Source of the DNA: Brachyspira hampsonii 30446
GTDB lineage: Bacteria > Spirochaetota > Brachyspiria > Brachyspirales > Brachyspiraceae
DNA length: 64,000 nt
Direction of reading: 5' to 3'
NCBI RefSeq assembly: GCF_000316195.1
Contig: NZ_JH994110.1
Span: 851,631-915,630, forward strand
In this document: piece after piece, positions 1 to 64,000 of the stretch
Layout of the letters: each line of letters begins with the position of its first letter
How positions within the stretch are numbered: the first letter of the stretch is position 1
The notes under the pieces: model-generated
What the model was told of the DNA's origin: nothing
What the model saw: only the letters and a program-made list of their open reading frames with translations
Databases searched by the model: none
Program-made: the position numbers and the translations under genes

Positions 1-350
1 ATCATTATCAGAGTCTTCAGGAAGATCCAAATTATCTATATCGGCAGAAACTTTGTCATTATCAGAGTCTTCAGGAAGATCTAAATTATCTATATCAGCA
101 GAAACTTTGTCATTATCTAAATCTTCAGGTAATCCTAAATCGTCTATATTATCAGATACTTTATCATCATCTAAATCTTCAGGCAGTTGTAAATCATCAA
201 TATCTGCAGATACTTTATCATCATCTAAATCTTCAGGCAGTTGTAAATCATCAATATCTGCAGATACTTTATCATCATCTAAATCTTCAGGCAATTTTAA
301 ATCATCAATATCTGCGGATACTTTATCATCATCAGAGTCTTCAGGAAGAT
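1..350. repeat. 54-bp in-frame tandem repeat
   Basis: Six near-identical 54-bp units lie inside the acidic repeat gene. Two internal units are nearly identical at the nucleotide level, which implies recent expansion and probable length variation between strains. Confidence 0.85.
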
Positions 351-540
351 CTAAACTATCTAAATCATCAATAGAAGGCAGACCATTATCCTCTGACGGC
401 ATAGAACTAGCCATGTGTTCGTCTGTAAAAACTGACTTAAAACTGTCATAGTCGCTTTTTGATATTTCTTTTGGTAATGCTTTATTTCCTATTAAAAAAG
501 CAATACTTCCTAATCTTTCTAAATCTTCTATTTTAGGCAT
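1..540 (-). CDS. Aspartate-rich 18-residue repeat protein (C-terminus beyond window)
   Basis: Reading the minus strand from the ATG at 538-540 gives an open frame that runs off the left edge, so only about 180 N-terminal residues are visible. Residues 1-50 are non-repetitive (MPKIEDLERLGSIAFLIGNK start). From about residue 60 the protein consists of an acidic 18-residue unit of the form DDDKVSADIDDLxLPEDL, repeated six times with small changes; the DNA repeats every 54 bp. There is no signal peptide. Function is not recognised. The very acidic, regular unit suggests a flexible or ion/protein-binding segment, but that is a guess. It lies 105 bp downstream of the epsilon-subunit gene on the same strand. 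A plus-strand open frame over the same bases is a shadow created by the repeat. Confidence 0.75.
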   Translation of the reverse strand, partial: MPKIEDLERLGSIAFLIGNKALPKEISKSDYDSFKSVFTDEHMASSMPSEDNGLPSIDDLDSLDLPEDSDDDKVSADIDDLKLPEDLDDDKVSADIDDLQLPEDLDDDKVSADIDDLQLPEDLDDDKVSDNIDDLGLPEDLDNDKVSADIDNLDLPEDSDNDKVSADIDNLDLPEDSDND

Positions 541-645
541 ATTCAATCATCTAATATAAATTTTTTAGTTAACATATTTATTATAATTAAGCTATAAAAA
601 TATGTCAACTAAATTATCGGATAATACTAAAATTACAATAGCATA

Positions 646-1068
646 TTATTTAGAAGAAATTTCTATTTGTTTATTAAGTTTAGCTATTTTTTCATTGTTT
701 CTTCTTGCTTCTTCGGGATTTATAGTCATTTGACTAGATAATTTATTTATTTCATCTTTTAATATAGCAGCATCTATATCTTTCGGATATAAAGCAGTTT
801 CTACTAATATTCCTATAACATTGTTTGTAACTTCAGCTATACCATCTTCTACATACATATTTATAAGTTTATTATCTTCATTATATATTTTGAGTTCGCC
901 GTAACCTATTCTTACTATATACGGGCAATGATCCAGATATATTGAAACATATCCGTCATGCGAAGGTATCTCTACATGATCTATTTTTATGGATCTCAAC
1001 ATAGGTCCAATTCTAGTAATTACAGAGCAAGTTAAAGCCTTTTTATTTTTTTTTGCTGCAGTAGCCAT
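646..1068 (-). CDS. atpC: F-type ATP synthase epsilon subunit (AtpC-like)
   Basis: 140 residues. Residues 13-95 follow the epsilon N-terminal beta-sandwich pattern: SVITRIGPMLRS, then the conserved IPSHDGYVSIYLDHCPY stretch, YGELKIY and VEDGIAEVTNNVIGILVETA. The helical C-terminus (95-140) is lysine/glutamate-rich as in the regulatory helices. The family's role is in the central stalk of F1, coupling rotation to catalysis and inhibiting ATP hydrolysis. It follows a 101-residue membrane protein by 15 bp and a thioesterase gene; no atpD, atpG or atpA lies upstream, which is unusual because atpC normally ends the atp operon. Other subunits could lie outside the window. Family assignment is good; its partner enzyme cannot be seen. 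Confidence 0.75.
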   Translation of the reverse strand: MATAAKKNKKALTCSVITRIGPMLRSIKIDHVEIPSHDGYVSIYLDHCPYIVRIGYGELKIYNEDNKLINMYVEDGIAEVTNNVIGILVETALYPKDIDAAILKDEINKLSSQMTINPEEARRNNEKIAKLNKQIEISSK

Positions 1069-1083
1069 ATAAAACCCTCAAAA

Positions 1084-1389
1084 TTAAATTATATTTTTAT
1101 ATTTTAAAACAAAAATTATAAATATCAATGAAATTATAAATAAAATTAATAGTATCAGTGAAATAAAGAATAAAAATCTTACAACTATTTTTAAAGAATT
1201 TATTTCTGAATATATATATTGAAATTCTTTTCTAGTTTTGGATTCTACTTTTTCTATTATTTCCTTTTCCTTTTCATCTAATTTATTATATAGTTTTTTT
1301 GTTCTATTTTCCATAGTTGTTGTTTTTACCAAATCACCAACCATATTAGCAGAAGATAGAACAGTTAATATAACATTAAGCCAACTCAT
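1084..1389 (-). CDS. Small membrane protein with coiled-coil segment
   Basis: 101 residues, function unknown. The N-terminus (residues 2-22) is moderately hydrophobic. Residues 25-65 are charged and helical (NRTKKLYNKLDEKEKEIIEKVESK), likely a coiled coil, and residues 67-95 form a strong transmembrane helix rich in Ile, Leu and Phe. The start codon lies 3 bp after the thioesterase stop and the stop lies 15 bp before the epsilon-subunit start, so the three genes are probably one transcript. Position next to an ATP synthase subunit is suggestive but not enough to assign a role. Confidence 0.7.
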   Translation of the reverse strand: MSWLNVILTVLSSANMVGDLVKTTTMENRTKKLYNKLDEKEKEIIEKVESKTRKEFQYIYSEINSLKIVVRFLFFISLILLILFIISLIFIIFVLKYKNII

Positions 1390-1392
1390 ATA

Positions 1393-1806
1393 TTATTTAC
1401 CCTTGGACATTATACTGTATAGATATTCATCTGGTTTTACTATTTGTCCTTTTTTATTTACAAAAGGGTGAAGCGTATAACCTGTACTATATAATATTTT
1501 TTCGTTTTCTTTGCTTCTTATTTCATATTTTAGCTTTAATGATGCATTTTTTAGTTTTTCAACACTAGTATAAACTACTATAACTTCATCATATCTTATA
1601 GAAATTTTATAATCTACAAAAGCCTCTTTTACAGGAAGCATTATATTATATTTTTCTTCCATATCTTTGTAGGAAATGCCTAACTCTCTTAAAAGCTCCG
1701 TCCTTCCTATCTCAAAATATCTTAAATAATTTGAATGATAAACTACCCCCATTTGATCAGTATCAGCATATATTACTCTTATTTCAGTTCTATTAACATG
1801 AGCCAT
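1393..1806 (-). CDS. Acyl-CoA thioesterase, YbgC/4HBT hotdog family
   Basis: 137 residues, the usual size of a single hotdog domain. The signature RVIYADTDQMGVVYHSNYLRYFE at residues 10-32 matches the 4-hydroxybenzoyl-CoA thioesterase family, with Asp17 in the position of the catalytic aspartate and His24 following. Family members hydrolyse short or medium acyl-CoA thioesters in the cytoplasm; in proteobacteria YbgC sits with tol-pal, but no tol gene is seen here. It is the first gene of a likely minus-strand operon (thioesterase, small membrane protein, AtpC-like). Substrate cannot be deduced. Confidence 0.85.
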   Translation of the reverse strand: MAHVNRTEIRVIYADTDQMGVVYHSNYLRYFEIGRTELLRELGISYKDMEEKYNIMLPVKEAFVDYKISIRYDEVIVVYTSVEKLKNASLKLKYEIRSKENEKILYSTGYTLHPFVNKKGQIVKPDEYLYSIMSKGK

Positions 1807-2111
1807 AAATAACTCCTAATGAATAATTATTCTTTAAATTATAACATATAAATAAAAAAATATTTATTTTTTTATATTTTTTATATATACTCGCTTCAAA
1901 ACTAATTTTATTTATGATTTCAGGTACTAGACTGAGAAGCACTCTTTCTATAAAAATAAACTGTATATTAATACATTAAGATAATAAATCATATAATTTT
2001 ATACTTAATCTATCAATCAGTTTTGAAAAAATATATTAAATTGCTTAAGTATTATAATAAATCTTATTTTTTATATTGATATTATATTAATTTTGTATAT
2101 ACTTTATCATT
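1807..2111. other. Divergent intergenic region with degenerate inverted-repeat element
   Basis: 305 bp between divergently transcribed genes. From about 1891 to 2030 it holds what looks like a worn copy of the TIR element family seen elsewhere: the left end CTTCAAAACTAATTTTATTTAT resembles other left ends, and ATCAGTTTTGAAAA near 2016-2030 is its approximate inverted partner. The promoter of coaD lies at the right edge. Confidence 0.4.
2076..2103 (+). promoter_or_regulatory. Putative coaD promoter giving a leaderless or nearly leaderless mRNA
   Basis: TTGATA (2076-2081), 16-bp spacer, TATACT (2098-2103). The start codon of coaD is at 2112, only 8 bp after the -10 box, and no Shine-Dalgarno sequence precedes it, so transcription would start almost at the AUG. 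Inferred from sequence only. Confidence 0.5.
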
Positions 2112-2600
2112 ATGAAAAATGGAAAAGTGATATTTCCGGGTACTTTTGACCCTTTTACATTGGGACATCTCGATGTTCTCTATAGGCTTGCTGATATATT
2201 TAATAAAGTTTATATATCTGTAGCACTTAATTTGGAAAAATCTCCTACTTTCACAATAGAAGAAAGAAAAAATATGATAAAAAAGGTAATAGGGGATAAT
2301 GATGCCATAGAAATTGTATCTATATCTGGGCTTGTTACAGAATATATGAAGCAAAATGATATAAAAGTATTAGCCAGAGGTATAAGAGACAGTGAAGATT
2401 TGTACTATGAATTAAGAATGTCCAGAATGAATAAATTATTATATCCAGAAATGGATACTATATTTTTACATACATCAGAACATTATGCTTATGTAAGTTC
2501 TTCTTTAATAAAAGAAATACTTAAATTTAATGGACCTATAGACGGATTGGTGCCGGAAATAATAGTTGAAGATATAAGATCCAAATTCATAAAAAAATAA
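2112..2600 (+). CDS. coaD: Phosphopantetheine adenylyltransferase
   Basis: 162 residues, normal length for bacterial CoaD. It catalyses the penultimate step of coenzyme A synthesis, joining ATP and 4'-phosphopantetheine to give dephospho-CoA. The nucleotidyltransferase signature [11 protein letters not shown] is at residues 9-19 (the T/HxGH nucleotide-binding motif ends at His19), [12 protein letters not shown] lies at about residues 90-101, and the C-terminal [10 protein letters not shown] matches the ISSTxVKEI motif. It is followed after 18 bp by miaB and then by a phosphopantetheinyl transferase, a plausible operon in which two genes share phosphopantetheine chemistry. No ribosome binding site precedes the ATG. 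Confidence 0.95.
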
Positions 2601-2618
2601 TAATAAAAAGATTATAAC

Positions 2619-3926
2619 ATGAAGAATTTTTACCTAGAAAATTACGGATGCCAAATGAATAAGGCGGATTCAAATAGTTTAATAAATTCGCTTATGCAGG
2701 AAGGCTTTATACAGACGGAAAATCATGAAAATGCTGATAATATTATAATAAATACATGTAGTGTGAGGGCACATGCTGAAGAAAGAGTATTTTCAAGAGT
2801 TAAACTATTCAATGCAAATAGAAAGAAGAATAAAAAAGACAGTAAAATAATAATTATGGGCTGTATGGCTCAAACTTCAAAAGAGCATCTTGAGAAATTA
2901 GGAGCTGATAAGATATTTGATGTATACAATGAAGTTAATATTATAGATTATCTTAAAGATGAGGAAGTTTTTGTAAAAAAATTTAATGACAACTATATAT
3001 TTAATAAATCTTATGTAGATGAAGATAAGCCTCATAAAGCATTTATACCTATATCGCATGGCTGCAATAATTGGTGTACTTACTGTATAGTGCCTCATAC
3101 ACGCGGTAAGATGGTAAGCAGAAAGTCAGGCGAAATAGCAGAAGAGTTGAAAAGATTAATAGATGAAGGGGCTAAAGAGATAACATTACTTGGGCAGAAT
3201 GTTAATTCTTATGGGCTTGATATTGACAATGAGATTAATTTTACAGAATTATTATATAAATTAGACAAAGTTGTTGATGAAAAGGCTAAAGACAGGGTTT
3301 GGATAAGGTTTTTAACTTCTCACCCTAAAGATTTTGATAAAGATTTAGCCGATGCTATATGGAATCTAAATAGTTTATGCAAACATATACATCTTCCTTT
3401 TCAAAGCGGCTCAGACAGAATATTAAATCTTATGAACAGAAAATATACAAAAGAAGAATATATAAAAAAAGTATATTATCTAAGAGATTATGCTGAAGAT
3501 TTTCCTGTATCTACTGATGTAATAGTAGGATATGCTGATGAAACAGAAGATGAATATAATGAAACATTAGAATTACTTGAAAATATAGGTTTTGAAGAGG
3601 CATATCTTTATAAATATTCAGAGAGAGAAGGTACTATAGCACATAGAAAAAAAATACAGTATGATAAAGCAGCAGGTGCGAGAAGACTTACTAATCTCGT
3701 GAATTATCAAAGAGAATTAGCTCAGAAACTATTAGCTAATCAGGTTGGTAAAAAAACATCTGTTATGGTAGATGATATAGCCAAAGATAATATGCACTAT
3801 TTATGCAGAAGCAAAGAAAATAGGATAATACTTGTAAAAAAAGATAAAGAACTTAATATGGGCGATATTTTTAATGCTGAAGTTACAGAGATAAAAAGCC
3901 ATACATTGATAGGGAAGTTTATTTAA
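2619..3926 (+). CDS. miaB: tRNA-2-methylthio-N6-dimethylallyladenosine synthase (MiaB)
   Basis: 435 residues, typical of methylthiotransferases. Radical SAM enzyme that adds a methylthio group to i6A37 in tRNAs reading UNN codons. N-terminal domain cysteines for the auxiliary [4Fe-4S] cluster are in YGCQMNKADS, NTCSVRAHAEER and MGCMAQ; the radical SAM CxxxCxxC is HGCNNWCTYCIVPHTRG near residues 147-163. The C-terminus (about 370-435) has the look of a TRAM domain. The YGCQMN start and NTCSVR motif favour MiaB over MtaB or RimO. Separated by 18 bp from coaD and 13 bp from the next gene. Confidence 0.95.
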   Translation: MKNFYLENYGCQMNKADSNSLINSLMQEGFIQTENHENADNIIINTCSVRAHAEERVFSRVKLFNANRKKNKKDSKIIIMGCMAQTSKEHLEKLGADKIFDVYNEVNIIDYLKDEEVFVKKFNDNYIFNKSYVDEDKPHKAFIPISHGCNNWCTYCIVPHTRGKMVSRKSGEIAEELKRLIDEGAKEITLLGQNVNSYGLDIDNEINFTELLYKLDKVVDEKAKDRVWIRFLTSHPKDFDKDLADAIWNLNSLCKHIHLPFQSGSDRILNLMNRKYTKEEYIKKVYYLRDYAEDFPVSTDVIVGYADETEDEYNETLELLENIGFEEAYLYKYSEREGTIAHRKKIQYDKAAGARRLTNLVNYQRELAQKLLANQVGKKTSVMVDDIAKDNMHYLCRSKENRIILVKKDKELNMGDIFNAEVTEIKSHTLIGKFI

Positions 3927-3939
3927 TAGGTTAATATTT

Positions 3940-4551
3940 ATGACTTATTTAGAGTACAGTTTCAGTGATAATACTAATAGGGCAGAGGCAAGAAAAACAT
4001 TAGAAAATTTAATACTCTCTATGGTAGAATCTCATTATAATAAAAATAATTTAATTATAGATAGAGAAGAAAATAAAAAGCCATATTTCAAAAATGAAAA
4101 TAGTATATATTTTAATGGAACGCATACTTCCGAGTTATTTGCTGCTGTTATGAGTGATGAATATAATGTTGGAATAGATGCCGAAAATATAAGGGATAGG
4201 GATTATTTTGCTATTGCAGAAGAATATTTTTATAAAAGTGAAATTGAATATCTTAAAAATACTCATAAATTAGAAATAGATTTTTTTACTATATGGACAA
4301 TAAAAGAAGCATACATAAAAATGCTTGGAAGAACTATTTTTGATATAAAAAATTCTATAGAAGTTGATTTGCTTAATAGAGAAGTGAGAAATGCTGATAA
4401 TTTATTTTTTGCTTCTTTTATACTTGATGATTCATATATAATAAGTGTATGTTTTGATACAAAAAATGATGTTGATTTGAATATTCAGGATTTTAATTTA
4501 AATATGTTATTTGCTTATCCTACATTGCCGAATATTAATATAAATATGTAA
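3940..4551 (+). CDS. 4'-phosphopantetheinyl transferase superfamily protein
   Basis: 203 residues, Sfp-type length. Transfers the phosphopantetheine arm of CoA to a serine on carrier proteins. The magnesium-binding GIDAEN motif (Asp80, Glu82) and the WTIKEAYIKMLG motif (Trp119, Lys122, Glu123, Lys127) are both present, with FYKSEIEYL between them. It is the third gene of the coaD-miaB run, with a 13-bp gap, so one transcript probably makes a CoA precursor and uses the product. No obvious polyketide or peptide synthase is in the window, so its acceptor is unknown; it could serve fatty-acid ACP as a second or replacement AcpS. Confidence 0.85.
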   Translation: MTYLEYSFSDNTNRAEARKTLENLILSMVESHYNKNNLIIDREENKKPYFKNENSIYFNGTHTSELFAAVMSDEYNVGIDAENIRDRDYFAIAEEYFYKSEIEYLKNTHKLEIDFFTIWTIKEAYIKMLGRTIFDIKNSIEVDLLNREVRNADNLFFASFILDDSYIISVCFDTKNDVDLNIQDFNLNMLFAYPTLPNININM

Positions 4552-4643
4552 TTTTGAATTTTATGACTATTGACTTTTTTTATTCTAAATTATACACTTA
4601 TATTACTTAGTGATATTATTTATTAAAACTAAGGAGTATATTT

Positions 4644-5654
4644 ATGCTTAATAGAATATTTTTATTAGCAATATTGTTTGCTTTTTCATTAGGCAATATT
4701 TTATTATCACAGGATATATCTTTTAAAGTTACAGGTATATCTGGTATAGCTTTTATAGAAAAAACAGATATAAATAAATCATTGAGGGCTTTCAGAGGAA
4801 GTGAAGTACATAGTGAATATAGATTAAGAACATCAGCTGATACTCAAGTTGAGCTTACTTTAAACAGAAGAGGAGATAAAATAGGTTCTATTGTAGTTCC
4901 TCAGAATAGCATAATTCTCGTTAATAAACCTATTTCAAAAGATGATAATAGAGTTTCTTTGTCTTTATTAGAAGGATATATTAAAGTTGATATAAATAAA
5001 AATGCCGGAGCTTTGGTTGAAGTACATACAGCAACTACTACTTCTGTGGTGAGGGGTACGAGTTTTGAGGTTGCTTTTGCAGAAGATGGTTCTACTATAG
5101 TTGTTCTTGATGAAGGGGTTGTTGATGTTGTTACGGACAATGACAAAGAAGTTCTCAATCCTAAGAATGCTTATATAAATACAATAGATGATAAATCTAA
5201 AGTTGTAAGTCAAAGTTCTGACAGCGATCCTATAGTATTTTTGAATAGGGGAGAGGAGGCATCAAGAGAAGATTATATGTATACTATAGAAAACTTGATG
5301 TCGGCAATGGAAGATATACCGTATAAAAATAATGATGATAACGATAATTTTTCTTCATTAGTGAATAATAATGTAGAAGAAAGTGAAAATAAAATTAATG
5401 ATATTGAAATGAGGCATTATAGAATGATAGCTGCCAATGAGGGATATTATAATACAATAGTAAAATTAATAAATTTATATCCGGATAAAAAAAATGAGAT
5501 GGTACAATATGCTAGAAAATCATTAGCATTGTATGCAGCAAATCAAAGAGCTATTAATAAAATGAGTTCTGCTATAATAAGAACAAGAGAAAAATTTGAT
5601 AGGATAAAAAAGAAATTTAATGACAGAATGATTAGTACTTCAGTTGCTAAATAA
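4644..5654 (+). CDS. Secreted FecR-domain protein
   Basis: 336 residues with a signal peptide (residues 1-22, basic start then a hydrophobic run ending LLSQ). Residues 25-170 form a FecR-like beta-rich domain, with the diagnostic TTTSVVRGTSFEVAFAEDG and VLDEGVVDVVTD segments. The C-terminal 120 residues are helical and charged. In spirochaetes such FecR-domain proteins are generally periplasmic or envelope-associated and often not linked to iron uptake; no FecI sigma factor or TonB receptor is nearby. A strong AAGGAG site precedes the ATG by 8 bp. It converges on the next gene with a gap of one base. Confidence 0.75.
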   Translation: MLNRIFLLAILFAFSLGNILLSQDISFKVTGISGIAFIEKTDINKSLRAFRGSEVHSEYRLRTSADTQVELTLNRRGDKIGSIVVPQNSIILVNKPISKDDNRVSLSLLEGYIKVDINKNAGALVEVHTATTTSVVRGTSFEVAFAEDGSTIVVLDEGVVDVVTDNDKEVLNPKNAYINTIDDKSKVVSQSSDSDPIVFLNRGEEASREDYMYTIENLMSAMEDIPYKNNDDNDNFSSLVNNNVEESENKINDIEMRHYRMIAANEGYYNTIVKLINLYPDKKNEMVQYARKSLALYAANQRAINKMSSAIIRTREKFDRIKKKFNDRMISTSVAK

Positions 5655-5655
5655 T

Positions 5656-7116
5656 TTATAAATCAAATATGTTTTTTATATCTGAATTTTTTCTTAATTT
5701 TGATATATAGAAATTTCTTTCATATTCAGCAAGCAGTATTTTAGCTCTTTTGATAAATTCATTTTCATCATAAATAATCAAATCTATATAAATATTGTAT
5801 ACTCCCATAGCTCCGCCAAGTACAATTCCTATATCAGCTTCTTTATCTCCGCTTGCAAGAACTTCTTTTTCTAATCTTTCCTGTATTTCATATCTCTCAT
5901 TTAATATTTCTTTTCTTGATTCATCATCATTCTTGTAATTATATGTATAATATAAAAATATTGCCCTAGCTCCGCATTTAGAAATTTCTATTATATCATC
6001 TGTGTTTTCATTGTAATAATCATTTACTGTTTCATAGTATGATGTAGTTCCTGCTATTATATCATATCTTAATGCATCGGATTGTCTAGGTTCTGAAGTG
6101 TATGCTAAATATTGATTTATAGGATTAGTGATAATTTTTTTTCTATGGAATGATAATGTTTTTTTTATATATTTTTCTAATTCTACAAGAGGCAGCATGT
6201 TATTTAATTTTCTATTACTTATATCAGCATATCTTATATATACCCTTGACAAACCTTCTCCTATAGAGTTTTCCATAATTAAGAAAAATATATTATATGC
6301 TTCTTCTTTATCAAAATCATTTAAATCTTTATTATAGAATACTAAATCAAATTTGTCATTTTCATCATCGAATTCTATTTTTACAAAAACATCCTGAGTT
6401 TCTATTCTTTTATTATGTATTTCAATAGTAAAGTTTACACCATTAGAACTAGGTATAAAAGGCATAAAAGTCCATTTTTCTTTTAACTTTTCCGGCATAT
6501 CAGATATTATTCTTGGAGTTAGATAAAACAGATAGTTTTTGCCGTCTATATTAAAAGTAAAATTATAATTCCTGCCTATATTGAAAGCTAAATTATCAGA
6601 TATTATCTTTACTCCATCGGATAAAAAATGAACTATATCTTTATTTTTATTTTTCATTATATTATCAATTTCTGCTTCATTATCTTCAAACCATTTCCAA
6701 AATGATTTTATTCTTTGAGTAAAACTTAATCCATTGTCTTCAAAGCATAAAGAATATAAATTTTTTATATTCTTTGATATGTCTTCAAAATTTTCTATAT
6801 TTTTTTTGTCATAATTTTCAAATAATTCTATAGCCTTACTGAAATATTGCTTAGCAGTATCTTTCTCATTTTTATGATAATAAGCATATCCTGTTCTGTA
6901 ATACCATACAGGATCAAATACCCCTTCTTCTCTTATATACATAAGATTATCCAATGCTTCATCATAATTTTGCACATTGTTTAAAGCTCTGGCAAACAGA
7001 AGAATTATTTCATAATCTCTTTTATCTTCTTCTATAGAATAAATAATTTCTATGATTTTCTGATGCTTGTCCTGATTATGCAGTTCTTTAATTTTTTCTA
7101 AAATTTTTTTATTCAT
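5656..7116 (-). CDS. TPR-containing cytoplasmic protein of unknown function
   Basis: 486 residues without signal peptide. Residues 15-125 look like two or three tetratricopeptide repeats (YEIILLFARALNNVQNYDEALDNL; PVWYYRTGYAYYHKNEKDTAKQYFSKAIELFENY). The remaining 350 residues are an uncharacterised mixed alpha/beta region containing RIISDMPEKLKEKWTFMPFIPSS and VLGGAMGVYNIYIDLIIYDENE. This layout recurs in spirochaete genomes as far as I recall, but no function is established. Its stop lies one base from that of the convergent FecR gene, leaving no room for a separate terminator. Confidence 0.75.
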   Translation of the reverse strand: MNKKILEKIKELHNQDKHQKIIEIIYSIEEDKRDYEIILLFARALNNVQNYDEALDNLMYIREEGVFDPVWYYRTGYAYYHKNEKDTAKQYFSKAIELFENYDKKNIENFEDISKNIKNLYSLCFEDNGLSFTQRIKSFWKWFEDNEAEIDNIMKNKNKDIVHFLSDGVKIISDNLAFNIGRNYNFTFNIDGKNYLFYLTPRIISDMPEKLKEKWTFMPFIPSSNGVNFTIEIHNKRIETQDVFVKIEFDDENDKFDLVFYNKDLNDFDKEEAYNIFFLIMENSIGEGLSRVYIRYADISNRKLNNMLPLVELEKYIKKTLSFHRKKIITNPINQYLAYTSEPRQSDALRYDIIAGTTSYYETVNDYYNENTDDIIEISKCGARAIFLYYTYNYKNDDESRKEILNERYEIQERLEKEVLASGDKEADIGIVLGGAMGVYNIYIDLIIYDENEFIKRAKILLAEYERNFYISKLRKNSDIKNIFDL

Positions 7117-7208
7117 TGAACTATATATTACAATATTTTTATAAAAAAATCTATTTATTTAAAACATTAATTTATTTTTTACTCATTGATAGTTTTTTAT
7201 TTTTATGC

Positions 7209-7237
7209 TTGACAAAAATAATTTAATATAGTAATAT
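7209..7237 (+). promoter_or_regulatory. Consensus promoter of the rplU-prp-rpmA operon
   Basis: TTGACA (7209-7214), 17-bp spacer, TAATAT (7232-7237); about 57 bp upstream of the rplU start. Matches the sigma-70 consensus closely. A GGAGA ribosome binding site follows at 7281-7285. Confidence 0.7.
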
Positions 7238-7293
7238 AGAGTACTCATAGTATTGTATAAAATAAAATATATATAAATTGGAGATAAGCAATA

Positions 7294-7605
7294 ATGTATG
7301 CAATCGTAGAAGTAAAAGGTAAGCAATACAAGGTGGAAAAAGGTCAGGATATTTTAGTAGAATATCTAGGCGATGATGCTAAAGAAGCTCCTGAAATTAA
7401 AACTCTTCTTCTTAAAAAAGATGATGAAAGTGTTTTAGTAGGTACACCTTATGTTGATGGCGTTAAAGTAAGTTCTAAAATAGTAGAGATGATGAAAGGC
7501 GATAAAGTAGTTATTGGTAAACATAAAAGAAGAAAAGACTATAGAAGAAAAACAGGTCATAGACATAAATATCATAAAATAACTATTGAAGATATAGCTG
7601 TTTAA
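7294..7605 (+). CDS. rplU: 50S ribosomal protein L21
   Basis: 103 residues, standard length. Starts MYAIVEVKGKQYKVEKGQDI, the canonical L21 N-terminus, and ends with the basic RRKDYRRKTGHRHKYHKITIEDI segment that contacts 23S rRNA. First gene of rplU-prp-rpmA, with its stop codon overlapping the next start (TAATG), implying translational coupling. Confidence 0.98.
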   Translation: MYAIVEVKGKQYKVEKGQDILVEYLGDDAKEAPEIKTLLLKKDDESVLVGTPYVDGVKVSSKIVEMMKGDKVVIGKHKRRKDYRRKTGHRHKYHKITIEDIAV

Positions 7606-7961
7606 TGGCTTCATCTGTTAATGTAGTATATAATATAGAATCTATTATACAAAGCATAACAGTTGATGGGCATGCCGGTATTAAAAAGTCTGGTGAAGGT
7701 TATGAAGTTTGTATAGCTTTGAGTACATTAACACAGGCTATGTATAGGGCTTTATTATCTATAGTAGGAAATAAGTTCTTAAAATACAAAATAAATGATG
7801 GATTTTTAAGTTTAGAACTTGTTAATTTTGATAAACTTGAAAATAATAAAAAAATAGAGTATAAAATAGTTAGTAATGGATATTTGATAGGTATAAAATC
7901 TTTAATTAAAGAGTATCCTGATTTTATAAAATATAAAGAGGAGTATAAAAATGGCACATAA
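7605..7961 (+). CDS. prp: Ribosomal-processing cysteine protease Prp homologue
   Basis: 118 residues, family size about 105-120. Sits between L21 and L27, the invariant location of Prp (DUF464, YsxB). The catalytic dyad is visible: His23 in [11 protein letters not shown] and Cys36 in [12 protein letters not shown]. In Firmicutes Prp removes an N-terminal extension from L27. Here the L27 start is [10 protein letters not shown] with no extension and an in-frame stop 22 bp upstream, so the classical substrate is absent. The gene overlaps rplU by one base and rpmA by 11 bases. Confidence 0.88.
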
Positions 7962-8205
7962 AAAAGGCGGCGGAAGTTCTAAAAACGGACGCGATAGTCA
8001 ATCTAAACGTTTAGGTGTTAAAGTTTACGGCGGTCAGAAAGTTATATCAGGCAATATTATAGTTAGACAACGCGGTACTCAATTCCATGCTGGAAGAAAT
8101 GTTGATATAGGTCGCGATCATACTATATTTGCTACTGCTTCTGGTTATGTTAAGTTCCATACTAATAAATTCGGAAAGAAAACTATTTCAGTTGTAGCTG
8201 AATAA
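7951..8205 (+). CDS. rpmA: 50S ribosomal protein L27
   Basis: 84 residues. [16 protein letters not shown] start and [21 protein letters not shown] and [10 protein letters not shown] blocks are diagnostic. The N-terminal tail reaches the peptidyl-transferase centre. No cleavable leader: the frame is closed by TAA at 7927-7929, and a ribosome binding site (AGAGGAG at 7937-7943) fits this ATG. It overlaps prp by 11 bp. Confidence 0.98.
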
Positions 8206-8227
8206 TAAATTAATTGTTAAAATATTG

Positions 8228-8266
8228 TATCTCAGCTGATAATTAATAATTAGCTGAGATATTTTT
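8228..8266 (+). terminator. Rho-independent terminator of the rplU operon
   Basis: Ten-base stem TATCTCAGCT / AGCTGAGATA with a 14-base loop, followed by TTTTTG, 23 bp after the rpmA stop. Confidence 0.85.
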
Positions 8267-8403
8267 GTTTCTTTTACTTCCTTAATTTTGCATAATAAAA
8301 ATCAAATAAATGATTAAAAATTGTTATATTTAATCATCTGTTATTAGTTCTTAGATATTTAAATCTGCATATATGTAAATTTGTATATTTATTTGAGATT
8401 TAT

Positions 8404-8620
8404 TAGACTTGTTTCAAAAACTAATTTTTTGTGGGGCTAGACCGATAAGCAGAAAGTCATGCTATGCGTTGAATAAGAAGTACACCTTGCAGCAGGCGTC
8501 ATAAATCCACGGTTATTTATGAGTATGTAAGTATACGGACGAAAGGAGTACAGTTGGTATTGTGCGGCGAAAAAAAGTTGAATAAGAAAATTGACGAACT
8601 TAAAAAATCTAGTATATATA
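8404..8620. mobile_element. Solo left end and body of a TIR-type non-coding element
   Basis: TAGACTTGTTTCAAAA at 8404 is the same terminal sequence that opens the elements at 38317, 48643 and 49153. The body contains GTGGGGCTAGACC and GTGCGGCGAAAAAAAGTTGAATAAG, the second shared in inverse form with 31049 and 52999. No matching right end is visible, so the copy is truncated. Nothing in the 465 bp between rpmA and the next gene appears to code. Confidence 0.5.
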
Positions 8621-8670
8621 CAACTTTATATATTATACCCTCATTATATAAAAATTAATTATGAAGTCAA

Positions 8671-10089
8671 TTATTTCCTATCAAAAAAACTAAATAAAGA
8701 ATGACTTCTATTTAAATAATTTTTTAAATCATCAGAAGAAATAAATATTCTATCAGCATTTTTTTCATTTGTATTTTCCAAATCATAATCTTCATCGCTA
8801 AGAATTAGATTTGTATATTCAGGCATCACTATAATTCCTGTATCTGTTAAAAGAAATATTAAATTATCTATATTCTCATAAAAATAGTCGGCAACTATAT
8901 ATTTAGATAATAACTCTTTACTATCAATAACTAAATCTTTTAAATAGGAGCTTATACTTTTTTCTCCGTTTAATTCAAATATAAAAGAATGATTTTTTAC
9001 TATAGCTTCATCTCTTCTCTCATCTGCCTTTACAGTTCTTTTATACATGCATATTAATTCATCATCATAGTATAATATATCAAAGCATCTGAAGTCTTTA
9101 AGTTTCTTATAATATATAATACCAATTTTATCAGCGTAATAGGCCTTATTTTGATCATAATGATGGAATTTTTCTATAATAAGTTCTTTATTTTTTAATT
9201 CTTCTTCAAGCTCTCTTCCTTTTTCTTCTTTGAATCTTTCATCAAAATTATAGGCTCCGCTGATAGCCATATTTATTCTCTCTTTACCTCTAATAAAAGG
9301 ATAATTGAAATTAAATAAATAATTAGTGAGCATTTTTCTTACTTCGTCCATACCAAGATAAGCTGAATATTTATCATTAGTAAAAGTAGTCTGTTCTACT
9401 GGGATATAAAACTCTCTTATTTCAATTTCAGGCTTTCTAATAACCTCAAAAACTCCTTCTACTCTTCCGCCTTCAATATCCATAGTATATTCAATTTCTG
9501 ATGTTCTTTCATAATTGAATTCTCTTTTGAATTTTATTTTTAACAAAATTTCTCTATTGTTTTCTTTTGAACTCCAACTGCCAAATTTACGTGCTTCTTT
9601 CCATGACTTTCTATAAGGATCATCGTATTTAAATTGCTTTTCCTCTAGTCTTTCAAAATAAGCTGTATCATAATCACGGTAAACATTAATTTGATTATTA
9701 TTTAATTCATTAGTTTCACGAATCATTAATTTATTTTCGCTATTTATGAACATTTGACCTGTAAAAGAAGCAAAATATTCACGTGCGAAATTGTCAAATT
9801 TTGATTTAAGTACATACTTAATTTTACCGTGGTATTTTTTGTACCATTCATCATAATTATTATCTTTATATTTATAGCAATTAATATATATATTATTTAC
9901 TTTATCTTTCAGCATGAAAAAACTTTTTTCATATACCAATATTTTATTTTTAGCATACCATTTTTTTGCTTTCTTCTCAATTAGAAAAAATACAGCTAGA
10001 AAAATGGCAATTGCTCCAAACAAAATAGGCCAGAAATAGTCACTAATAAGAAAAAGTCTTAATGGTTCCAATATTCCAAATGATATCAT
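8671..10089 (-). CDS. Membrane-anchored paralogous-family protein A
   Basis: 472 residues. One N-terminal transmembrane helix (about residues 15-38) followed by a basic stretch, so the bulk probably faces one side of the membrane. Not a recognised family. It shares ordered blocks with the genes at 10877, 13857 and 15115: FMLKDKVNNIYINCY near residue 60, EGVFEVIRKPEIEIREF, FNFNYPFIRGKERINMAISG, DILYYDDELICMYKRT, and the C-terminal IDNLIFLLTDTGIIVMPEY ending in a SHSLFSFFDR tail. A good AGGAG site lies 5 bp before the ATG. Neighbouring paralogues show local duplication. Confidence 0.8.
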   Translation of the reverse strand: MISFGILEPLRLFLISDYFWPILFGAIAIFLAVFFLIEKKAKKWYAKNKILVYEKSFFMLKDKVNNIYINCYKYKDNNYDEWYKKYHGKIKYVLKSKFDNFAREYFASFTGQMFINSENKLMIRETNELNNNQINVYRDYDTAYFERLEEKQFKYDDPYRKSWKEARKFGSWSSKENNREILLKIKFKREFNYERTSEIEYTMDIEGGRVEGVFEVIRKPEIEIREFYIPVEQTTFTNDKYSAYLGMDEVRKMLTNYLFNFNYPFIRGKERINMAISGAYNFDERFKEEKGRELEEELKNKELIIEKFHHYDQNKAYYADKIGIIYYKKLKDFRCFDILYYDDELICMYKRTVKADERRDEAIVKNHSFIFELNGEKSISSYLKDLVIDSKELLSKYIVADYFYENIDNLIFLLTDTGIIVMPEYTNLILSDEDYDLENTNEKNADRIFISSDDLKNYLNRSHSLFSFFDRK

Positions 10090-10876
10090 AAATACTCCTA
10101 TTGTTGCTATGTTCGCCTCAGCTTAGTATAAGCTGCCAACTAAAGTTGTCAGCTGCTTCGGCTCGCTTATTTTTGTTATTGCTCGCCGACGCCCTATATA
10201 AGCTAGTGAGTAAACTCACTAGCTGGCTTTGGCTCGCTTTTTAGTTGCTATGTTCGCCTTTTATTATTGCTAATAAAAATTATTGGCTTATAGGCTCTGC
10301 CATTCTTACGAATGTCAGACGCCAATAATTTTTATGTTTAGCTTTCTAATATTTTATTATGTTTGCATTTTATTGCTAGCAATAAACTCGCTTAATATTA
10401 GATGACAACTAAAGTTGCCAGCTGCTCGTTTATTGCTTTAAAAATTATTTTTTATTGTTATGTTAGCCCACACGAAGTGTACCTACTTGGTTCGCCTAAA
10501 GGTTTGACTTAATAAATTAAGTTACACGCCTGTGTCCCTGTGGGAAAGGCTTCGGCTCACTTTTTAATTGTTATGCTCGCCTTTTATTATTGCTAGCAAT
10601 AAACTCGCTTAATATATACTTAAAATTTCTAAGTTTGTCAAAAGTTAGTTTTTCAAATTTATTGTTTGTGGTGGCTTTGCCCCCACGCCCCCACTTCTTT
10701 TGGTGACCCAAAGAAGCAAAAAGACTGCATTTTTAATAAAATACAGACAATATCATACATTTAAAACTTATTTTTTTAATAATTAATAATACTTTATATT
10801 ATTGATAAATTATAATTCATTTATAAATAACTAAAAATTGATAAATTATAATTATTTAGGTATATATAAAAATTAA
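10090..10876. repeat. Hairpin-rich spacer between paralogues
   Basis: 787 bp with no credible gene. It is built from modules of the form TTGTTATGTTCGCC, then a hairpin, then GGCTTCGGCTCGCTT. Hairpins seen: AGCTGCCAACT/AGTTGTCAGCT at 10131-10154 (one mismatch), AGCTAGTGAGT/ACTCACTAGCT at 10201-10224 (perfect), TAAAAATTATTGGC/GCCAATAATTTTTA at 10274-10334 (perfect 14-bp arms). The right part (about 10660-10730) holds CCCCCACTTCTTTTGGTGACCC, which is the core of the TIR elements. Confidence 0.8.
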
Positions 10877-12190
10877 TTATCTCCTATTAAAAAATTTAAA
10901 TAAGTAATGACTTTCATTTAAATAATTTTTTAAATGATCTGTAGGTATAAATATTCTTTCTGCAGTATTTCCTAAATTTATATCTCTATCATTAAGCTCC
11001 ATATTTGGGTATTCAGGCATTACTATAATTCCTGTATCTGTTAAAAGAAATATTACATTATCTATATTATTATAAAAATTATCGGTAAGTTCATAATTAG
11101 ATAATAATTCCTTACTATTAGAAACTAAATCTCTTAAATAAGAACTTATACTTCTTTCGCTATCCAATTCAAATATAAGAGAATGATTCTTTAATATAAT
11201 TTCTTTAGGTGCTTCTACTTCTACAGTTCTTTTGTATACGCATATTACTTCATCATCATAGTATAATATATCAAGGCATCTAAAATTACTAAGTTTATTA
11301 TAATATGCAATACAAGTTTTATCATCAAGACAGAATTTATCTTCTAAAAGCTCATCTTTATGCTTCAATTTCTCTTCAAGCTCTTTTCCTTTTTCTTGTT
11401 TAAATTTTTCATCATAATTATAAGCTCCGCTAATAGCCTTATTTATTCTTTCTTTTCCTTTAATAAAAGGAAAATTGAAATTAAACAAATAATTAGTCAT
11501 CATGTTATTCATGTCAGACCAAGCTGTATCATATGAATCTATCTGTTCAATTGGAAGAAAAAATTCTTTTATTTCTATTTCAGGCTTTCTAATAACTTCA
11601 AAAACTCCTTCTATTCTTTTATTTTCAATATCCATAGTATATTCAATTTTTGATGCTTTTTCATAATCTAATTCTTTTCTGAATGTTATTCTTGTCAATT
11701 TACCTCTTATCCCTTCTTTTGACTCAAATTTATCTCTCTCTCGTATAGCTGAATGATTTTGTTTGAAATATATTTCTTTAAAATATTTAACATCATAATC
11801 ATGATAAACCATAATTTGATCTATGTATAACGCACTAGTTTCACGAATAATTAATTCATCGCTGTTATTTATAAATATTTGCCCTGAAAAAGAGTCAAAA
11901 TATTCATGTGCCCACAAATCGAAATCTAATGAAGGAGATACATCTCTCAACTTACGGCAGGATGCACCGTATGAATAATAATGTTCATCATATTTAATTT
12001 TATAGCAATTAATATATATATTATTTATTTTATCTTTAAGCATAAATAATTCTTTTTCATTTAACCATATTTTATTTTTAGAATACCATTTCTTTAGCGA
12101 CGGTAGAATTTTACCAATATTAAGATATAATACCAGAGGACCCAGAAATACAATAAAAACTAAAATACCTATGATAAGTTCAATATCCAT
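10877..12190 (-). CDS. Membrane-anchored paralogous-family protein B
   Basis: 437 residues. Transmembrane helix at about residues 5-27, then WYSKNKIWLNEKELFMLKDKINNIYINCYKIK. It is the closest relative of protein A within the window: EGVFEVIRKPEIEIKEFF, FNFNFPFIKGKERINKAISGAYNYDEKFKQEKG, DILYYDDEVICVYKRTVE, IDNVIFLLTDTGIIVMPEY and the SHYLFKFFNR tail are all conserved in order. Function unknown. Its upstream region repeats the same AGCTAGTGAG hairpin found upstream of protein A, so gene and spacer appear to have been duplicated together. AGGAG ribosome binding site present. Confidence 0.8.
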   Translation of the reverse strand: MDIELIIGILVFIVFLGPLVLYLNIGKILPSLKKWYSKNKIWLNEKELFMLKDKINNIYINCYKIKYDEHYYSYGASCRKLRDVSPSLDFDLWAHEYFDSFSGQIFINNSDELIIRETSALYIDQIMVYHDYDVKYFKEIYFKQNHSAIRERDKFESKEGIRGKLTRITFRKELDYEKASKIEYTMDIENKRIEGVFEVIRKPEIEIKEFFLPIEQIDSYDTAWSDMNNMMTNYLFNFNFPFIKGKERINKAISGAYNYDEKFKQEKGKELEEKLKHKDELLEDKFCLDDKTCIAYYNKLSNFRCLDILYYDDEVICVYKRTVEVEAPKEIILKNHSLIFELDSERSISSYLRDLVSNSKELLSNYELTDNFYNNIDNVIFLLTDTGIIVMPEYPNMELNDRDINLGNTAERIFIPTDHLKNYLNESHYLFKFFNRR

Positions 12191-12484
12191 AAATAACTCC
12201 TATTATTGTTATGTTCGCCTCGCCTATAATAAGCTAGTGAGTAAACTCACTAGCTGGCTTCGGCTCACTTATTTTAATTGTTATGCTCGCTTTTTATTAT
12301 TGCCAGCGATAAACTTGCTTAATATAATCATTTATCGCTGTAAAAATTGTTTGCTAATTGTATCTAGCCGCATTCAGCGAATTTGCTAGATGCTCACAAT
12401 TTTTATGTTTAGCTTTCTAATATTTAAAAATTATTGGCAAAATGTTATACCATTTGACCCTAATAATTTTTAAAACTTATAACT
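12191..12484. repeat. Second hairpin-rich spacer
   Basis: Carries the same AGCTAGTGAGT/ACTCACTAGCT perfect hairpin (12232-12255), the flanking ATGTTCGCC and GGCTTCGGCTCACTT modules, and a nested inverted repeat from about 12345 to 12405 (TAAAAATTGT outer arms, ATCTAGC/GCTAGAT inner arms) ending TTTTATGTTTAGCTTTCTAATATTT, exactly as after the 10274 hairpin. No gene. Confidence 0.75.
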
Positions 12485-12880
12485 TTAAAAATTATTTTTT
12501 TGTTTTATTACAGTGATTATAATGGGTTCTTCTCCGCTAATATTATAAATAAGTTCAAGTGATGTATCAGTAAATTTAAATTCTGCATAATTGCCGCCTT
12601 CATCTTCAGTTTTATAATAATTATCTGACACTTTCAATAATTGTTCATTTAGCATACCGCCTTCATAATTTTCTCCCCTTATCATAATTCTTATACCTTC
12701 AGAACCTACTGTTACAATCATTTTTCTTATTTTCTCTTCAGAATTATTAGGATCTCCAACATAAGTGCCGTACCATTTAGGAGATATTACACCTGATTCT
12801 TTGGGATATGCAGATAAATTCATCACTAAAAAACTTGGAACTAATAAAACAAATAAAAATTTTAAAATACGATTTTTCAT
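12485..12880 (-). CDS. Small secreted protein, related to the next upstream lipoprotein
   Basis: 131 residues with a signal peptide (MKNRILKFLFVLLVPSFLVMNLSAYPK; cleavage probably after ALA-like LSA at about residue 24). No lipobox cysteine. The mature part contains MIVTVGSEGIRIMI, LLKVSDNYYKTED and AEFKFTDTSLEL, which align with YVTVGYEGLEIDY, LSKVSDNHYKTIS and MEFKFTNGLLEM in the protein at 12932. Function unknown; probably periplasmic or surface. Confidence 0.7.
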   Translation of the reverse strand: MKNRILKFLFVLLVPSFLVMNLSAYPKESGVISPKWYGTYVGDPNNSEEKIRKMIVTVGSEGIRIMIRGENYEGGMLNEQLLKVSDNYYKTEDEGGNYAEFKFTDTSLELIYNISGEEPIIITVIKQKNNF

Positions 12881-12931
12881 ATAACCCCCTTATGTGTTTT
12901 AGTTATAGTTTTATTCATATTAAGATATTTT

Positions 12932-13384
12932 TCAATATTTTTTTCCTAATTTAGGCAAATTAATTGATTTAAGTTTCTGTGTGCCTTCATAAACAGACAT
13001 TTCAAGTAATCCATTAGTAAATTTAAACTCCATATGAGCATCATTTGCAGATATAGTTTTATAATGATTATCTGATACTTTTGATAAATCATCATTACCT
13101 ATAGATCCTTTTACAGCTCTGTCGCTTTCTAGTACAACATCCACACACTTTTTTACAGCTTCTATTGTAGATTCATCATTAGGATAGTCAATTTCTAATC
13201 CCTCATAACCTACAGTTACATAAACCGATTTCATATATGTTTCATCTGTAGACATAAAATATTGCCCGTATAGGTCTTCAGGGATATTTGTGTTTTCTTC
13301 TGTTTTCTTAGAACATGAAATATTAATGAATAAAAAACTTGAAATTAATAAAAAGAATGAAAAATTTAAAATTCCACCTTTCAT
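12932..13384 (-). CDS. Lipoprotein, paralogue of the 12485 gene
   Basis: 150 residues. Basic start, hydrophobic core and lipobox FINISC with Cys24 as the lipidation site, followed by SKKTEENTN, a typical flexible tether. Mature part shares a small beta-rich domain with the 12485 protein (TVGYEGLEI, KVSDNHYKT, EFKFTNGLLEM). The pair are head to tail, 51 bp apart, and one member has lost or gained the lipid anchor. Function unknown. Confidence 0.75.
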   Translation of the reverse strand: MKGGILNFSFFLLISSFLFINISCSKKTEENTNIPEDLYGQYFMSTDETYMKSVYVTVGYEGLEIDYPNDESTIEAVKKCVDVVLESDRAVKGSIGNDDLSKVSDNHYKTISANDAHMEFKFTNGLLEMSVYEGTQKLKSINLPKLGKKY

Positions 13385-13645
13385 AAAACCTCCTCTTATA
13401 TATAATTATAAATACATTTTCTAATTATGTCAATAAAAATTTGTTTTTATATAAAAATGTGATGTTATTTATTCGGCTTAATTAGAAACTATATTTACTT
13501 TATAAAATATAGTATTAAATCATACTAAATAATAATTATTTTTTACTATAATGATATTTGCTGAATGGTTATTATTTTCTATATGATAAACTAATCTATA
13601 CTATAAATTAATTCTTCTTGAATATAAATCTTTTTTGTAATATTT

Positions 13646-13807
13646 TCATTTTTCAAGCTCTTCGAGTTCTTCTATAACTTTTCCATTAGTTTCCATATCT
13701 ATATCTTCATTAAGATACTGCTGTTCTTTTATTATATCAATAATTTTTGTTAAACTTTCTTCAGGCATACTGACTATAATATTTATTAATTCTTCTTTAA
13801 CTGTCAT
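13646..13807 (-). CDS. Small acidic helical protein (53 residues)
   Basis: Reading the minus strand from the ATG at 13805-13807 gives MTVKEELINIIVSMPEESLT, then KIIDIIKEQQYLNEDIDMET and a C-terminus of EELEELEK. The PEESLTKIIDII segment resembles the N-terminal helix of small antitoxin-like or addiction-type proteins, but no toxin gene is adjacent and there is no clear ribosome binding site. Kept because amino-acid composition is protein-like and the position does not shadow another gene. The 260 bp to its right hold nothing else recognisable. Confidence 0.45.
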   Translation of the reverse strand: MTVKEELINIIVSMPEESLTKIIDIIKEQQYLNEDIDMETNGKVIEELEELEK

Positions 13808-13856
13808 AATTATTACTTAACAATCACTTACTATATCAAATTTTCATTTATATTAA

Positions 13857-15041
13857 TTAATTAAATAAATAAGCCAAATAATGATCTTTCTTTATATAAT
13901 CTTTTATATTCTTATTATCAATAAATATTTTTCCATATCCTTTTTCTTTCATTATTACAATAAATGAATCAGTTATACCGAAAACTAAATTATCTATATT
14001 AGAATAAAAATCACTGTTGACATTATGTTTTTTCAATAATTCTTCAGGATCTTTTACTAAGTCTCTAAGGTAAGAGCTTATTAATATTTGACTGTCTAAC
14101 TCAAATATAGCAAAGAGATTATTTATTTCAACAAGTTTAATATCTTCTAATTTTGAAAATCTTTTATATATACATATTGTTTTATCATCATAGTATAATA
14201 TATTAAAACTTTTAAACTCTTTAAGTTCATCATAAATATTATTATAATCGCCTATATAAGATAATATACTATCATCAAATAATGACTGCCAATCTTTTTT
14301 ATTATATTCTTTTACATACGATCCAATTATACTATTATTTTCTTCTATTTTTTCTTTAACAAACTCATCTGAAAACTCTTCAGCTCCATTAATAAATGAA
14401 TTGATTTTTTCTTTTCCATTTATAAAAAAATAATTAAAATTAAATACATTATAAACGAATCTTTCCTCAGCTTTCTTTAATGGTGATATTTCTGAATTAT
14501 ACAAACTTATTACTTCCGCTTCAGGCTTTCTTATGATTTCAAAAACACCTTCTATTTTTACAGTCTCTCTAAAAGTGTTTTTAAGTTTATCTGCAGTAGA
14601 ATCTATAACATTTGTATAAGGATCAAACTCAATAATATATTCTATTTTTGATTCTGATGTATCATCTAATTTTGTTTTGAATTTTATTTCAGCAAAAGTT
14701 CTTATCAAATTATTGTTATATCTATCATAATAATTATAAACTTCTATTTTTTCAGATTTTACATTAGCCTCATTTATAATAAATTCATTATTATTATTTA
14801 TATATATTCTTCCTTTATTGTTAGAGTAATTTTTATATAAATAATTATAACTTTCAATATCATTTTTTTTATATTCATAAATATAAACATATATATTGTT
14901 TATTTTATCTTTAAGCATAAAAAAACCATTTTTATAAAATTTAACAGGATTATTTTTAGCATCATTTGTCAGTATACCAATAAAGACAAGAGCTGCCAAT
15001 ATCACTCCCGCTATAATTATTAATTCTATCATATAACTCAT
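13857..15041 (-). CDS. Membrane-anchored paralogous-family protein C
   Basis: 394 residues, shortest family member. N-terminal transmembrane helix (residues 4-24) and the conserved NGFFMLKDKINNIYVYIYEYK, EGVFEIIRKPEAEV, FNFNYFFINGKEKINSFING, NILYYDDKTICIYKRF, IDNLVFGITDSFIVIM and DHYLAYLF end. Acidic and tyrosine-rich. A strong AAGGAG site lies 4 bp before the ATG. 73 bp separate it from the ankyrin-bearing member upstream, so these two are likely co-transcribed. Function unknown. Confidence 0.8.
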   Translation of the reverse strand: MSYMIELIIIAGVILAALVFIGILTNDAKNNPVKFYKNGFFMLKDKINNIYVYIYEYKKNDIESYNYLYKNYSNNKGRIYINNNNEFIINEANVKSEKIEVYNYYDRYNNNLIRTFAEIKFKTKLDDTSESKIEYIIEFDPYTNVIDSTADKLKNTFRETVKIEGVFEIIRKPEAEVISLYNSEISPLKKAEERFVYNVFNFNYFFINGKEKINSFINGAEEFSDEFVKEKIEENNSIIGSYVKEYNKKDWQSLFDDSILSYIGDYNNIYDELKEFKSFNILYYDDKTICIYKRFSKLEDIKLVEINNLFAIFELDSQILISSYLRDLVKDPEELLKKHNVNSDFYSNIDNLVFGITDSFIVIMKEKGYGKIFIDNKNIKDYIKKDHYLAYLFN

Positions 15042-15114
15042 AACTCCTTATTATTAGTTTTCCAATAGTAAAAAATATAAGCAATAAGTTATTAATATTT
15101 TTATTTATAAAAAT

Positions 15115-16986
15115 TTAATCAAATAAATAGGACAAATAATGCTCTTTATTAACATGTTCTTTTATATCATCTAAAGGAATAAATATTTTTTTATGCCCTT
15201 TATCTTTCATCAATATAATGCCAGCTTCTGTTATAAGAAAAATTAAATTATCTATATTATTAGAAAAATTACTATTATATCTTTTTAATATCTCATCAGC
15301 ATTATTAACAAAATCTTTAAAATAAGGACTTATTAATTTTTCATTATATAAATCAATTATGAGAGATATATTATTTACTGTAAGATTATTATTAGCTTCT
15401 ATTTTAGCAAATCTTTTATATAAACATATTGTTTTATCATCTAAATACACTATATTATCAGCATTATAAAAATCTTTAAGTTTATCATAATATTTAGTTT
15501 TAATATCGTTTAATGACATACTCTCATGTTTCTTTAAAATCTGTTCAACATTTATCTCCAATTCATTTTTTTTATTAGAATACGATTTATTATCTCCGTT
15601 TATATATGCATTAATTTTATCTTTATTCTTTATATTGAAATGATATAGATTAAAGAAATAGGAAAGCATCCCTATAAAACGATTACCTTTTGAAGCCTTT
15701 TTAAACATTAATCTAGAATATTCTACATTAATATTAGTATTTCTATTTACTTCAAAAACTCCATTCATAATTTTAGAGTCAGCTATTTCCGCAATATACT
15801 CAATTTCATTTTTATCACTCTTTATAAAATCATAAAGAGAACAATCGAATTTTATTATAGCTTTTTCATTTGCTTCTATGTCAACATCATACCAGCTAAA
15901 ATATTCCTTATCATTTTTTTTATTATCATACAAATCATAAACAGCAATATCATTCCCCGAAAAATTACTGTTTATATTATAATATCCTTTTAGCTTATTA
16001 TTATTTATAAATATATTTCCAAAAAAACCCAGCATTGTAGATAATAGTCCGAAAGAATAATAAGTATAACAGTAAATATACATATTGTTTACCTTATCTT
16101 TAAAAGTTATAAACATTGTACTCTCTTCATAAATATTAGGAATATATCTTCTTTTATATACATAAATAAAAGAAGCAAATAAAGCAATCATAATAGCTAT
16201 AAGAATTAAATATTTACCAAATACCAATTTAAAATAAAATAAAAAATTATCAGTTTTAGCACCGCTTAAAACTAATTCAGCCGCTATATCTTTATTGCCT
16301 TTATCAAGTGCTATTTCAAGCCCTTTGTCTAAATTCATTTTGAATTTATTTCCAAAGAATAAAAATTTCTTTTTTAATAGACTTTTTAATATAAACTCAT
16401 TTTCATTATTAACAGCTAACAAAAACTCATCATTTACATCATCATTGTCTTTATAATGTTTCAAAATAATTTCAACAGCATCATGAAAATAATCGTCTAC
16501 AGCACTGTAAAGAGGTTTTTTACCATTAATAGATTTTTTATAAATATCAGCATTATTTTCAATTAAGAACTCTATTATATCAGTTTCGCCCCTATATCCT
16601 GAATAAGTATAAAGCAAAGTATAGCCGTCATATACTCCGTTTATATCATATTTTTGTACAAACTTCTTAACATCTTCTAAATCACCATAACCTTCTGCAG
16701 TACGTTTATATTCATCTTCTAAACTATCTATTTCTATAACATTATATTTTTTATAAAGTTCCATTTTCTCTTTTAATGCTTTTTCTTCTTCCTTTTTTAG
16801 CAAGTTTTCCATATATTCTTTAGGGTCTTTTCCCATTTCTTTTAATTCATCTTCATTTACAAACATTGCATCAAAAAGTTTTTTATAGAAATTAGTATCA
16901 TATTCCTCTGAGTATAAAAAGAGAGATGATATTATTAATAAAATAAAAGAGATAATTATTCTGCTAATAGTTTTTTTCATTTTCAT
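15115..16986 (-). CDS. Ankyrin-repeat fusion member of the paralogous membrane family (protein D)
   Basis: 623 residues in three parts. Residues 1-30: signal peptide or anchor. Residues 95-245: three to four ankyrin-like repeats (YTLLYTYSGYRGETDIIEFLIENNADIY; KPLYSAVDDYFHDAVEIILKHY; LEIALDKGNKDIAAELVLSGA). Residues 250-280: transmembrane helix followed by KRR. The C-terminal 340 residues are the same domain as in proteins A-C (FKDKVNNMYIYCY, NGVFEVNRN, IVYLDDKTICLYKRF, IDNLIFLITEAGIILM, EHYLSYLFD). So the ankyrin part is probably outside the cytoplasm and the family domain inside, or the reverse. Function unknown. Confidence 0.8.
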   Translation of the reverse strand: MKMKKTISRIIISFILLIISSLFLYSEEYDTNFYKKLFDAMFVNEDELKEMGKDPKEYMENLLKKEEEKALKEKMELYKKYNVIEIDSLEDEYKRTAEGYGDLEDVKKFVQKYDINGVYDGYTLLYTYSGYRGETDIIEFLIENNADIYKKSINGKKPLYSAVDDYFHDAVEIILKHYKDNDDVNDEFLLAVNNENEFILKSLLKKKFLFFGNKFKMNLDKGLEIALDKGNKDIAAELVLSGAKTDNFLFYFKLVFGKYLILIAIMIALFASFIYVYKRRYIPNIYEESTMFITFKDKVNNMYIYCYTYYSFGLLSTMLGFFGNIFINNNKLKGYYNINSNFSGNDIAVYDLYDNKKNDKEYFSWYDVDIEANEKAIIKFDCSLYDFIKSDKNEIEYIAEIADSKIMNGVFEVNRNTNINVEYSRLMFKKASKGNRFIGMLSYFFNLYHFNIKNKDKINAYINGDNKSYSNKKNELEINVEQILKKHESMSLNDIKTKYYDKLKDFYNADNIVYLDDKTICLYKRFAKIEANNNLTVNNISLIIDLYNEKLISPYFKDFVNNADEILKRYNSNFSNNIDNLIFLITEAGIILMKDKGHKKIFIPLDDIKEHVNKEHYLSYLFD

Positions 16987-17264
16987 AAATCTCCAATTAA
17001 TAATAGACTTTTTTCAAAATTCTTTGACAATATTATATATAAAAAATTTAGTAATTGTCAATTATAAAATAATGTTTTATATATTGGTATAGCTTATTAT
17101 TTTTTATCATATAAATACACAGTCTTTCACATGCCTAATGCAAAATAAGCGGGTGTTAACGAAGTCTGCTTTGTATACCTAGTATCCGTAATTATAAATA
17201 GTTTTGAAATTAACCTAATATATACTATAGTAACATATATGTCAATAAAATGATAAATTAGTAT

Positions 17265-17819
17265 TTAAGGAATAAAACTTACATTCACATTTTTTATTAT
17301 ATCCATATTTTCAGCTTCAGGCTTTGAATATTTTGATGATGCTCTTTGTGAATTAGCTTGATTTCCTATATTAATCACAGAAGTATAAAGCACATTATTA
17401 TCCTGATATATAGTAGCTTCAACAACTATTCTATAAGCACCATCTTTTACAATATTTCCTTGATTATCTTTGCAATCCCAAACTATATTGACTTTTCCCT
17501 GTTTAGGTGTGGATTTAGATACTGCATCAACTATTTTTTTATCCATGCTTGATGCATTAGCTTTTTTCTGCCAATTATTCAATGATAAAGGTCTTTTTTT
17601 CCAGCCTTCTCTTCTGCCTGTAAAATCTGTAATGTATATTGTAGCTATATAGTTTCCATTATTATCTTCAGCCCAAACAGCTATTTGATTACTTGCAAAT
17701 CCTGGTCTTTTTGTATAATCAAAACTTATATTAACTTTTTTAGTATTGTTCTGAGCATAATTTTCATTGATGTATGATACTGCAAAAATCATAAATAATA
17801 TAATAAAAAGTTTTTTCAT
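17265..17819 (-). CDS. Secreted DUF2271-like protein
   Basis: 184 residues. Signal peptide residues 1-22 (cleavage near NYAQ). Residues 30-165 match the pattern I recall for DUF2271 periplasmic proteins: YIATIYITDFTGRREGWKKR, a short LSLNNWQKKA, VDAVSKSTPKQG, and WDCKDNQGNIVKDGAYRIVVEA, the last also reminiscent of FlgD-type Ig folds. DUF2271 proteins are often found with flavin/FMN-transfer or PepSY systems in other bacteria; none is adjacent here. Role unknown. Confidence 0.7.
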   Translation of the reverse strand: MKKLFIILFMIFAVSYINENYAQNNTKKVNISFDYTKRPGFASNQIAVWAEDNNGNYIATIYITDFTGRREGWKKRPLSLNNWQKKANASSMDKKIVDAVSKSTPKQGKVNIVWDCKDNQGNIVKDGAYRIVVEATIYQDNNVLYTSVINIGNQANSQRASSKYSKPEAENMDIIKNVNVSFIP

Positions 17820-17894
17820 AAATAATCTCCTAATAATTAATTTTGTTTTTATTTTTTTATCATATTATATTAATTGTTTTTTAATTATTAATAA

Positions 17895-18404
17895 TCAATA
17901 CTTTTCATAATGTATTTTATTTGGTTCAAATCTATCAGGCATTTGAGGCTCTCCATCTGGATATCCTATAACAACAAGTCCTAAAGGCTTTATATGTTCA
18001 GGTAGATTAAAAAGTTTTATAATTTCATTCATTCTCTCTTCACGAGGGGCAATGCCTATCCATACACTTCCTAAATCTTTAGCCTTTGCGGCAAGCATTA
18101 GATTTTCTAAAGCTGCAGAACAGTTTTGCTGCCAATAAAGTTTTCCAGATTCATCAGATAAATCCCCGCATACAACTATAGCTAAAGTAGCTGTATCAAG
18201 CATTTTAGCATAAGGGTGAAAGTTCATAATTTTATCTAGTGTTTCTCTATTTTTTACTACTATAAACTCCCAATTTCTTCTATTGTTAGCAGAAGGAGCA
18301 TACATTGCCGCTTTAAGCATATATTCTATTTTTTCATCTTCAACTTGTTTGCCTTTAATATATTTTCTTATGCTTCTTCTTGTAAATAAGATATCTTCTT
18401 TCAT
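17895..18404 (-). CDS. Nitroreductase family protein
   Basis: 169 residues, typical of the short nitroreductase subfamily. FTRRSIRKYIKGKQVEDEKI at the start carries the Arg-Arg-Ser-x-Arg FMN phosphate-binding motif; APSANNRRNWEFIVV is the second FMN-contact block; WIGIAPREERMNEI and LGLVVIGYPDGEP complete the fold. Such FMN enzymes reduce nitro compounds, quinones or other acceptors with NAD(P)H; the natural substrate cannot be told. Monocistronic by position. Confidence 0.9.
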   Translation of the reverse strand: MKEDILFTRRSIRKYIKGKQVEDEKIEYMLKAAMYAPSANNRRNWEFIVVKNRETLDKIMNFHPYAKMLDTATLAIVVCGDLSDESGKLYWQQNCSAALENLMLAAKAKDLGSVWIGIAPREERMNEIIKLFNLPEHIKPLGLVVIGYPDGEPQMPDRFEPNKIHYEKY

Positions 18405-18995
18405 ATAAACATTGCTCCTTAAAATTATTTTTTATTATTACTTATAATAAAATTTGCTCAGTAAAATACTATATAATGCTATCATATTGCAGATATTTTT
18501 ATATTTAGTTATTTAATATTCTAAAGCTATTATATAATAAATATTGAAAAATTAAAATTAAAAATTGTTAGAATGCTAAAAATTATATTTGAGGTATAAA
18601 AAATTATAGCTGCTTCATTATGAATAAATATTTATATGATTTTGATAATTATGGCTAATTCAACACGCGTTAAACTTGCCATAAAAAATAAATCTAGTAA
18701 ATAATCAAAATTCACACTATAAATTAAAATTTATTTACCGCGTGCTGTTAATACTAAAAATTAAAAAAATGCTTATGTGTGCTTCTTATTAATGAAGCAA
18801 TATGCATTAATAAAATATTTTATATTATTTTTCACTATTACAAATCATTTTTATTTATAATATTCATGGTATTATAAAAAGAATAAATTTTTTCTATAGT
18901 GCTATTAAATAAGTATATTTAGTAATTAAGCTAAACTATAATTTAATAATATTAATGATAAGCATTAGTCAATGTAGTTTTGATATATTATAATA
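18405..18995. other. Long intergenic region with a CACGCG/CGCGTG inverted pair
   Basis: About 590 bp without a credible gene. At 18660-18750 the sequence CAACACGCGTTAAACTTGCC is followed some 70 bp later by TTATTTACCGCGTGCTGTT, an imperfect inverted pair resembling the ACGCACG...CCGTGCGT pair at 42832-42910. It may be another short non-coding element. Confidence 0.4.
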
Positions 18996-19036
18996 ACAGC
19001 GATAAACTGAATATATTCTAGTTCATCGCTGTCAAT
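18996..19036 (-). terminator. Terminator of the 19052 outer-membrane-type gene
   Basis: On the minus strand ACAGCGATGAACT and AGTTTATCGCTGT form a long stem with one mismatch and an 11-base loop, followed by TATTAT. It lies just after the minus-strand stop. Confidence 0.7.
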
Positions 19037-19051
19037 GATCGAAATTATGAA

Positions 19052-20155
19052 TTACTGTTTTACCGGTACTAAATATGTAAAATCAAACTGCAAACTTTGA
19101 TCGTATCTTATTCCTATTTCATTTTTTTCGTTTAAGAATAAGCCATTAACTAGAGCAAGTCCTAATACTATACCATTATCAAATACGAAATCTTTTTTCA
19201 AATTAAGTCCGAAATAGAAAGGTACTCTATAGAAAGGATCACCTTCGACACTTATAAATTTATGCCTTTTATCTATATACCACCCAGAAACGAATATTAT
19301 AGGCTCTATTTCAAACCAAGTCATAACAGGTATTGTTCCTCTTAAGAAAAGTCCATGTCCGAATACTCCAGGTTCATTGTCTCTGTCAGGAATATTGTAA
19401 GAAGCCATATAAAGTATAGATAAATAATAACTGTTAATACCAATAGCTCCAACATAATTTTCTGTAATAGCAGGCGAACCTTCTACAAACGGATATTCAT
19501 GCCCTCCATTATGCCAATAGTGTACTGCCACATATGGTGTTGCTATATCATGAGCAAAATCCATAGCATATATTAATCCTACATCGAATCTTTCTCTATG
19601 TTTGGCATTATGTTGTATTTGCCAATTCATATATACTTCTCCTCTTCCTCCTTTAAACCATTCAAAAGAAGCTCCGTATTCATAATAACCATGAGTGAAA
19701 GGTTCATTATATTTATATTCTTCAGGTCCCTTTGCTATTAATGTATTATCTGGAGTAGATCTCACAACAGGTGTCATATCCATTAGAGGATCTCTTATAG
19801 GTGAGGGTAAATTATGTCCTCCTGTCATTGTGCCTATTCTAAGAGAAATATATTCATTAGATAATTGTGTTGTAACTACAGGAAAAACTCTTATACCCTG
19901 AGGAAATTCAAATGTAAATGGAAAAAATATTGAAGCCCCAACTCTTAAGCTAATAAAATCATTAAATTTTATATCAAATGCTCCTTCTGTGAAGTTTTCA
20001 AAGTATGTTAATGTTGTTCTAGTATCCTGCCACAATGTGTTTTCAGCATTATAGGCATAAGAACTTGTAAATAATCTGAAATCTACTGTAACATCGGCAT
20101 ATGCATTACTTATGAGAATAACAGAGACAAAAGAAAAATATAAGAAATGTTTCAT
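19052..20155 (-). CDS. Putative outer-membrane beta-barrel protein
   Basis: 367 residues with a signal peptide (residues 1-20, ending NAYA). The mature part alternates hydrophobic and polar residues, is rich in aromatics and ends in an aromatic-rich strand (SLQFDFTYLVPVKQ), as outer-membrane barrels do. Segments such as FISLRVGASIFFPFTF, YISLRIGTMTGGHNLP and YGASFEWFKGGRGEVYMNWQIQH look like membrane strands with GD/PG turns. It resembles uncharacterised spirochaete surface proteins; no substrate can be proposed. Base composition is slightly less AT-rich than its neighbours. Confidence 0.65.
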   Translation of the reverse strand: MKHFLYFSFVSVILISNAYADVTVDFRLFTSSYAYNAENTLWQDTRTTLTYFENFTEGAFDIKFNDFISLRVGASIFFPFTFEFPQGIRVFPVVTTQLSNEYISLRIGTMTGGHNLPSPIRDPLMDMTPVVRSTPDNTLIAKGPEEYKYNEPFTHGYYEYGASFEWFKGGRGEVYMNWQIQHNAKHRERFDVGLIYAMDFAHDIATPYVAVHYWHNGGHEYPFVEGSPAITENYVGAIGINSYYLSILYMASYNIPDRDNEPGVFGHGLFLRGTIPVMTWFEIEPIIFVSGWYIDKRHKFISVEGDPFYRVPFYFGLNLKKDFVFDNGIVLGLALVNGLFLNEKNEIGIRYDQSLQFDFTYLVPVKQ

Positions 20156-20462
20156 AAACTAACCCTTACTTTTAATGGAATATTATATTAAGATTAATAA
20201 TATATATAGGAATTTATTATATCATAGTTAACATAAAATTACAATTATGATAACTATATATAAATGCTTACGCAGAAAAAAAATTGGGGCGGGCGGGTTG
20301 GATTCAGTATTGGTGCTTGCGATTAAAAGTTATTTATTATAAAATTAATAGACTTTCAATGAATAACCTTTACAATAACACATTTTGTATTATAATGTAT
20401 TATTGTTTTTATTTTTCAAAATAATAAAAATTATTAAAAAACTATTATTAGGAGTTGCTGTA

Positions 20463-21992
20463 ATGATTAAAAGAGCATTGATATCCGTATTTTATAAAGA
20501 CGGAATATTGGAGTTCGCTAAGTTTTTAGCTTCAAAAAATGTGGAAATAGTTTCTACAGGAGGAACTTATAAATATTTAAAAGAGAATGGCATAAATGTT
20601 ATAGAGGTTGCTGAAGTTACAGGTGCTAAAGAAATGCTTGACGGCAGAGTTAAAACTTTAGACCCTAAAATACATGGAGCAATACTTGCTATAAGAGATA
20701 ATCCAACTCATATGGAAACTATTAAAGAGAGAGGAATTACTCCTATTGATATGGTGATAGTTAATCTTTATCCTTTCTTTGAAAAGGTACAAGATGACAA
20801 TTTGAAGTTTGAAGAAAAAATAGAGTTTATAGATATAGGCGGACCTACAATGCTTCGTTCTGCTGCTAAATCTTTCAAAGATGTTGTTGTTATAAGTGAT
20901 GTTAAAGATTATGATTTAGTTAAAAATGAGATGGAAAAAGGAGAAGTGAGTTTTGAAACTAAAAAATATTTAGCTTCTAAAGTATTTAATTTAACTTCTG
21001 CTTATGATGCGGCAGTGTCAGAGTTTATGTTTAATTCATTAGAAAATAAGGAAGATAAAAAACTTAATTATTTGAATATGTCTTATGCATTAGAGGAGAA
21101 ATTAAGATACGGAGAGAATCCTCATCAGGGAGCAAGCTACTATGTATCAACTACAGATAAAGGTTCTATGAAAGATTTTGAACAGTTAAACGGAAAAGAG
21201 CTTTCATTTAATAATATCAGAGATATGGATATAGCTTTAAAAATAGTATTAGAGTTTGATGAAGCTAAAAATGAATATGCTTGTTCAGCAATAAAACACT
21301 CTACTCCTTGCGGTGCTGCTTTGGGTTCTAATGTACTTGAGGCTTATACTAGAACTTATAATTGTGATCCTACTTCTATATTCGGAGGTATTGTTGCTTT
21401 TAATAGTACAGTAGATGATGAAACAGCAAAAGAACTTGTTAAAATATTTTTAGAAATTGTTATTGCTAAAGACTTTACTAAAGAGGCTTTGGAAGTATTA
21501 AAAAGTAAAAAGAATTTAAGAGTTATAAAATATAAAACTAATACAAGCGATAAAATTAATCTTGTTAAAGTTGACGGAGGATTACTTGTACAGGATGAGG
21601 ACAGTGTTTTAGTTGAAGATTATAAAGTTGTAACTGATAAAAAACCTACTGAAGAAGAGATGAAAAATTTAATATTTGGTATGAAGGTTGTAAAATATGC
21701 TAAATCAAATGCTATAGTTGTAATAAAAGACTTTATGGCTAAAGGTATAGGAAGCGGACAAACTAATAGAATATGGGCTTGCGAAGATGCTTTGGAACGT
21801 GCCGTAGACGGAGTTGTAATGGCGTCTGATGCGTTTTTCCCATTCAGAGATGTTGTAGATGCTTGTGCTAAATATAATATCAAAGCTATAATTCAGCCAG
21901 GCGGATCTATGAGAGATCAGGAATCAATAGATGCTTGTAATGAACATGGTATTGCTATGGTATTTACAGGAATAAGACATTTTAAACACTAA
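20463..21992 (+). CDS. purH: Bifunctional AICAR formyltransferase / IMP cyclohydrolase
   Basis: 509 residues from the ATG at 20463, chosen because AGGAG at 20450-20454 lies 8 bp upstream; the frame remains open further 5' but that segment is not PurH-like. Catalyses the last two steps of IMP synthesis. N-terminal IMP cyclohydrolase (MGS-like) domain, residues 1-190, has [26 protein letters not shown] and [14 protein letters not shown]; the formyltransferase domain has [10 protein letters not shown], the [11 protein letters not shown] active-site block and IFGGIVAFN. No other pur genes are adjacent. Confidence 0.96.
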
Positions 21993-22014
21993 TATCTTAA
22001 TATTTATAATATTC

Positions 22015-22050
22015 AAAAGCGAAGTTAATTTTCATTAGCTTCGCTTTTTT
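22015..22050 (+). terminator. Terminator of purH
   Basis: Stem AAAAGCGAAGTTAAT / ATTAGCTTCGCTTTT with a 4-base loop and T-run, 22 bp past the purH stop. Confidence 0.85.
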
Positions 22051-22097
22051 ATATATTAAAATTTTTAATAAAGGGAAGATTTTTTACAAATTAAAAT

Positions 22098-22508
22098 TCA
22101 TTTTAAATATGATGAAAGCTGAAAATATCCAGCCCCTCTAAGATTATTAATATTAGTAAAACCTAATTTATACATACGCATAGAAGCCATTCCAGAACGG
22201 CTGCCGCTTGCACAGTACACTATATATTCTTTGTTTTTATCGAGTTTTGACATTTTTTCATTAAATTTGCTGTCATCTAATGGTATGTTTACACTGTTTT
22301 TTATATATCCGCTTTGCTGTACTTCTGCGTAGCTTCTTACATCTATTAAGCCTATATTTTTATTATTTTTGTATAATGATGCTGCTTCATTTATATTGAT
22401 ATTTTTAAACTTACCCTTGCTCATTATATTAAATATAATTTTTCTCACAAAGCTTAATACTATAAATGTTATTATTAATCCTATTATTAGAGTTAAAGTA
22501 TTATTCAT
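22098..22508 (-). CDS. Membrane-anchored rhodanese-domain protein
   Basis: 136 residues. One N-terminal transmembrane helix (residues 5-25), then a rhodanese fold from about residue 38: GLIDVRSYAEVQQSGYIKNSVNIP, and the active-site loop YCASGSRSG with Cys99. Family members carry sulfur as a persulfide. It is the third gene of the strand run that begins with the TPP riboswitch (SBP, TenA, rhodanese; gap 84 bp to tenA), so a role in sulfur supply for thiamine metabolism is possible but unproven. Hydrophobic anchor places the domain at the membrane. Confidence 0.85.
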   Translation of the reverse strand: MNNTLTLIIGLIITFIVLSFVRKIIFNIMSKGKFKNININEAASLYKNNKNIGLIDVRSYAEVQQSGYIKNSVNIPLDDSKFNEKMSKLDKNKEYIVYCASGSRSGMASMRMYKLGFTNINNLRGAGYFQLSSYLK

Positions 22509-22592
22509 TATATACCCCCTGTATGTATAATAGTATTATAACATACGGGGAAGTAAATTTCAATTAGTTAGCTTAATTTATTTAAATAAATT

Positions 22593-23255
22593 TCACACAT
22601 TATAGAAATCATCTAAATTATAAGCATCATTCCAAAATCTGTACTCCCAAACAAATGCTATGTCAAAAGCAATTATCATTTTTTCTTTAACATAATCAGA
22701 AGCATTATTATATAAATCATCAATAATTTTAATCATATTTTCTGTTGATTTTGAAAACTCTTCATCAGCATAAGCATCAATCCAAGTTTTGTATGGATTA
22801 TTTTCTATTTTTGCATTTTCTTTTATGTATTTTCCTATTTCATTATATATCCAAAAGCATGGGAGTATAGAAGCAGCAGAAGCCTCAAAAGCCTCAGTAT
22901 GAGCTGTGTTTATTAAAAAACTTGTATAACCTAAATTGGCAGTTGTAATTTTATTTGTATTTTTTAATTGAAAAGTGTCTCTGAAATATTTATGTACAAT
23001 TTCTTCTTCTACTATATATGCATTCATAGATGATTTTAAAAAAGCAATAGCATAATCTGCATTATTATTTATTTTTGAAGATATTGTGGCTAATACTTTA
23101 GAATAGTATTTTAGATACAAGCTGTCTTGTTCTATATAGTAGGCAAATTTTTCTTTATCTAAAGTACCTTCCATAAGCTCTTTATTAAAGGGCATATCAA
23201 TTATTTTTTTATATAGCTCTTCATTTTTTTTCCAAACCATTTCTGAAAATTTCAT
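22593..23255 (-). CDS. tenA: TenA-family thiaminase II / aminopyrimidine aminohydrolase
   Basis: 220 residues, the normal length. TenA hydrolyses degraded thiamine (aminopyrimidines) to HMP for salvage. Key residues fall where expected: Asp44 in YIEQDSLYL, Cys133 in ASILPCFWIYNEIG, and a C-terminal glutamate in FVWEYRFWNDAY. Lies 74 bp downstream of an OppA-family lipoprotein gene that itself follows a TPP riboswitch, which fits a thiamine salvage operon. Confidence 0.92.
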   Translation of the reverse strand: MKFSEMVWKKNEELYKKIIDMPFNKELMEGTLDKEKFAYYIEQDSLYLKYYSKVLATISSKINNNADYAIAFLKSSMNAYIVEEEIVHKYFRDTFQLKNTNKITTANLGYTSFLINTAHTEAFEASAASILPCFWIYNEIGKYIKENAKIENNPYKTWIDAYADEEFSKSTENMIKIIDDLYNNASDYVKEKMIIAFDIAFVWEYRFWNDAYNLDDFYNV

Positions 23256-23329
23256 TTTATTCTCCTTTTGTGATAAATTATTAATTATTAAATTTTTTAT
23301 TTAAATAATATTATTCTTATCTTATTATG

Positions 23330-24940
23330 CTATTCTTCTATATATGCATAATTAAATTTGTATCTGCCCAAAGGCTCATCAATATAATTTTTTAATTTAG
23401 GATTAACTACCAAAAAATCAGTCCTATATATAAAAGGTATAATAGGTACTTCTTCAAAAAGTATAGATTCTGCTTCTTTTAATGCCTCCATTCTCTCTTT
23501 AGCATTTGTTGCTGTAATGGCAAAATCTATTAAAGAATCGTATCTTTCATTTGAAAAGCCTCCGTAATTGATATCACTGTCGCTTGTCATAATTTGAAGC
23601 ATAGTAAGAGGATCATTATAATCGCCTGTCCAGCTTGTTCTAGCCATTTGATAATTTCCAGATTCTCTAAAAGGCAGAGTTATTTTTGATTCTTCTGTTC
23701 TTACAGCTGCTTCTATATTAAGTGCTTCTTTCCACATTTGCTGAACTGCTTCCATAACTGTAGTATAAAAACCTGATGATACTTTTAATTCCAATATAGG
23801 AAAGTTTTCTCCGTTTGGGTATCCTGCCTCAGCTAATAATTTTCTTGCCTCTTCAACATTTTTATTATAATTATTTGCTATTATATAATTACTGCTTTCT
23901 TCTCTGAATGATTTTTCAAGTCCTTTTACTGCTGGAGGTACGAATGCCTCTGCTGCTATTAATTTTCCATATCCTATATTTGATACTATATAGTTTCTGT
24001 CTATTGCTAGTGATAATGCTTTTCTAACTCTTTTATCAGATAGTGTTTTATCTTTAGTATTTAAGTCTATATAATAAGTGCCTATGATATCGCTTACTGC
24101 CATTAGATTTTCTTTTATAAGTTTTTCTATCTCTCCAATAGGAGGGGCATTTATAGAAAAGTCAACATCTCCTGTTCTTACAGCATTAAGTGAAATATAT
24201 TCATCGGCTATCAAAACAAAGTTAATTTTTTTAGCAATTTGATTTGTATAATTCCAATAATTAGTATTAATTTCAAAAACTATTTTCTCATCAGGTTTTC
24301 TTTCTGTCATTTTATAAGCACCGTTACCTATATAGGTATCAGGTTTCCAAGTCCAATCATCACCGTATTTTTCTATTATATCTTTTCTTACAGGCATATA
24401 CACTCCGCCTGAAGCAAGTAAATCCATAAAATATATTGTAGGCTCTTCAAGTTCTATCACTAATGTATTTTCATTTATTGCCCTAACTCCTAGATTTTCT
24501 ACGCTTTGTTTTCCTCTTATTATATCTTTTGCATTTTTTATATATTCTATTAAATAGCTCAATGGTGAAGCTGTTTTTGGGGTTGCTGCTCTTCTATAGG
24601 AATAAACAAAATCATCAGCTGTTACTTTTTTTCCGTCGCTCCATTTAGCATTATCTCTTAAATGAAATGTATATGTTAGTTTGTCATCGCTTATATCCCA
24701 TTTTTCGGCAGTGCCTCCTATTATATTACCGTTTATATCTTTATTAAGAAGTCCCTCAAATGCATGATTAATATAAATATATCCGTAAGTTTCATCATTT
24801 AAAGTTGGGTCTATGGTATTTAGTTCATAGCCCAAATTTACAGTGATTTCATCTCTTATGGAGTTTTTCGTTTGTTTTTTACAAGATATGAATGAAACAA
24901 ATATTAATAATATAATAATAAATTTTTGTATTGAAGTCAT
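23330..24940 (-). CDS. OppA-family (SBP_bac_5) substrate-binding lipoprotein under a TPP riboswitch
   Basis: 536 residues. Lipoprotein signal with lipobox FVSFISC (Cys20). Two-lobed SBP_bac_5 architecture with EITVNLGYELNTIDPTLND, TYTFHLRDNAKWSDGKKVTADDFVYSYRRA, VRKALSLAIDRNYIV and GYPNGENFPILELKV. This family usually binds oligopeptides. Here the gene is the first after a TPP riboswitch and precedes tenA, so the real ligand may be a thiamine-related compound. No permease or ATPase gene is in the operon; it would have to use components encoded elsewhere. Annotation by family alone would miss this. Confidence 0.88.
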   Translation of the reverse strand: MTSIQKFIIILLIFVSFISCKKQTKNSIRDEITVNLGYELNTIDPTLNDETYGYIYINHAFEGLLNKDINGNIIGGTAEKWDISDDKLTYTFHLRDNAKWSDGKKVTADDFVYSYRRAATPKTASPLSYLIEYIKNAKDIIRGKQSVENLGVRAINENTLVIELEEPTIYFMDLLASGGVYMPVRKDIIEKYGDDWTWKPDTYIGNGAYKMTERKPDEKIVFEINTNYWNYTNQIAKKINFVLIADEYISLNAVRTGDVDFSINAPPIGEIEKLIKENLMAVSDIIGTYYIDLNTKDKTLSDKRVRKALSLAIDRNYIVSNIGYGKLIAAEAFVPPAVKGLEKSFREESSNYIIANNYNKNVEEARKLLAEAGYPNGENFPILELKVSSGFYTTVMEAVQQMWKEALNIEAAVRTEESKITLPFRESGNYQMARTSWTGDYNDPLTMLQIMTSDSDINYGGFSNERYDSLIDFAITATNAKERMEALKEAESILFEEVPIIPFIYRTDFLVVNPKLKNYIDEPLGRYKFNYAYIEE

Positions 24941-25008
24941 AAAAAGCTCCTTGTATTAAAAAATAGAGATTTTTATAACACCGTTTGTTTTGTTTTATTG
25001 AAATTTTA

Positions 25009-25064
25009 GTCTTGCTTGATATTTTTTAATAAAACAAGACCAACTTTAGAAAAGGTCTCATTTT
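25009..25064 (-). promoter_or_regulatory. Probable expression platform of the TPP riboswitch
   Basis: In minus-strand order, AAAATGAGACC (25054-25064) can pair with GGTCTTGTTTT (25031-25041) to form an 11-bp stem with two wobbles followed by ATT, a terminator-like hairpin. The GTCTTG arm can instead pair with CAAGAC at 25009-25014. The two foldings exclude each other, as in a transcription switch. Deduced by eye. Confidence 0.55.
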
Positions 25065-25094
25065 ATTAATTTTAAGAAATTAAAAAAAAGAGAT

Positions 25095-25192
25095 AATTCC
25101 CTACGCTGGCATTACCCAAACAGGTTATAAGGGTCGAAGTTTTTGAAAATGAAATTATGTAAACTTCCTCTCAGCCTTTTTAAGCTCCCCAA
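25095..25192 (-). ncRNA. TPP riboswitch (THI element)
   Basis: The minus strand shows the conserved THI-box blocks in order: GGGGAGC, then GGCTGAGAGGAAG, a variable P3 stem (GGAAGTTT / AAACTTC), ACCC, AACCTG, and GGGTAATGCCAGCGTAGGGAA. These are the pyrimidine- and pyrophosphate-sensing helices of the TPP aptamer. It lies about 155 bp upstream of the OppA-family gene and would repress the SBP-tenA(-rhodanese) operon when thiamine pyrophosphate is plentiful. Confidence 0.95.
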
Positions 25193-25253
25193 GTTATGTA
25201 AAAATGATACAGTATTTTTGTTTTTTTATCAATACTTATATAATAATAATTTG

Positions 25254-26180
25254 TTAAATTAATCTAAAATAATTATATAGTGAGAAATATATAAATATTT
25301 GTATTATAATTAATAAAGATGCTGATACTAAGATAAGTTTATTTTCTTTTACTATTGAAATACAATAAAATAAAAATATGGAAAATAAATATATTATAAG
25401 TGCGTATAAATATACAATATTTTTTATTTTTAGATAATATTTTATATTGTCAATTTTTTCTGTCTCTATAGCTTTATCAGTTATTAAAGTACCAAAAGGA
25501 CTTCCCTTCTTATCTATTCTAATATCTTTGATAAAGTTGTTATCATTAATTGTTTTTTGAATATCTAAATATACATCATAAATATCACTATTTCTAAAAA
25601 CTTTATCATAATAGTTTATTCTAAAACGGTAAGTATTATCAGCAATCAATGATATATTATCTAAATATCCTGTTCTAGGAATATTGCCTAGTACAATTAT
25701 AGATAATAATAAGATTATAAATATAAATAATATTGATAATATAGGCACTGATGTTTTTTTATTTATTATGAGAAAGTTAATTAGCATAGGTATATTTATT
25801 ACATTTTTTATTTCTTTAAAAAAATACAAAAAGATAACAATTAAAATATATATTATAAAAGCATAAAAATATATTATACTCTTTATTTTTAGAGTATATT
25901 TTATATTATAAATTTTTTCTATATCTATAGCTTTATCTGTTATTAAATCACCGTATGGACTTCCATATTTACCCATTTTAATATCTTTTATAAAATCATA
26001 ATCATTAATAGTTTTTTCTATGTCTAAATATACACCATAAATATCGCTATTTCTAAAAACTTTATCATAATAGCTTATTCTAAAACTATAAGTATTATCT
26101 TCAATTAATGATATATTGTTTAAATATCCTATTCTATTAATATTTCCTATTATTATTAAAGCTAATAGTAATATTATCAT
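25254..26180 (-). CDS. Multi-TM protein with an internal duplication, probably expressed only after a reading-frame change
   Basis: 308 residues from the internal ATG at 26180, built from two repeats of about 150 residues. Each repeat has a hydrophobic helix, GNIxRxGYLxNISLIxDNTYxFRI, YYDKVFRNSDIYxVYLDI, SPxGxLITDKAI and a second hydrophobic helix; at least four transmembrane segments in all. No family recognised. The ATG used here has no ribosome binding site. A better start, ATG at 26225-26227 with AAGGA 7 bp upstream, reads MKNKKK then hits a stop; adding one A to the A9 tract (T9 at 26210-26218 on the plus strand) joins it perfectly to this frame. Confidence 0.6.
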   Translation of the reverse strand: MIILLLALIIIGNINRIGYLNNISLIEDNTYSFRISYYDKVFRNSDIYGVYLDIEKTINDYDFIKDIKMGKYGSPYGDLITDKAIDIEKIYNIKYTLKIKSIIYFYAFIIYILIVIFLYFFKEIKNVINIPMLINFLIINKKTSVPILSILFIFIILLLSIIVLGNIPRTGYLDNISLIADNTYRFRINYYDKVFRNSDIYDVYLDIQKTINDNNFIKDIRIDKKGSPFGTLITDKAIETEKIDNIKYYLKIKNIVYLYALIIYLFSIFLFYCISIVKENKLILVSASLLIIIQIFIYFSLYNYFRLI

Positions 26181-26209
26181 AAAAATCAGAGGTAATATAA
26201 AAATAAAAA

Positions 26210-26218
26210 TTTTTTTTT
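26210..26218 (-). repeat. A9 homopolymer at the 5' end of the duplicated TM gene
   Basis: Nine adenines on the coding strand, codons 4-6 after the well-placed ATG at 26227. Nine A gives an early stop (13 codons); ten A (or seven) would open the full 324-residue frame. Confidence 0.7.
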
Positions 26219-26333
26219 ATTTTTCATAAATAAGTCCTTGAAAGTATTAAATCATAATGTACATAATAAATAAAAAAAATCAAGTGTTTTTAATTGATTA
26301 TATATATTTTTATATTTTTCATGTTATTAATTA

Positions 26334-26361
26334 TTGATTTTTATTTGTTATGCTATATAAT
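26334..26361 (+). promoter_or_regulatory. Putative promoter of the first MBOAT/SGNH module
   Basis: TTGATT (26334-26339), 16-bp spacer, TATAAT (26356-26361). Transcription would start near 26368, placing the AAACC tract in the 5' untranslated region. Confidence 0.55.
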
Positions 26362-26390
26362 ACTTTTTTATGATAAGTATTTGTTTATTT

Positions 26391-26450
26391 AAACCAAACC
26401 AAACCAAACCAAACCAAACCAAACCAAACCAAACCAAACCAAACCAAACC
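26391..26450. repeat. (AAACC)12 pentanucleotide tract
   Basis: Twelve perfect AAACC units followed by AAAT, ending 38 bp before the MBOAT start codon. Such tracts change copy number by slippage and can alter expression of the following gene. Confidence 0.95.
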
Positions 26451-26488
26451 AAATAGAATACTTTTGCATTTTTTCTGGGAGTTAAATA

Positions 26489-27964
26489 ATGTTATTTAAT
26501 TCCACAGAGTTTATGATATTTTTTCCAATAACATTAATCTTATATTGGATATTCCCAAAAAAATATAGATATATATGTTTATTTATAGCAAGTTATACAT
26601 TTTATATGTTTTGGAATCTTAAGTACGCATTGCTAATGGGTACTTCCACTGTAGTAACTTTTTTAAGCGGCATACTAATAGAAAAATTAAAATATAAAAG
26701 GACTGTTGTATCACTTAGTTTTACAATAAATCTTGCAATACTCGTATTTTTCAAATATTTTGATTTTCTGCTCCAGAATATTAATATAGTTTTATCAGCA
26801 CTAAATATTCAATTAATAAATAAGCCTTTTGATATAATACTTCCAGTAGGAATATCTTTTTATACTTTTCAGGCATTAAGTTATACTATAGATGTTTACA
26901 GAGGCGAGATAAAGTCAGAAAAAAATATCATCAAATATGCTTTGTTTGTATCATTTTTTCCTCAATTGGTAGCTGGTCCAATAGAGCGTTCTAAAAATTT
27001 GCTTATTCAAATATAGAATTTAGAAAAAGTAAAAAGGTTCGACTATGATAGAATAACCGAAGGACTTACTTTAATGCTTTTTGGTTATTTTCAGAAAATG
27101 GTAATAGCAGACAGGGCGGCTATATTAGTAGACACAGTTTTTAATGGATACTATGAATATAACAGCATGGCTTTAATTTTGGCAGCTGTATTTTTTGCAG
27201 TACAAATATACTGCGACTTTGGAAGCTATTCACTCATAGCTATAGGTACAGCTAAAGTTATGGGTATTAATTTGATGGAGAATTTCAATACTCCATATTT
27301 TGCCAGAAGTGTAAAAGAGTTTTGGAGCAGATGGCATATATCATTATCCACTTGGTTTAGAGATTATCTTTATATTCCATTAGGCGGAAACAGATGCTCC
27401 AACATAAGAAAGAGTTTTAATATATTAGTAACTTTTCTTGTAAGCGGTTTATGCCATGGAGCTAATTTTACATTTATAGCTTGGGGTGCTATTCATGGAA
27501 TATTTCATATAATAGAAGAACAACTAAAACCTATCAAAGAAAAATATTTAAATAGATTCAAAATAAAAACAAATGCTTTTAGTTTTGCCCTCATAGAAAT
27601 AATAATTACTTTTATCATAGTAGATTTGGCTTGGATATTTTTCAGGTCAGAGACTATACATGATGCAATACATTGTATAAAAAGAATATTTACTAGAATA
27701 GATTTATGGACATTGTTTGACGGCACTTTATATAATTTAGGCTTAAACATATTTGAGATGAATATTTTAATAATAGCTTTATTTATACTTATATCTTTTG
27801 ATTTAGTAAAGTATATAAGAAAAGAAAGTATATTTGAATTTCTAAATAAACAAAATCTATACTTCAGATGGTTTGTGATGTTATTTTTGATTTTTTACAT
27901 AATTGTTTACGGCAAGTATGGAGCAGGTTTTGACCCTAAACAATTTATATATTTCCAATTCTAA
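26489..27964 (+). pseudogene. MBOAT (AlgI/DltB-like) O-acyltransferase, broken by an in-frame TAG
   Basis: The reading frame equals the intact 491-residue paralogue at 29509 throughout, but a TAG at 27014-27016 stands where that paralogue has CAG, consistent with a single C-to-T change. The two visible pieces are residues 1-175 and 177-491. Conserved MBOAT features remain: ERSKxL before the break, VKEFWSRWHISLSTWFRDYLYIPLGGNRC, and the active-site HGANFTFIAWGAIHG. The conserved LWHG motif has become LCHG. Multi-pass membrane protein; would move acyl groups across the membrane for O-acylation of a surface glycan. GGGAG site 6 bp before ATG. Confidence 0.88.
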
Positions 27965-27979
27965 TAGTGTGGGTATTTT

Positions 27980-29389
27980 ATGAAAATAAGAGTTATAAAG
28001 ATAATTTCTTTTGTATTAATATTTTGTATTTTGCTTTATTCTGTAAGCAGAGTATTGAGATTAAAAAATGATGGAGGTTTAAGTCAAACTTATATGTTTT
28101 ATGAGCAACCTAAAAATTCAATAGATGCATTATTTATAGGTAGCAGTCATGTTTATTGCGATATAGATCCAGCAATTTTATATAAAGAGTATGGCATATC
28201 ATCGTATAACTTCTCTTCATCTGAGCAAACTTTATTACTTTCATATCTTCGTTTAAAAGAAATATTAAAAATACAAAAACCAAAATTAATTATATTAGAA
28301 GGATATATGCTGATATTTGATAATCTTTTTTTTAGTGATTATAGTTTTTTAATGGGTACATTAGGTATAAAATTTTCATTAGATAAAATTAATTTAATGA
28401 AATTACATATTCCAAAAACTAGATTGAATGAATTTTTTAATCCTTTTTATCATTATCATAATAGATATTCATCCTTATTAATGTCAGATTTTATTCAACC
28501 TGATTATATTAAATTTTATAAAGGATTATATATTCAATACGGAGTAAAAAAAGTTGTAAGAAATAATAGTTTTACAGAAGAAAGACTGCCATTGATGGGA
28601 ATTGTTGAAGAATATTATAGAAAGTCAATATTATTATCAAAAGAAAACGATATTCCTATTATTGTTATTATATCACCATATTCATTTGGGGATGATGATA
28701 ATAAAAAATTTAATATGGCTAAAGATATAGCAGAAGAATATAATGTTCCTTTCATTAATTTTAATTTGTACTATGATAATTATAATTTAAATTTTAATGA
28801 AGATTTTGTTGATCCAGGACATTTAAATTATAAAGGAGTTATGAAATTTAATAGATATTTAGGTAAATATTTAAAAGAGAATTATGATTTGCCAGATAGA
28901 AGAGGAGACCCTAAATACTATTCTTGGAATATGAATGCTAAATATCAGTATAAAGAGATTTATAATTTTGAATTAAAGCAGTATACAAATTTTAATGAAT
29001 ATATAGAAAAAGTAAAAAATGCTGATGATTATATTATAGGTATTACTATGCTTGGTAATTATCAAAAGAATGATGCTGTAGTTCAAAGTATAGCAACAAA
29101 TTTTAATATTAATAATATATACTTACAAAATGCTTCTTATGTTATAGATAATAATAAACTTATGTATTCATCTTCTGGCTCTAATAATTATTTATTTTAT
29201 AAAGAGATAGGAAACTATACTGATTTGGCTGTTCAAAATGGTCAAAAGCTCTCTATTAATAGAACAAATTATATAGAAGCAACTAATGGCATAAACATGG
29301 TTATATATGATAAGTTTACTGAACAAATAGTTGATAATATATATTTAGAGTATCAAAGTAATGCTATTAACCCTACAATTAATAGATAA
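27980..29389 (+). CDS. SGNH/DltD-AlgJ-like acyl-handling protein, copy 1
   Basis: 469 residues. N-terminal signal anchor (residues 6-24). SGNH-hydrolase blocks: IDALFIGSSHVYCDIDPAI with the nucleophile-type GSSH at 54-57, and the C-terminal FVDPGHLNYKG carrying the DxxH pair near residue 275. The order MBOAT then SGNH protein, 16 bp apart, is that of AlgI/AlgJ or DltB/DltD pairs, where the SGNH partner finishes acyl transfer to the polymer outside the membrane. Its own MBOAT partner is broken, but the second copy could complement it. The remaining 180 residues are family-specific. Confidence 0.75.
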   Translation: MKIRVIKIISFVLIFCILLYSVSRVLRLKNDGGLSQTYMFYEQPKNSIDALFIGSSHVYCDIDPAILYKEYGISSYNFSSSEQTLLLSYLRLKEILKIQKPKLIILEGYMLIFDNLFFSDYSFLMGTLGIKFSLDKINLMKLHIPKTRLNEFFNPFYHYHNRYSSLLMSDFIQPDYIKFYKGLYIQYGVKKVVRNNSFTEERLPLMGIVEEYYRKSILLSKENDIPIIVIISPYSFGDDDNKKFNMAKDIAEEYNVPFINFNLYYDNYNLNFNEDFVDPGHLNYKGVMKFNRYLGKYLKENYDLPDRRGDPKYYSWNMNAKYQYKEIYNFELKQYTNFNEYIEKVKNADDYIIGITMLGNYQKNDAVVQSIATNFNINNIYLQNASYVIDNNKLMYSSSGSNNYLFYKEIGNYTDLAVQNGQKLSINRTNYIEATNGINMVIYDKFTEQIVDNIYLEYQSNAINPTINR

Positions 29390-29508
29390 TATTGATTTTT
29401 TATATGAAAATGTAAAATTAAAATCGGTTTTTTATATAATTCATATTACAATAGAGAGTTTTATAAGTTATAATTGTATAATTTAGTATATTATTATGAG
29501 TTATATAA

Positions 29509-30984
29509 ATGCTTTTTAATTCTACTGATTTTTTGATATTTTTTCCTATAATGCTTATTTTATATTGGATATTTCCAAAAAAATTAAGATATATATGTCT
29601 TTTTATAGCTAGTTATATATTTTATATGTTTTGGAATCCAAAGTATGCATTGTTAATGGGAACATCTACTGTAGTAACTTTTTTAAGCGGTATATTAATA
29701 GAAAAATTAAAATATAAAAGAATAGTTGTAGCTTTCAGTTTTATAATAAATATTGCAATACTAGTATTTTTTAAGTATTTTGACTTTTTACTATTAAATA
29801 TAAATATGATTTTATCAGCATTTAATATAGAGTTGATAGAAAAACCTTTTGATATAATTTTACCTGTAGGGATATCTTTTTATACATTTCAGGCATTAAG
29901 CTACACTATAGATGTTTATAGAGGTGAAATAAAATCTGAAAAAAATATTATTAAGTATGCATTGTTTGTATCATTTTTCCCGCAGTTAGTGGCAGGTCCT
30001 ATAGAGCGTTCAAAGCATTTGCTTGGACAGATTCAGAATATGGATAAAATAAAAAGATTCGATTATCAAAGAATAACTGAAGGACTTATTTTAATGCTTT
30101 TCGGTTATTTTCAGAAAATGGTAATAGCAGACAGAGCGGCAATACTAGTAGATACTGTTTTTAATAGATATTATATTTATAACTCATCAGAATTATTATT
30201 ATCAGCATTACTTTTTGCGGTGCAGATATACTGTGATTTTGCTAGCTACTCACTTATAGCAATAGGAACTGCTAAAGTTATGGGAATAGATTTAATGGAG
30301 AATTTTAACACTCCGTATTTTTCCAGAAGCATAAAAGAGTTTTGGGGCAGATGGCATATATCATTATCTACTTGGTTTAGAGATTATCTTTATATACCTT
30401 TAGGCGGAAACAGATGCTCAAAATTAAGAAGAAGTTTTAATATATTATTGACATTTTTAGTAAGCGGACTTTGGCATGGAGCTAATTTTACTTTCATAGC
30501 TTGGGGTGCTATTCATGGAATATGCTATCTAATAGAAGATATTACTTCAAAGTTTAGAAATAATGTTTTAAATAAATTTGGTGTAAAGGTGAAAAGTTTC
30601 AGCTTTAAACTTCTTGAGGTGATTATCACATTTATAATAGTAGATTTAGCTTGGATATTTTTTAGGGCAGAAACTATACATGATGCTTTTTATTATATAG
30701 AGAGAATGTTTACTAAAATAGATTTATGGCGTTTATTTGACGGATCTTTATATAAATTGGGATTAGACAGTTTTGAAATGAATATACTTATAATATCTTT
30801 GATAGTGTTATTTTTGGCAGATATTATAAAATATATAAAGAAAGAAACTATTTATGAGTTTTTAAAAAATCAATGCTTGTATTTCAGATGGGCTGTAATA
30901 TTTTTCTTGTTATTTTTTATAATCATATACGGCAAATACGGTGCAGGCTTTGATCCTAAGCAATTTATATATTTTCAGTTTTAG
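29509..30984 (+). CDS. MBOAT (AlgI/DltB-like) membrane O-acyltransferase, intact copy
   Basis: 491 residues, about 10-12 transmembrane helices, family-typical length. IKEFWGRWHISLSTWFRDYLYIPLGGNR and SGLWHGANFTFIAWGAIHG contain the conserved histidines; the second is the catalytic one in this family. Closely similar to the broken gene at 26489, including the N-terminus MLFNSTDFLIFFPIMLILYW. Likely O-acetylates a cell-surface or secreted polysaccharide using a cytoplasmic acyl donor. The ATG at 29509 has no strong ribosome binding site, unlike the first copy. Partner SGNH protein follows at 31401 after a repeat-containing spacer. Confidence 0.9.
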   Translation: MLFNSTDFLIFFPIMLILYWIFPKKLRYICLFIASYIFYMFWNPKYALLMGTSTVVTFLSGILIEKLKYKRIVVAFSFIINIAILVFFKYFDFLLLNINMILSAFNIELIEKPFDIILPVGISFYTFQALSYTIDVYRGEIKSEKNIIKYALFVSFFPQLVAGPIERSKHLLGQIQNMDKIKRFDYQRITEGLILMLFGYFQKMVIADRAAILVDTVFNRYYIYNSSELLLSALLFAVQIYCDFASYSLIAIGTAKVMGIDLMENFNTPYFSRSIKEFWGRWHISLSTWFRDYLYIPLGGNRCSKLRRSFNILLTFLVSGLWHGANFTFIAWGAIHGICYLIEDITSKFRNNVLNKFGVKVKSFSFKLLEVIITFIIVDLAWIFFRAETIHDAFYYIERMFTKIDLWRLFDGSLYKLGLDSFEMNILIISLIVLFLADIIKYIKKETIYEFLKNQCLYFRWAVIFFLLFFIIIYGKYGAGFDPKQFIYFQF

Positions 30985-31400
30985 GAGGTATTGTATAATA
31001 TAAGAGTTTTATTAATTATATTTTATACTAAAAAAATTTTAAGTTTATAAATTTTTTGTTCAACTTTTTCCCGCCGCACGCTTCGCGAGGCGGACTTCGT
31101 CAAAGTTGCTGCCAGAGGCACGCTTAGCGAAAGTGCAAGTATTAAAATTATTATCAAATCGTACTAATTATTTTTATATGTATGATAAACTATTAAATTT
31201 AGTATAAAATATAAGAGTTAGAGATTACTGAATGTGCATACTTTTTTATGGCAATTCATAGGACTTAATACAGTTGTAAAATACTTTAGTTTTGTGAATC
31301 ACGCAGAGCGTGGCACGACTGTGAATCCATGCAGATATTTGACAAATTAGATTTATGTATATATTGGGATTAAATATAAAAATAATAGGCTGTTTATAAT
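30985..31400. repeat. Spacer with GC-rich repeat fragments
   Basis: 416 bp between the MBOAT and SGNH genes. It contains TTCAACTTTTTCCCGCCGCAC (31049-31080 region) followed by GCGAGGCGGACTTCGTCAAAG, and near 31300 CACGCAGAGCGTGGCACG. The same modules occur at 8563, 49380, 52838 and 52999. No gene seen. Confidence 0.65.
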
Positions 31401-32831
31401 ATGATAAAAAACACATTAAAAATTATTTGCTTTATAGCTATATTTATTATATTACTCTGGACTTCCAGCAGAGTATTAAGATTTAAAAATGAGAATGGTA
31501 TATATCAGGGCGACAGTTTTTATGAACAGAAAACTAACACCATAGATTTACTTATTCTTGGCAGCAGTCATGTACACTATAATATTAATCCAGCTGCTTT
31601 GTATAATAAGTACGGAATTGCAGCTTATAACTTTACATCTGGAAGCCAGCCTATATGGAGCACTTATCATTATTTAGTTGAAGCATTAAAATATCAAAAG
31701 CCAAAATTAATTGCATTAGAGTCTTATATCATAGCAGCAAGCAGAACCAATGTTGTAGATTATCAGATAGTAGCAGCTACTTATGCATTAAGATGGTCTC
31801 AAAACAGAATAAACTCTTTAAAAATTACCGCTGCAGATAGATTTGATGAGTTTATTAACCCAATGTATAGATATCATAACAGATACAAAGATTTAAAAGA
31901 TGAAGATTTTGTTCCTTATGCTAATAATTATAATCATTATAAATATTTTAAAGGTTATTCTTTTCATAATAAAACATTTCCTGTTAAAGAGCCTAATATA
32001 AAAAATATAAAAGATACTCTGCCTTTATTAGAACAGCAGGAAACTTATTATAGAAAAATACTAGAGCTTGCAAAAACTAATAATATACCTATAGTAGTGA
32101 TAGCTTCTCCTTTTCCTATGACTGATGATGAGGCTAGACATTTTAATATGGTAGGTGATATTGCAAAAGAGTATGATGTTCCTTTTATGAATTTTAATCA
32201 TTATTATGATGATTATGATTTAGATTTTTGGACTGATTATAATGATGCAGGACATTTAAATTATAAAGGCGTAGAAAAATATACTTCATTTTTAGGAAAA
32301 TATTTAAAAGACAATTTTGATTTGCCAGACAGAAGAGGAGACAGTAATTATAATACTTGGGAGAAAAATGCTTTATACGAATACAATAGAGTTTATGACA
32401 TGAATCTTAGAGACATAAACAATATACATAATTATATAACAAAAATAACTAATCTTAATAATTATACTATAGTAATAAACATGCTTGGAGAATACAGTAC
32501 AAATGATAGCGTAGTAAAAGGTATTTATTCCAATTTTAATATTACTAATGAAATGTATACTAATAATATTTCTTATGTCATAGACAAAAATAAATTAGTA
32601 TTTTCTTCAATGGGTAAAACTAATTATCTTTATCATAAAGAGCTTAATAAATACAATGATTTAGTAGTTGATAGCGGAAACAGAATAATGATAAGCAGGA
32701 GCAATTTAAGAAAAACTACTAATGGGGTTAATATAATAGTGTATGATAATATAACCTCTGAAGTAGTTGATTTCTTTGGTTTGGATTATACTAATAATAA
32801 ATTGATTGAGACAATAGAAAGAGATTATTAA
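31401..32831 (+). CDS. SGNH/DltD-AlgJ-like acyl-handling protein, copy 2
   Basis: 476 residues, paralogue of the 27980 protein in every block: N-terminal anchor (8-24), SSRVLRFKNENG, GSSHVHYNINPAALYNKYGI with GSSH at 54-57, YYRKILELAKTNNIPIVVI, DAGHLNYKGVEKYTSFLGKYLK, NFDLPDRRGDSNY. Expected to work outside the cytoplasmic membrane with the intact MBOAT protein encoded just upstream. The 416-bp repeat-filled gap suggests this module was once tighter, like copy 1, and was opened by an insertion. Confidence 0.75.
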   Translation: MIKNTLKIICFIAIFIILLWTSSRVLRFKNENGIYQGDSFYEQKTNTIDLLILGSSHVHYNINPAALYNKYGIAAYNFTSGSQPIWSTYHYLVEALKYQKPKLIALESYIIAASRTNVVDYQIVAATYALRWSQNRINSLKITAADRFDEFINPMYRYHNRYKDLKDEDFVPYANNYNHYKYFKGYSFHNKTFPVKEPNIKNIKDTLPLLEQQETYYRKILELAKTNNIPIVVIASPFPMTDDEARHFNMVGDIAKEYDVPFMNFNHYYDDYDLDFWTDYNDAGHLNYKGVEKYTSFLGKYLKDNFDLPDRRGDSNYNTWEKNALYEYNRVYDMNLRDINNIHNYITKITNLNNYTIVINMLGEYSTNDSVVKGIYSNFNITNEMYTNNISYVIDKNKLVFSSMGKTNYLYHKELNKYNDLVVDSGNRIMISRSNLRKTTNGVNIIVYDNITSEVVDFFGLDYTNNKLIETIERDY

Positions 32832-32994
32832 TTAAATCCATCTTAATATTTAGTAAATTAATTTCTACAAATAAAACATATTTATATTATCGGTTGTATA
32901 TATAGCTTTAATGCCAACTATATATAGTTTACATAACATATTTACTCCTTATAATATTAAATAATTAATCAAGAATAAATTTAAGGAGTTTTTT
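32832..32994. repeat. Upstream duplication, copy 1
   Basis: About 160 bp upstream of the first cystatin-like gene, very similar to 34614-34779 upstream of the third: shared blocks TAATATTTAGTAAAT, AAAACATATTTAT, ACCAACTATATATAGTTTA (contains an 8-bp palindrome) and AATCAAGAATAAATTTAAGGAG. Promoter and leader appear to have been copied with the gene. Confidence 0.8.
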
Positions 32995-33570
32995 ATGATG
33001 GAAGGAAGTTTTGAAATAAATGTAAAACAAAAAAATGAAATACCTGATGAATTAGTAGGTATTTTTGAAAGAGGAATTAAGGGATTCTATGGAGCAGGCA
33101 GAGAATTAATGCTTTATTTAGGAGAACAATTAGTTAATGGAAAAAATTATGCATATATAACAAGATGTACACCTGCTACTCTTCATCCTGTACCTTATTA
33201 TGAACTAATTATAATATATGTTGATAGAGAAGGAAGAGCTTCTATTGGAAGAAGGGAAACTATAATTGAAAGTTCTCAAATTGGTACTGTAGGAGGAATA
33301 ATTTGTTCTAGTTCATATGAAGCCTCTATACAAGAAAATGAATCTGCTGAGTCTAAACATTTACTTGATTTATTTGAGAAAGCTGTTTCTAACGTTTCAG
33401 ATTTTTATTATAAAGCTGATCTTTATTTGGGTCATAAAGTAGTTCAAGGCTGTAAATATTATTATCTTGCAGAGGCTAAAGATAAAAAAGGAGAAAATAG
33501 TATTAAATTACTAGAAATATATTCTTTTATGGACAAAATTAAAGTTTCAGGAACAAAAGATATATTATAA
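32995..33570 (+). CDS. Double cystatin-like-motif protein 1
   Basis: 191 residues, no signal peptide, so probably cytoplasmic. Two tandem copies of a segment of about 80 residues. Repeat 1: GRELMLYLGEQLVNGKNYAY then YYELIIIYVD. Repeat 2: GGIICSS, FEKAVSNVSDFYYKADLYLGHKVVQGCKYYYLAEAK. The pattern helix, strand, Q-x-V-x-G, N-Y strand and, in repeat 2, a preceding glycine pair resembles cystatins (QVVAGxNY and the N-terminal Gly). That likeness is from motif reading; identity is not proven. Five genes of this kind lie in a row, each with AATTTAAGGAG before the ATG. Confidence 0.7.
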   Translation: MMEGSFEINVKQKNEIPDELVGIFERGIKGFYGAGRELMLYLGEQLVNGKNYAYITRCTPATLHPVPYYELIIIYVDREGRASIGRRETIIESSQIGTVGGIICSSSYEASIQENESAESKHLLDLFEKAVSNVSDFYYKADLYLGHKVVQGCKYYYLAEAKDKKGENSIKLLEIYSFMDKIKVSGTKDIL

Positions 33571-33590
33571 TTATTATTTAAAAAATATTG

Positions 33591-33632
33591 AACTTATGTT
33601 ATTTAACTTTATTAAATAGCATAAGTTTTTTT
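33591..33632 (+). terminator. Terminator after cystatin-like gene 1
   Basis: AACTTATGTTATTTAA / TTAAATAGCATAAGTT with T-run; one mismatch. Confidence 0.8.
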
Positions 33633-33688
33633 ATTATAAAATAAAAGTCTTTATAATTTTATATTAAAATAAATTTAAGGAGTTTTTT

Positions 33689-34324
33689 ATGATGGCAGGA
33701 AGTTTTGAAATAGATGTTCTTCAAAAAAATGCAGTAAGTGAAGAAATACAATCCATATTTAATGAAGCTACAAATATGCAAGGTGTACGCAGAGAATTAA
33801 TGCTTTATTTAGGAAGACAGTTGGTTCATGGGTATAATTATGCTTATATTTCAAGAAGCGAAATTGTTGTACCTGATTCTGTAGCATATTATGAATTAAT
33901 AATAGTAAATGTTACTTATGATAATGAAAGTAGAAAAATCAATGATTTAAAAGCAACTACTATAATTAAAAACGCGGAGAAAGGCATGTTTGGAGGAATA
34001 ACATGCTCTAAATCTGATGAAGCTATTATAAGAATAATTGATTCAGTATATGCTAATGAATTAATAAGCTTATTTAATATTGCTGTAGGTAATACTAAAA
34101 ATATAAAAGAAGGAACAGAAGAAGAAATGGAATTGGTTAAAAAAGTTAAAGAATATGATTATGAAGTTGAACTATACTTAGGAGATAAACCTGTTACAGG
34201 TATTGATTATTATTATATAGCAAAAGTTCAAAATATAGAAACTAAAGTAAAAGGTATTCAATTAGTAACAGTTAATAATCCTCCAAGCGGAACTAAAGTT
34301 GTAGAAATAAAAGATATATTATAA
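33689..34324 (+). CDS. Double cystatin-like-motif protein 2
   Basis: 211 residues, longest member. Repeat 1 GVRRELMLYLGRQLVHGYNYAYISRS keeps QLVHG; repeat 2 VELYLGDKPVTGIDYYYIAKVQ has PVTG in the weaker second motif. An insertion of about 20 charged residues (KNIKEGTEEEMELVKKVKEYD) precedes repeat 2. C-terminus VVEIKDIL is shared with all members. Most diverged of the five. Followed by its own terminator. Confidence 0.7.
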   Translation: MMAGSFEIDVLQKNAVSEEIQSIFNEATNMQGVRRELMLYLGRQLVHGYNYAYISRSEIVVPDSVAYYELIIVNVTYDNESRKINDLKATTIIKNAEKGMFGGITCSKSDEAIIRIIDSVYANELISLFNIAVGNTKNIKEGTEEEMELVKKVKEYDYEVELYLGDKPVTGIDYYYIAKVQNIETKVKGIQLVTVNNPPSGTKVVEIKDIL

Positions 34325-34346
34325 TTATAATACTACAAAAATAATG

Positions 34347-34389
34347 AACTTATACTGTATTAATTAAATAATGCAGTATAAGTTTTTTT
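34347..34389 (+). terminator. Terminator after cystatin-like gene 2
   Basis: AACTTATACTG / CAGTATAAGTT outer stem with TATTA/TAATG inner pairing, then TTTTTTA. Similar in sequence to the terminators after genes 1 and 5. Confidence 0.8.
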
Positions 34390-34432
34390 ATAATCTAAAA
34401 CTCAGCATCTAGTTCATTATATTAAACTTGTT

Positions 34433-34613
34433 TAAAAATTAATTTCATTTATTAATTGTACATCATGTCCGCCTAACTCTTTTTTGACATGGCAGGTTTC
34501 AGCAGGCTAAGGATAGTATACTTATTATTAAAAGTTTATGAAAAATTGTTTTTATAATTGATAAATTACTAAATTTTTATATAAACTTGTCAAGTAGTTT
34601 TTAAACAAATCTG
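34433..34613. mobile_element. Diverged TIR element between cystatin-like genes 2 and 3
   Basis: Left end TAAACTTGTTTAAAAATTAATT and right end AACTTGTCAAGTAGTTTTTAAACAAATCT are worn forms of the TAGACTTGTTTCAAAA ends, including the right-subterminal TTGTCAAGTA seen in the 48643 copy. About 180 bp, non-coding. Confidence 0.6.
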
Positions 34614-34779
34614 TTAAATCCAGCCTAATATTTAGTAAATCAATTTCTACATATAAAACATATTTATGTTATCGGTTGCATATTTCCTTTTAATACCAAC
34701 TATATATAGTTTACATAACATATATACTCTTTATAATCTTATAATAATTAATCAAGAATAAATTTAAGGAGTTTTTATA
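34614..34779. repeat. Upstream duplication, copy 2
   Basis: Counterpart of 32832-32994; see shared blocks there. Ends in the same AATTTAAGGAG ribosome binding site. Confidence 0.8.
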
Positions 34780-35349
34780 ATGCTAGGAAGTTTTCAAATA
34801 AATGTAATACAAAAAAATAAGATATCTAAGGAATTAAAAGATATTTTTGATGAAGGAACTAATTTATTAGGAGTTCATAGGGAATTAATGCTTTATTTAG
34901 GAGAACAAGTAGTTAATGGTATAAATCATGCATTTGTAGCTAGAAGCGAAGTTATTATTCCTAATCCTAGACCCTATTATGAATTAGTAATAATAAATGT
35001 TGATGGAGAAGGAAGAACTTGTCTTTTAGAAACAGAAACTATCTTAAAAGCCTCAGAGTTTCCAATCGGAGGGGTAACATGCTCTAAAGAAGATGAAGCT
35101 GCTATAAGAATAATTGATTCTGCAGAGGCTCGTAATTTAATTGAATTATTTGACAAAGGTATGCATAATGTTTTAGGTCTTGACTATGAAGCTGAGCTTT
35201 ATTTGGGACAAAAAATAGTTAGGGGAGGAAATTATTATTACCTTGCCGAGGCTAAAAGTGTAGAAAATAAAACAAAAAGCATTAAATTAGTAGTAATTAA
35301 TCTTTTTATGGATAAAGTTCAGGTTGTAGAAATAAAAGATATATTATAA
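34780..35349 (+). CDS. Double cystatin-like-motif protein 3
   Basis: 189 residues. Repeat 1 GVHRELMLYLGEQVVNGINHAFVARSEV; repeat 2 YEAELYLGQKIVRGGNYYYLAEAKS. GGVTCSKEDEAAIRIIDSAEARNLIELFDKGMHNVLG links them and recalls the cystatin helix preceded by glycine. No signal peptide and no membrane segment. Upstream region copied from gene 1. No clear terminator follows; it may be co-transcribed with gene 4. Confidence 0.7.
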   Translation: MLGSFQINVIQKNKISKELKDIFDEGTNLLGVHRELMLYLGEQVVNGINHAFVARSEVIIPNPRPYYELVIINVDGEGRTCLLETETILKASEFPIGGVTCSKEDEAAIRIIDSAEARNLIELFDKGMHNVLGLDYEAELYLGQKIVRGGNYYYLAEAKSVENKTKSIKLVVINLFMDKVQVVEIKDIL

Positions 35350-35450
35350 TTGTACTATTAAATAGTAATTAATAAATATAAGTTTTTGATGACAATAAAT
35401 CATACATATTTTACTGATATATAAAGAATAAATTTTTAAGGAGTTTTTTT

Positions 35451-36029
35451 ATGATACATACATACGGCGGTTTTGAAATCGATGTAAAACAAAAAAATGA
35501 AATATCTAAAGAGCTTGAATATATTTTTAGAAATGGAACTCATCTATTAGGAGTTCGCAGAGAATTAATGCTTTATTTAGGAAAACAAGTAGTTCATGGT
35601 ATAAATTATGCATTTGTAGCTAGAAGCGAAGTTATTATTCCTAATCCTAGACCTTATTATGAATTAATAATAATAAATGTTAATGAAGAAGGAAAAACTT
35701 GTATTGTAAGAAGAGAAACTATATTAAAAGCTTCAGCGTCTACAATTGGAGGCATAATATGTTCTAAAGAAGATGAAGCTCCTATAAGAATAATTAATTC
35801 TACAGAAGCTAATAATCTTCTTAAATTATTTGATAAAGGTATGCATAAGGTTTTAGGTATTGACTATGAGGCTGAACTTTATTTGGGACACCAAACAGTT
35901 AAAGGAATGAATTATTATTATCTTGCTGAGGCTAAAAGTTTAGAACCTGAAACAAAAAGTATTAAATTAGTAGTGATTAATCTTTTTATGGATAAAGTTA
36001 AAGTTGTACAAATAAAAGATGTATTATAA
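35451..36029 (+). CDS. Double cystatin-like-motif protein 4
   Basis: 192 residues, nearest relative of protein 5 (both start MI-x-x-YGGFEI). Repeat 1 GVRRELMLYLGKQVVHGINYAFVARS; repeat 2 YEAELYLGHQTVKGMNYYYLAEAKS. Ribosome binding site AAGGAG 8 bp upstream. Recent duplication is suggested by long stretches identical with gene 5 at the DNA level. Confidence 0.7.
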   Translation: MIHTYGGFEIDVKQKNEISKELEYIFRNGTHLLGVRRELMLYLGKQVVHGINYAFVARSEVIIPNPRPYYELIIINVNEEGKTCIVRRETILKASASTIGGIICSKEDEAPIRIINSTEANNLLKLFDKGMHKVLGIDYEAELYLGHQTVKGMNYYYLAEAKSLEPETKSIKLVVINLFMDKVKVVQIKDVL

Positions 36030-36160
36030 TTATTGCAGTAAACTTATTATATTAAAAAAATTAATATAATAACAAATAAGACATATTTTAATAGTTCTAT
36101 ATTTTAGTTTACATAATATAGAAATTGTTTATAAAGAATAAATTTTTAAGGAGTTTTTTT

Positions 36161-36739
36161 ATGATACCTATATACGGCGGTTTTGAAATCAATGTAAAAC
36201 AAAAAAATAATATATCTGAGGAGATTAAAGATATTTTTGAGAAAGGAACTCATTTATTAGGAGTTCGCAGAGAATTAATGCTTTATTTAGGAAAACAAGT
36301 AGTTCATGGCATGAATTATGCATTTATATCTAGAAGCGTACCTGCTACTCTTAATCCTTTACCTTATTATGAATTAATAATAATAAATATTAATGAAACA
36401 GGAAAAACTTGTATTGTAAGAAGAGAAACTATATTAAAAGCTTCAGAATCTGCAATCGGAGGTATAATCTGTTCCAAAGAAGATGAAGCTCCTATAAGAA
36501 TAATTAATTCTACAGAAGCTAATAATCTGCTTAAATTATTTGACAAAGGTATGCATAAGGTTTTAGGTCTTGACTATGAGGCTGAACTTTATTTGGGTCA
36601 TCAAATACATCATGGCTGTAATTATTATTATATTGCTGAAGCTGAAAGTTTAGAACATAAAACAAAAAGTATTAAATTAGCAGTTATAAATCTCTTTATA
36701 GATGAAGCTAAAGTCGTAGAAATAAAAGATATATTATAA
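36161..36739 (+). CDS. Double cystatin-like-motif protein 5
   Basis: 192 residues from the ATG at 36161, chosen because it follows the same AATTTTTAAGGAGTTTTTTT leader as gene 4; the frame is open 12 codons further but that part matches no paralogue. Repeat 1 GVRRELMLYLGKQVVHGMNYAFISRS; repeat 2 YEAELYLGHQIHHGCNYYYIAEAES, where the second motif has lost its valine. The N-terminal third of repeat 1 matches protein 1 after the motif (SVPATLNPLPYYELI versus CTPATLHPVPYYELI), suggesting gene conversion between array members. Confidence 0.7.
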   Translation: MIPIYGGFEINVKQKNNISEEIKDIFEKGTHLLGVRRELMLYLGKQVVHGMNYAFISRSVPATLNPLPYYELIIININETGKTCIVRRETILKASESAIGGIICSKEDEAPIRIINSTEANNLLKLFDKGMHKVLGLDYEAELYLGHQIHHGCNYYYIAEAESLEHKTKSIKLAVINLFIDEAKVVEIKDIL

Positions 36740-36763
36740 TTACCATACTAACAAATATAATGT

Positions 36764-36808
36764 AACTTATACTGTTTAAGCAAATTAAACAGTATAAGTT
36801 TTTTTTAT
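36764..36808 (+). terminator. Terminator after cystatin-like gene 5
   Basis: AACTTATACTGTTTAA / TTAAACAGTATAAGTT, perfect 16-bp arms, followed by TTTTTTTATTA. Confidence 0.9.
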
Positions 36809-37024
36809 TATTTTGTAATTGATAGTTCTCTTTCAAATAAAAGATAAAGTTTATTCAAAAAAATATATACAATAAGGTTTTATGTAGTTTTTTATAATAC
36901 AAAAAATAAATTATATAAAATTATCTATAATATCATAATTTATATTTTTTTATTTTTTTAAAACAAAGTATTTTTTTTATAATTTTTGTTATTATATAAG
37001 TAGCTTTAATTTATAGGATAAATA

Positions 37025-38025
37025 ATGATTAAAAATATTTTATTGATATTGACATTAGTACTTGTATCTTGTTCATCAGAAATTGTATCACCTAATAATG
37101 ATAATGCAGATACGACTATGCCTTCATTACCCGCAGAAGAAGAATTAATAGCAAATACAGCATAGATATAGGTTTGGACGATGCTGTAATAAGGCAAAAG
37201 ATAGAAGAAAATCTAAAAGCCTATTATGAAGAGATGGGTTCATATAGATTAATATTTACAGGTGTTCCTAAAGATTATACTCAAAGCACAGCAGAATCGC
37301 TTTCTATTTTAACATTAAAATCAGCTATGAAAGTTAATAATGCTAAAAATATAGATATTGATATACGAAATATTGATTTTCAGGATAATACCATAAAAAC
37401 AGGTATGTTTTCTGGTGAAACTATTGATGATACTATAAATCTTAATTTTATATTTCCAGAAGATAAGATAAAAATAATAGCAAGTATGTCTTTTGATAAT
37501 TTATATAACATAAGAAAAATAATATTACCAGATTCTGTAACTTCAATAGAAAATGATGCATTTAATAATTGCCAAAATATAGATAAATTAACATTAGGTA
37601 ATGGACTTAAAACTATAGGAGATATGTCTTTTTTATATAATAATTCATTGAAAGAAGTAGTGATACCAGATTCTGTAACATCAATAGGAATGGGAGCATT
37701 CAGCGGAGCACCGATAGAAACATTAAAGTTATCTTCTTCATTGGAATCAATAGGAGATGCTGCCTTTGACACTATTTATATCACAGAACTCACAATACCA
37801 GCTTCAGTAAAGTCTATAGGGATGCAGGTATTTGCATTTTCTCAGAAATTAACTACATTTATTTATTTAGGAAAAACTCCTAGTGATATAACCACTATAG
37901 GTCAAAATATATTTTATGGATGCGATAAACTTAAGACATTGATAATACCTAATGCATTAGATGAAACAGATCCGGCTTGGAAAACTTTCTTAGGCGGAGC
38001 TTTTACTTATATAAGAAAACAGTAA
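37025..38025 (+). pseudogene. BspA-type leucine-rich-repeat lipoprotein with a frameshift
   Basis: The ATG at 37025 opens a lipoprotein signal (LLILTLVLVSC, Cys16) and a linker of about 30 residues, then stops at 37163. A second frame, one base off, continues from IDIGLDDAVIRQKIEENL to 38025. Residues in the second part form about five LRR_5 units: VTSIENDAFNNCQNIDKLTL, LKTIGDMSFLYNNSLKEVVI, VTSIGMGAFSG, LESIGDAAFD, VKSIGMQVFAF. One inserted base near 37160 would restore a single lipoprotein of about 333 residues. Such proteins are surface-exposed adhesin-like factors in oral and gut bacteria. Could be decay, phase switching or a sequence error. Confidence 0.75.
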
Positions 38026-38037
38026 TATAATAAATAA

Positions 38038-38264
38038 TATACTTGTTTCAGAACTAAATTTGTTAATACTTGTAGTTTTTTAATTTAATATTTTTTTCAT
38101 TACAGTTGGGGATTTGCCTCACATCCCACTTTCTTTTGCCGTCCTCTAGAAGTACGAATATGTGCTTCGCAGCAAATCCACAATTATTAAAACTATAAAT
38201 ATTATTTTTAAATTTATTATATAATAATATAACTATATGTATGTACAAAATTACAACAGGCCTA
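38038..38264. mobile_element. Chimeric TIR element (type A left end, type B right end)
   Basis: Left end TATACTTGTTTCAGAACTAAATTT is a type A end; right end AAAATTACAACAGGCCTA is a type B end (compare 40241-40258). The body has TTGGGGATTTGCC and CTTCGCAGCAAATCC. About 227 bp, no coding capacity. Confidence 0.6.
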
Positions 38265-38316
38265 TTATTTCTAATTAATAGAACTAAAAATCGTTAATTT
38301 TATTTATTGTAATATA

Positions 38317-38582
38317 TTAGACTTGTTTCAAAACTAAATTTATAAATTTTTAATTTAATATTTTTAAATTTAGTTGGGGATTTGCTGCGAAGCACACATT
38401 CGTTCCAAACCCCAGTTCTTTTATTGGTATAAAAGAACCAAAAGAACTGCATTTTTTAGCTCAAACATACAATTTACACAACAAGTAAAATATTTAATTA
38501 AACTATAATTAATATTATTTAATTTAGCATAAAATAATAAACTTGTTAAATTATTTGTCAACTACTTTTGAAACAAGTCTAT
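38317..38582. mobile_element. Complete type A TIR element with TA flanks
   Basis: Perfect inverted ends TAGACTTGTTTCAAAA / TTTTGAAACAAGTCTA, the outer TA being a candidate target duplication. Body includes GTTGGGGATTTGCTGCGAAGCACACATTCG and AGAACCAAAAGAACTGCAT. About 265 bp and without a transposase, so a MITE-like passenger if a transposase in trans moves it. Confidence 0.75.
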
Positions 38583-38648
38583 TGATTTTAAATTTTTAAA
38601 TGTTAGAATATACTAACATTTTATTAATACTTGATAAAGGATATTATT

Positions 38649-39269
38649 ATGAAAGATTATGAAAAGTTATCTAAAGAACATTTTAATAAACAGGCAAGTA
38701 TTTACGATGAAAAAGATACTGTATATTATTCAAAATTTGGAAAAATAAGCTGCAATTATGTATCAGAATATTTAAAAGATATTGATTATAATAATCTTCT
38801 GGATATAGGCTGCGGAACTGGTTATTTAATAAATTTACTTAAAAATAAAAATAATGCCTCATTTTACGGACTTGATTTATCAGAGGAAATGCTAAAAATT
38901 GCTAAATCTAAAAATATAAAAAATTCTCATTTTATTTTAGGCACAGCAGATAAACTTCCATTTGATGATAATACTTTTGATATAGCAGTATGCATACAAA
39001 GTTTTCATCATTATCCATATCCAGATGAAGCTATGAAAGAAGCGTACCGTATTTTGAGAAAAGGAGGACTTTACATATTATCAGATACTGGAGTAGGCGG
39101 AATAGCTGCTTGGATAGATAATAATATTTTATTTCCCTTAATGAAAAGCGGAGATTGTCATACTGAAAATAAGGAAGGTATATCAAAAAGAATGATTAAA
39201 AACGGATTTGAAGTAATAGAGAAAAAGCAATTAAAAGGTTTTATATATTCTGTTATAGGAAAAAAATAA
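38649..39269 (+). CDS. Class I SAM-dependent methyltransferase
   Basis: 206 residues from the ATG at 38649, preceded by AAAGGAT 8 bp upstream; a TTG further 5' is less likely. Rossmann signatures: LLDIGCGTGYLINLL (motif I), FYGLDLSEEMLKIAKSK (motif II), GTADKLPFDDNTFDIAVCIQSFHHYPYP (motifs III/IV), ILRKGGLYILSD. The UbiE/Methyltransf_11 type acts on small molecules or lipids; the substrate is not evident. Neighbours are repeats and a decayed gene, giving no context. Confidence 0.88.
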   Translation: MKDYEKLSKEHFNKQASIYDEKDTVYYSKFGKISCNYVSEYLKDIDYNNLLDIGCGTGYLINLLKNKNNASFYGLDLSEEMLKIAKSKNIKNSHFILGTADKLPFDDNTFDIAVCIQSFHHYPYPDEAMKEAYRILRKGGLYILSDTGVGGIAAWIDNNILFPLMKSGDCHTENKEGISKRMIKNGFEVIEKKQLKGFIYSVIGKK

Positions 39270-39281
39270 TATGATGTATTT

Positions 39282-39766
39282 ATGGTTCAATCATCTTTTA
39301 TATGTATAATATTTAGTATTTTAATATTAGCTAAAGGAATAAAAAATCCATTAACTCTTATAATGTCTTATCCTCCTAAAATAATAGAAAGAGCAGAAAA
39401 ATTATATTCGTGAAGTATAAATAATTATAAAAAAATCATATTATATTAAAATTATTAGTTATGTTTTTTATACAAGTTATATTTTCTATAATAGCATATT
39501 TATCATCATATAATAGTTTTAAGTCTGTATTTATATATGTATTTGCTTTAACTTCGGCAGTAAATTTATATGATTTGATTATTCTTGATATAATCATTTT
39601 TTGTAATACAAATATTTTTATAATAAAGGGCACTGAAGATATGATTAAAGAATATAAAAATCCCATGCATCATATAAAGGGTTTTTTTATAGGTATTATT
39701 ATATGTGCATTTATATCTCTAATATCTGCTTTAATTGTTTATTTATTTAATAACTTTTATAAATGA
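39282..39766 (+). pseudogene. Decayed small multi-TM membrane protein
   Basis: Two fragments on one strand in different frames. Fragment 1 (39282-39413): 43 residues ending GIKNPLTLIMSYPPKIIERA. Fragment 2 (39461-39766): 101 residues with two or three TM helices and NLYDLIILDIIIFC, IIKGTEDMIKEYKNPMHHIKGF. I recall these as the N- and C-terminal halves of one family of Firmicutes-type membrane proteins (PGTEDM and SYPP motifs). Between them is a stop and a frame change of about 50 bp. The second fragment alone could still be translated but lacks a ribosome binding site. Confidence 0.55.
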
Positions 39767-39923
39767 ATGAAGTTTAGAATTATTATTATTTTAATAAAAA
39801 GACTAAATATAATAAATATATGAAACTATTTAAGTCTATTTATAAAAAATAAACTCAATATAAAGATAGTTTTTAATTACTATTATATATTGAGTTTTAA
39901 AAATAAAATTAACAAAAATTAAA

Positions 39924-40258
39924 TAGACATGTTGCAATTTTTTACATACATATAGTGATATTAGTATATAATAAATTTAAAAATAATATTTATAGTTTTA
40001 ATAATTGGGGCTTTGCCTACGAAGTACACATTCGTGCCCCGCTCTGCGTACTTCGTAAAACCCCACTTCTTTTGCCGAATAGGCACCTACTCGGTGGTGA
40101 CCCAAAGAAGCAAAAGGACTGCATATTTATATATTATTTAGATAAGATTATGTTACATTTAAAACAAAAAAAACAATATGTAAAATTAATATAAATAAAA
40201 TTTATACTATATATTTTTAATCTTAACTGTATAAAAATACAAAATTGCAACAGGTCTA
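39924..40258. mobile_element. Complete type B TIR element
   Basis: Ends TAGACATGTTGCAATTTT / AAAATTGCAACAGGTCTA match 17 of 18 as inverted repeats, with TA at both edges. 335 bp. The core (TTGGGGCTTTGCC, GTACACATTCGTGCCCC, CCCCACTTCTTTTGCC, GTGACCCAAAGAAGCAAAAGGACTGCAT) is shared with type A elements and with 10680-10730. No protein is encoded. Confidence 0.8.
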
Positions 40259-40263
40259 ATAAA

Positions 40264-41277
40264 TTAAAGTCTTACAATTTCTCTAGTTATTTCTTTTAAG
40301 CTGTGAACTCCGCACATAGTCATAGCATCTTCAAGTTCAGCCCCTAATTGTGCAGCGTAAGATTTAACTCCTTCTTCTCCACCACCGTATGCAGCTATTA
40401 CAAAAGTTCTAGCAATAACAACTCCGTCAGCTCCTATAGCAAGAGCTTTTAATATATCAGCACCGCTTCTTATTCCGCCGTCTACCAATATTTTTATTTT
40501 TCCTTTAACTGAATCAACAATTTCAGGCAATACCTCAGCAGTAGATGCACATTGATCAAGTACGCGTCCTCCATGATTTGATACTATTATAGCATCGGCT
40601 CCAGCTTCAACCGCCTTTTTAGCTCCTTTTGCAGTCATTATTCCTTTTATTATAAATGGTCTTTGGGCAATCTCTTTTATTTGTCTTAATTCATCAACTG
40701 TTTTACTTCCAGCCTTTGGGGTAAGATTTTTTAAAAAAGGAAGCCCCGCAGCATCAACATCCATAGCAACAGCAAAAGCATTTGAATCGGCAACTAATTT
40801 CATTTTTTCTTTTATAACATCCATATTCCAAGGCTTAACAGTAGGTATTCCTATTCCGTTTTGTTTTTTTATCATGGCAGTAGCAGCAATCATTACATTA
40901 GGATTAGTTCCGTCTCCTGTGAAAGCAGTAATGCCTGCTTCATGACATGATTTTACCAATATATCATTATATTCTTCTTCTGTATATTTATCACCATAGT
41001 GAAGCTGAACTGCACCAACAGGACCTGAAAATATAGGGTATTTAAATTTTTTGCCGAAAAGTTCAAAAGAAGTGTCAATATCTTCATTAGAACATATTGT
41101 ATCCATATTGAGTCTTATCTCTCTCCATTTATCATAATTTCTAATGGCAACATCTCCTATTCCTTTTGCACCAGGTCCTGGCATACTATTTTTACAAACC
41201 TTACCATTACATATAATGCATGCTTTACAGAAACCCATGCAATCTTTTGCTGTTTCTATAATCTCTTTATAAGTCAT
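40264..41277 (-). CDS. FMN-dependent alpha-hydroxy-acid oxidizing protein with Cys-rich N-terminus
   Basis: 337 residues, TIM barrel of the lactate oxidase/glycolate oxidase family. The catalytic SNHGGRVLDQCAST block (His of SNHGG), VDGGIRSGADILKALAIGAD phosphate-binding motif, and PIFSGPVGAVQLHYGD substrate-side loop are visible. Residues 13-28 hold five cysteines (C13, C17, C20, C23, C28), not found in the classical aerobic oxidases but present, as I recall, in anaerobe homologues, possibly binding an Fe-S cluster. In an anaerobe it more likely acts as a dehydrogenase than an oxidase. Monocistronic; substrate not determined. Confidence 0.88.
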   Translation of the reverse strand: MTYKEIIETAKDCMGFCKACIICNGKVCKNSMPGPGAKGIGDVAIRNYDKWREIRLNMDTICSNEDIDTSFELFGKKFKYPIFSGPVGAVQLHYGDKYTEEEYNDILVKSCHEAGITAFTGDGTNPNVMIAATAMIKKQNGIGIPTVKPWNMDVIKEKMKLVADSNAFAVAMDVDAAGLPFLKNLTPKAGSKTVDELRQIKEIAQRPFIIKGIMTAKGAKKAVEAGADAIIVSNHGGRVLDQCASTAEVLPEIVDSVKGKIKILVDGGIRSGADILKALAIGADGVVIARTFVIAAYGGGEEGVKSYAAQLGAELEDAMTMCGVHSLKEITREIVRL

Positions 41278-41431
41278 AAAAATCCTCCGATATAATTAAA
41301 CTAATAATAATTGCACATCAATAATACTAAATATAAAAAATAAAACAAGCAAATTTATTAATTAGAATTTTTAATAGTATTAAATTATTTTTGTATTATA
41401 ATTAATAAATAAATAAGCATAGGATTTATAT

Positions 41432-42490
41432 ATGGCTACAATGACTAATTTTTTATTTATACAACATGTAAAAGAATGTAAAAATAAATTAACAGATTTC
41501 AAAAAAGAACTAAACAAATGTATAGATGAATTTAATAATTTTTTAAATAATATTGATCCAGAAAACTATTCTGATTTTGATGATTTTAATGAAAGAGCAA
41601 AAACTTTTAATGAAGAATTAAATAAAATAATTTCAGATAAAACATATTTTATAGGCAGTTTCACAAATATAGCTGACAATAATAAAAAAGTTGATATTGA
41701 TAGTTTAAACAATCTTACTGATTACCATGATTATAATTCTAAAGGTATTCATAAAAGTGCCAATGGAGAATATGCAGAAGCTATAAAATATTATGATGAG
41801 GCTATAAAGTTAAATCCTAATATGGCAGATGCTTATTATAATAAAGGTATTTCCAAAGCTAAACTTGGACTTTTAAAAGAAGCTATAGAGGAATATGATA
41901 AGGCTATAAAATTAAAACCCGATTATGCAGATGCTTATTATAACAGAGGACTTATTAAAAGCGATTTAGGATTTTTAGAGGAAGCTATAAAAGATTTTGA
42001 CAAAGCTTTATCAATAGATCCTAATTTGTTTGATGCTTATAATAATAAAGGAGTATTAGAAAATGAGCTTGGACTTTTTAAAGAGGCTATAAAAGATTTT
42101 AACAAAGCTATAAAGATAGCAGATGATGATGCGGTTATTTACAACAACAGAGGCAACTCAAAATATAATTTAGAGCTTTATGAAGAATCTATTAAAGATT
42201 ATGATAAAGCTATAAAATTAAATCCTTATTATGCATCAGCTTATAATAATAGGGGAAATGCTAAGGATAGTTTAGGTCTTTATGAAGAGGCTATAAAAGA
42301 TTTTGACAAGGCTATAGAATTAAAACCTGATTATGCTGATGCTTATAATAATAGAGGCTATTCTAAAGAAAATTTAGGTCTTTATAAAGATGCATTAAAA
42401 GATTATAAAAAGGCTTTGAAATTAGATCCTAATAATGAATATGCTAAAGAAAATATAAAATATCTTAAAGAAGAATATGGTTTGAAATGA
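41432..42490 (+). CDS. TPR protein with seven consecutive repeats
   Basis: 352 residues. Residues 1-95 are charged and helical, likely coiled coil. Residues 103-345 are seven 34-residue TPRs of the consensus YNNRGxxKxxLGLYEEAIKDYDKAIKLxPxYADA, regularly spaced and very alike, so they probably form a single superhelix for protein binding. No signal peptide, so cytoplasmic. Partner unknown. Confidence 0.88.
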   Translation: MATMTNFLFIQHVKECKNKLTDFKKELNKCIDEFNNFLNNIDPENYSDFDDFNERAKTFNEELNKIISDKTYFIGSFTNIADNNKKVDIDSLNNLTDYHDYNSKGIHKSANGEYAEAIKYYDEAIKLNPNMADAYYNKGISKAKLGLLKEAIEEYDKAIKLKPDYADAYYNRGLIKSDLGFLEEAIKDFDKALSIDPNLFDAYNNKGVLENELGLFKEAIKDFNKAIKIADDDAVIYNNRGNSKYNLELYEESIKDYDKAIKLNPYYASAYNNRGNAKDSLGLYEEAIKDFDKAIELKPDYADAYNNRGYSKENLGLYKDALKDYKKALKLDPNNEYAKENIKYLKEEYGLK

Positions 42491-42499
42491 AGCTGTAAT

Positions 42500-42658
42500 A
42501 TATTGTTTTTTATAAAAATATAAAACTTTATAATTTTGAAAGTTATTTTTATTATGCTAGATTATATGATATAAATGTAGGTTTTACTCAGTCTTATATT
42601 ATAGAAGAATTAGATATTAAAGAATCTATTAATGTTTTTCTTTTTGTTAATATATAGT
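42500..42658 (+). pseudogene. Possible gene remnant
   Basis: A 52-codon open stretch without a start codon reads IKLYNFESYFYYARLYDINV then GFTQSYIIEELDIKESINVF, ending at TAG 42656. The composition is protein-like for such AT-rich DNA but no family is recognised. Could be chance. Confidence 0.25.
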
Positions 42659-43000
42659 TTTTTTAAAAATTATAAAAATTAATAGACTTATATTTAATAA
42701 ATTTATTCTAATTGCCCGCCCTCTAGGCTTTACAATAGCATTTGCAATTTTTATATTATACTTCTTTATAACTTATACTGTTATTATAAAGTCCGCCCTA
42801 TATTTTTTTAATTTAATAAATTACACTACGCACGAAAAATGTTTTTTCTTTTTAAAGTCTATTAATCATTATAACTTTTAGTATAAAAAATAATTTATTA
42901 ACCGTGCGTTTGATAAAAAATAGCATATAAAAATAATTTCCCTTTTTGCTATTCAATTAATTATTATTTAGTTTATAATAATTAATTAGAATTTAATTTG
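42659..43000. repeat. Intergenic region with a GC-rich inverted pair
   Basis: Contains TTGCCCGCCCTCTAGG and, at 42832-42910, ACGCACGAAAA...TTATTAACCGTGCGT, an inverted pair about 60 bp apart like that near 18665-18745. No gene. Confidence 0.4.
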
Positions 43001-43015
43001 AAGGCTATGATAAAA

Positions 43016-44377
43016 ATGGGTAATCATATAGGGACAGATCTCACAGAAGCAAAAGTTGTTCCAACATTAATAAAACTTCTTATACCAATACTTCTATCTA
43101 ATATTCTTAATGTTGTATATAATATAGTAGATAGTATATGGATAGGAAATATTATAGGACCGCTTGGACTTTCTGCAGTTGCTGTGAGTTTTCCAATAAT
43201 GCTTTTAATAGGCTCTTTTGCTTTCGGTATTAATATGGCAAACGGGGTTATAGTATCTCAATATTATGGGGCTAAAGATTATGATACTGTAAGTCATGTT
43301 ATAAAAGTATCTACTACATTAGGAGTTATAATACTTTTTACTGTTGGAGCCCTTATGCTTATATTTTCAAGAACTATATTAACTATAATGAATACTCCTC
43401 AAAATGCTATGGATATGGCACTTATTTATTTAAGAATATCTATAATAGGACTTCCATTCGCTTATGCTTACTTTTTTATATCTTCAATACTTAGAGCAGT
43501 AGGCGACACTGTAAGACCATTAATATTTTTAATTATATCTTCTGTTCTTAATATAATATTAGATCCTATTTTCATAAAAGGTTTTTGGATAATACCGGCA
43601 ATGGGACTTAAAGGTGCTGCAATTGCTACAGTAATATCACAATTTACTTCTGTATTGATAAGTACAACATACCTTAGAATAAAAAACAGCTTTATAAAAA
43701 TTAATCCTTTTATATTCACATTCGATTTGAAAATGACTAAAAAAATAATGAAATTAGGTATACCAATTTCATTTAATCAATTTATAGTTGCTTTCGGCTG
43801 GCTTGTTATAACTAGGCTTATAAGCAGTTTTGGAGAGGCAGCAAGTGCAACCGTTGCTATTGTTAATAGAGTTGAATCATTATTTATTATGCCTATAGGT
43901 GCTTTGGGTAATGCCGTTATGACAATGTCAGCACAGAATATTGGAGCTAAAAAATTAGATAGAGTAAAAGAGATTTTTAAAAGCGGTATCATAATAGGAC
44001 TTATAATTTCTTCTGTTATGAGTATTTTTTCTATTACTAATCCTTATCTCCTTATAAGAATGTTTACTGATGATGCTTCTGTATTTGAATACGCTAAAAG
44101 CTATATTTATACTATAATGCCAATATTTATTTTTTATTCTGTGATGTTTGTATGTAATGGTGTTATAAACGGAGCAGGAAAAACCATTGTGATAATGGCT
44201 TTCACCACTTCAACAACATTAATTTTAAGAACAATTTTAGCTTATGCTTTATCGCCTCATTTTGAACTTGTTGGTATATGGATTTCTATGGGTATATGTT
44301 ATATAATTAATACTTTCTTTAGTATGTATTATTTAAAATCTAACAAATGGCAGAAGAATTCTAATATAACATTATAA
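43016..44377 (+). CDS. MATE-family multidrug/solute exporter
   Basis: 453 residues from the ATG at 43016 (AAGG 11 bp upstream; ATGs at 43007 and a TTG at 42998 are closer to or overlap that site). Twelve hydrophobic segments. N-half LIKLLIPILLSNILNVVYNIVDSIWIGN and C-half MKLGIPISFNQFIVAFGWLVITRLISSFG show the typical internal twofold repeat. MATE proteins expel cationic drugs or metabolites by Na+ or H+ antiport. A bidirectional terminator separates it from the convergent gene. Confidence 0.93.
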   Translation: MGNHIGTDLTEAKVVPTLIKLLIPILLSNILNVVYNIVDSIWIGNIIGPLGLSAVAVSFPIMLLIGSFAFGINMANGVIVSQYYGAKDYDTVSHVIKVSTTLGVIILFTVGALMLIFSRTILTIMNTPQNAMDMALIYLRISIIGLPFAYAYFFISSILRAVGDTVRPLIFLIISSVLNIILDPIFIKGFWIIPAMGLKGAAIATVISQFTSVLISTTYLRIKNSFIKINPFIFTFDLKMTKKIMKLGIPISFNQFIVAFGWLVITRLISSFGEAASATVAIVNRVESLFIMPIGALGNAVMTMSAQNIGAKKLDRVKEIFKSGIIIGLIISSVMSIFSITNPYLLIRMFTDDASVFEYAKSYIYTIMPIFIFYSVMFVCNGVINGAGKTIVIMAFTTSTTLILRTILAYALSPHFELVGIWISMGICYIINTFFSMYYLKSNKWQKNSNITL

Positions 44378-44380
44378 AAA

Positions 44381-44424
44381 TATTTCTATGAGCTTTAAAT
44401 TATATAAAGCCCATAGAATAAAAT
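44381..44424. terminator. Bidirectional terminator between convergent genes
   Basis: TTCTATGaGCTTTA / TAAAGCcCATAGAA arms with a T-rich side on each strand, between the MATE stop (44377) and the minus-strand stop (44428). Confidence 0.7.
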
Positions 44425-44427
44425 TAG

Positions 44428-46839
44428 TTAATTTAATTTGCGGTTTATCTTGTTTATTAAATCATTTCTTATATCATTCCAATATTTGTAATATGTTGTA
44501 TCACCGCCTAAAAAAGATGGTAAAAGACCAACTAACCCATCTTTATCTATTTTCTCATCAGAATAATGAACTATTTGATTAGCTATCTCTAAAGCTTCTT
44601 TTCTTCCTATAGTTTTATTTTCAATTGAGTTTGTAAGATTCTGAGATAATGTTTTTAAATATTCATGTCTTTTCTTGTCACGTTCATCAATATTAAGTAT
44701 TATATCTTTCTGTAAATCCCTACGATATTGAGTATCACTTAAATTGGTATAATAATAAACTATTTCATTTTCTAAATAATCCATTATATACATATAATTA
44801 GTGTAATCAATATCTTTTTTAAGTAAATCATCATATTCTGATTTCAAAGCATTTAATTTTTCTCTATAAGGAAGTTCAAATTTAAGCTGATCCAATCCAA
44901 GCTCACGTTTATGGCGCATATAATTCCAATATTGATAATAATTTGCAACATCATCTTTTTTTGCTTCAGAATAATGAACTATTGTAGGAATTGCTTTTTC
45001 CATTTCTTCTATAGTCATTGATGCATTTATTAATCTGTGATCCAAATCAAGTAAATATTTATCCCTCTTTATATCGAGTCTTTTTCTTAATTCATTCATT
45101 CTTTGAATCATAAAGTTTTTACCAACTTCATCAAAATAAATATCTTTTGTATCAAATACAAATATATCTTTATCTTCATAAAGATTTCTTTCCTCTCCTT
45201 TAGAAGCACCAATAAAATTTTTAACTGATTGTATTATAGAATGTACTAATTCTCCAGCTTTAGTACCAAAATTTTCAATACCTTCTTTAATATCTGTATT
45301 TTTTACTTTATACCAAAAATTTTGATTTATTCCTAAAGTTTTATCAAATACAAAAACAAATTCTTTATATATTAAATTATAATTATCAATATTCATTTCT
45401 TCATTTATCATAACTTCAAAATTATTCATTATATTTTCTAAAAGTTTTTGATATTCGGACTGTTTAAAATTATTTAAATATTCTTTTTCACTTATCATAT
45501 TAATGTTAGGTATGCTTGAAATTGTGATATAAGCACCTATATAATTTGTATTATCTATTAAATAATTTATACGATTTTTAAATGAATTTGATACAGCGTT
45601 TCCTATAATTTTATTATAGCTCTGTGCATACTGCGGAATATTTTTTATAGATTGATTATAAGCGGGAACTAAATTTCCTATTATATAAGAAAAATTAGTA
45701 TTATTCATTTCTAATTTATTTCTTTTTTCAAATGAATTAATCATACTGCTTATTAATCTGTCAAACTCTGCAGTTTTTGTAGTCTGATATCTGCTTTCAT
45801 ATATAAGTGCCAAATTGTTCTCTATATTGTTATTCCTATCAAATACTCTCAAATAATCTTCTTTATTTATCAAAGCAGTATTTTCTTTTTTGAATGCTGC
45901 TATAGCTCTTCTGTCAGTCATATGATCCCATTCTGTAAAAATAACCATAGTTATAGATATAGATACTGGTATTAATATAGCCATAGTTCTATAGAAAAAG
46001 TCAACTTGCTTGCATGTTTTTGCTATCATAACAGAAAGTATTCTAGCTGAATAAGTGTATAAAATAAATAGTACAATTAAAAGAACAAGCAGAAGTACAA
46101 CAATAATGACATTAAATATAATATTGTTAGCCATTTCTATTCCTGTTACTATGCTGTCTGGTACTATAGCTTCATATATAGTCGAAGCTCCTGATTTTAT
46201 CATATCAGCAAACTTTTCAAAAGATGTTGTAGGTGCTGGTTTAGGATTATTAAATGTGTCTTTTAATCTTATGAAAAAGTATATTTCAAATGCTAATATA
46301 ATAAGTATATTAAATATATGAAAATTAATAAACTTAGTTTTATTTAGGTATTTCCATCTTTTTAATATTCCAATTTGTTTATCTTTTTCAACTATTTCAG
46401 CTTCTTTAACTTCCTGACTATTTTTATTATCACTAATAATATTTTTTTCATTTACTGTAGTTAAAGTATTTTCAGATTTTGCTATTTTATTATTGTTGTT
46501 ATATAACTCTTCTATCTCTTTTGCTCTGCTATCGCTTATAGATAATCTACTTTTTTTATTATTTAAATTAGTTCTTTCACTCTCGGATATTATTCCGTCA
46601 TCCATCATTTTTATATATTCTTTATAATATCTTCTTTCCGAATCATTTTTCAATTCTTCCATAGCAGATATTTGTTCATCTCTTGCAAGTTTTTCAAGCT
46701 CTTTTGCTCTTTCATCAGATATTTTATTGTCAATTTTCGATTCTTTAAGATGTTCTTTCATATTACTATCTATAACACCTAATTTCATTGCATCAAGCAA
46801 ATCATAATAATATTCTTTCTCATTATCATTTAATTCCAT
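44428..46839 (-). CDS. Large three-TM protein with two N-terminal helical repeats
   Basis: 803 residues from the third ATG (46839), which alone has a well-spaced GGGAG site; the frame starts five codons earlier. Residues 1-120 hold two copies of a helical unit: KEYYYDLLDAMKLGVIDSNM...ISDERAKELEKLA and RRYYKEYIKMMDDGIISESE...ISDSRAKEIEELY. Three TM segments lie at about 165-190, 240-270 and 285-310. The C-terminal 490 residues are charged helix, with repeated MEKAIPTIVHYSEAKKDDV and ALEIANQIVHYSDEKI motifs. Function unknown. It is preceded by a pentanucleotide tract that forms its promoter. Confidence 0.8.
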   Translation of the reverse strand: MELNDNEKEYYYDLLDAMKLGVIDSNMKEHLKESKIDNKISDERAKELEKLARDEQISAMEELKNDSERRYYKEYIKMMDDGIISESERTNLNNKKSRLSISDSRAKEIEELYNNNNKIAKSENTLTTVNEKNIISDNKNSQEVKEAEIVEKDKQIGILKRWKYLNKTKFINFHIFNILIILAFEIYFFIRLKDTFNNPKPAPTTSFEKFADMIKSGASTIYEAIVPDSIVTGIEMANNIIFNVIIVVLLLVLLIVLFILYTYSARILSVMIAKTCKQVDFFYRTMAILIPVSISITMVIFTEWDHMTDRRAIAAFKKENTALINKEDYLRVFDRNNNIENNLALIYESRYQTTKTAEFDRLISSMINSFEKRNKLEMNNTNFSYIIGNLVPAYNQSIKNIPQYAQSYNKIIGNAVSNSFKNRINYLIDNTNYIGAYITISSIPNINMISEKEYLNNFKQSEYQKLLENIMNNFEVMINEEMNIDNYNLIYKEFVFVFDKTLGINQNFWYKVKNTDIKEGIENFGTKAGELVHSIIQSVKNFIGASKGEERNLYEDKDIFVFDTKDIYFDEVGKNFMIQRMNELRKRLDIKRDKYLLDLDHRLINASMTIEEMEKAIPTIVHYSEAKKDDVANYYQYWNYMRHKRELGLDQLKFELPYREKLNALKSEYDDLLKKDIDYTNYMYIMDYLENEIVYYYTNLSDTQYRRDLQKDIILNIDERDKKRHEYLKTLSQNLTNSIENKTIGRKEALEIANQIVHYSDEKIDKDGLVGLLPSFLGGDTTYYKYWNDIRNDLINKINRKLN

Positions 46840-46860
46840 AATATCTCCCATCATACTAAT

Positions 46861-46922
46861 ATAATATAATATTATATTATATTATATTATATTATATTAT
46901 ATTATATTATATTATATGTCAA
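46861..46922 (-). promoter_or_regulatory. Pentanucleotide-repeat promoter (TTGACA abutting a TATAA array)
   Basis: On the minus strand a consensus TTGACA (46917-46922) is followed directly by TATAATATAATATAA and so on: nine perfect ATTAT units on the plus strand at 46871-46915, with a short inverse stretch at 46861-46870. Every unit recreates a TATAAT -10 box, spaced 5 bp; a box sits 15 bp from TTGACA. The array ends about 22 bp before the start codon. Confidence 0.75.
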
Positions 46923-47111
46923 TAAATAATATATAAACAATTTTTAATTATTATAGTATTAAAAAATTGATACAAATATTATTAAATTTAGTTAGTCTAT
47001 ATAATTTTTTTTAATTTTTACAAAGAAATGGCTTTTTTAAATCAAAAAAATATTATAATGACTTATTCATATTTTTTATAAAAAACAAAAAATATTTAAG
47101 GAGTTTTGTAT

Positions 47112-48542
47112 ATGGGAGGAACTATAGTAATAATTATAGTAATTGTATACCTAGCTGCTATGCTTCTTATAGGTGTATACTCAAGCAAAAAAGTTAATAA
47201 TAGTAACGATTTTGCATTGGCAGGAAGAAATTTAGGACCTGTACTTTTGGCAGGAACTTTAGCTGCTACAAATATTGGAGGCGGTACTTCTTTAGGTTTG
47301 GCAGAACAGGCGTACGGTAAATGGGGACTTTCAGCTGTTTGGTATGTAATAACAGCTTCTATTGCATATTTGGTTCTTGCATTTTTAGCCCAGAGATTTA
47401 GAAATGCTATGGTTACAACAGTATCAGAATATTTTTATAAAAGATACGGAAAGGCTAATGCTTTAGTAACTTCTATAATAATGGGGCTTCCTATGATAGG
47501 TATAACTGCAGCTCAGATAATAGCTTCAGCAAGTATTTTAACTGTTATGACAGGATGGAATTATAAATTGTCTGTAGTAATAGTAACGATAGTAGTTACA
47601 GCATATTCTTCTATGGGAGGACTTTGGGGCGTTGCTTTTACCGATTTAATTCAAGGTTCTTTAGTTTTTATAGGTAGTTTAGCAGCTATACCTTTTGCTT
47701 TGCATTATGCTGGAGGTTTTGAACATGTTGTATCTAATTTAACACCTGCACAAAAATCTTTTACTGCAGGTATGGGTTGGCCTACAATTATATCACTTAC
47801 TATAATGTATATAGCTTCATATTCTGTCGGACCTGAAATAAGTCAGAGATTCTTTTCGGCAAGAGATGCTAAATCTCTTATGCTAGGTTCTTTAGCAGGC
47901 GGATTAGTATGTATATTATATTCATTATTTCCAGCATTTTTAGGACTCATAGCTTCAAGCGTAGTAAAAGACGGACTTCTTACCTCCGAACTTTTAACTT
48001 CTGAAGGAACTAGATATATACTTCCTGTGCTTGCTATGAATACAATGCCTCCTGTTATAGTGGGATTATTATTTTCTGCATTAATATCTGCTACTATGTC
48101 ATCAGCTGACTCTGATATGCTTGCAGTGTCAGTAATAGCAACAAATGACATATATAAAAAGTATATAAATAAAAATGCTACTGATAAACAGCTTCTTTTT
48201 TTGGGAAGAGTATGCATGGTGGCAGTCGGACTTATATCTATGTTTATAGCTTTTAAGGCTTCAAACTTAATAACAATACTTATGTTCTCTTTTAGTTTGA
48301 GAGCTGCTGGAGTATTCATTCCATATTTATTTGGAAACTATACAAATAAAAAACTTTCTGCAGCTGCTAGTATGGGCTCATTGATAGCAGGAAGTGTTGT
48401 TACAATATTCTTCCAATATAATAAAAATATCAATTTATTCGGAGTTGACCCTATAATACCCGGTATAGCTGCAAGCTTAATAGTATTTTTAGTTCTCTCT
48501 GCTATAATACAGCCTAAGCCTGATGCTTCAAATACAAAATAA
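47112..48542 (+). CDS. Sodium:solute symporter family protein (SSS)
   Basis: 476 residues from the ATG at 47112, 8 bp after AAGGAG. About 13 transmembrane helices. Family blocks: SNDFALAGRNLGPVLLAGTLAATNIGGGTSLGLAEQAYGKWG, VVTAYSSMGGLWGVAFTDLIQG, and LISATMSSADSDMLAVSVIATNDIYKK, the last containing the Na2-site Ser/Ser-Asp residues. Closest functional groups are pantothenate, proline or uncharacterised carboxylate transporters; the substrate is not clear. Followed by a terminator. Confidence 0.93.
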   Translation: MGGTIVIIIVIVYLAAMLLIGVYSSKKVNNSNDFALAGRNLGPVLLAGTLAATNIGGGTSLGLAEQAYGKWGLSAVWYVITASIAYLVLAFLAQRFRNAMVTTVSEYFYKRYGKANALVTSIIMGLPMIGITAAQIIASASILTVMTGWNYKLSVVIVTIVVTAYSSMGGLWGVAFTDLIQGSLVFIGSLAAIPFALHYAGGFEHVVSNLTPAQKSFTAGMGWPTIISLTIMYIASYSVGPEISQRFFSARDAKSLMLGSLAGGLVCILYSLFPAFLGLIASSVVKDGLLTSELLTSEGTRYILPVLAMNTMPPVIVGLLFSALISATMSSADSDMLAVSVIATNDIYKKYINKNATDKQLLFLGRVCMVAVGLISMFIAFKASNLITILMFSFSLRAAGVFIPYLFGNYTNKKLSAAASMGSLIAGSVVTIFFQYNKNINLFGVDPIIPGIAASLIVFLVLSAIIQPKPDASNTK

Positions 48543-48561
48543 AATACTTGATTAAAATATG

Positions 48562-48608
48562 ATAAAAGCAGATAGAAGAATATAAATCTTTTATCTGCTT
48601 TTATTTTG
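48562..48608 (+). terminator. Terminator of the symporter gene
   Basis: ATAAAAGCAGATA / TATCTGCTTTTAT perfect 13-bp arms, then TTTG. Confidence 0.9.
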
Positions 48609-48642
48609 TGTGAGATGATTTTATGATTGATTTTTAATTAAT

Positions 48643-48920
48643 TAGACTTGTTTCAAAACTAATTTTATTTATTAATTGTGGGGACTAGCCCACACCGCAC
48701 CTCTTTTGTGATGCTGTCCGCATTCGGTGTAACACATACAAAGTACGCATCACTCTGCGGAGAAGCTATATCCTCGACAAGCTCAGATACGCTTCGCGAA
48801 AGACTGCATATTTATATACTAAAATAATAATTTATGTAACATATAAAACATTATTTTTATAATTGATAAATTACTAAATTCGTATATATAATCTTGTCAA
48901 GTACTTTTGAAACAACTTTA
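48643..48920. mobile_element. Type A TIR element, slightly degraded right end
   Basis: Left end TAGACTTGTTTCAAAACTAATTTTATTTA, right end TTGTCAAGTACTTTTGAAACAACTTTA. Body has TGTGGGGACTAGCCC and GGACTGCATATTTATATA-like AAAGACTGCATATTTATAT, the conserved 3' half. About 278 bp. Confidence 0.65.
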
Positions 48921-49152
48921 TATATAAAAAATAGAATTATAGATTAAATAATTTATATTTAATTACAAAATCTAATGAGTGCAGTGAAAATAAAATTCAA
49001 AAAAATTACTTACACTCCCTCTCTAAGATTTTATTGCGTTACTATAATTTATTAATGCCTATTTTTTATAATATTCTCACTGTAAAAGCACACCCGTCCA
49101 AGTTCCGATTATATTGAAGAAATTTGTTTAAACCACGATTAATTTTGTATAA
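48921..49152. other. Non-coding gap between two TIR elements
   Basis: 232 bp. Contains AGTGCAGTGAAAAT and TTACACTCCCTC/ CTCACTGTAAAAGCAC, weakly inverted. No gene recognised. Confidence 0.3.
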
Positions 49153-49483
49153 TAGACTTGTTTCAAAAGTACTTGACAAATAATTTAATAAGTTTATTGT
49201 TTTATGTTAAATTAAATAATATTAATTATAGTTTAATTAAATGTTTTACTTGTTGTGTAAATTGTATGTTTAAGTTACAAAATGCAGTTCGGAGGGCTGT
49301 GTCTTATACCACGCCATACCTAACGGTACTTCCTTCGGTCGCGGGCGGACAGACGTCATAAAAGAACTGGGGTTTTGCGAAGCACGCAGAGCGGTCACGC
49401 TGTGTACTTCGTAAGGGCAAAGCCCCAACTAAATTTAAAAATATTAAATTAAAAATTTATAAATTTAGTTTTGAAACAAGTAT
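49153..49483. mobile_element. Type A TIR element in inverse orientation
   Basis: Begins TAGACTTGTTTCAAAAGTACTTGACAAATAATTTAATAAG (the right end of other copies, inverted) and ends AAATTTAGTTTTGAAACAAGTA. Body has GCAGTTCGG, GGTACTTCCTTCGGTCGCG (49325-49343, identical 19 bp at 63974-63992) and GGGCAAAGCCCCAACTAAATTT. An open frame of 67 codons inside it has no protein character. Confidence 0.7.
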
Positions 49484-49551
49484 AATTATTTTAGTACAAA
49501 AATAAAATATCATTTAATTTTATTTTAAAGTTTTGTTTACCATGCGATAAA

Positions 49552-50745
49552 TTATTTGCTGCATATGCTTTCAACATCTTCTTTTAATAGCCTTATAACT
49601 TTTTCAGTAAAATCATACAACTCCTTTTCCTGCTGAGGAAACTTAAATTTCTTTTTCCATCTGTCTTCAAAATAAAAAGTATCATCAAATAAATTATGTT
49701 TTTTAAGCCAAGCCTCTATATCTTTATTATCCTGCTTCCATTTTTTTATTAATTTTGGATCATCTCCAGTATTTTCTCCTCTTGAAAATAAGTTAAAACA
49801 ACTATAATCATTATAGATATATATATCTATAGCATAATTGAGTCCTCTTTTCTTACTTTCAAAATCTCTGTAAAAACATTCATTGTCACAATTAGCACCT
49901 TGAAATTTTGAAACTAAGTTATTGATACGAGTTACAATCAAATTATTATACATATCTACTATTAATTTTATTTTTTCGTATTCATCAGTATTATTTATTA
50001 TCTCATTATAAAAATCTTGTGTTAATTTATCCATTTTAGTTACTCCTGTTTCTCTTAATATTTTTAAATAATGATCTGCTAATAATATCCATTCTTTAGC
50101 TTCATTATTTTCTATAAAATCATTTAAACTATTTTCTATTACTTTAGTATAAAAGTCTTCATTTTCTCCATCATATCCATATATGATTTCGATTTTTTCT
50201 TTTGGTATATCTTTTATAGACTGAGATTCAGGCTGTTTTAATATATCAGGAGATAAATATACTATTTTATCAACTTCTAAATTATTTTCTAGGCAATTAT
50301 TATAATATCTTGATAATTGTTCATTCATATCTTTAGCCCATCTAAGTTTATTTTCTATTATTATACAGTTTGTATCAGTATTAGTTTTTATTAAAATATC
50401 AATTTTATTTTTTTCTCTTACAACCGAATAATCATTATTTAAATATTTAGAAGCATCAATCTTTATAAAATCAAGAAAATGTTTTAATACTGTTTCATGC
50501 TCTAAAAGTTTTGCTATTATATCAGAATGAAAATTTTCTTTATAATATGTATCAGAAATAAGTTCAAATATATTAAAAGGATAATCTTCATTAAAAGTAT
50601 TTTTCTTGATATAATTATGATACTTTTGAAGTGAATCATTATTAGCATATTTTTGTACTATAGAAAAAGTATCTTTTATGATTTCTTTAGATCTATTAAA
50701 TGGAAATTGCCAAGTATTTTTTAATTCTTTTATTTTATAGTTCAT
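49552..50745 (-). CDS. PD-(D/E)XK nuclease superfamily protein (PDDEXK_4-like)
   Basis: 397 residues. The family's sequence FELISDTYYKENFHSDIIAKLLEHE (residues 60-85), then the nuclease core NKIDILIK...CIIIENKL with Asp116, Glu131 and Lys133, and EQLSRYYNN giving Gln143. These are the metal-binding residues of the fold. PDDEXK_4 proteins are uncharacterised and often found near defence genes or mobile elements. Here it lies beside TIR elements and a zinc-finger gene, 13 bp downstream of the latter (same strand), suggesting one transcript. DNA or RNA cleavage is likely but untested. Confidence 0.82.
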   Translation of the reverse strand: MNYKIKELKNTWQFPFNRSKEIIKDTFSIVQKYANNDSLQKYHNYIKKNTFNEDYPFNIFELISDTYYKENFHSDIIAKLLEHETVLKHFLDFIKIDASKYLNNDYSVVREKNKIDILIKTNTDTNCIIIENKLRWAKDMNEQLSRYYNNCLENNLEVDKIVYLSPDILKQPESQSIKDIPKEKIEIIYGYDGENEDFYTKVIENSLNDFIENNEAKEWILLADHYLKILRETGVTKMDKLTQDFYNEIINNTDEYEKIKLIVDMYNNLIVTRINNLVSKFQGANCDNECFYRDFESKKRGLNYAIDIYIYNDYSCFNLFSRGENTGDDPKLIKKWKQDNKDIEAWLKKHNLFDDTFYFEDRWKKKFKFPQQEKELYDFTEKVIRLLKEDVESICSK

Positions 50746-50757
50746 TATAGCTCCTAA

Positions 50758-51012
50758 TTATAAAGCAGGTGCATGCTTTCCTTTGTTAGGGCCATTAGGA
50801 TGTTTGAGACAATAACCATTTACTAATGACTGTAAAGATTTGTTTTTAGCTCCGCAATACTTACAAAAATATTCAGACTTTTCACCGCCTTCATAAAGTT
50901 TATGCTTACCCTTGTTAGGACCATTAGGGTGTTTGAGACAATAACCGCTAGTAAGAGAAGCTATTGAAGAATATTTAGCACCGCAGTATTCGCAGTAAAA
51001 GTTTTGAGCCAT
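50758..51012 (-). CDS. Small protein of two tandem zinc fingers
   Basis: 84 residues, made of two copies of one unit: F-Y-C-E-Y-C-G-A-K-Y...GYCLKHPNGPNKGKH and F-C-K-Y-C-G-A-K-N...GYCLKHPNGPNKGKH. Each holds C-x2-C-x14-C-x2-H (C7, C10, C25, H28; C50, C53, C68, H71), a plausible zinc site. The unit is widespread in gut bacteria as a small zinc-finger protein of unknown role. Lies directly upstream of the nuclease gene with a 12-bp gap, so it may be its partner. AGGAGG site 7 bp before ATG. Confidence 0.8.
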   Translation of the reverse strand: MAQNFYCEYCGAKYSSIASLTSGYCLKHPNGPNKGKHKLYEGGEKSEYFCKYCGAKNKSLQSLVNGYCLKHPNGPNKGKHAPAL

Positions 51013-51127
51013 AAAAAGCCTCCTTTAATTTCGTTATGTTTTAATTATATATTATATTTGCGACAAAAACTGTCATAATTTTTAAGAATTTTATTTTTTG
51101 TATAAATATAAAAAGCCATACAAAAAT

Positions 51128-51163
51128 AAAAGGCTTCACCTGAAAATACAAGCAAAGCCTTTT
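51128..51163 (-). terminator. Terminator of the lipoprotein pair
   Basis: On the minus strand AAAAGGCTT / AAGCCTTTT with an 18-base loop, followed by ATTTTTG, 22 bp past the stop of the 51185 gene. Confidence 0.75.
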
Positions 51164-51184
51164 AACTAAAAATATGATTGATTA

Positions 51185-51619
51185 TTATTTTTTATTGCAA
51201 ACTATGTCTGTATTTTCAATACTAGGCATTACTGTATTTTTTGTATATCTAATTGTTACAGAAGAACCATCAGAAGAAAATTTGAAAGTGCCCACAACTT
51301 GTCCCTGGTATACAGAAAAGCTATAATCAGTGCCAGAACCTGTTACAGTAAAATAATTCTCTGAAGGAAATGTAGGTGCAGTATTATTATTATCATTAGG
51401 TAAAGTTGCTACTTGACCGTCTTTTATAGATACCCATAAATATGCTGTTTGTAAATTTGGAAATACACTTGAAGCGTCATAAGTTTCTGTAGATACATAA
51501 GTATTACCGTTATACTGTTCTATGCCTTTTGGGTCTGTTGTGTCCTTATTAGAACAGCTTACTGATAGGATACCTACCAAAAATAGGGTTAGAAAGATTG
51601 TTGAAATTTTTTTACTCAT
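51185..51619 (-). CDS. Lipoprotein, tandem copy 2
   Basis: 144 residues. Signal KKISTIFLTLFLVGILSVSC with the lipidated Cys22, then SNKDTTDPKG. Mature part is a single small beta domain: EQYNGNTYVSTETYD, AYLWVSIKDGQVATLPND, GTDYSFSVYQGQVVGTFKFSSDGSSVTIRYT, ending IVCNKK. It corresponds to the C-terminal half of the longer neighbour at 51637; the signal peptide region and the ribosome binding site AAAAGGAGTTTTACT are almost identical, so the two arose by duplication. Function unknown. Confidence 0.78.
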   Translation of the reverse strand: MSKKISTIFLTLFLVGILSVSCSNKDTTDPKGIEQYNGNTYVSTETYDASSVFPNLQTAYLWVSIKDGQVATLPNDNNNTAPTFPSENYFTVTGSGTDYSFSVYQGQVVGTFKFSSDGSSVTIRYTKNTVMPSIENTDIVCNKK

Positions 51620-51636
51620 AGTAAAACTCCTTTTAA

Positions 51637-52302
51637 TTATTTTTTATAACATACAAAATCTTGTCCTACTGCTTCAGGTGCAGGATCATTTCTTGTAAGT
51701 GTAACTGTTACAGAATTTCCATCAGTTGAGAATTTTAAAGTACCTTCTGAAGAACGATCGCTAGACCAAAAATTATAATCTGTACCATAACCAGCCATTC
51801 CAGACATATATCCATAAAAAGTAGGTGGGGTATTAGCATCTGTATTAGGAGTCATAGCAACCAGACCATTTTCTATAGATATCCACAAATAATTACCTCC
51901 CATATTTTCTGATACATATTTATTGCCGTTATAATCTTCTATGTCTTTTGAAGTTTTAGTATATGTAACCTCTTGTCCATTAATATTTACAGCTGCATTC
52001 TTTGTATCTGAAAATGTTATTGTAAACTCATCACCATAAATTTTTATTTTGTAATTAGGATCATTAGCTTCTATGATTTCACCTTTTGCTCCGCGTGACG
52101 AATTTTGATATTCGTATATATTACCGTTCATATCTATTTCTACACTATCACCATTATTAGATTCCCATATACCAGCATATTTTATGTTTATAGTTTTTGG
52201 TGTACTTGTATCTGGTGCTGTTTTGTCCTTGTTGGAACAGCTTACTGATAAAACTCCTACTAAAAATAGGCTTAGAAAGATTGCTGAAATTTTTTTACTC
52301 AT
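51637..52302 (-). CDS. Lipoprotein, tandem copy 1 (two-domain)
   Basis: 221 residues from the ATG at 52302, selected because AAAAGGAG precedes it by 7 bp exactly as in its neighbour; an upstream ATG at 52341 lacks a site. Lipobox VGVLSVSC (Cys22). N-terminal domain (40-115): NIKYAGIWESNNGDSVEIDMNGNIYEYQNSS, KIYGDEFTITFSDT, resembling small lipocalin-like domains. C-terminal domain (118-215): DYNGNKYVSENMGGNYLWISIENGLVAMTPN, TDYNFWSSDRSSEGTLKFSTDGNSVTVTLTR, shared with the 51185 protein. Function unknown. Confidence 0.78.
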   Translation of the reverse strand: MSKKISAIFLSLFLVGVLSVSCSNKDKTAPDTSTPKTINIKYAGIWESNNGDSVEIDMNGNIYEYQNSSRGAKGEIIEANDPNYKIKIYGDEFTITFSDTKNAAVNINGQEVTYTKTSKDIEDYNGNKYVSENMGGNYLWISIENGLVAMTPNTDANTPPTFYGYMSGMAGYGTDYNFWSSDRSSEGTLKFSTDGNSVTVTLTRNDPAPEAVGQDFVCYKK

Positions 52303-53205
52303 AGTAAAACTCCTTTTAATTATAAATATCATTAAAGACATTTATATCCTGTTTAGTTTAAATATTTTTAAATGTATTATTAAATTTATAATACGAAATT
52401 AAATTTATATTTAAATTTATTATATTATAAATTATTTTAAACAAATAGCAAGTATAATATTTGATTTTTGTAATTTTTGTTATATTTTTGCGTATAAAAT
52501 ATTATTGAATATGTAATATTAAATAATATTTTATACTAATTTTTATAAACATATTCACCCTCAAATACAAGGAATTGAAGCGTTTTAAATATTAGTATTG
52601 TTTCATACTATTTTATAAAAAATATTTCTACCCAATTACAAGGCTTTGAAGCGTTTGCAAAATATATAAATAAAGCTCTAAATATAATTGATGTTTATAT
52701 AAGTTTTATATTTTGTAGTTATAGATTTTAGTTGCTAATAAATTAAATTGCATGAATAAGAATAAGCTGCTAAATTTTTATTAATTATAAACCTTCAAGA
52801 CCCAAGTCTTTTTTGGCAGCTTTGACGAAGTCCACAGAGTGTGTGTGACGAAAAAAAAGTTGATAATATATTCATTAAATAAAAACTTTGTCAAACATTT
52901 ATATACTTATTTTATTAATATTTCCTCTATCAAAAACAAGGCTTTGAAGCGTTTTAAGTTTTCAATAATACTGAAAATTCTTTGTCAGTAATTTTTTTAT
53001 TCAACTTTTTCCCGCTGCAAAAAGTGCAAGTCTAAAATAATACTAATAGATATATTAAATACATATACAATAGAAGAAATCTGTAATATACGCATTCAAT
53101 AAAATAAAACTTGTAAAATTCTTTCTTATAGTATAAAATTATATATCTTTATAAAATAACAAAAATTTTATTTAAGAAAATTTAATTAATGGAGCAAAAA
53201 TTAAG
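52303..53205. repeat. Long intergenic region with dispersed short repeats
   Basis: About 900 bp upstream of ileS without a gene. Three copies of a motif of the form CAAnnACAAGGnnTTGAAGCGTTT occur at 52561, 52634 and 52930. The GC-rich fragments GACGAAGTCCACAGAGTGTG (near 52820) and TTCAACTTTTTCCCGCTGCA (near 53000) are pieces of the repeat modules seen at 8563 and 31049. Confidence 0.65.
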
Positions 53206-55977
53206 ATGGATTATAGTTCTACTATCAATTTACCTAAAACCTCTTTTCCTATGAAAGCAGGTTTGAAGGAAAAAGAGCCCAAAATAATAAAAAAATGGGA
53301 CGAAGAAAAACTTTATCAACAGCTTAGAGAATTAAGAAAAGGTGCTCCTAAATGTATTTTACATGATGGACCGCCTTATGCGAATGGAGACATTCATATT
53401 GGAACATCATTGAATAAAATTATTAAAGATATTATTGTAAGATATAAATCTGCTAAAGGCTTTGATTCTCCTTATGTTCCTGGCTGGGACTGTCATGGTA
53501 TGCCTATAGAATTAAAGGTGCAGGAGAGTTTGGGAGATAAATATAAAGAAACTTCTAAATTCATAATGAGAAAGAAATGCCGTGCTTATGCTCAGAAATA
53601 TATTGATATTCAAAGAAAAGAGTTTAAAAGACTTGGTGTTATGGGCGATTGGGAAAATCCTTACCTTACTATGTCGCCTGAATATGAATCTGAAATAGTT
53701 GAAGTATTTGCTAAACTTGTAGAGAAAGGATATATATATAAAGGACTTAGAACTATTCACTGGTGTATGGACTGTGAAACTGCATTGGCTGCTGCTGAAA
53801 TAGAATACGATGATAATCATACTTCTACAAGTGTTTATGTGAGATTTCCTGTATTAAATAAAATCAATGATAAATTAGACGGCAATGTTGATGTTATGAT
53901 ATGGACTACTACTCCTTGGACATTACCTTCAAATATGGCTTGTGCTTTTAATAGAGATTTAGATTATGTTGCTGTTGAAATAGATGGAAGATATGCAATA
54001 ATGACTAAAAGCCTAGTTGATACTGTTCTTGGCAAAAAAGACATGAAAGCAGAAGGCAGAGATATTATTCCTATATCTATAGAAGAGATTGAAAAACTTG
54101 AGATAGCACACCCATTTATCAAAGACAGAAAATCTGCTGTTGTATTTGCTGATTATGTTGAGGCTACTGCTGGTACAGGTGTTGTTCACACTGCTCCAGG
54201 TCATGGTATGGAAGACTATCAGACAGGTGTTAATTACGGACTTGATATATATTGTCCTGTAGATAAAGCTGGAAGATATACAAGTGAGTTTCCAGAAATG
54301 CAGGGCATGAAAGTAAGAGATGCTAACCCTAAAGTAATTGAAATACTTGAAAATAACGGCTCATTATTCTATAAAGAGAAAGTTACACACAGTTATCCTA
54401 TATGTTGGAGATGTAAAAATCCTTTGATATTCAGAGCTACTTCTCAGTGGTTTATGGATATGAAGCATGATCATATAGATGAGAGAACTGTTAAATCTTT
54501 AGATAATATTAAATGGTATCCTACTTGGGGACATGACAGAATGAGAAAGATGCTTGAGAATCGTCCAGACTGGTGTTTATCAAGGCAGCGTTCTTGGGGT
54601 GTTCCTATACCTGCATTCTACTGTAAAAACTGCGGAAAAACTTTACTTACTGCAGAGTCTACTAAGCACTTTGCTGAAATAGTAAAAACTAAAGGAATGG
54701 ATGTATGGTTTGAATTAGAGCCTAAAGATTTACTTCCTGAAGGTACTAAATGCGAATGCGGTTCTTCTGACTTTGGTAAAGAAGAGGATATTTTGGATGT
54801 TTGGTTTGATTCTGGTGTATCATCTTTTGCTGCACAGAAAACCAATAGAGATTTGGACGGAGTTTTCCCTGTTGATATATATTTGGAGGGAGGCGATCAA
54901 TACAGAGGCTGGTTCCAAGCTGCAATTTGGCCTTCTATGGCTATAAGAGGAATTCCCCCATACAAAGAGCTTGTTACACATGGCTGGACTTTGGACGAGC
55001 AGGGCAGAGCTATGCATAAAAGTGCTGGTAATGTTGTTTCGCCTTTAGAAGTTATTGATAAATACGGTGCTGATATATTAAGGCTTTGGTGTATAAGTGA
55101 AGACTTTACTCACAATGCACGTGTTGGAGATAACATGATGAAAGCTATTGCCGATAACTACAGAAAAATAAGAAACACTTTCAGATATTTGCTTGGAAAT
55201 ATTTCTGATTTTGATTACAGCAAAGAAAAGATTGAAGTTAAAGATTTACTTCCTGTAGACAGATATGCATTATCAAGACTTCATAGCTTTATAAAAGTTG
55301 CTGATAAGGCCTGCGAGGGTTATGAGTTTCATTTATTCTATCAAAGACTTATAAATTACTGTGTAGTTGAGCTTTCTGCTACTTACTTTGACATTATAAA
55401 AGACAGATTATACTGCGACAGAAAAGATTCTATTTCAAGAAGAAGTGCTCAGACTGTACTTGCTAAAATATTAGATGTATTAGTTAAACTTATAGCTCCT
55501 GTACTTCCTTTCACAACTGATGAGGTTTGGGGATACTACAAAGGAGAAAATGCTTCTTCTGTACATTTGGAATTATATCCTAAAGCTGATGATAGTTTGA
55601 TTGATTTAGAATTAGAACAAGAATGGACTTCACTTCTTAAAGTACGCGATGATGTATTATTATCTCTTGAAAGAGCCAGAGACAACAATACTATAGGTAA
55701 ATCTTTAGAGGCTTATATAACAATATGCACTAAAGAATCATCATCAAAAGACTTACTTACAAAATACCAAAAATATTTAAACGAAGTATTTATTGTAAGT
55801 AAAGTAACAATTTCAGACAGCAAGGACGATACATTTATAGAAGGCGGCGTTTCATTTGTTAAGACAGAGAAAGCAAGCCATGAAAAATGTGTTCGCTGCT
55901 GGGGACATTATGAGAGTGTAGGCGAAGATAGCGAGCATAAAGAGTTATGTTCTAGATGTGCTGAAGCGGTTAAATAA
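53206..55977 (+). CDS. ileS: Isoleucyl-tRNA synthetase
   Basis: 923 residues, class I synthetase. HIGH-type motif GDIHIGTSLNKI near residue 66, GWDCHGMPIE, editing-domain WTTTPWTLPSNMA and GTGVVHTAPGHG, WFDSGVSSFAA, the KMSKS equivalent AMHKSAGNVVSP, and the C-terminal zinc site CVRCWGHYESVGEDSEHKELCSRC. The HIGT/MHKS variants occur in several bacterial IleRS. GGAGC about 9 bp before the ATG. Followed by a terminator that reappears after the DarG-like gene. Confidence 0.97.
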   Translation: MDYSSTINLPKTSFPMKAGLKEKEPKIIKKWDEEKLYQQLRELRKGAPKCILHDGPPYANGDIHIGTSLNKIIKDIIVRYKSAKGFDSPYVPGWDCHGMPIELKVQESLGDKYKETSKFIMRKKCRAYAQKYIDIQRKEFKRLGVMGDWENPYLTMSPEYESEIVEVFAKLVEKGYIYKGLRTIHWCMDCETALAAAEIEYDDNHTSTSVYVRFPVLNKINDKLDGNVDVMIWTTTPWTLPSNMACAFNRDLDYVAVEIDGRYAIMTKSLVDTVLGKKDMKAEGRDIIPISIEEIEKLEIAHPFIKDRKSAVVFADYVEATAGTGVVHTAPGHGMEDYQTGVNYGLDIYCPVDKAGRYTSEFPEMQGMKVRDANPKVIEILENNGSLFYKEKVTHSYPICWRCKNPLIFRATSQWFMDMKHDHIDERTVKSLDNIKWYPTWGHDRMRKMLENRPDWCLSRQRSWGVPIPAFYCKNCGKTLLTAESTKHFAEIVKTKGMDVWFELEPKDLLPEGTKCECGSSDFGKEEDILDVWFDSGVSSFAAQKTNRDLDGVFPVDIYLEGGDQYRGWFQAAIWPSMAIRGIPPYKELVTHGWTLDEQGRAMHKSAGNVVSPLEVIDKYGADILRLWCISEDFTHNARVGDNMMKAIADNYRKIRNTFRYLLGNISDFDYSKEKIEVKDLLPVDRYALSRLHSFIKVADKACEGYEFHLFYQRLINYCVVELSATYFDIIKDRLYCDRKDSISRRSAQTVLAKILDVLVKLIAPVLPFTTDEVWGYYKGENASSVHLELYPKADDSLIDLELEQEWTSLLKVRDDVLLSLERARDNNTIGKSLEAYITICTKESSSKDLLTKYQKYLNEVFIVSKVTISDSKDDTFIEGGVSFVKTEKASHEKCVRCWGHYESVGEDSEHKELCSRCAEAVK

Positions 55978-56000
55978 AAAATAACATAATTTTTAAATAT

Positions 56001-56035
56001 TAAAAGGGCGGCTATGAATAATGGCTGTCCTTTTT
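56001..56035 (+). terminator. Terminator of ileS; left copy of a 35-bp direct repeat
   Basis: AAAAGGGCGGC / GCTGTCCTTTT stem with loop TATGAATAATG. The same 35 bases recur at 57879-57913. Confidence 0.9.
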
Positions 56036-56162
56036 ATTAGAATAGGAACTATATATTGAGTAATTTTAATTAAAATTTTATAATATGAATTATATAAAGT
56101 TTTAATATATTTTATTTATAGTATAATTGCATATAATCTACAGAATGAAAGGTTATTTATAT

Positions 56163-56795
56163 ATGAGTGCTAAAACAGGACAACTTATATATCATTTAAC
56201 AGCTATAGATAATTTTGAGTCTATAGTAAAAAATGGATTACTTCCTAGAAGTAAAATAAAGCCTAATATTGATGTTGCTGATAATGAAATATTAAACGGA
56301 AGAAATAAATATAATTTATTAGATTATGTACCATTTCACTTTTTTATTAATACACCATTTGATGGGGCTATAAAAAAGAAATATAAAACTACTGATTTTA
56401 TTTATATATGTATAAAAAGAACAATAGCTAGGAATCATAATTTTAAAATAATACCATGCCATCCATTATCTAATAAACTTGCTAATTATGATAATATTTT
56501 ATTTAATTATGATGATGGATTTGATTTAATAGAATGGGATATAATAGATAGTGATAACAGAGATTATAATAATCAAGATATAAAAAATGCATGTATGGCA
56601 GAATGTCTATTTTATGGTAAAATACCAATAATAGAAATTACTTCCATTACAGTAAAAAATAATGAAAGTTTTAATAAAATAGGTGGAATTTTATTAAAAT
56701 ATGGATTTATCAAAAAAGATAATCAATATAGTTTTCATACTAAAAATTTAAAAAAATATAGCTTTTTTGTCGATATTAGTCCTAGTTGGTTTTAA
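56163..56795 (+). CDS. darT: DarT-like ADP-ribosyltransferase toxin
   Basis: 210 residues from the ATG at 56163 (AAAGG upstream). DarT/DUF4433 features: LIYHLTAIDNFESIVKNGLLPRS (His11 in the NAD-binding start, then the NGLL turn), YVPFHFFINTPF, and ACMAECLFYGKIPIIEITSI, whose Glu147 aligns with the catalytic glutamate of the family. DarT enzymes modify thymidines in single-stranded DNA (or guanosines) with ADP-ribose, blocking replication. The antitoxin gene starts 4 bp after the stop. Assignment by motif and gene pairing. Confidence 0.85.
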   Translation: MSAKTGQLIYHLTAIDNFESIVKNGLLPRSKIKPNIDVADNEILNGRNKYNLLDYVPFHFFINTPFDGAIKKKYKTTDFIYICIKRTIARNHNFKIIPCHPLSNKLANYDNILFNYDDGFDLIEWDIIDSDNRDYNNQDIKNACMAECLFYGKIPIIEITSITVKNNESFNKIGGILLKYGFIKKDNQYSFHTKNLKKYSFFVDISPSWF

Positions 56796-56799
56796 AGTT

Positions 56800-57849
56800 A
56801 TGATTATATATAAAACAGGCAATATATTAGATACAGATTCTCAATGTATCGTTAATACTGTTAATTGTGAAGGCTATATGGGTAAGGGTTTAGCTTACCA
56901 ATTTAAAAAAGCATATCCTGCAAATGAAAAAGCATATATAAAAGCATGTAAAACAGGTGAGATTGCTATAGGAAAAGTCTTTTTATTTGAAGAAGATAAT
57001 AAAATAATTGCAAATTTTCCTACAAAAGATAAATGGCGACTTCCTTCAAAAATGGAATATATTAAATTAGGTTTATTAGATTTGATTAATAAAATAATAG
57101 TAAGACAAATATATTCTATTGCGATTCCGCCTTTAGGTTCTGGAAATGGTGGGCTTAATTGGGAAGATGTAAGAAAGGAAATAGAGTCATCTTTTTATGA
57201 TTTATCAGAAGAAATTGAAGTAGTTGTTTATGAACCTGCTGGAAATATACAAACTAATTTAAAACCTAAAAAAGCTCCTAAATTATCACTATCTCATTAT
57301 GTAGTTAGTAAAATAGAGTCTTTATTAAAATATTACAATGTTAAAGATAAAACATATATTAGACTTCAGAAGAGTTGTTATTTTTTTAATCATTTTTATA
57401 GAAAGGATTATTTTGATTTTAAAGCATATAAATATGGTCCATATTCTCATGATATAGAGATCGTAAATAAAAAAATTAATGAATATATGCTTTATTATGA
57501 TATAAAAGATTATAATGTTTTATGTGATGAAGTTTATAAAACAATAATAAGTAAAAAAATAGAAAGTGAATTAGATAATATTGATAATGCTATTAAATTA
57601 TCTTCTGAATATGTTAATAATATAAAATCAAACAGTGAATTAGAATGTTTAACAACTATAATGGTATTAATAAAAGATTACAGTTATACTACAGAAGAAG
57701 ATATAATAAAGGGTTTTAAAGATTGGGAGTTTTCAAAAGAAAAGTCAAGAAAATTTAAGGAAAAAGATATATTAAATTCTATTAATTATTTATTAAATAC
57801 AAATATAATATCAAAAGGATTATTAGGATATTGTTTAGTTTCTAATTAA
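56800..57849 (+). CDS. darG: DarG-like macrodomain antitoxin
   Basis: 349 residues from the ATG at 56800, chosen because the longer frame overlaps the toxin and starts outside the domain. Macrodomain residues 1-155: YKTGNILDTDSQCIVNTVNCEGYMGKGLAYQFKKAYP and PPLGSGNGGLNW, the ADP-ribose-binding loops; it removes ADP-ribose from DNA. Residues 175-345 (RLQKSCYFFNHFYRKDYFDFKAYKYGPYSHDIE) match the DarG C-terminal domain that binds and inhibits the toxin. Together with darT this forms a complete type II/IV-like system. Confidence 0.9.
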   Translation: MIIYKTGNILDTDSQCIVNTVNCEGYMGKGLAYQFKKAYPANEKAYIKACKTGEIAIGKVFLFEEDNKIIANFPTKDKWRLPSKMEYIKLGLLDLINKIIVRQIYSIAIPPLGSGNGGLNWEDVRKEIESSFYDLSEEIEVVVYEPAGNIQTNLKPKKAPKLSLSHYVVSKIESLLKYYNVKDKTYIRLQKSCYFFNHFYRKDYFDFKAYKYGPYSHDIEIVNKKINEYMLYYDIKDYNVLCDEVYKTIISKKIESELDNIDNAIKLSSEYVNNIKSNSELECLTTIMVLIKDYSYTTEEDIIKGFKDWEFSKEKSRKFKEKDILNSINYLLNTNIISKGLLGYCLVSN

Positions 57850-57878
57850 TAATATTTTTAATAAAATGATTGGAATAA

Positions 57879-57914
57879 TAAAAGGGCGGCTATGAATAAT
57901 GGCTGTCCTTTTTT
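57879..57914 (+). terminator. Terminator of darTG; right copy of the 35-bp direct repeat
   Basis: Identical to the hairpin at 56001-56035 over TAAAAGGGCGGCTATGAATA and the rest of the stem, then a longer T-run. The two copies enclose the whole darTG unit. Confidence 0.9.
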
Positions 57915-57971
57915 ATTTGTTTTTATTTTGTTTTACTGTATAATAATATCATTACTATTGGAGTGTTATTT

Positions 57972-60900
57972 ATGAAGTCTATTACTAAAAATGCAAAAGA
58001 ATTATTAAAATTAAGAAATTTATTGAACTATGAAATTGATAATGATAAATTAGATTTTTTTAAAAGAGATATTAAATGGTATAGAAATGAAATAAATAAT
58101 GCTAAAAATAAAGGTGAGACAGAAGAACATTGTAAGGGTATATTAAATAAATTTTTAGTTAATGCCTTTGGGTATGACAGCAATACAAAAGGTAAAATAG
58201 ATTTGGTTATAAAGTTTGATGATAATATTAAAACCATTATAGAAACTAAAAATTATAATAATACATTAGAGATGATTGATGATAATAATTATAATAATAA
58301 AGCATTTTATCAGACTATACTTTATTATTATAAAAGCAGAAAAAATAAAGATAATAAAGATTTTAATATTGATAATATTATTATTACTAATTTTGAAAAA
58401 GTGTATTTATTTTCTAAATATGATTTTGAAAAACTTATTAATGATAATCAGATAGTGAATTATTTTAATGAAAATAGTAAAGTAAAAAATGAAACTTTTT
58501 ATAAGATTTGCAGCGGATTTTTAGATAATATTAATCTTGAGGTTGTTGGGTATAAGATAGATTTATTTAATGATGATGAGGTTCTTATATATAGGTTTTT
58601 TAATTCTTATAATATTTGTTCTGTTAAACTTGGAAATGATATTAATTCTATATCGAATACATTTTATAAAGAAATAATTTATATGATGGGGCTTGAAGAA
58701 GATAAAGAAAAGAAATTGCGTTTATCTAATGTTGATAATAGTTTAATAAGGCTTACTATGGACGTAATTAGAAATAGCAGTGATAAAACAAATGAAAATG
58801 ATATCTTTGATGAGGCTTTGAAACTTAATATTATATGGGTTAATAGAATATTATTTTTAAAGATACTTGAGGCACAGCTTAGGACTTTTAGAAATGATAA
58901 ACATTTGGATATATTAAATCCTTTTAAAATTAAAGATTATAATTATTTGTATACATTATTCTTTAATGTGCTTGCTAAGCCTAAAAATATGAGGTCATCT
59001 AATAATGATTATAATTATATACCTTATCTTAACAGTTCATTATTTGAAGAGGGTAAAGATGAGCTGATTTTTTCTATAACAAAATTGAATAATGATTCAA
59101 AAATGAAAATTATGTCTGGGAGTATACTTTATAATGATAGGGATTTTAACAGCAGTCAATTAACATTTTTGGAGTATATACTTAGATTTTTGAATTGCTA
59201 TGTATTTAATGCTGATGCTAAGAATGTAGATAAAAATACAATAATAAAATCTTCAGTTTTGGGACTTGTATTTGAAAGGCTTAATGGGTATAAGGACGGC
59301 TCGCATTTTACTCCGCCTGCTATCACTATGTATATGGCTAGGTACAGCATAGAAAAAATTATTATTGAGAAGTTTAATAAATATTTTAAGGAGACGCATT
59401 TTAATAATATAGAAGAAGTAAAAAATTATGTGAGGGCTAATATACATATTTATAGGGATAATATAAAAGATATTTTGAACTCTATAAAGATAATAGATCC
59501 TGCATGCGGAAGCGGACACTTTTTGGTTGCTTGTTTGAATGAGCTTATAAGGATAAAGAGTGAGTTTAGAGTTTTGCATGATAATATAGATATTAATATA
59601 TCGGAAGATGAGCTTGTTATAAATTATATAGACGGTACGCATTTTAAGTATAATATAGAAAATGATAATATTACAGAGAGAAAGCAGGAGATAGAAAAGA
59701 CATTATTTGAAGCTAAGGAGCATATTATCAGTAATCAGCTTTACGGGGTTGATATAAATCCGAACTCTGTAAATATATGCCGTTTGAGATTATGGATAGA
59801 ATTATTAAAGAGCAGTTATTATACGGATATAAAAAGCGATGAGAGGTTTATCGATTTGGAGATACTTCCTAATTTGGAGTTTAAGATAATATCTGCTAAT
59901 AGTTTGATAGAGCTTGATGATAAAGAAGTGAGTTTGATATCTCTTACTTGGGATAAGAATGAGCTTATCAAAAATATGCGGGAGTATTTTAATGCGAGTT
60001 ATGAGAATAAGAATGGTATAAGAAAGGAGATTTTAAGGCTTATTAAAGAGTATTCTAATCATAATGCGAAATTAGAAAATTATAATCCGTTTGACATGCT
60101 AAAAAGCTATGATTTTTTTGACAGCGGTTTGATGTTTGGGGTAGATAAATTCGATTTGGTGATAATGAATCCGCCTTATTTTCAGCTTACGGGAAATCAT
60201 CAATACTTGAATTATTTTGATAAAAAAGATAGTAAAGTTTCGGACATTTATCAATTATTTATGGAAATGTCTTTTAATAGATTGATTGATGAGAGCGGTA
60301 TTGTAAGTGCTGTAGTATCTAATAAGTGGATGCGTGCGGGTTATGGGGAGAGGACGAGGAAGTTTTTATATGATAGGGCTTATGTTTATGAGGTTATAGA
60401 CTTGGGGGCTAATTGGTTTGAAAGTGCTACGGTGGATACTAATATTATCAGCTATGGTAAGCGTAAAGAGGATATTCAGGAGAAAATTAATGCGTACAAA
60501 ATAAGTTTATGCGATGATATTTTTAAATCTAAAAAAGATAAATTATCAGGCGTAGAAAAAGAGTGCTTTATTTATCCTAAGAAAGATAACAGCTCTTGGA
60601 TAATTTTAAATGAAGATGAGAAGTCTATATTGGAGAAAATACATAGATTTAAGGCTTTGAAGGATTGGGGTATAAAAATAAATTTTGGGATAAAAACAGG
60701 ATTTAATGAAGCGTTTTTTATCGATGAAGAAACTAAAAATAATCTTATAAAAGAAGATGCTAAAAGTGCAGAATTAATTAAACCATTAATAAGAGGTCGG
60801 AATATAGCGAAATATTATTCAATTGTAAAAGAATATTTAATTAATATTCATAATGGTATAAAAGAAAAAGATATACCGCCTATTAATATAAAAGATTATC

Positions 60901-61421
60901 CAGCTATAAAAAGGCATTTAGATAAATATTATAAACAATTAGAAAAAAGACAGGATAAGGGAGATACTCCTTATAATTTAAGAAATTGTGCTTATTTAGA
61001 AGATTTTGAAGAAGCTAAAATAGCATGGGGAAATATAAGCAGTGAGAGTAGATTTTGTTATTTATTTAAAGATTTTTTTGTTTCCGCTCCTGCAAATATA
61101 TTAACAATTAATTCTAAAGATGAAAATATTTTAAAATATTTGTTAGCAGTAATGAATTCTAAAGTTTTTAATTATCAGTTTACTAATTTTGGTATTACTT
61201 TAGGGCATGCTTATGAATGGAAAAAACAATATGTAGAACCATTAAAAATTCCAGAACCTGACAAAGATACTGAAAATAAATTAGTTAATCTCGTTGACGA
61301 TATTATTCGGCTTAAAAAAGAGAACAAGGACGCTTCAGGGCTTGAGGCGGAGGTGGATAAGATTGTATACTCTTTATACGGGCTTACTGATGAGGAAATA
61401 AAGATTATTGAGGGGGAGTAA
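57972..61421 (+). CDS. Type IIG restriction-modification enzyme (Eco57I-like)
   Basis: 1149 residues from the ATG at 57972, 8 bp after TTGGAG. One chain with both activities. N-terminal PD-(D/E)XK nuclease: GKIDLVIKFDDNIKTIIETK (Asp77, Glu91, Lys93). Central helical connector. N6-adenine methyltransferase: motif I DPACGSGHFLVA at about residue 509 and motif IV NPPYF at 733. C-terminal target recognition region (850-1110), including FGIKTGFNEAFFID and LIKPLIRGRNI typical of type IIG/IIL specificity modules. Would methylate one strand of its site and cut unmodified DNA nearby. The next gene starts immediately at its stop. Confidence 0.92.
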   Translation: MKSITKNAKELLKLRNLLNYEIDNDKLDFFKRDIKWYRNEINNAKNKGETEEHCKGILNKFLVNAFGYDSNTKGKIDLVIKFDDNIKTIIETKNYNNTLEMIDDNNYNNKAFYQTILYYYKSRKNKDNKDFNIDNIIITNFEKVYLFSKYDFEKLINDNQIVNYFNENSKVKNETFYKICSGFLDNINLEVVGYKIDLFNDDEVLIYRFFNSYNICSVKLGNDINSISNTFYKEIIYMMGLEEDKEKKLRLSNVDNSLIRLTMDVIRNSSDKTNENDIFDEALKLNIIWVNRILFLKILEAQLRTFRNDKHLDILNPFKIKDYNYLYTLFFNVLAKPKNMRSSNNDYNYIPYLNSSLFEEGKDELIFSITKLNNDSKMKIMSGSILYNDRDFNSSQLTFLEYILRFLNCYVFNADAKNVDKNTIIKSSVLGLVFERLNGYKDGSHFTPPAITMYMARYSIEKIIIEKFNKYFKETHFNNIEEVKNYVRANIHIYRDNIKDILNSIKIIDPACGSGHFLVACLNELIRIKSEFRVLHDNIDINISEDELVINYIDGTHFKYNIENDNITERKQEIEKTLFEAKEHIISNQLYGVDINPNSVNICRLRLWIELLKSSYYTDIKSDERFIDLEILPNLEFKIISANSLIELDDKEVSLISLTWDKNELIKNMREYFNASYENKNGIRKEILRLIKEYSNHNAKLENYNPFDMLKSYDFFDSGLMFGVDKFDLVIMNPPYFQLTGNHQYLNYFDKKDSKVSDIYQLFMEMSFNRLIDESGIVSAVVSNKWMRAGYGERTRKFLYDRAYVYEVIDLGANWFESATVDTNIISYGKRKEDIQEKINAYKISLCDDIFKSKKDKLSGVEKECFIYPKKDNSSWIILNEDEKSILEKIHRFKALKDWGIKINFGIKTGFNEAFFIDEETKNNLIKEDAKSAELIKPLIRGRNIAKYYSIVKEYLINIHNGIKEKDIPPINIKDYPAIKRHLDKYYKQLEKRQDKGDTPYNLRNCAYLEDFEEAKIAWGNISSESRFCYLFKDFFVSAPANILTINSKDENILKYLLAVMNSKVFNYQFTNFGITLGHAYEWKKQYVEPLKIPEPDKDTENKLVNLVDDIIRLKKENKDASGLEAEVDKIVYSLYGLTDEEIKIIEGE

Positions 61422-63413
61422 ATGGAAAATAAAGATAATTATTTTAAATATATAGAAAATACAATAAAACATTATTTAGCTGAAGAAAATACAGATTATG
61501 GAATAATGCTTACAGGTGAATGGGGAGCTGGTAAAACATATTATGTGAAAAATAATTATAAAGATAGTATATATGTATCTGTTGCAGGAAAAAATACTAT
61601 AGATGATGTAATTTATGATATAAGCATATCTGGTATTTTTGATGTTCCCAAAAAAGACTCAGATTGTCCAAATATAAAAGCTATAAATAATGTAAATAAA
61701 ATGGCATTAAAAATTTTTAAACCTATAATAAAATATACTAATAATATTTTAGAAGAACCTATTATGAAAATATTATCTGATATAAGTAATAATTCTATTG
61801 AAATTAATAAAATATTATTAATTATTGATGATTTAGAAAGATTATCTAAAAATATAAATATAGAAGATTTATTATATTCTATTTATGATAATTTTATATC
61901 GAATAATGTAAAAGTATTATTTATTTGTAATGAAGAAGTATTAATTAATAATGGAGAGTATAATAAAATAAAAGAAAAAATCATAAGGCATACTATAAAA
62001 TTACATAGTATAGATAAAAATAATTTTAAATTATTTTTAGAAACATATATAATAAAAAATTTAATATATGATAAAGACATAGAAAATTATTATATTAGTA
62101 ATCATTTTTTTTATGAGCAATGCATACCTAATATTATTAATATATTTATGGAAATGGAATGTTATAATATAAGGACTTTTAAAAAATTCTTCGATATGTC
62201 AAAATATTTCTTAAATGAAATAAATAGATTTATAGAGAAAGAAGAATATAAATTAAACAATAATGAAGAATTATTTTTAGAAATATTAAAAATATTTGCA
62301 ATTGTTTTAATAGTATATGATAAAAATATAATAAATAATAGCATTTTTGTAAGTAAAGAAGAATATGATAAATATCATTCAGAAATTATTACTGAAGCAA
62401 TAATAAAAAATGCTATAGAAAATTGTTCTATGGATATGAAAACGGAGGAAAATCAAAATGTAAATAATAATATTAATCAAGAATATTTATCTAAATTTAA
62501 AGAATTAATTTCAAATATAGGAAAACAATATGTTATAAGAAATGAAACAAAAAAATATATTTTATATTATTTTTATAAATATATAGAATGCGGAATGTTA
62601 AATTATGAAGAATTGTTTTTAGAATATAAAAATCATATTTATCTAAATAAAAAATATTTAAAATCTTATAAAATAATTAGTGAAGGCTATGAAAATTCTG
62701 AAATTATCAAAGAAAATATAGATATTGTTTTTAATATTATAGAAAAAGAAATTGATAATTTTATGGATTCAGATTGTTTCGATATATATAGTAAAGTTTA
62801 TTTTTATTATTATGATATTATTTATGATAATAAAGATAGATATTTAAAAATTTTAAAAAATGCATTATATAATTATTGGAACAATGCAGATGTTAATGGT
62901 ATTTTTCTTATAAAAAATGAATATGAGCATAATAATTTTTTCTATTTTATATCTCGTAATGATATTATATCCATTAATAATAATGATGTTTTAATAAATT
63001 ATGAAAGAGAATTATTAAATAATTTGTATGAAAAGAAAATAAAAGAAGTTCCAGAAGAATTTTATAATGTTTTAGAAAATTTTAATAATCATAACAAATA
63101 TTATTTTTTTTCTGACTTTGGACAATATAATTATGCAATAGTACATTTGTTGTTTTTATCTCAAAATTTACGACTTATTACAAAAGATGTTTTTTCAATA
63201 AGAATATTTTTATTTTTTTTGAATTCAAAAACTATTATTTATAATGCTTTTCAAAAGTATAAAATATATGATTATAATGCTAAAGAATTGAAAGATATGG
63301 TAAATAATTTGATACCATTTGTAGATAGTATAGAAACAAATGATAAATACTTATTAGATAGAATAAAAGAATTAAGAGAAAGAATAGAATTCTATAATAA
63401 TACAGATTATTAG
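61422..63413 (+). CDS. KAP-family P-loop NTPase coupled to the RM enzyme
   Basis: 663 residues. Its ATG directly follows the RM stop codon (zero gap) and its ribosome binding site GGGGGAG lies within the RM gene's last codons, so translation is coupled. Walker A GEWGAGKT at residues 32-39; Walker B LLIIDDLERL with Asp136-Asp137 and Arg140; sensor-like VLFICNEE near 160. This layout, with a DDLER box, is KAP/STAND-like. The 450-residue C-terminal part is helical, aromatic-rich and unrecognised; no transmembrane helices are obvious. KAP NTPases appear in several antiphage systems. A role in regulating or adding to the RM enzyme is inference. Confidence 0.85.
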   Translation: MENKDNYFKYIENTIKHYLAEENTDYGIMLTGEWGAGKTYYVKNNYKDSIYVSVAGKNTIDDVIYDISISGIFDVPKKDSDCPNIKAINNVNKMALKIFKPIIKYTNNILEEPIMKILSDISNNSIEINKILLIIDDLERLSKNINIEDLLYSIYDNFISNNVKVLFICNEEVLINNGEYNKIKEKIIRHTIKLHSIDKNNFKLFLETYIIKNLIYDKDIENYYISNHFFYEQCIPNIINIFMEMECYNIRTFKKFFDMSKYFLNEINRFIEKEEYKLNNNEELFLEILKIFAIVLIVYDKNIINNSIFVSKEEYDKYHSEIITEAIIKNAIENCSMDMKTEENQNVNNNINQEYLSKFKELISNIGKQYVIRNETKKYILYYFYKYIECGMLNYEELFLEYKNHIYLNKKYLKSYKIISEGYENSEIIKENIDIVFNIIEKEIDNFMDSDCFDIYSKVYFYYYDIIYDNKDRYLKILKNALYNYWNNADVNGIFLIKNEYEHNNFFYFISRNDIISINNNDVLINYERELLNNLYEKKIKEVPEEFYNVLENFNNHNKYYFFSDFGQYNYAIVHLLFLSQNLRLITKDVFSIRIFLFFLNSKTIIYNAFQKYKIYDYNAKELKDMVNNLIPFVDSIETNDKYLLDRIKELRERIEFYNNTDY

Positions 63414-64000
63414 TTGTTTAATATTGGATAATAAACCGCACCTACATTTTACTGTCCTTAATATTAAGATATACGGTGCGGGTTGCCCGTATGGCGAATA
63501 CTCAGCCGCACGTACATTGTACTGTCCGTAATGGGTTGCGTTGCCGTGCGGAATGCCCGTATGGCGAATACTCAGCCGCACTTACAGGGGGCGTTTGGTA
63601 AGGGAAAGCGATACCGTGCGGGAAGGTGCTACAGCTCGTAGGCGGGAATGCCCCCGACCGTAGGGAGTGCGTAGCTAGGCGAGTAGTTTTTCGTTTTTTT
63701 CTAAAAAAGTTACTGTTTGCAGGCTTATTTTGTTAAAAATGTTTGTTTAATAATAAGGGCGGGTTTGGGTGGGTTATAAGGTACATTTTTAAAAAATTAT
63801 TTCTGTGTTAGTTTTTATATTTCTGGGTTGGCTTTTTAGTTAGTTTATTTTTTGATGTTGTGTAATCAGCCGCACCTACATTTTACTGTCCTTAATATTA
63901 AGATATGCGGTGCGGGTTGCCCCTACGGCGAGTAGTCAGCCGCATACCCTTACTCCTACGGAGGACTTCGTCAGGTACTTCCTTCGGTCGCGTACATGGG
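63414..64000. repeat. GC-rich block of 70-bp hairpin-containing repeats
   Basis: Markedly more GC-rich than the rest of the window. Units start with CCGCAC(C/G/T)TACATT at 63436, 63506 and 63576 (exact 70-bp period) and again at 63870 and 63940 (70 bp apart). A full unit contains TACTGTCC, GGTGCGGGTTGCCC and GCGAATACTCAGCCGCAC; CCGCAC and GTGCGG form stems. Between the two arrays (63700-63860) lies ordinary spacer sequence. The end shares GGTACTTCCTTCGGTCGCG with the element at 49153-49483. No coding frame convinces. Confidence 0.85.

What the first reader, a model, noticed from the sequence alone, without database searches (positions are those of the whole stretch)
32995..36739. Array of five paralogues each with two cystatin-like (QxVxG) segments
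Repeat 1 of every protein keeps Q-(L/V)-V-(N/H)-G followed by NY or NH; repeat 2 keeps a weaker form, preceded by a glycine pair and a helix. That order matches the cystatin hairpin (QVVAG-x-NY) and its N-terminal glycine. Bacterial cystatin-like proteins are rare, and a cytoplasmic-looking tandem array is unusual. Possible roles: inhibitors of own or host cysteine proteases, or a convergent fold with another function.
Basis: partly seen in the sequence, partly recalled or inferred. Interest (0 to 1): 0.74.

Follow-up and report, generated by a model that had tools for sequence, protein, structure and literature searches.

The report
Tandem bacterial cystatin-like protease-inhibitor genes
A gut spirochaete (Brachyspira) carries five neighbouring genes, each encoding two copies of the fold and binding loop that animals and plants use to block papain-like proteases; its genome has none of the usual target enzymes, so the target is probably foreign or not a protease at all.

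Summary
Five adjacent genes of a Brachyspira genome encode leaderless 189-211 aa proteins, each with two homologous domains. Domain 1 keeps Q-[LV]-V-[NH]-G-x-N-[YH] in all five; domain 2 keeps QxVxG in one. An AlphaFold2 model (pLDDT 93, pTM 0.90) shows the cystatin order, strand-helix-four strands, twice, with the motif at the strand 2-3 hairpin. Of the solved structures compared, cystatins rank first (tarocystatin from its papain complex, Z 9.9, 1.8 A over 77 residues). Independently, a sequence profile of the domains ranks cystatins first in the PDB (E 5e-4). So the cystatin/stefin reading holds for fold and, with good support, for kinship. The genes are under purifying selection and form one clade. 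They share ancestry with a two-domain lipoprotein held by 14 of 26 genomes of the genus, where domain 2 instead carries the invariant hairpin (QVVKG; QAVKG in this genome). Bacterial stefins, Brachyspira named, were reported in 2009; the array, the lipoprotein form and the swap of the conserved domain appear new. No C1, C10, C11 or C13 peptidase was found in this genome, which argues against 'own' papain-like targets. Inhibition itself is inferred.

The parts
32995..33570 (+). gene A, 191 aa, two cystatin-like domains, leaderless
   Evidence: orthologous to L012:742-1305 and L013
33689..34324 (+). gene B, 211 aa, most divergent copy, insertion before domain 2 strand 2
   Evidence: orthologous to L008:2287-2910
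34780..35349 (+). gene C, 189 aa; the modelled copy
   Evidence: (pLDDT 93.3, pTM 0.90)
35451..36029 (+). gene D, 192 aa; the only copy with QxVxG in both domains
36161..36739 (+). gene E, 192 aa; ATG 36161 preferred to the listed TTG 36125
   Evidence: AAGGAG just upstream of ATG 36161
33127..33141 (+). gene A domain 1 hairpin QLVNG
33818..33832 (+). gene B domain 1 hairpin QLVHG
34906..34920 (+). gene C domain 1 hairpin QVVNG, at the beta2-beta3 turn of the model
35586..35600 (+). gene D domain 1 hairpin QVVHG
36296..36310 (+). gene E domain 1 hairpin QVVHG
33436..33450 (+). gene A domain 2 hairpin KVVQG (degenerate)
34187..34201 (+). gene B domain 2 hairpin KPVTG (degenerate)
35212..35226 (+). 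gene C domain 2 hairpin KIVRG (degenerate)
35892..35906 (+). gene D domain 2 hairpin QTVKG
36602..36616 (+). gene E domain 2 hairpin QIHHG (degenerate)
32914..32955 (+). gene A promoter: CCAACTATATATAGTTTACATAA (palindrome over the -35) and TATAAT
   Evidence: the 23-mer occurs only twice in the genome at up to 3 mismatches
34696..34737 (+). gene C promoter, identical 23-mer
33580..33632 (+). terminator-like inverted repeat plus T run after gene A
   Evidence: (family D11), seen
34346..34385 (+). terminator-like hairpin after gene B
36764..36800 (+). terminator-like hairpin after gene E

Best explanation
These are bacterial two-domain proteins of the cystatin/stefin kind, expanded to five leaderless copies. 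Proposed mechanism: the N-terminal glycine segment and the QxVxG hairpin of domain 1 form the cystatin wedge that plugs the active-site cleft of a papain-like cysteine protease. Domain 2 in most array copies is a degenerate, mainly structural or second-specificity domain, whereas in the lipoprotein paralogue domain 2 carries the invariant wedge and domain 1 varies. Because this genome has none of the tested target families, the target is most likely foreign (host cathepsins, gut protozoa or neighbouring bacteria): met at the cell surface by the lipoprotein, and in the cytosol or after cell lysis by the array proteins. Shown here: genes, domains, predicted fold, kinship by profile, clade structure, purifying selection, absence of tested target families. 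Inferred: protease binding, which protease, where, and the division of labour between domains. Confidence is about 0.9 for cystatin-type fold and kinship, and about 0.5 for the whole statement including inhibition of a foreign cysteine protease.
For: Fold: both domains modelled at high confidence with the motif at the beta2-beta3 turn. Structure: 3ima tarocystatin (from its papain complex) Z 9.9, 1.8 A, 77 aligned; potato multicystatin 4lzi spans both domains; most of the top 40 entries are cystatins or cystatin-derived scaffolds. Sequence: the profile of 16 domains finds multicystatin 5e-4, Fasciola cystatin 1e-3, Dictyostelium cystatin-A2 0.017 over the whole domain; the six best hits are cystatins. 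Across these divergent domains only Q, V and G of QxVxG are 90% or more conserved. hhalign: domain 1 vs domain 2 97%, vs bacterial relatives 98%, bacterial relatives vs eukaryotic cystatins 72%; column-shuffled and reversed controls at most 2.6%. A single-domain spirochaete lipoprotein found with that profile (L093) scores 21.5 bits with Pfam Cystatin (E 2.9e-4; cut-off 22.2). Selection: dN/dS below 1 for every orthologous pair. Exogenous target: no C1, C1_2, C10, C11, C13 in the own genome.
Against: No inhibition data. Pfam Cystatin does not hit the array proteins at E up to 1 nor the own-genome lipoprotein at E up to 10, and gives only 14 bits for lipoprotein L019. hhalign against four eukaryotic cystatins gives only 32-35% for the Brachyspira domains alone. 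Leaderless proteins do not obviously meet an external protease. Several residues away from the hairpin (E33, R53, E66, C99, E104 of the gene C core) are invariant in all 29 sequences, more so than the domain 1 hairpin, which points to a constraint beyond a cystatin wedge. The PW of the second hairpin of type 2 cystatins is not evident in the sequence. Other peptidase families were not searched.
Confidence: 0.5

Rival explanations
1. Cystatin fold, different job: the array proteins are cytosolic binding scaffolds (regulators, partner-binding or assembly proteins) that kept the hairpin as a structural or recognition loop and inhibit no protease, as happened with monellin, latexin and many vertebrate cystatins.
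For: The own genome lacks the tested target families; proteins are leaderless; invariant residues E33, R53, E66, C99, E104 lie outside the hairpin; the domain 2 hairpin is degenerate in most copies. PMC2784779 notes loss of inhibition as the prevailing trend in vertebrate families.
Against: Q, V and G of the hairpin are the only columns 90% or more conserved across divergent relatives, and the two paralogue types each keep one full QxVxG domain: array type 14/15 in domain 1, lipoprotein 14/14 in domain 2. That fits a functional loop better than a structural one.
Confidence: 0.3
2. Inhibitors of an endogenous cysteine peptidase that the family searches missed, guarding the cytosol or envelope.
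For: Leaderless copies would meet such an enzyme; the lipoprotein gene lies 119 nt upstream of a conserved VWA-domain protein, so a local partner is conceivable.
Against: C1, C1_2, C10, C11 and C13 are absent from the own genome and from all 21 good-quality genomes of the genus. No peptidase family was recognised in the array-adjacent proteins or the lipoprotein neighbours scanned.
Confidence: 0.15
3. Chance motif in an unrelated helix-plus-sheet fold (NTF2-like or other), that is, convergence of a short loop.
For: Foldseek ranked an NTF2-like protein (3ub1) first by E-value; Pfam gives no credible hit.
Against: VIA-align gives 3ub1 only Z 6.0 against 9.9 for a cystatin, with TM-scores under 0.3 and rmsd near 18 A; an independent sequence profile finds cystatins first.
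Confidence: 0.05

Closest known systems
Bacterial stefins (Kordis and Turk 2009, PMC2784779)
   Same: Leaderless cystatin-superfamily proteins in bacteria; Brachyspira is one of the genera named, and Spirochaetes are listed as stefin-positive, cystatin-negative.
   Different: The passages read describe no five-gene two-domain array and no lipoprotein form. Which Brachyspira protein they counted could not be checked, as the supplement was not readable here.
Type 1 cystatins (stefins A and B) and phytocystatins, MEROPS I25
   Same: Predicted fold, QxVxG hairpin followed by N-Y, glycine before strand 1, no signal peptide in the array form.
   Different: Two domains per chain, one degenerate; not recognised by Pfam Cystatin; inhibition unknown.
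Multicystatins (potato multicystatin 4lzi)
   Same: Tandem cystatin domains in one chain; 4lzi aligns over both domains.
   Different: Two domains here, and conservation of the motif concentrates in a single domain, a different one in each paralogue type.
Latexin and fetuin-B (two cystatin-like domains, metallopeptidase inhibitors)
   Same: Two cystatin-like domains; matched by structure.
   Different: QxVxG is conserved here; relation to their metallopeptidase mode was not tested.

Membership tests
Cystatin/stefin superfamily (MEROPS I25, Pfam PF00031) | Cystatin fold: helix across an antiparallel sheet, order beta-alpha-beta-beta-beta-beta | tested here: met
   Models of an array protein and of the lipoprotein; 3ima Z 9.9-10.1 at 1.8 A. 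Prediction, not an experimental structure.
Cystatin/stefin superfamily (MEROPS I25, Pfam PF00031) | QxVxG in the first hairpin (beta2-beta3) | tested here: met
   Domain 1 of all five array proteins; 14/15 leaderless (domain 1) and 14/14 lipoproteins (domain 2)
Cystatin/stefin superfamily (MEROPS I25, Pfam PF00031) | Conserved glycine ahead of strand 1 | tested here: met
   Gly1 of the aligned core in 28 of 29 sequences; GG before domain 2 strand 1
Cystatin/stefin superfamily (MEROPS I25, Pfam PF00031) | Second hairpin with PW (cystatins) or its stefin counterpart | tested here: inconclusive
   No PW by eye in alignment A2; stefins lack PW too, and the loop was not superposed residue by residue
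Cystatin/stefin superfamily (MEROPS I25, Pfam PF00031) | Passes the Pfam PF00031 cut-off | tested here: not met
   No hit for array proteins; 14.1 bits for lipoprotein L019; relative L093 21.5 bits against a cut-off of 22.2. A library threshold rather than a biological criterion, so they are called cystatin-like here and not Pfam members.
Cystatin/stefin superfamily (MEROPS I25, Pfam PF00031) | Sequence kinship by profile | tested here: met
   Domain profile vs PDB: the six best hits are cystatins, best E 5e-4; hhalign above controls
Cystatin/stefin superfamily (MEROPS I25, Pfam PF00031) | Inhibits papain-family cysteine proteases | not testable with these tools
   needs a biochemical assay
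Stefins (type 1: leaderless) | No signal peptide | tested here: met
   for the array; the lipoprotein paralogue has one. Hydrophobicity heuristic, no trained predictor available.
NTF2-like fold | Structural match over a whole domain | tested here: inconclusive
   3ub1 Z 6.0, 3.5 A over 79 residues, well below the cystatins

The most novel reading that the evidence does not exclude
A bacterium without detectable papain-like enzymes expanded a cystatin-fold gene into five leaderless copies for a purpose other than inhibiting papain-like proteases, and in the surface lipoprotein and cytosolic lineages the conserved hairpin moved to opposite domains.
Probability: 0.3. Interest if true: 0.6.

Novelty: new variant of a known kind. 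Interest (0 to 1): 0.45.

Why it matters
Bacterial cystatins and stefins have been predicted since 2009, and a 2012 review said more experimental data were needed before their role could be judged (PMC3594739); I found no functional test of one in the library searched. Brachyspira offers a clean case: a natural set of five array copies plus a lipoprotein, a genus in which 8 of 26 genomes lack the family altogether, and no endogenous target family found. A papain/cathepsin assay would settle whether gut spirochaetes make protease inhibitors against their surroundings, and paralogues that conserve the loop in different domains allow a matched test of what the loop does.

Tried and rejected
Viral and plasmid origin: no relatives of the array in viral contigs, and tblastn found none in plasmids (array query) or phages (lipoprotein query); PHROGs weak only. 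More distant two-domain relatives do lie on Bacteroidota plasmid records. Pfam and NCBIfam naming of the array: nothing credible. Whether Pfam Cystatin marks other Brachyspira proteins: no match over the cut-off in 26 genomes; the best had stops inside and was not a relative. A decayed sixth copy in the 455-nt gap 34325-34779: no coding remnant seen; the gap holds the gene C promoter. A regulon for the 23-mer operator-like sequence: only the two array sites in the genome. G041 and G110 hits of the domain profile (L091, L092) showed no convincing QxVxG-bearing relative and were set aside.
Full report
What is there. The window lies in a Brachyspira genome (3.04 Mb; the same-genus relatives fetched are named Brachyspira). 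At 32995-36739 five + strand genes encode proteins of 191, 211, 189, 192 and 192 aa. The last was listed from TTG 36125; the conserved AAGGAG box places its start at ATG 36161. Pairwise nucleotide identity between copies is 65-88%, dN/dS is below 1 for all orthologous pairs (about 0.17-0.70), and the copies pair with orthologues in other species, so the array is older than those species splits (tree). Genes A and C each have a good promoter match with an identical 23-mer over the -35 element that occurs nowhere else in the genome at up to three mismatches; terminator-like hairpins follow A, B and E.

Is the motif real. QxVxG occurs in domain 1 of all five. A random shuffle has it in 1-4% of cases per protein. 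Because the copies are related, the better evidence is that across 16 divergent domains, including other spirochaetes and Bacteroidota, the only columns 90% or more conserved are the Q, V and G of this motif.

Fold. AlphaFold2 with 29 relatives gives pLDDT 93.3 and pTM 0.90, with E4-9, H15-24, E30-42, E46-56, E64-72, E78-88 and the same order again in domain 2. QVVNG is residues 41-45, at the beta2-beta3 turn; the domain 2 motif is 143-147, also at the turn. The lipoprotein model is the same (pLDDT 93.6). Against the PDB, tarocystatin from its papain complex ranks first by VIA-align (Z 9.9, 1.8 A, 77 aligned; and Z 10.1 for the lipoprotein), and most other entries listed are cystatins, stefins or cystatin-derived scaffolds. 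Foldseek's first row by E-value is an NTF2-like protein with poor superposition (TM 0.25, rmsd 17.9 A), which VIA-align places at Z 6.0. Among viral models the first row is a cystatin-domain protein, at a weak E-value (0.04). AlphaFold was trained on cystatins, so the fold is not independent of the motif; the sequence-profile evidence is.

Kinship. A profile of 16 domains searched against 177,635 PDB sequences finds cystatins in the first six places (E 5e-4 to 0.09). Profile-profile comparison links domain 1 to domain 2 (97%), both to the bacterial relatives (97-98%) and those to eukaryotic cystatins (72%), with shuffled and reversed controls at most 2.6%; the eukaryotic set was four sequences, of which the cystatin C and oryzacystatin letters were written from memory and only the stefins were checked against the PDB. 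L093, a single-domain spirochaete lipoprotein found with the same profile, reaches 21.5 bits with Pfam Cystatin, just under its cut-off. Pfam itself does not recognise the array proteins.

Relatives. Of 26 Brachyspira genomes 18 have the family. From the rows of that search, 14 have a two-domain lipoprotein (signal and lipobox, for example IISC) and eight have the leaderless form (one to five copies). The leaderless forms are one clade (100/99). The lipoprotein gene lies about 120 nt upstream of a secreted VWA-domain protein that all 26 genomes have. In L036, L039 and L042 the lipoprotein sits at the locus that in this window holds the array, downstream of the same GDSL-like gene, which suggests a shared origin at that site. 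Outside the genus, single- and two-domain relatives occur in other spirochaetes (L057, L058, L059, L093) and on Bacteroidota plasmids (L065, L066). Domain 1 keeps QxVxG in 14/15 leaderless but 5/14 lipoproteins; domain 2 in 5/15 leaderless but 14/14 lipoproteins (Fisher p 0.002 and 0.0002, not corrected for relatedness).

Targets. No C1, C1_2, C10, C11 or C13 peptidase reaches E 0.01 in the own genome or in any of the 21 good-quality genomes of the genus; two lower-quality genomes are exceptions (G023 one C1 gene, also seen weakly by C1_2; G020 two C10). The C10 search rang in no control genome, but did find clear C10 genes in G020. Other cysteine peptidase families were not tested, so 'no endogenous target' is limited to these five.

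How it most likely works. The cystatin wedge of domain 1 would plug a papain-like active site of a foreign protease. Shown: genes, fold prediction, kinship, selection, distribution. Inferred: binding, target, place of action, and the split of roles between lipoprotein and array. The main rival is a cystatin scaffold with another job, for which the leaderless location, the missing targets and the invariant residues away from the hairpin (E33, R53, E66, C99, E104) speak.

Known or new. Kordis and Turk (PMC2784779) reported bacterial stefins, named Brachyspira among the genera, and proposed inhibition of host proteases. The kind is therefore known. I found no description of the five-gene two-domain array, the lipoprotein form, or the reciprocal conservation of the two domains in the papers searched; that library lacks most subscription journals.

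Noticed in passing
37026-38025: A small ORF with a lipobox signal (MIKNILLILTLVLVSCSS...) ends just before the BspA-type LRR ORF 37174-38025; it looks like a frameshifted lipoprotein LRR gene. An intact homologue is L035:5972-6940.
   Followed up: partly
L038:5679-7346 and orthologues: A secreted VWA-domain protein, present in all 26 genomes of the genus, lies directly downstream of the lipoprotein cystatin in most species; function unknown.
   Followed up: partly
G005:C1:650475-650903, G005:C14:112938-113282, G005:C5:185585-185821: Truncated or split cystatin-like copies in a close relative, suggesting ongoing loss and movement of array genes.
   Followed up: no
L099, L100 (G020:C250): Two C10 (streptopain-like) peptidase genes on a single contig of a Brachyspira assembly with 7% contamination; could be foreign sequence.
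   Followed up: no
29509-32831: MBOAT acyltransferase followed by a weakly GDSL-like protein, conserved upstream of the array across species.
   Followed up: no
34786-35346 (core residues E33, R53, E66, C99, E104): Invariant residues away from the cystatin hairpin in all 29 family members; unexplained.
   Followed up: no
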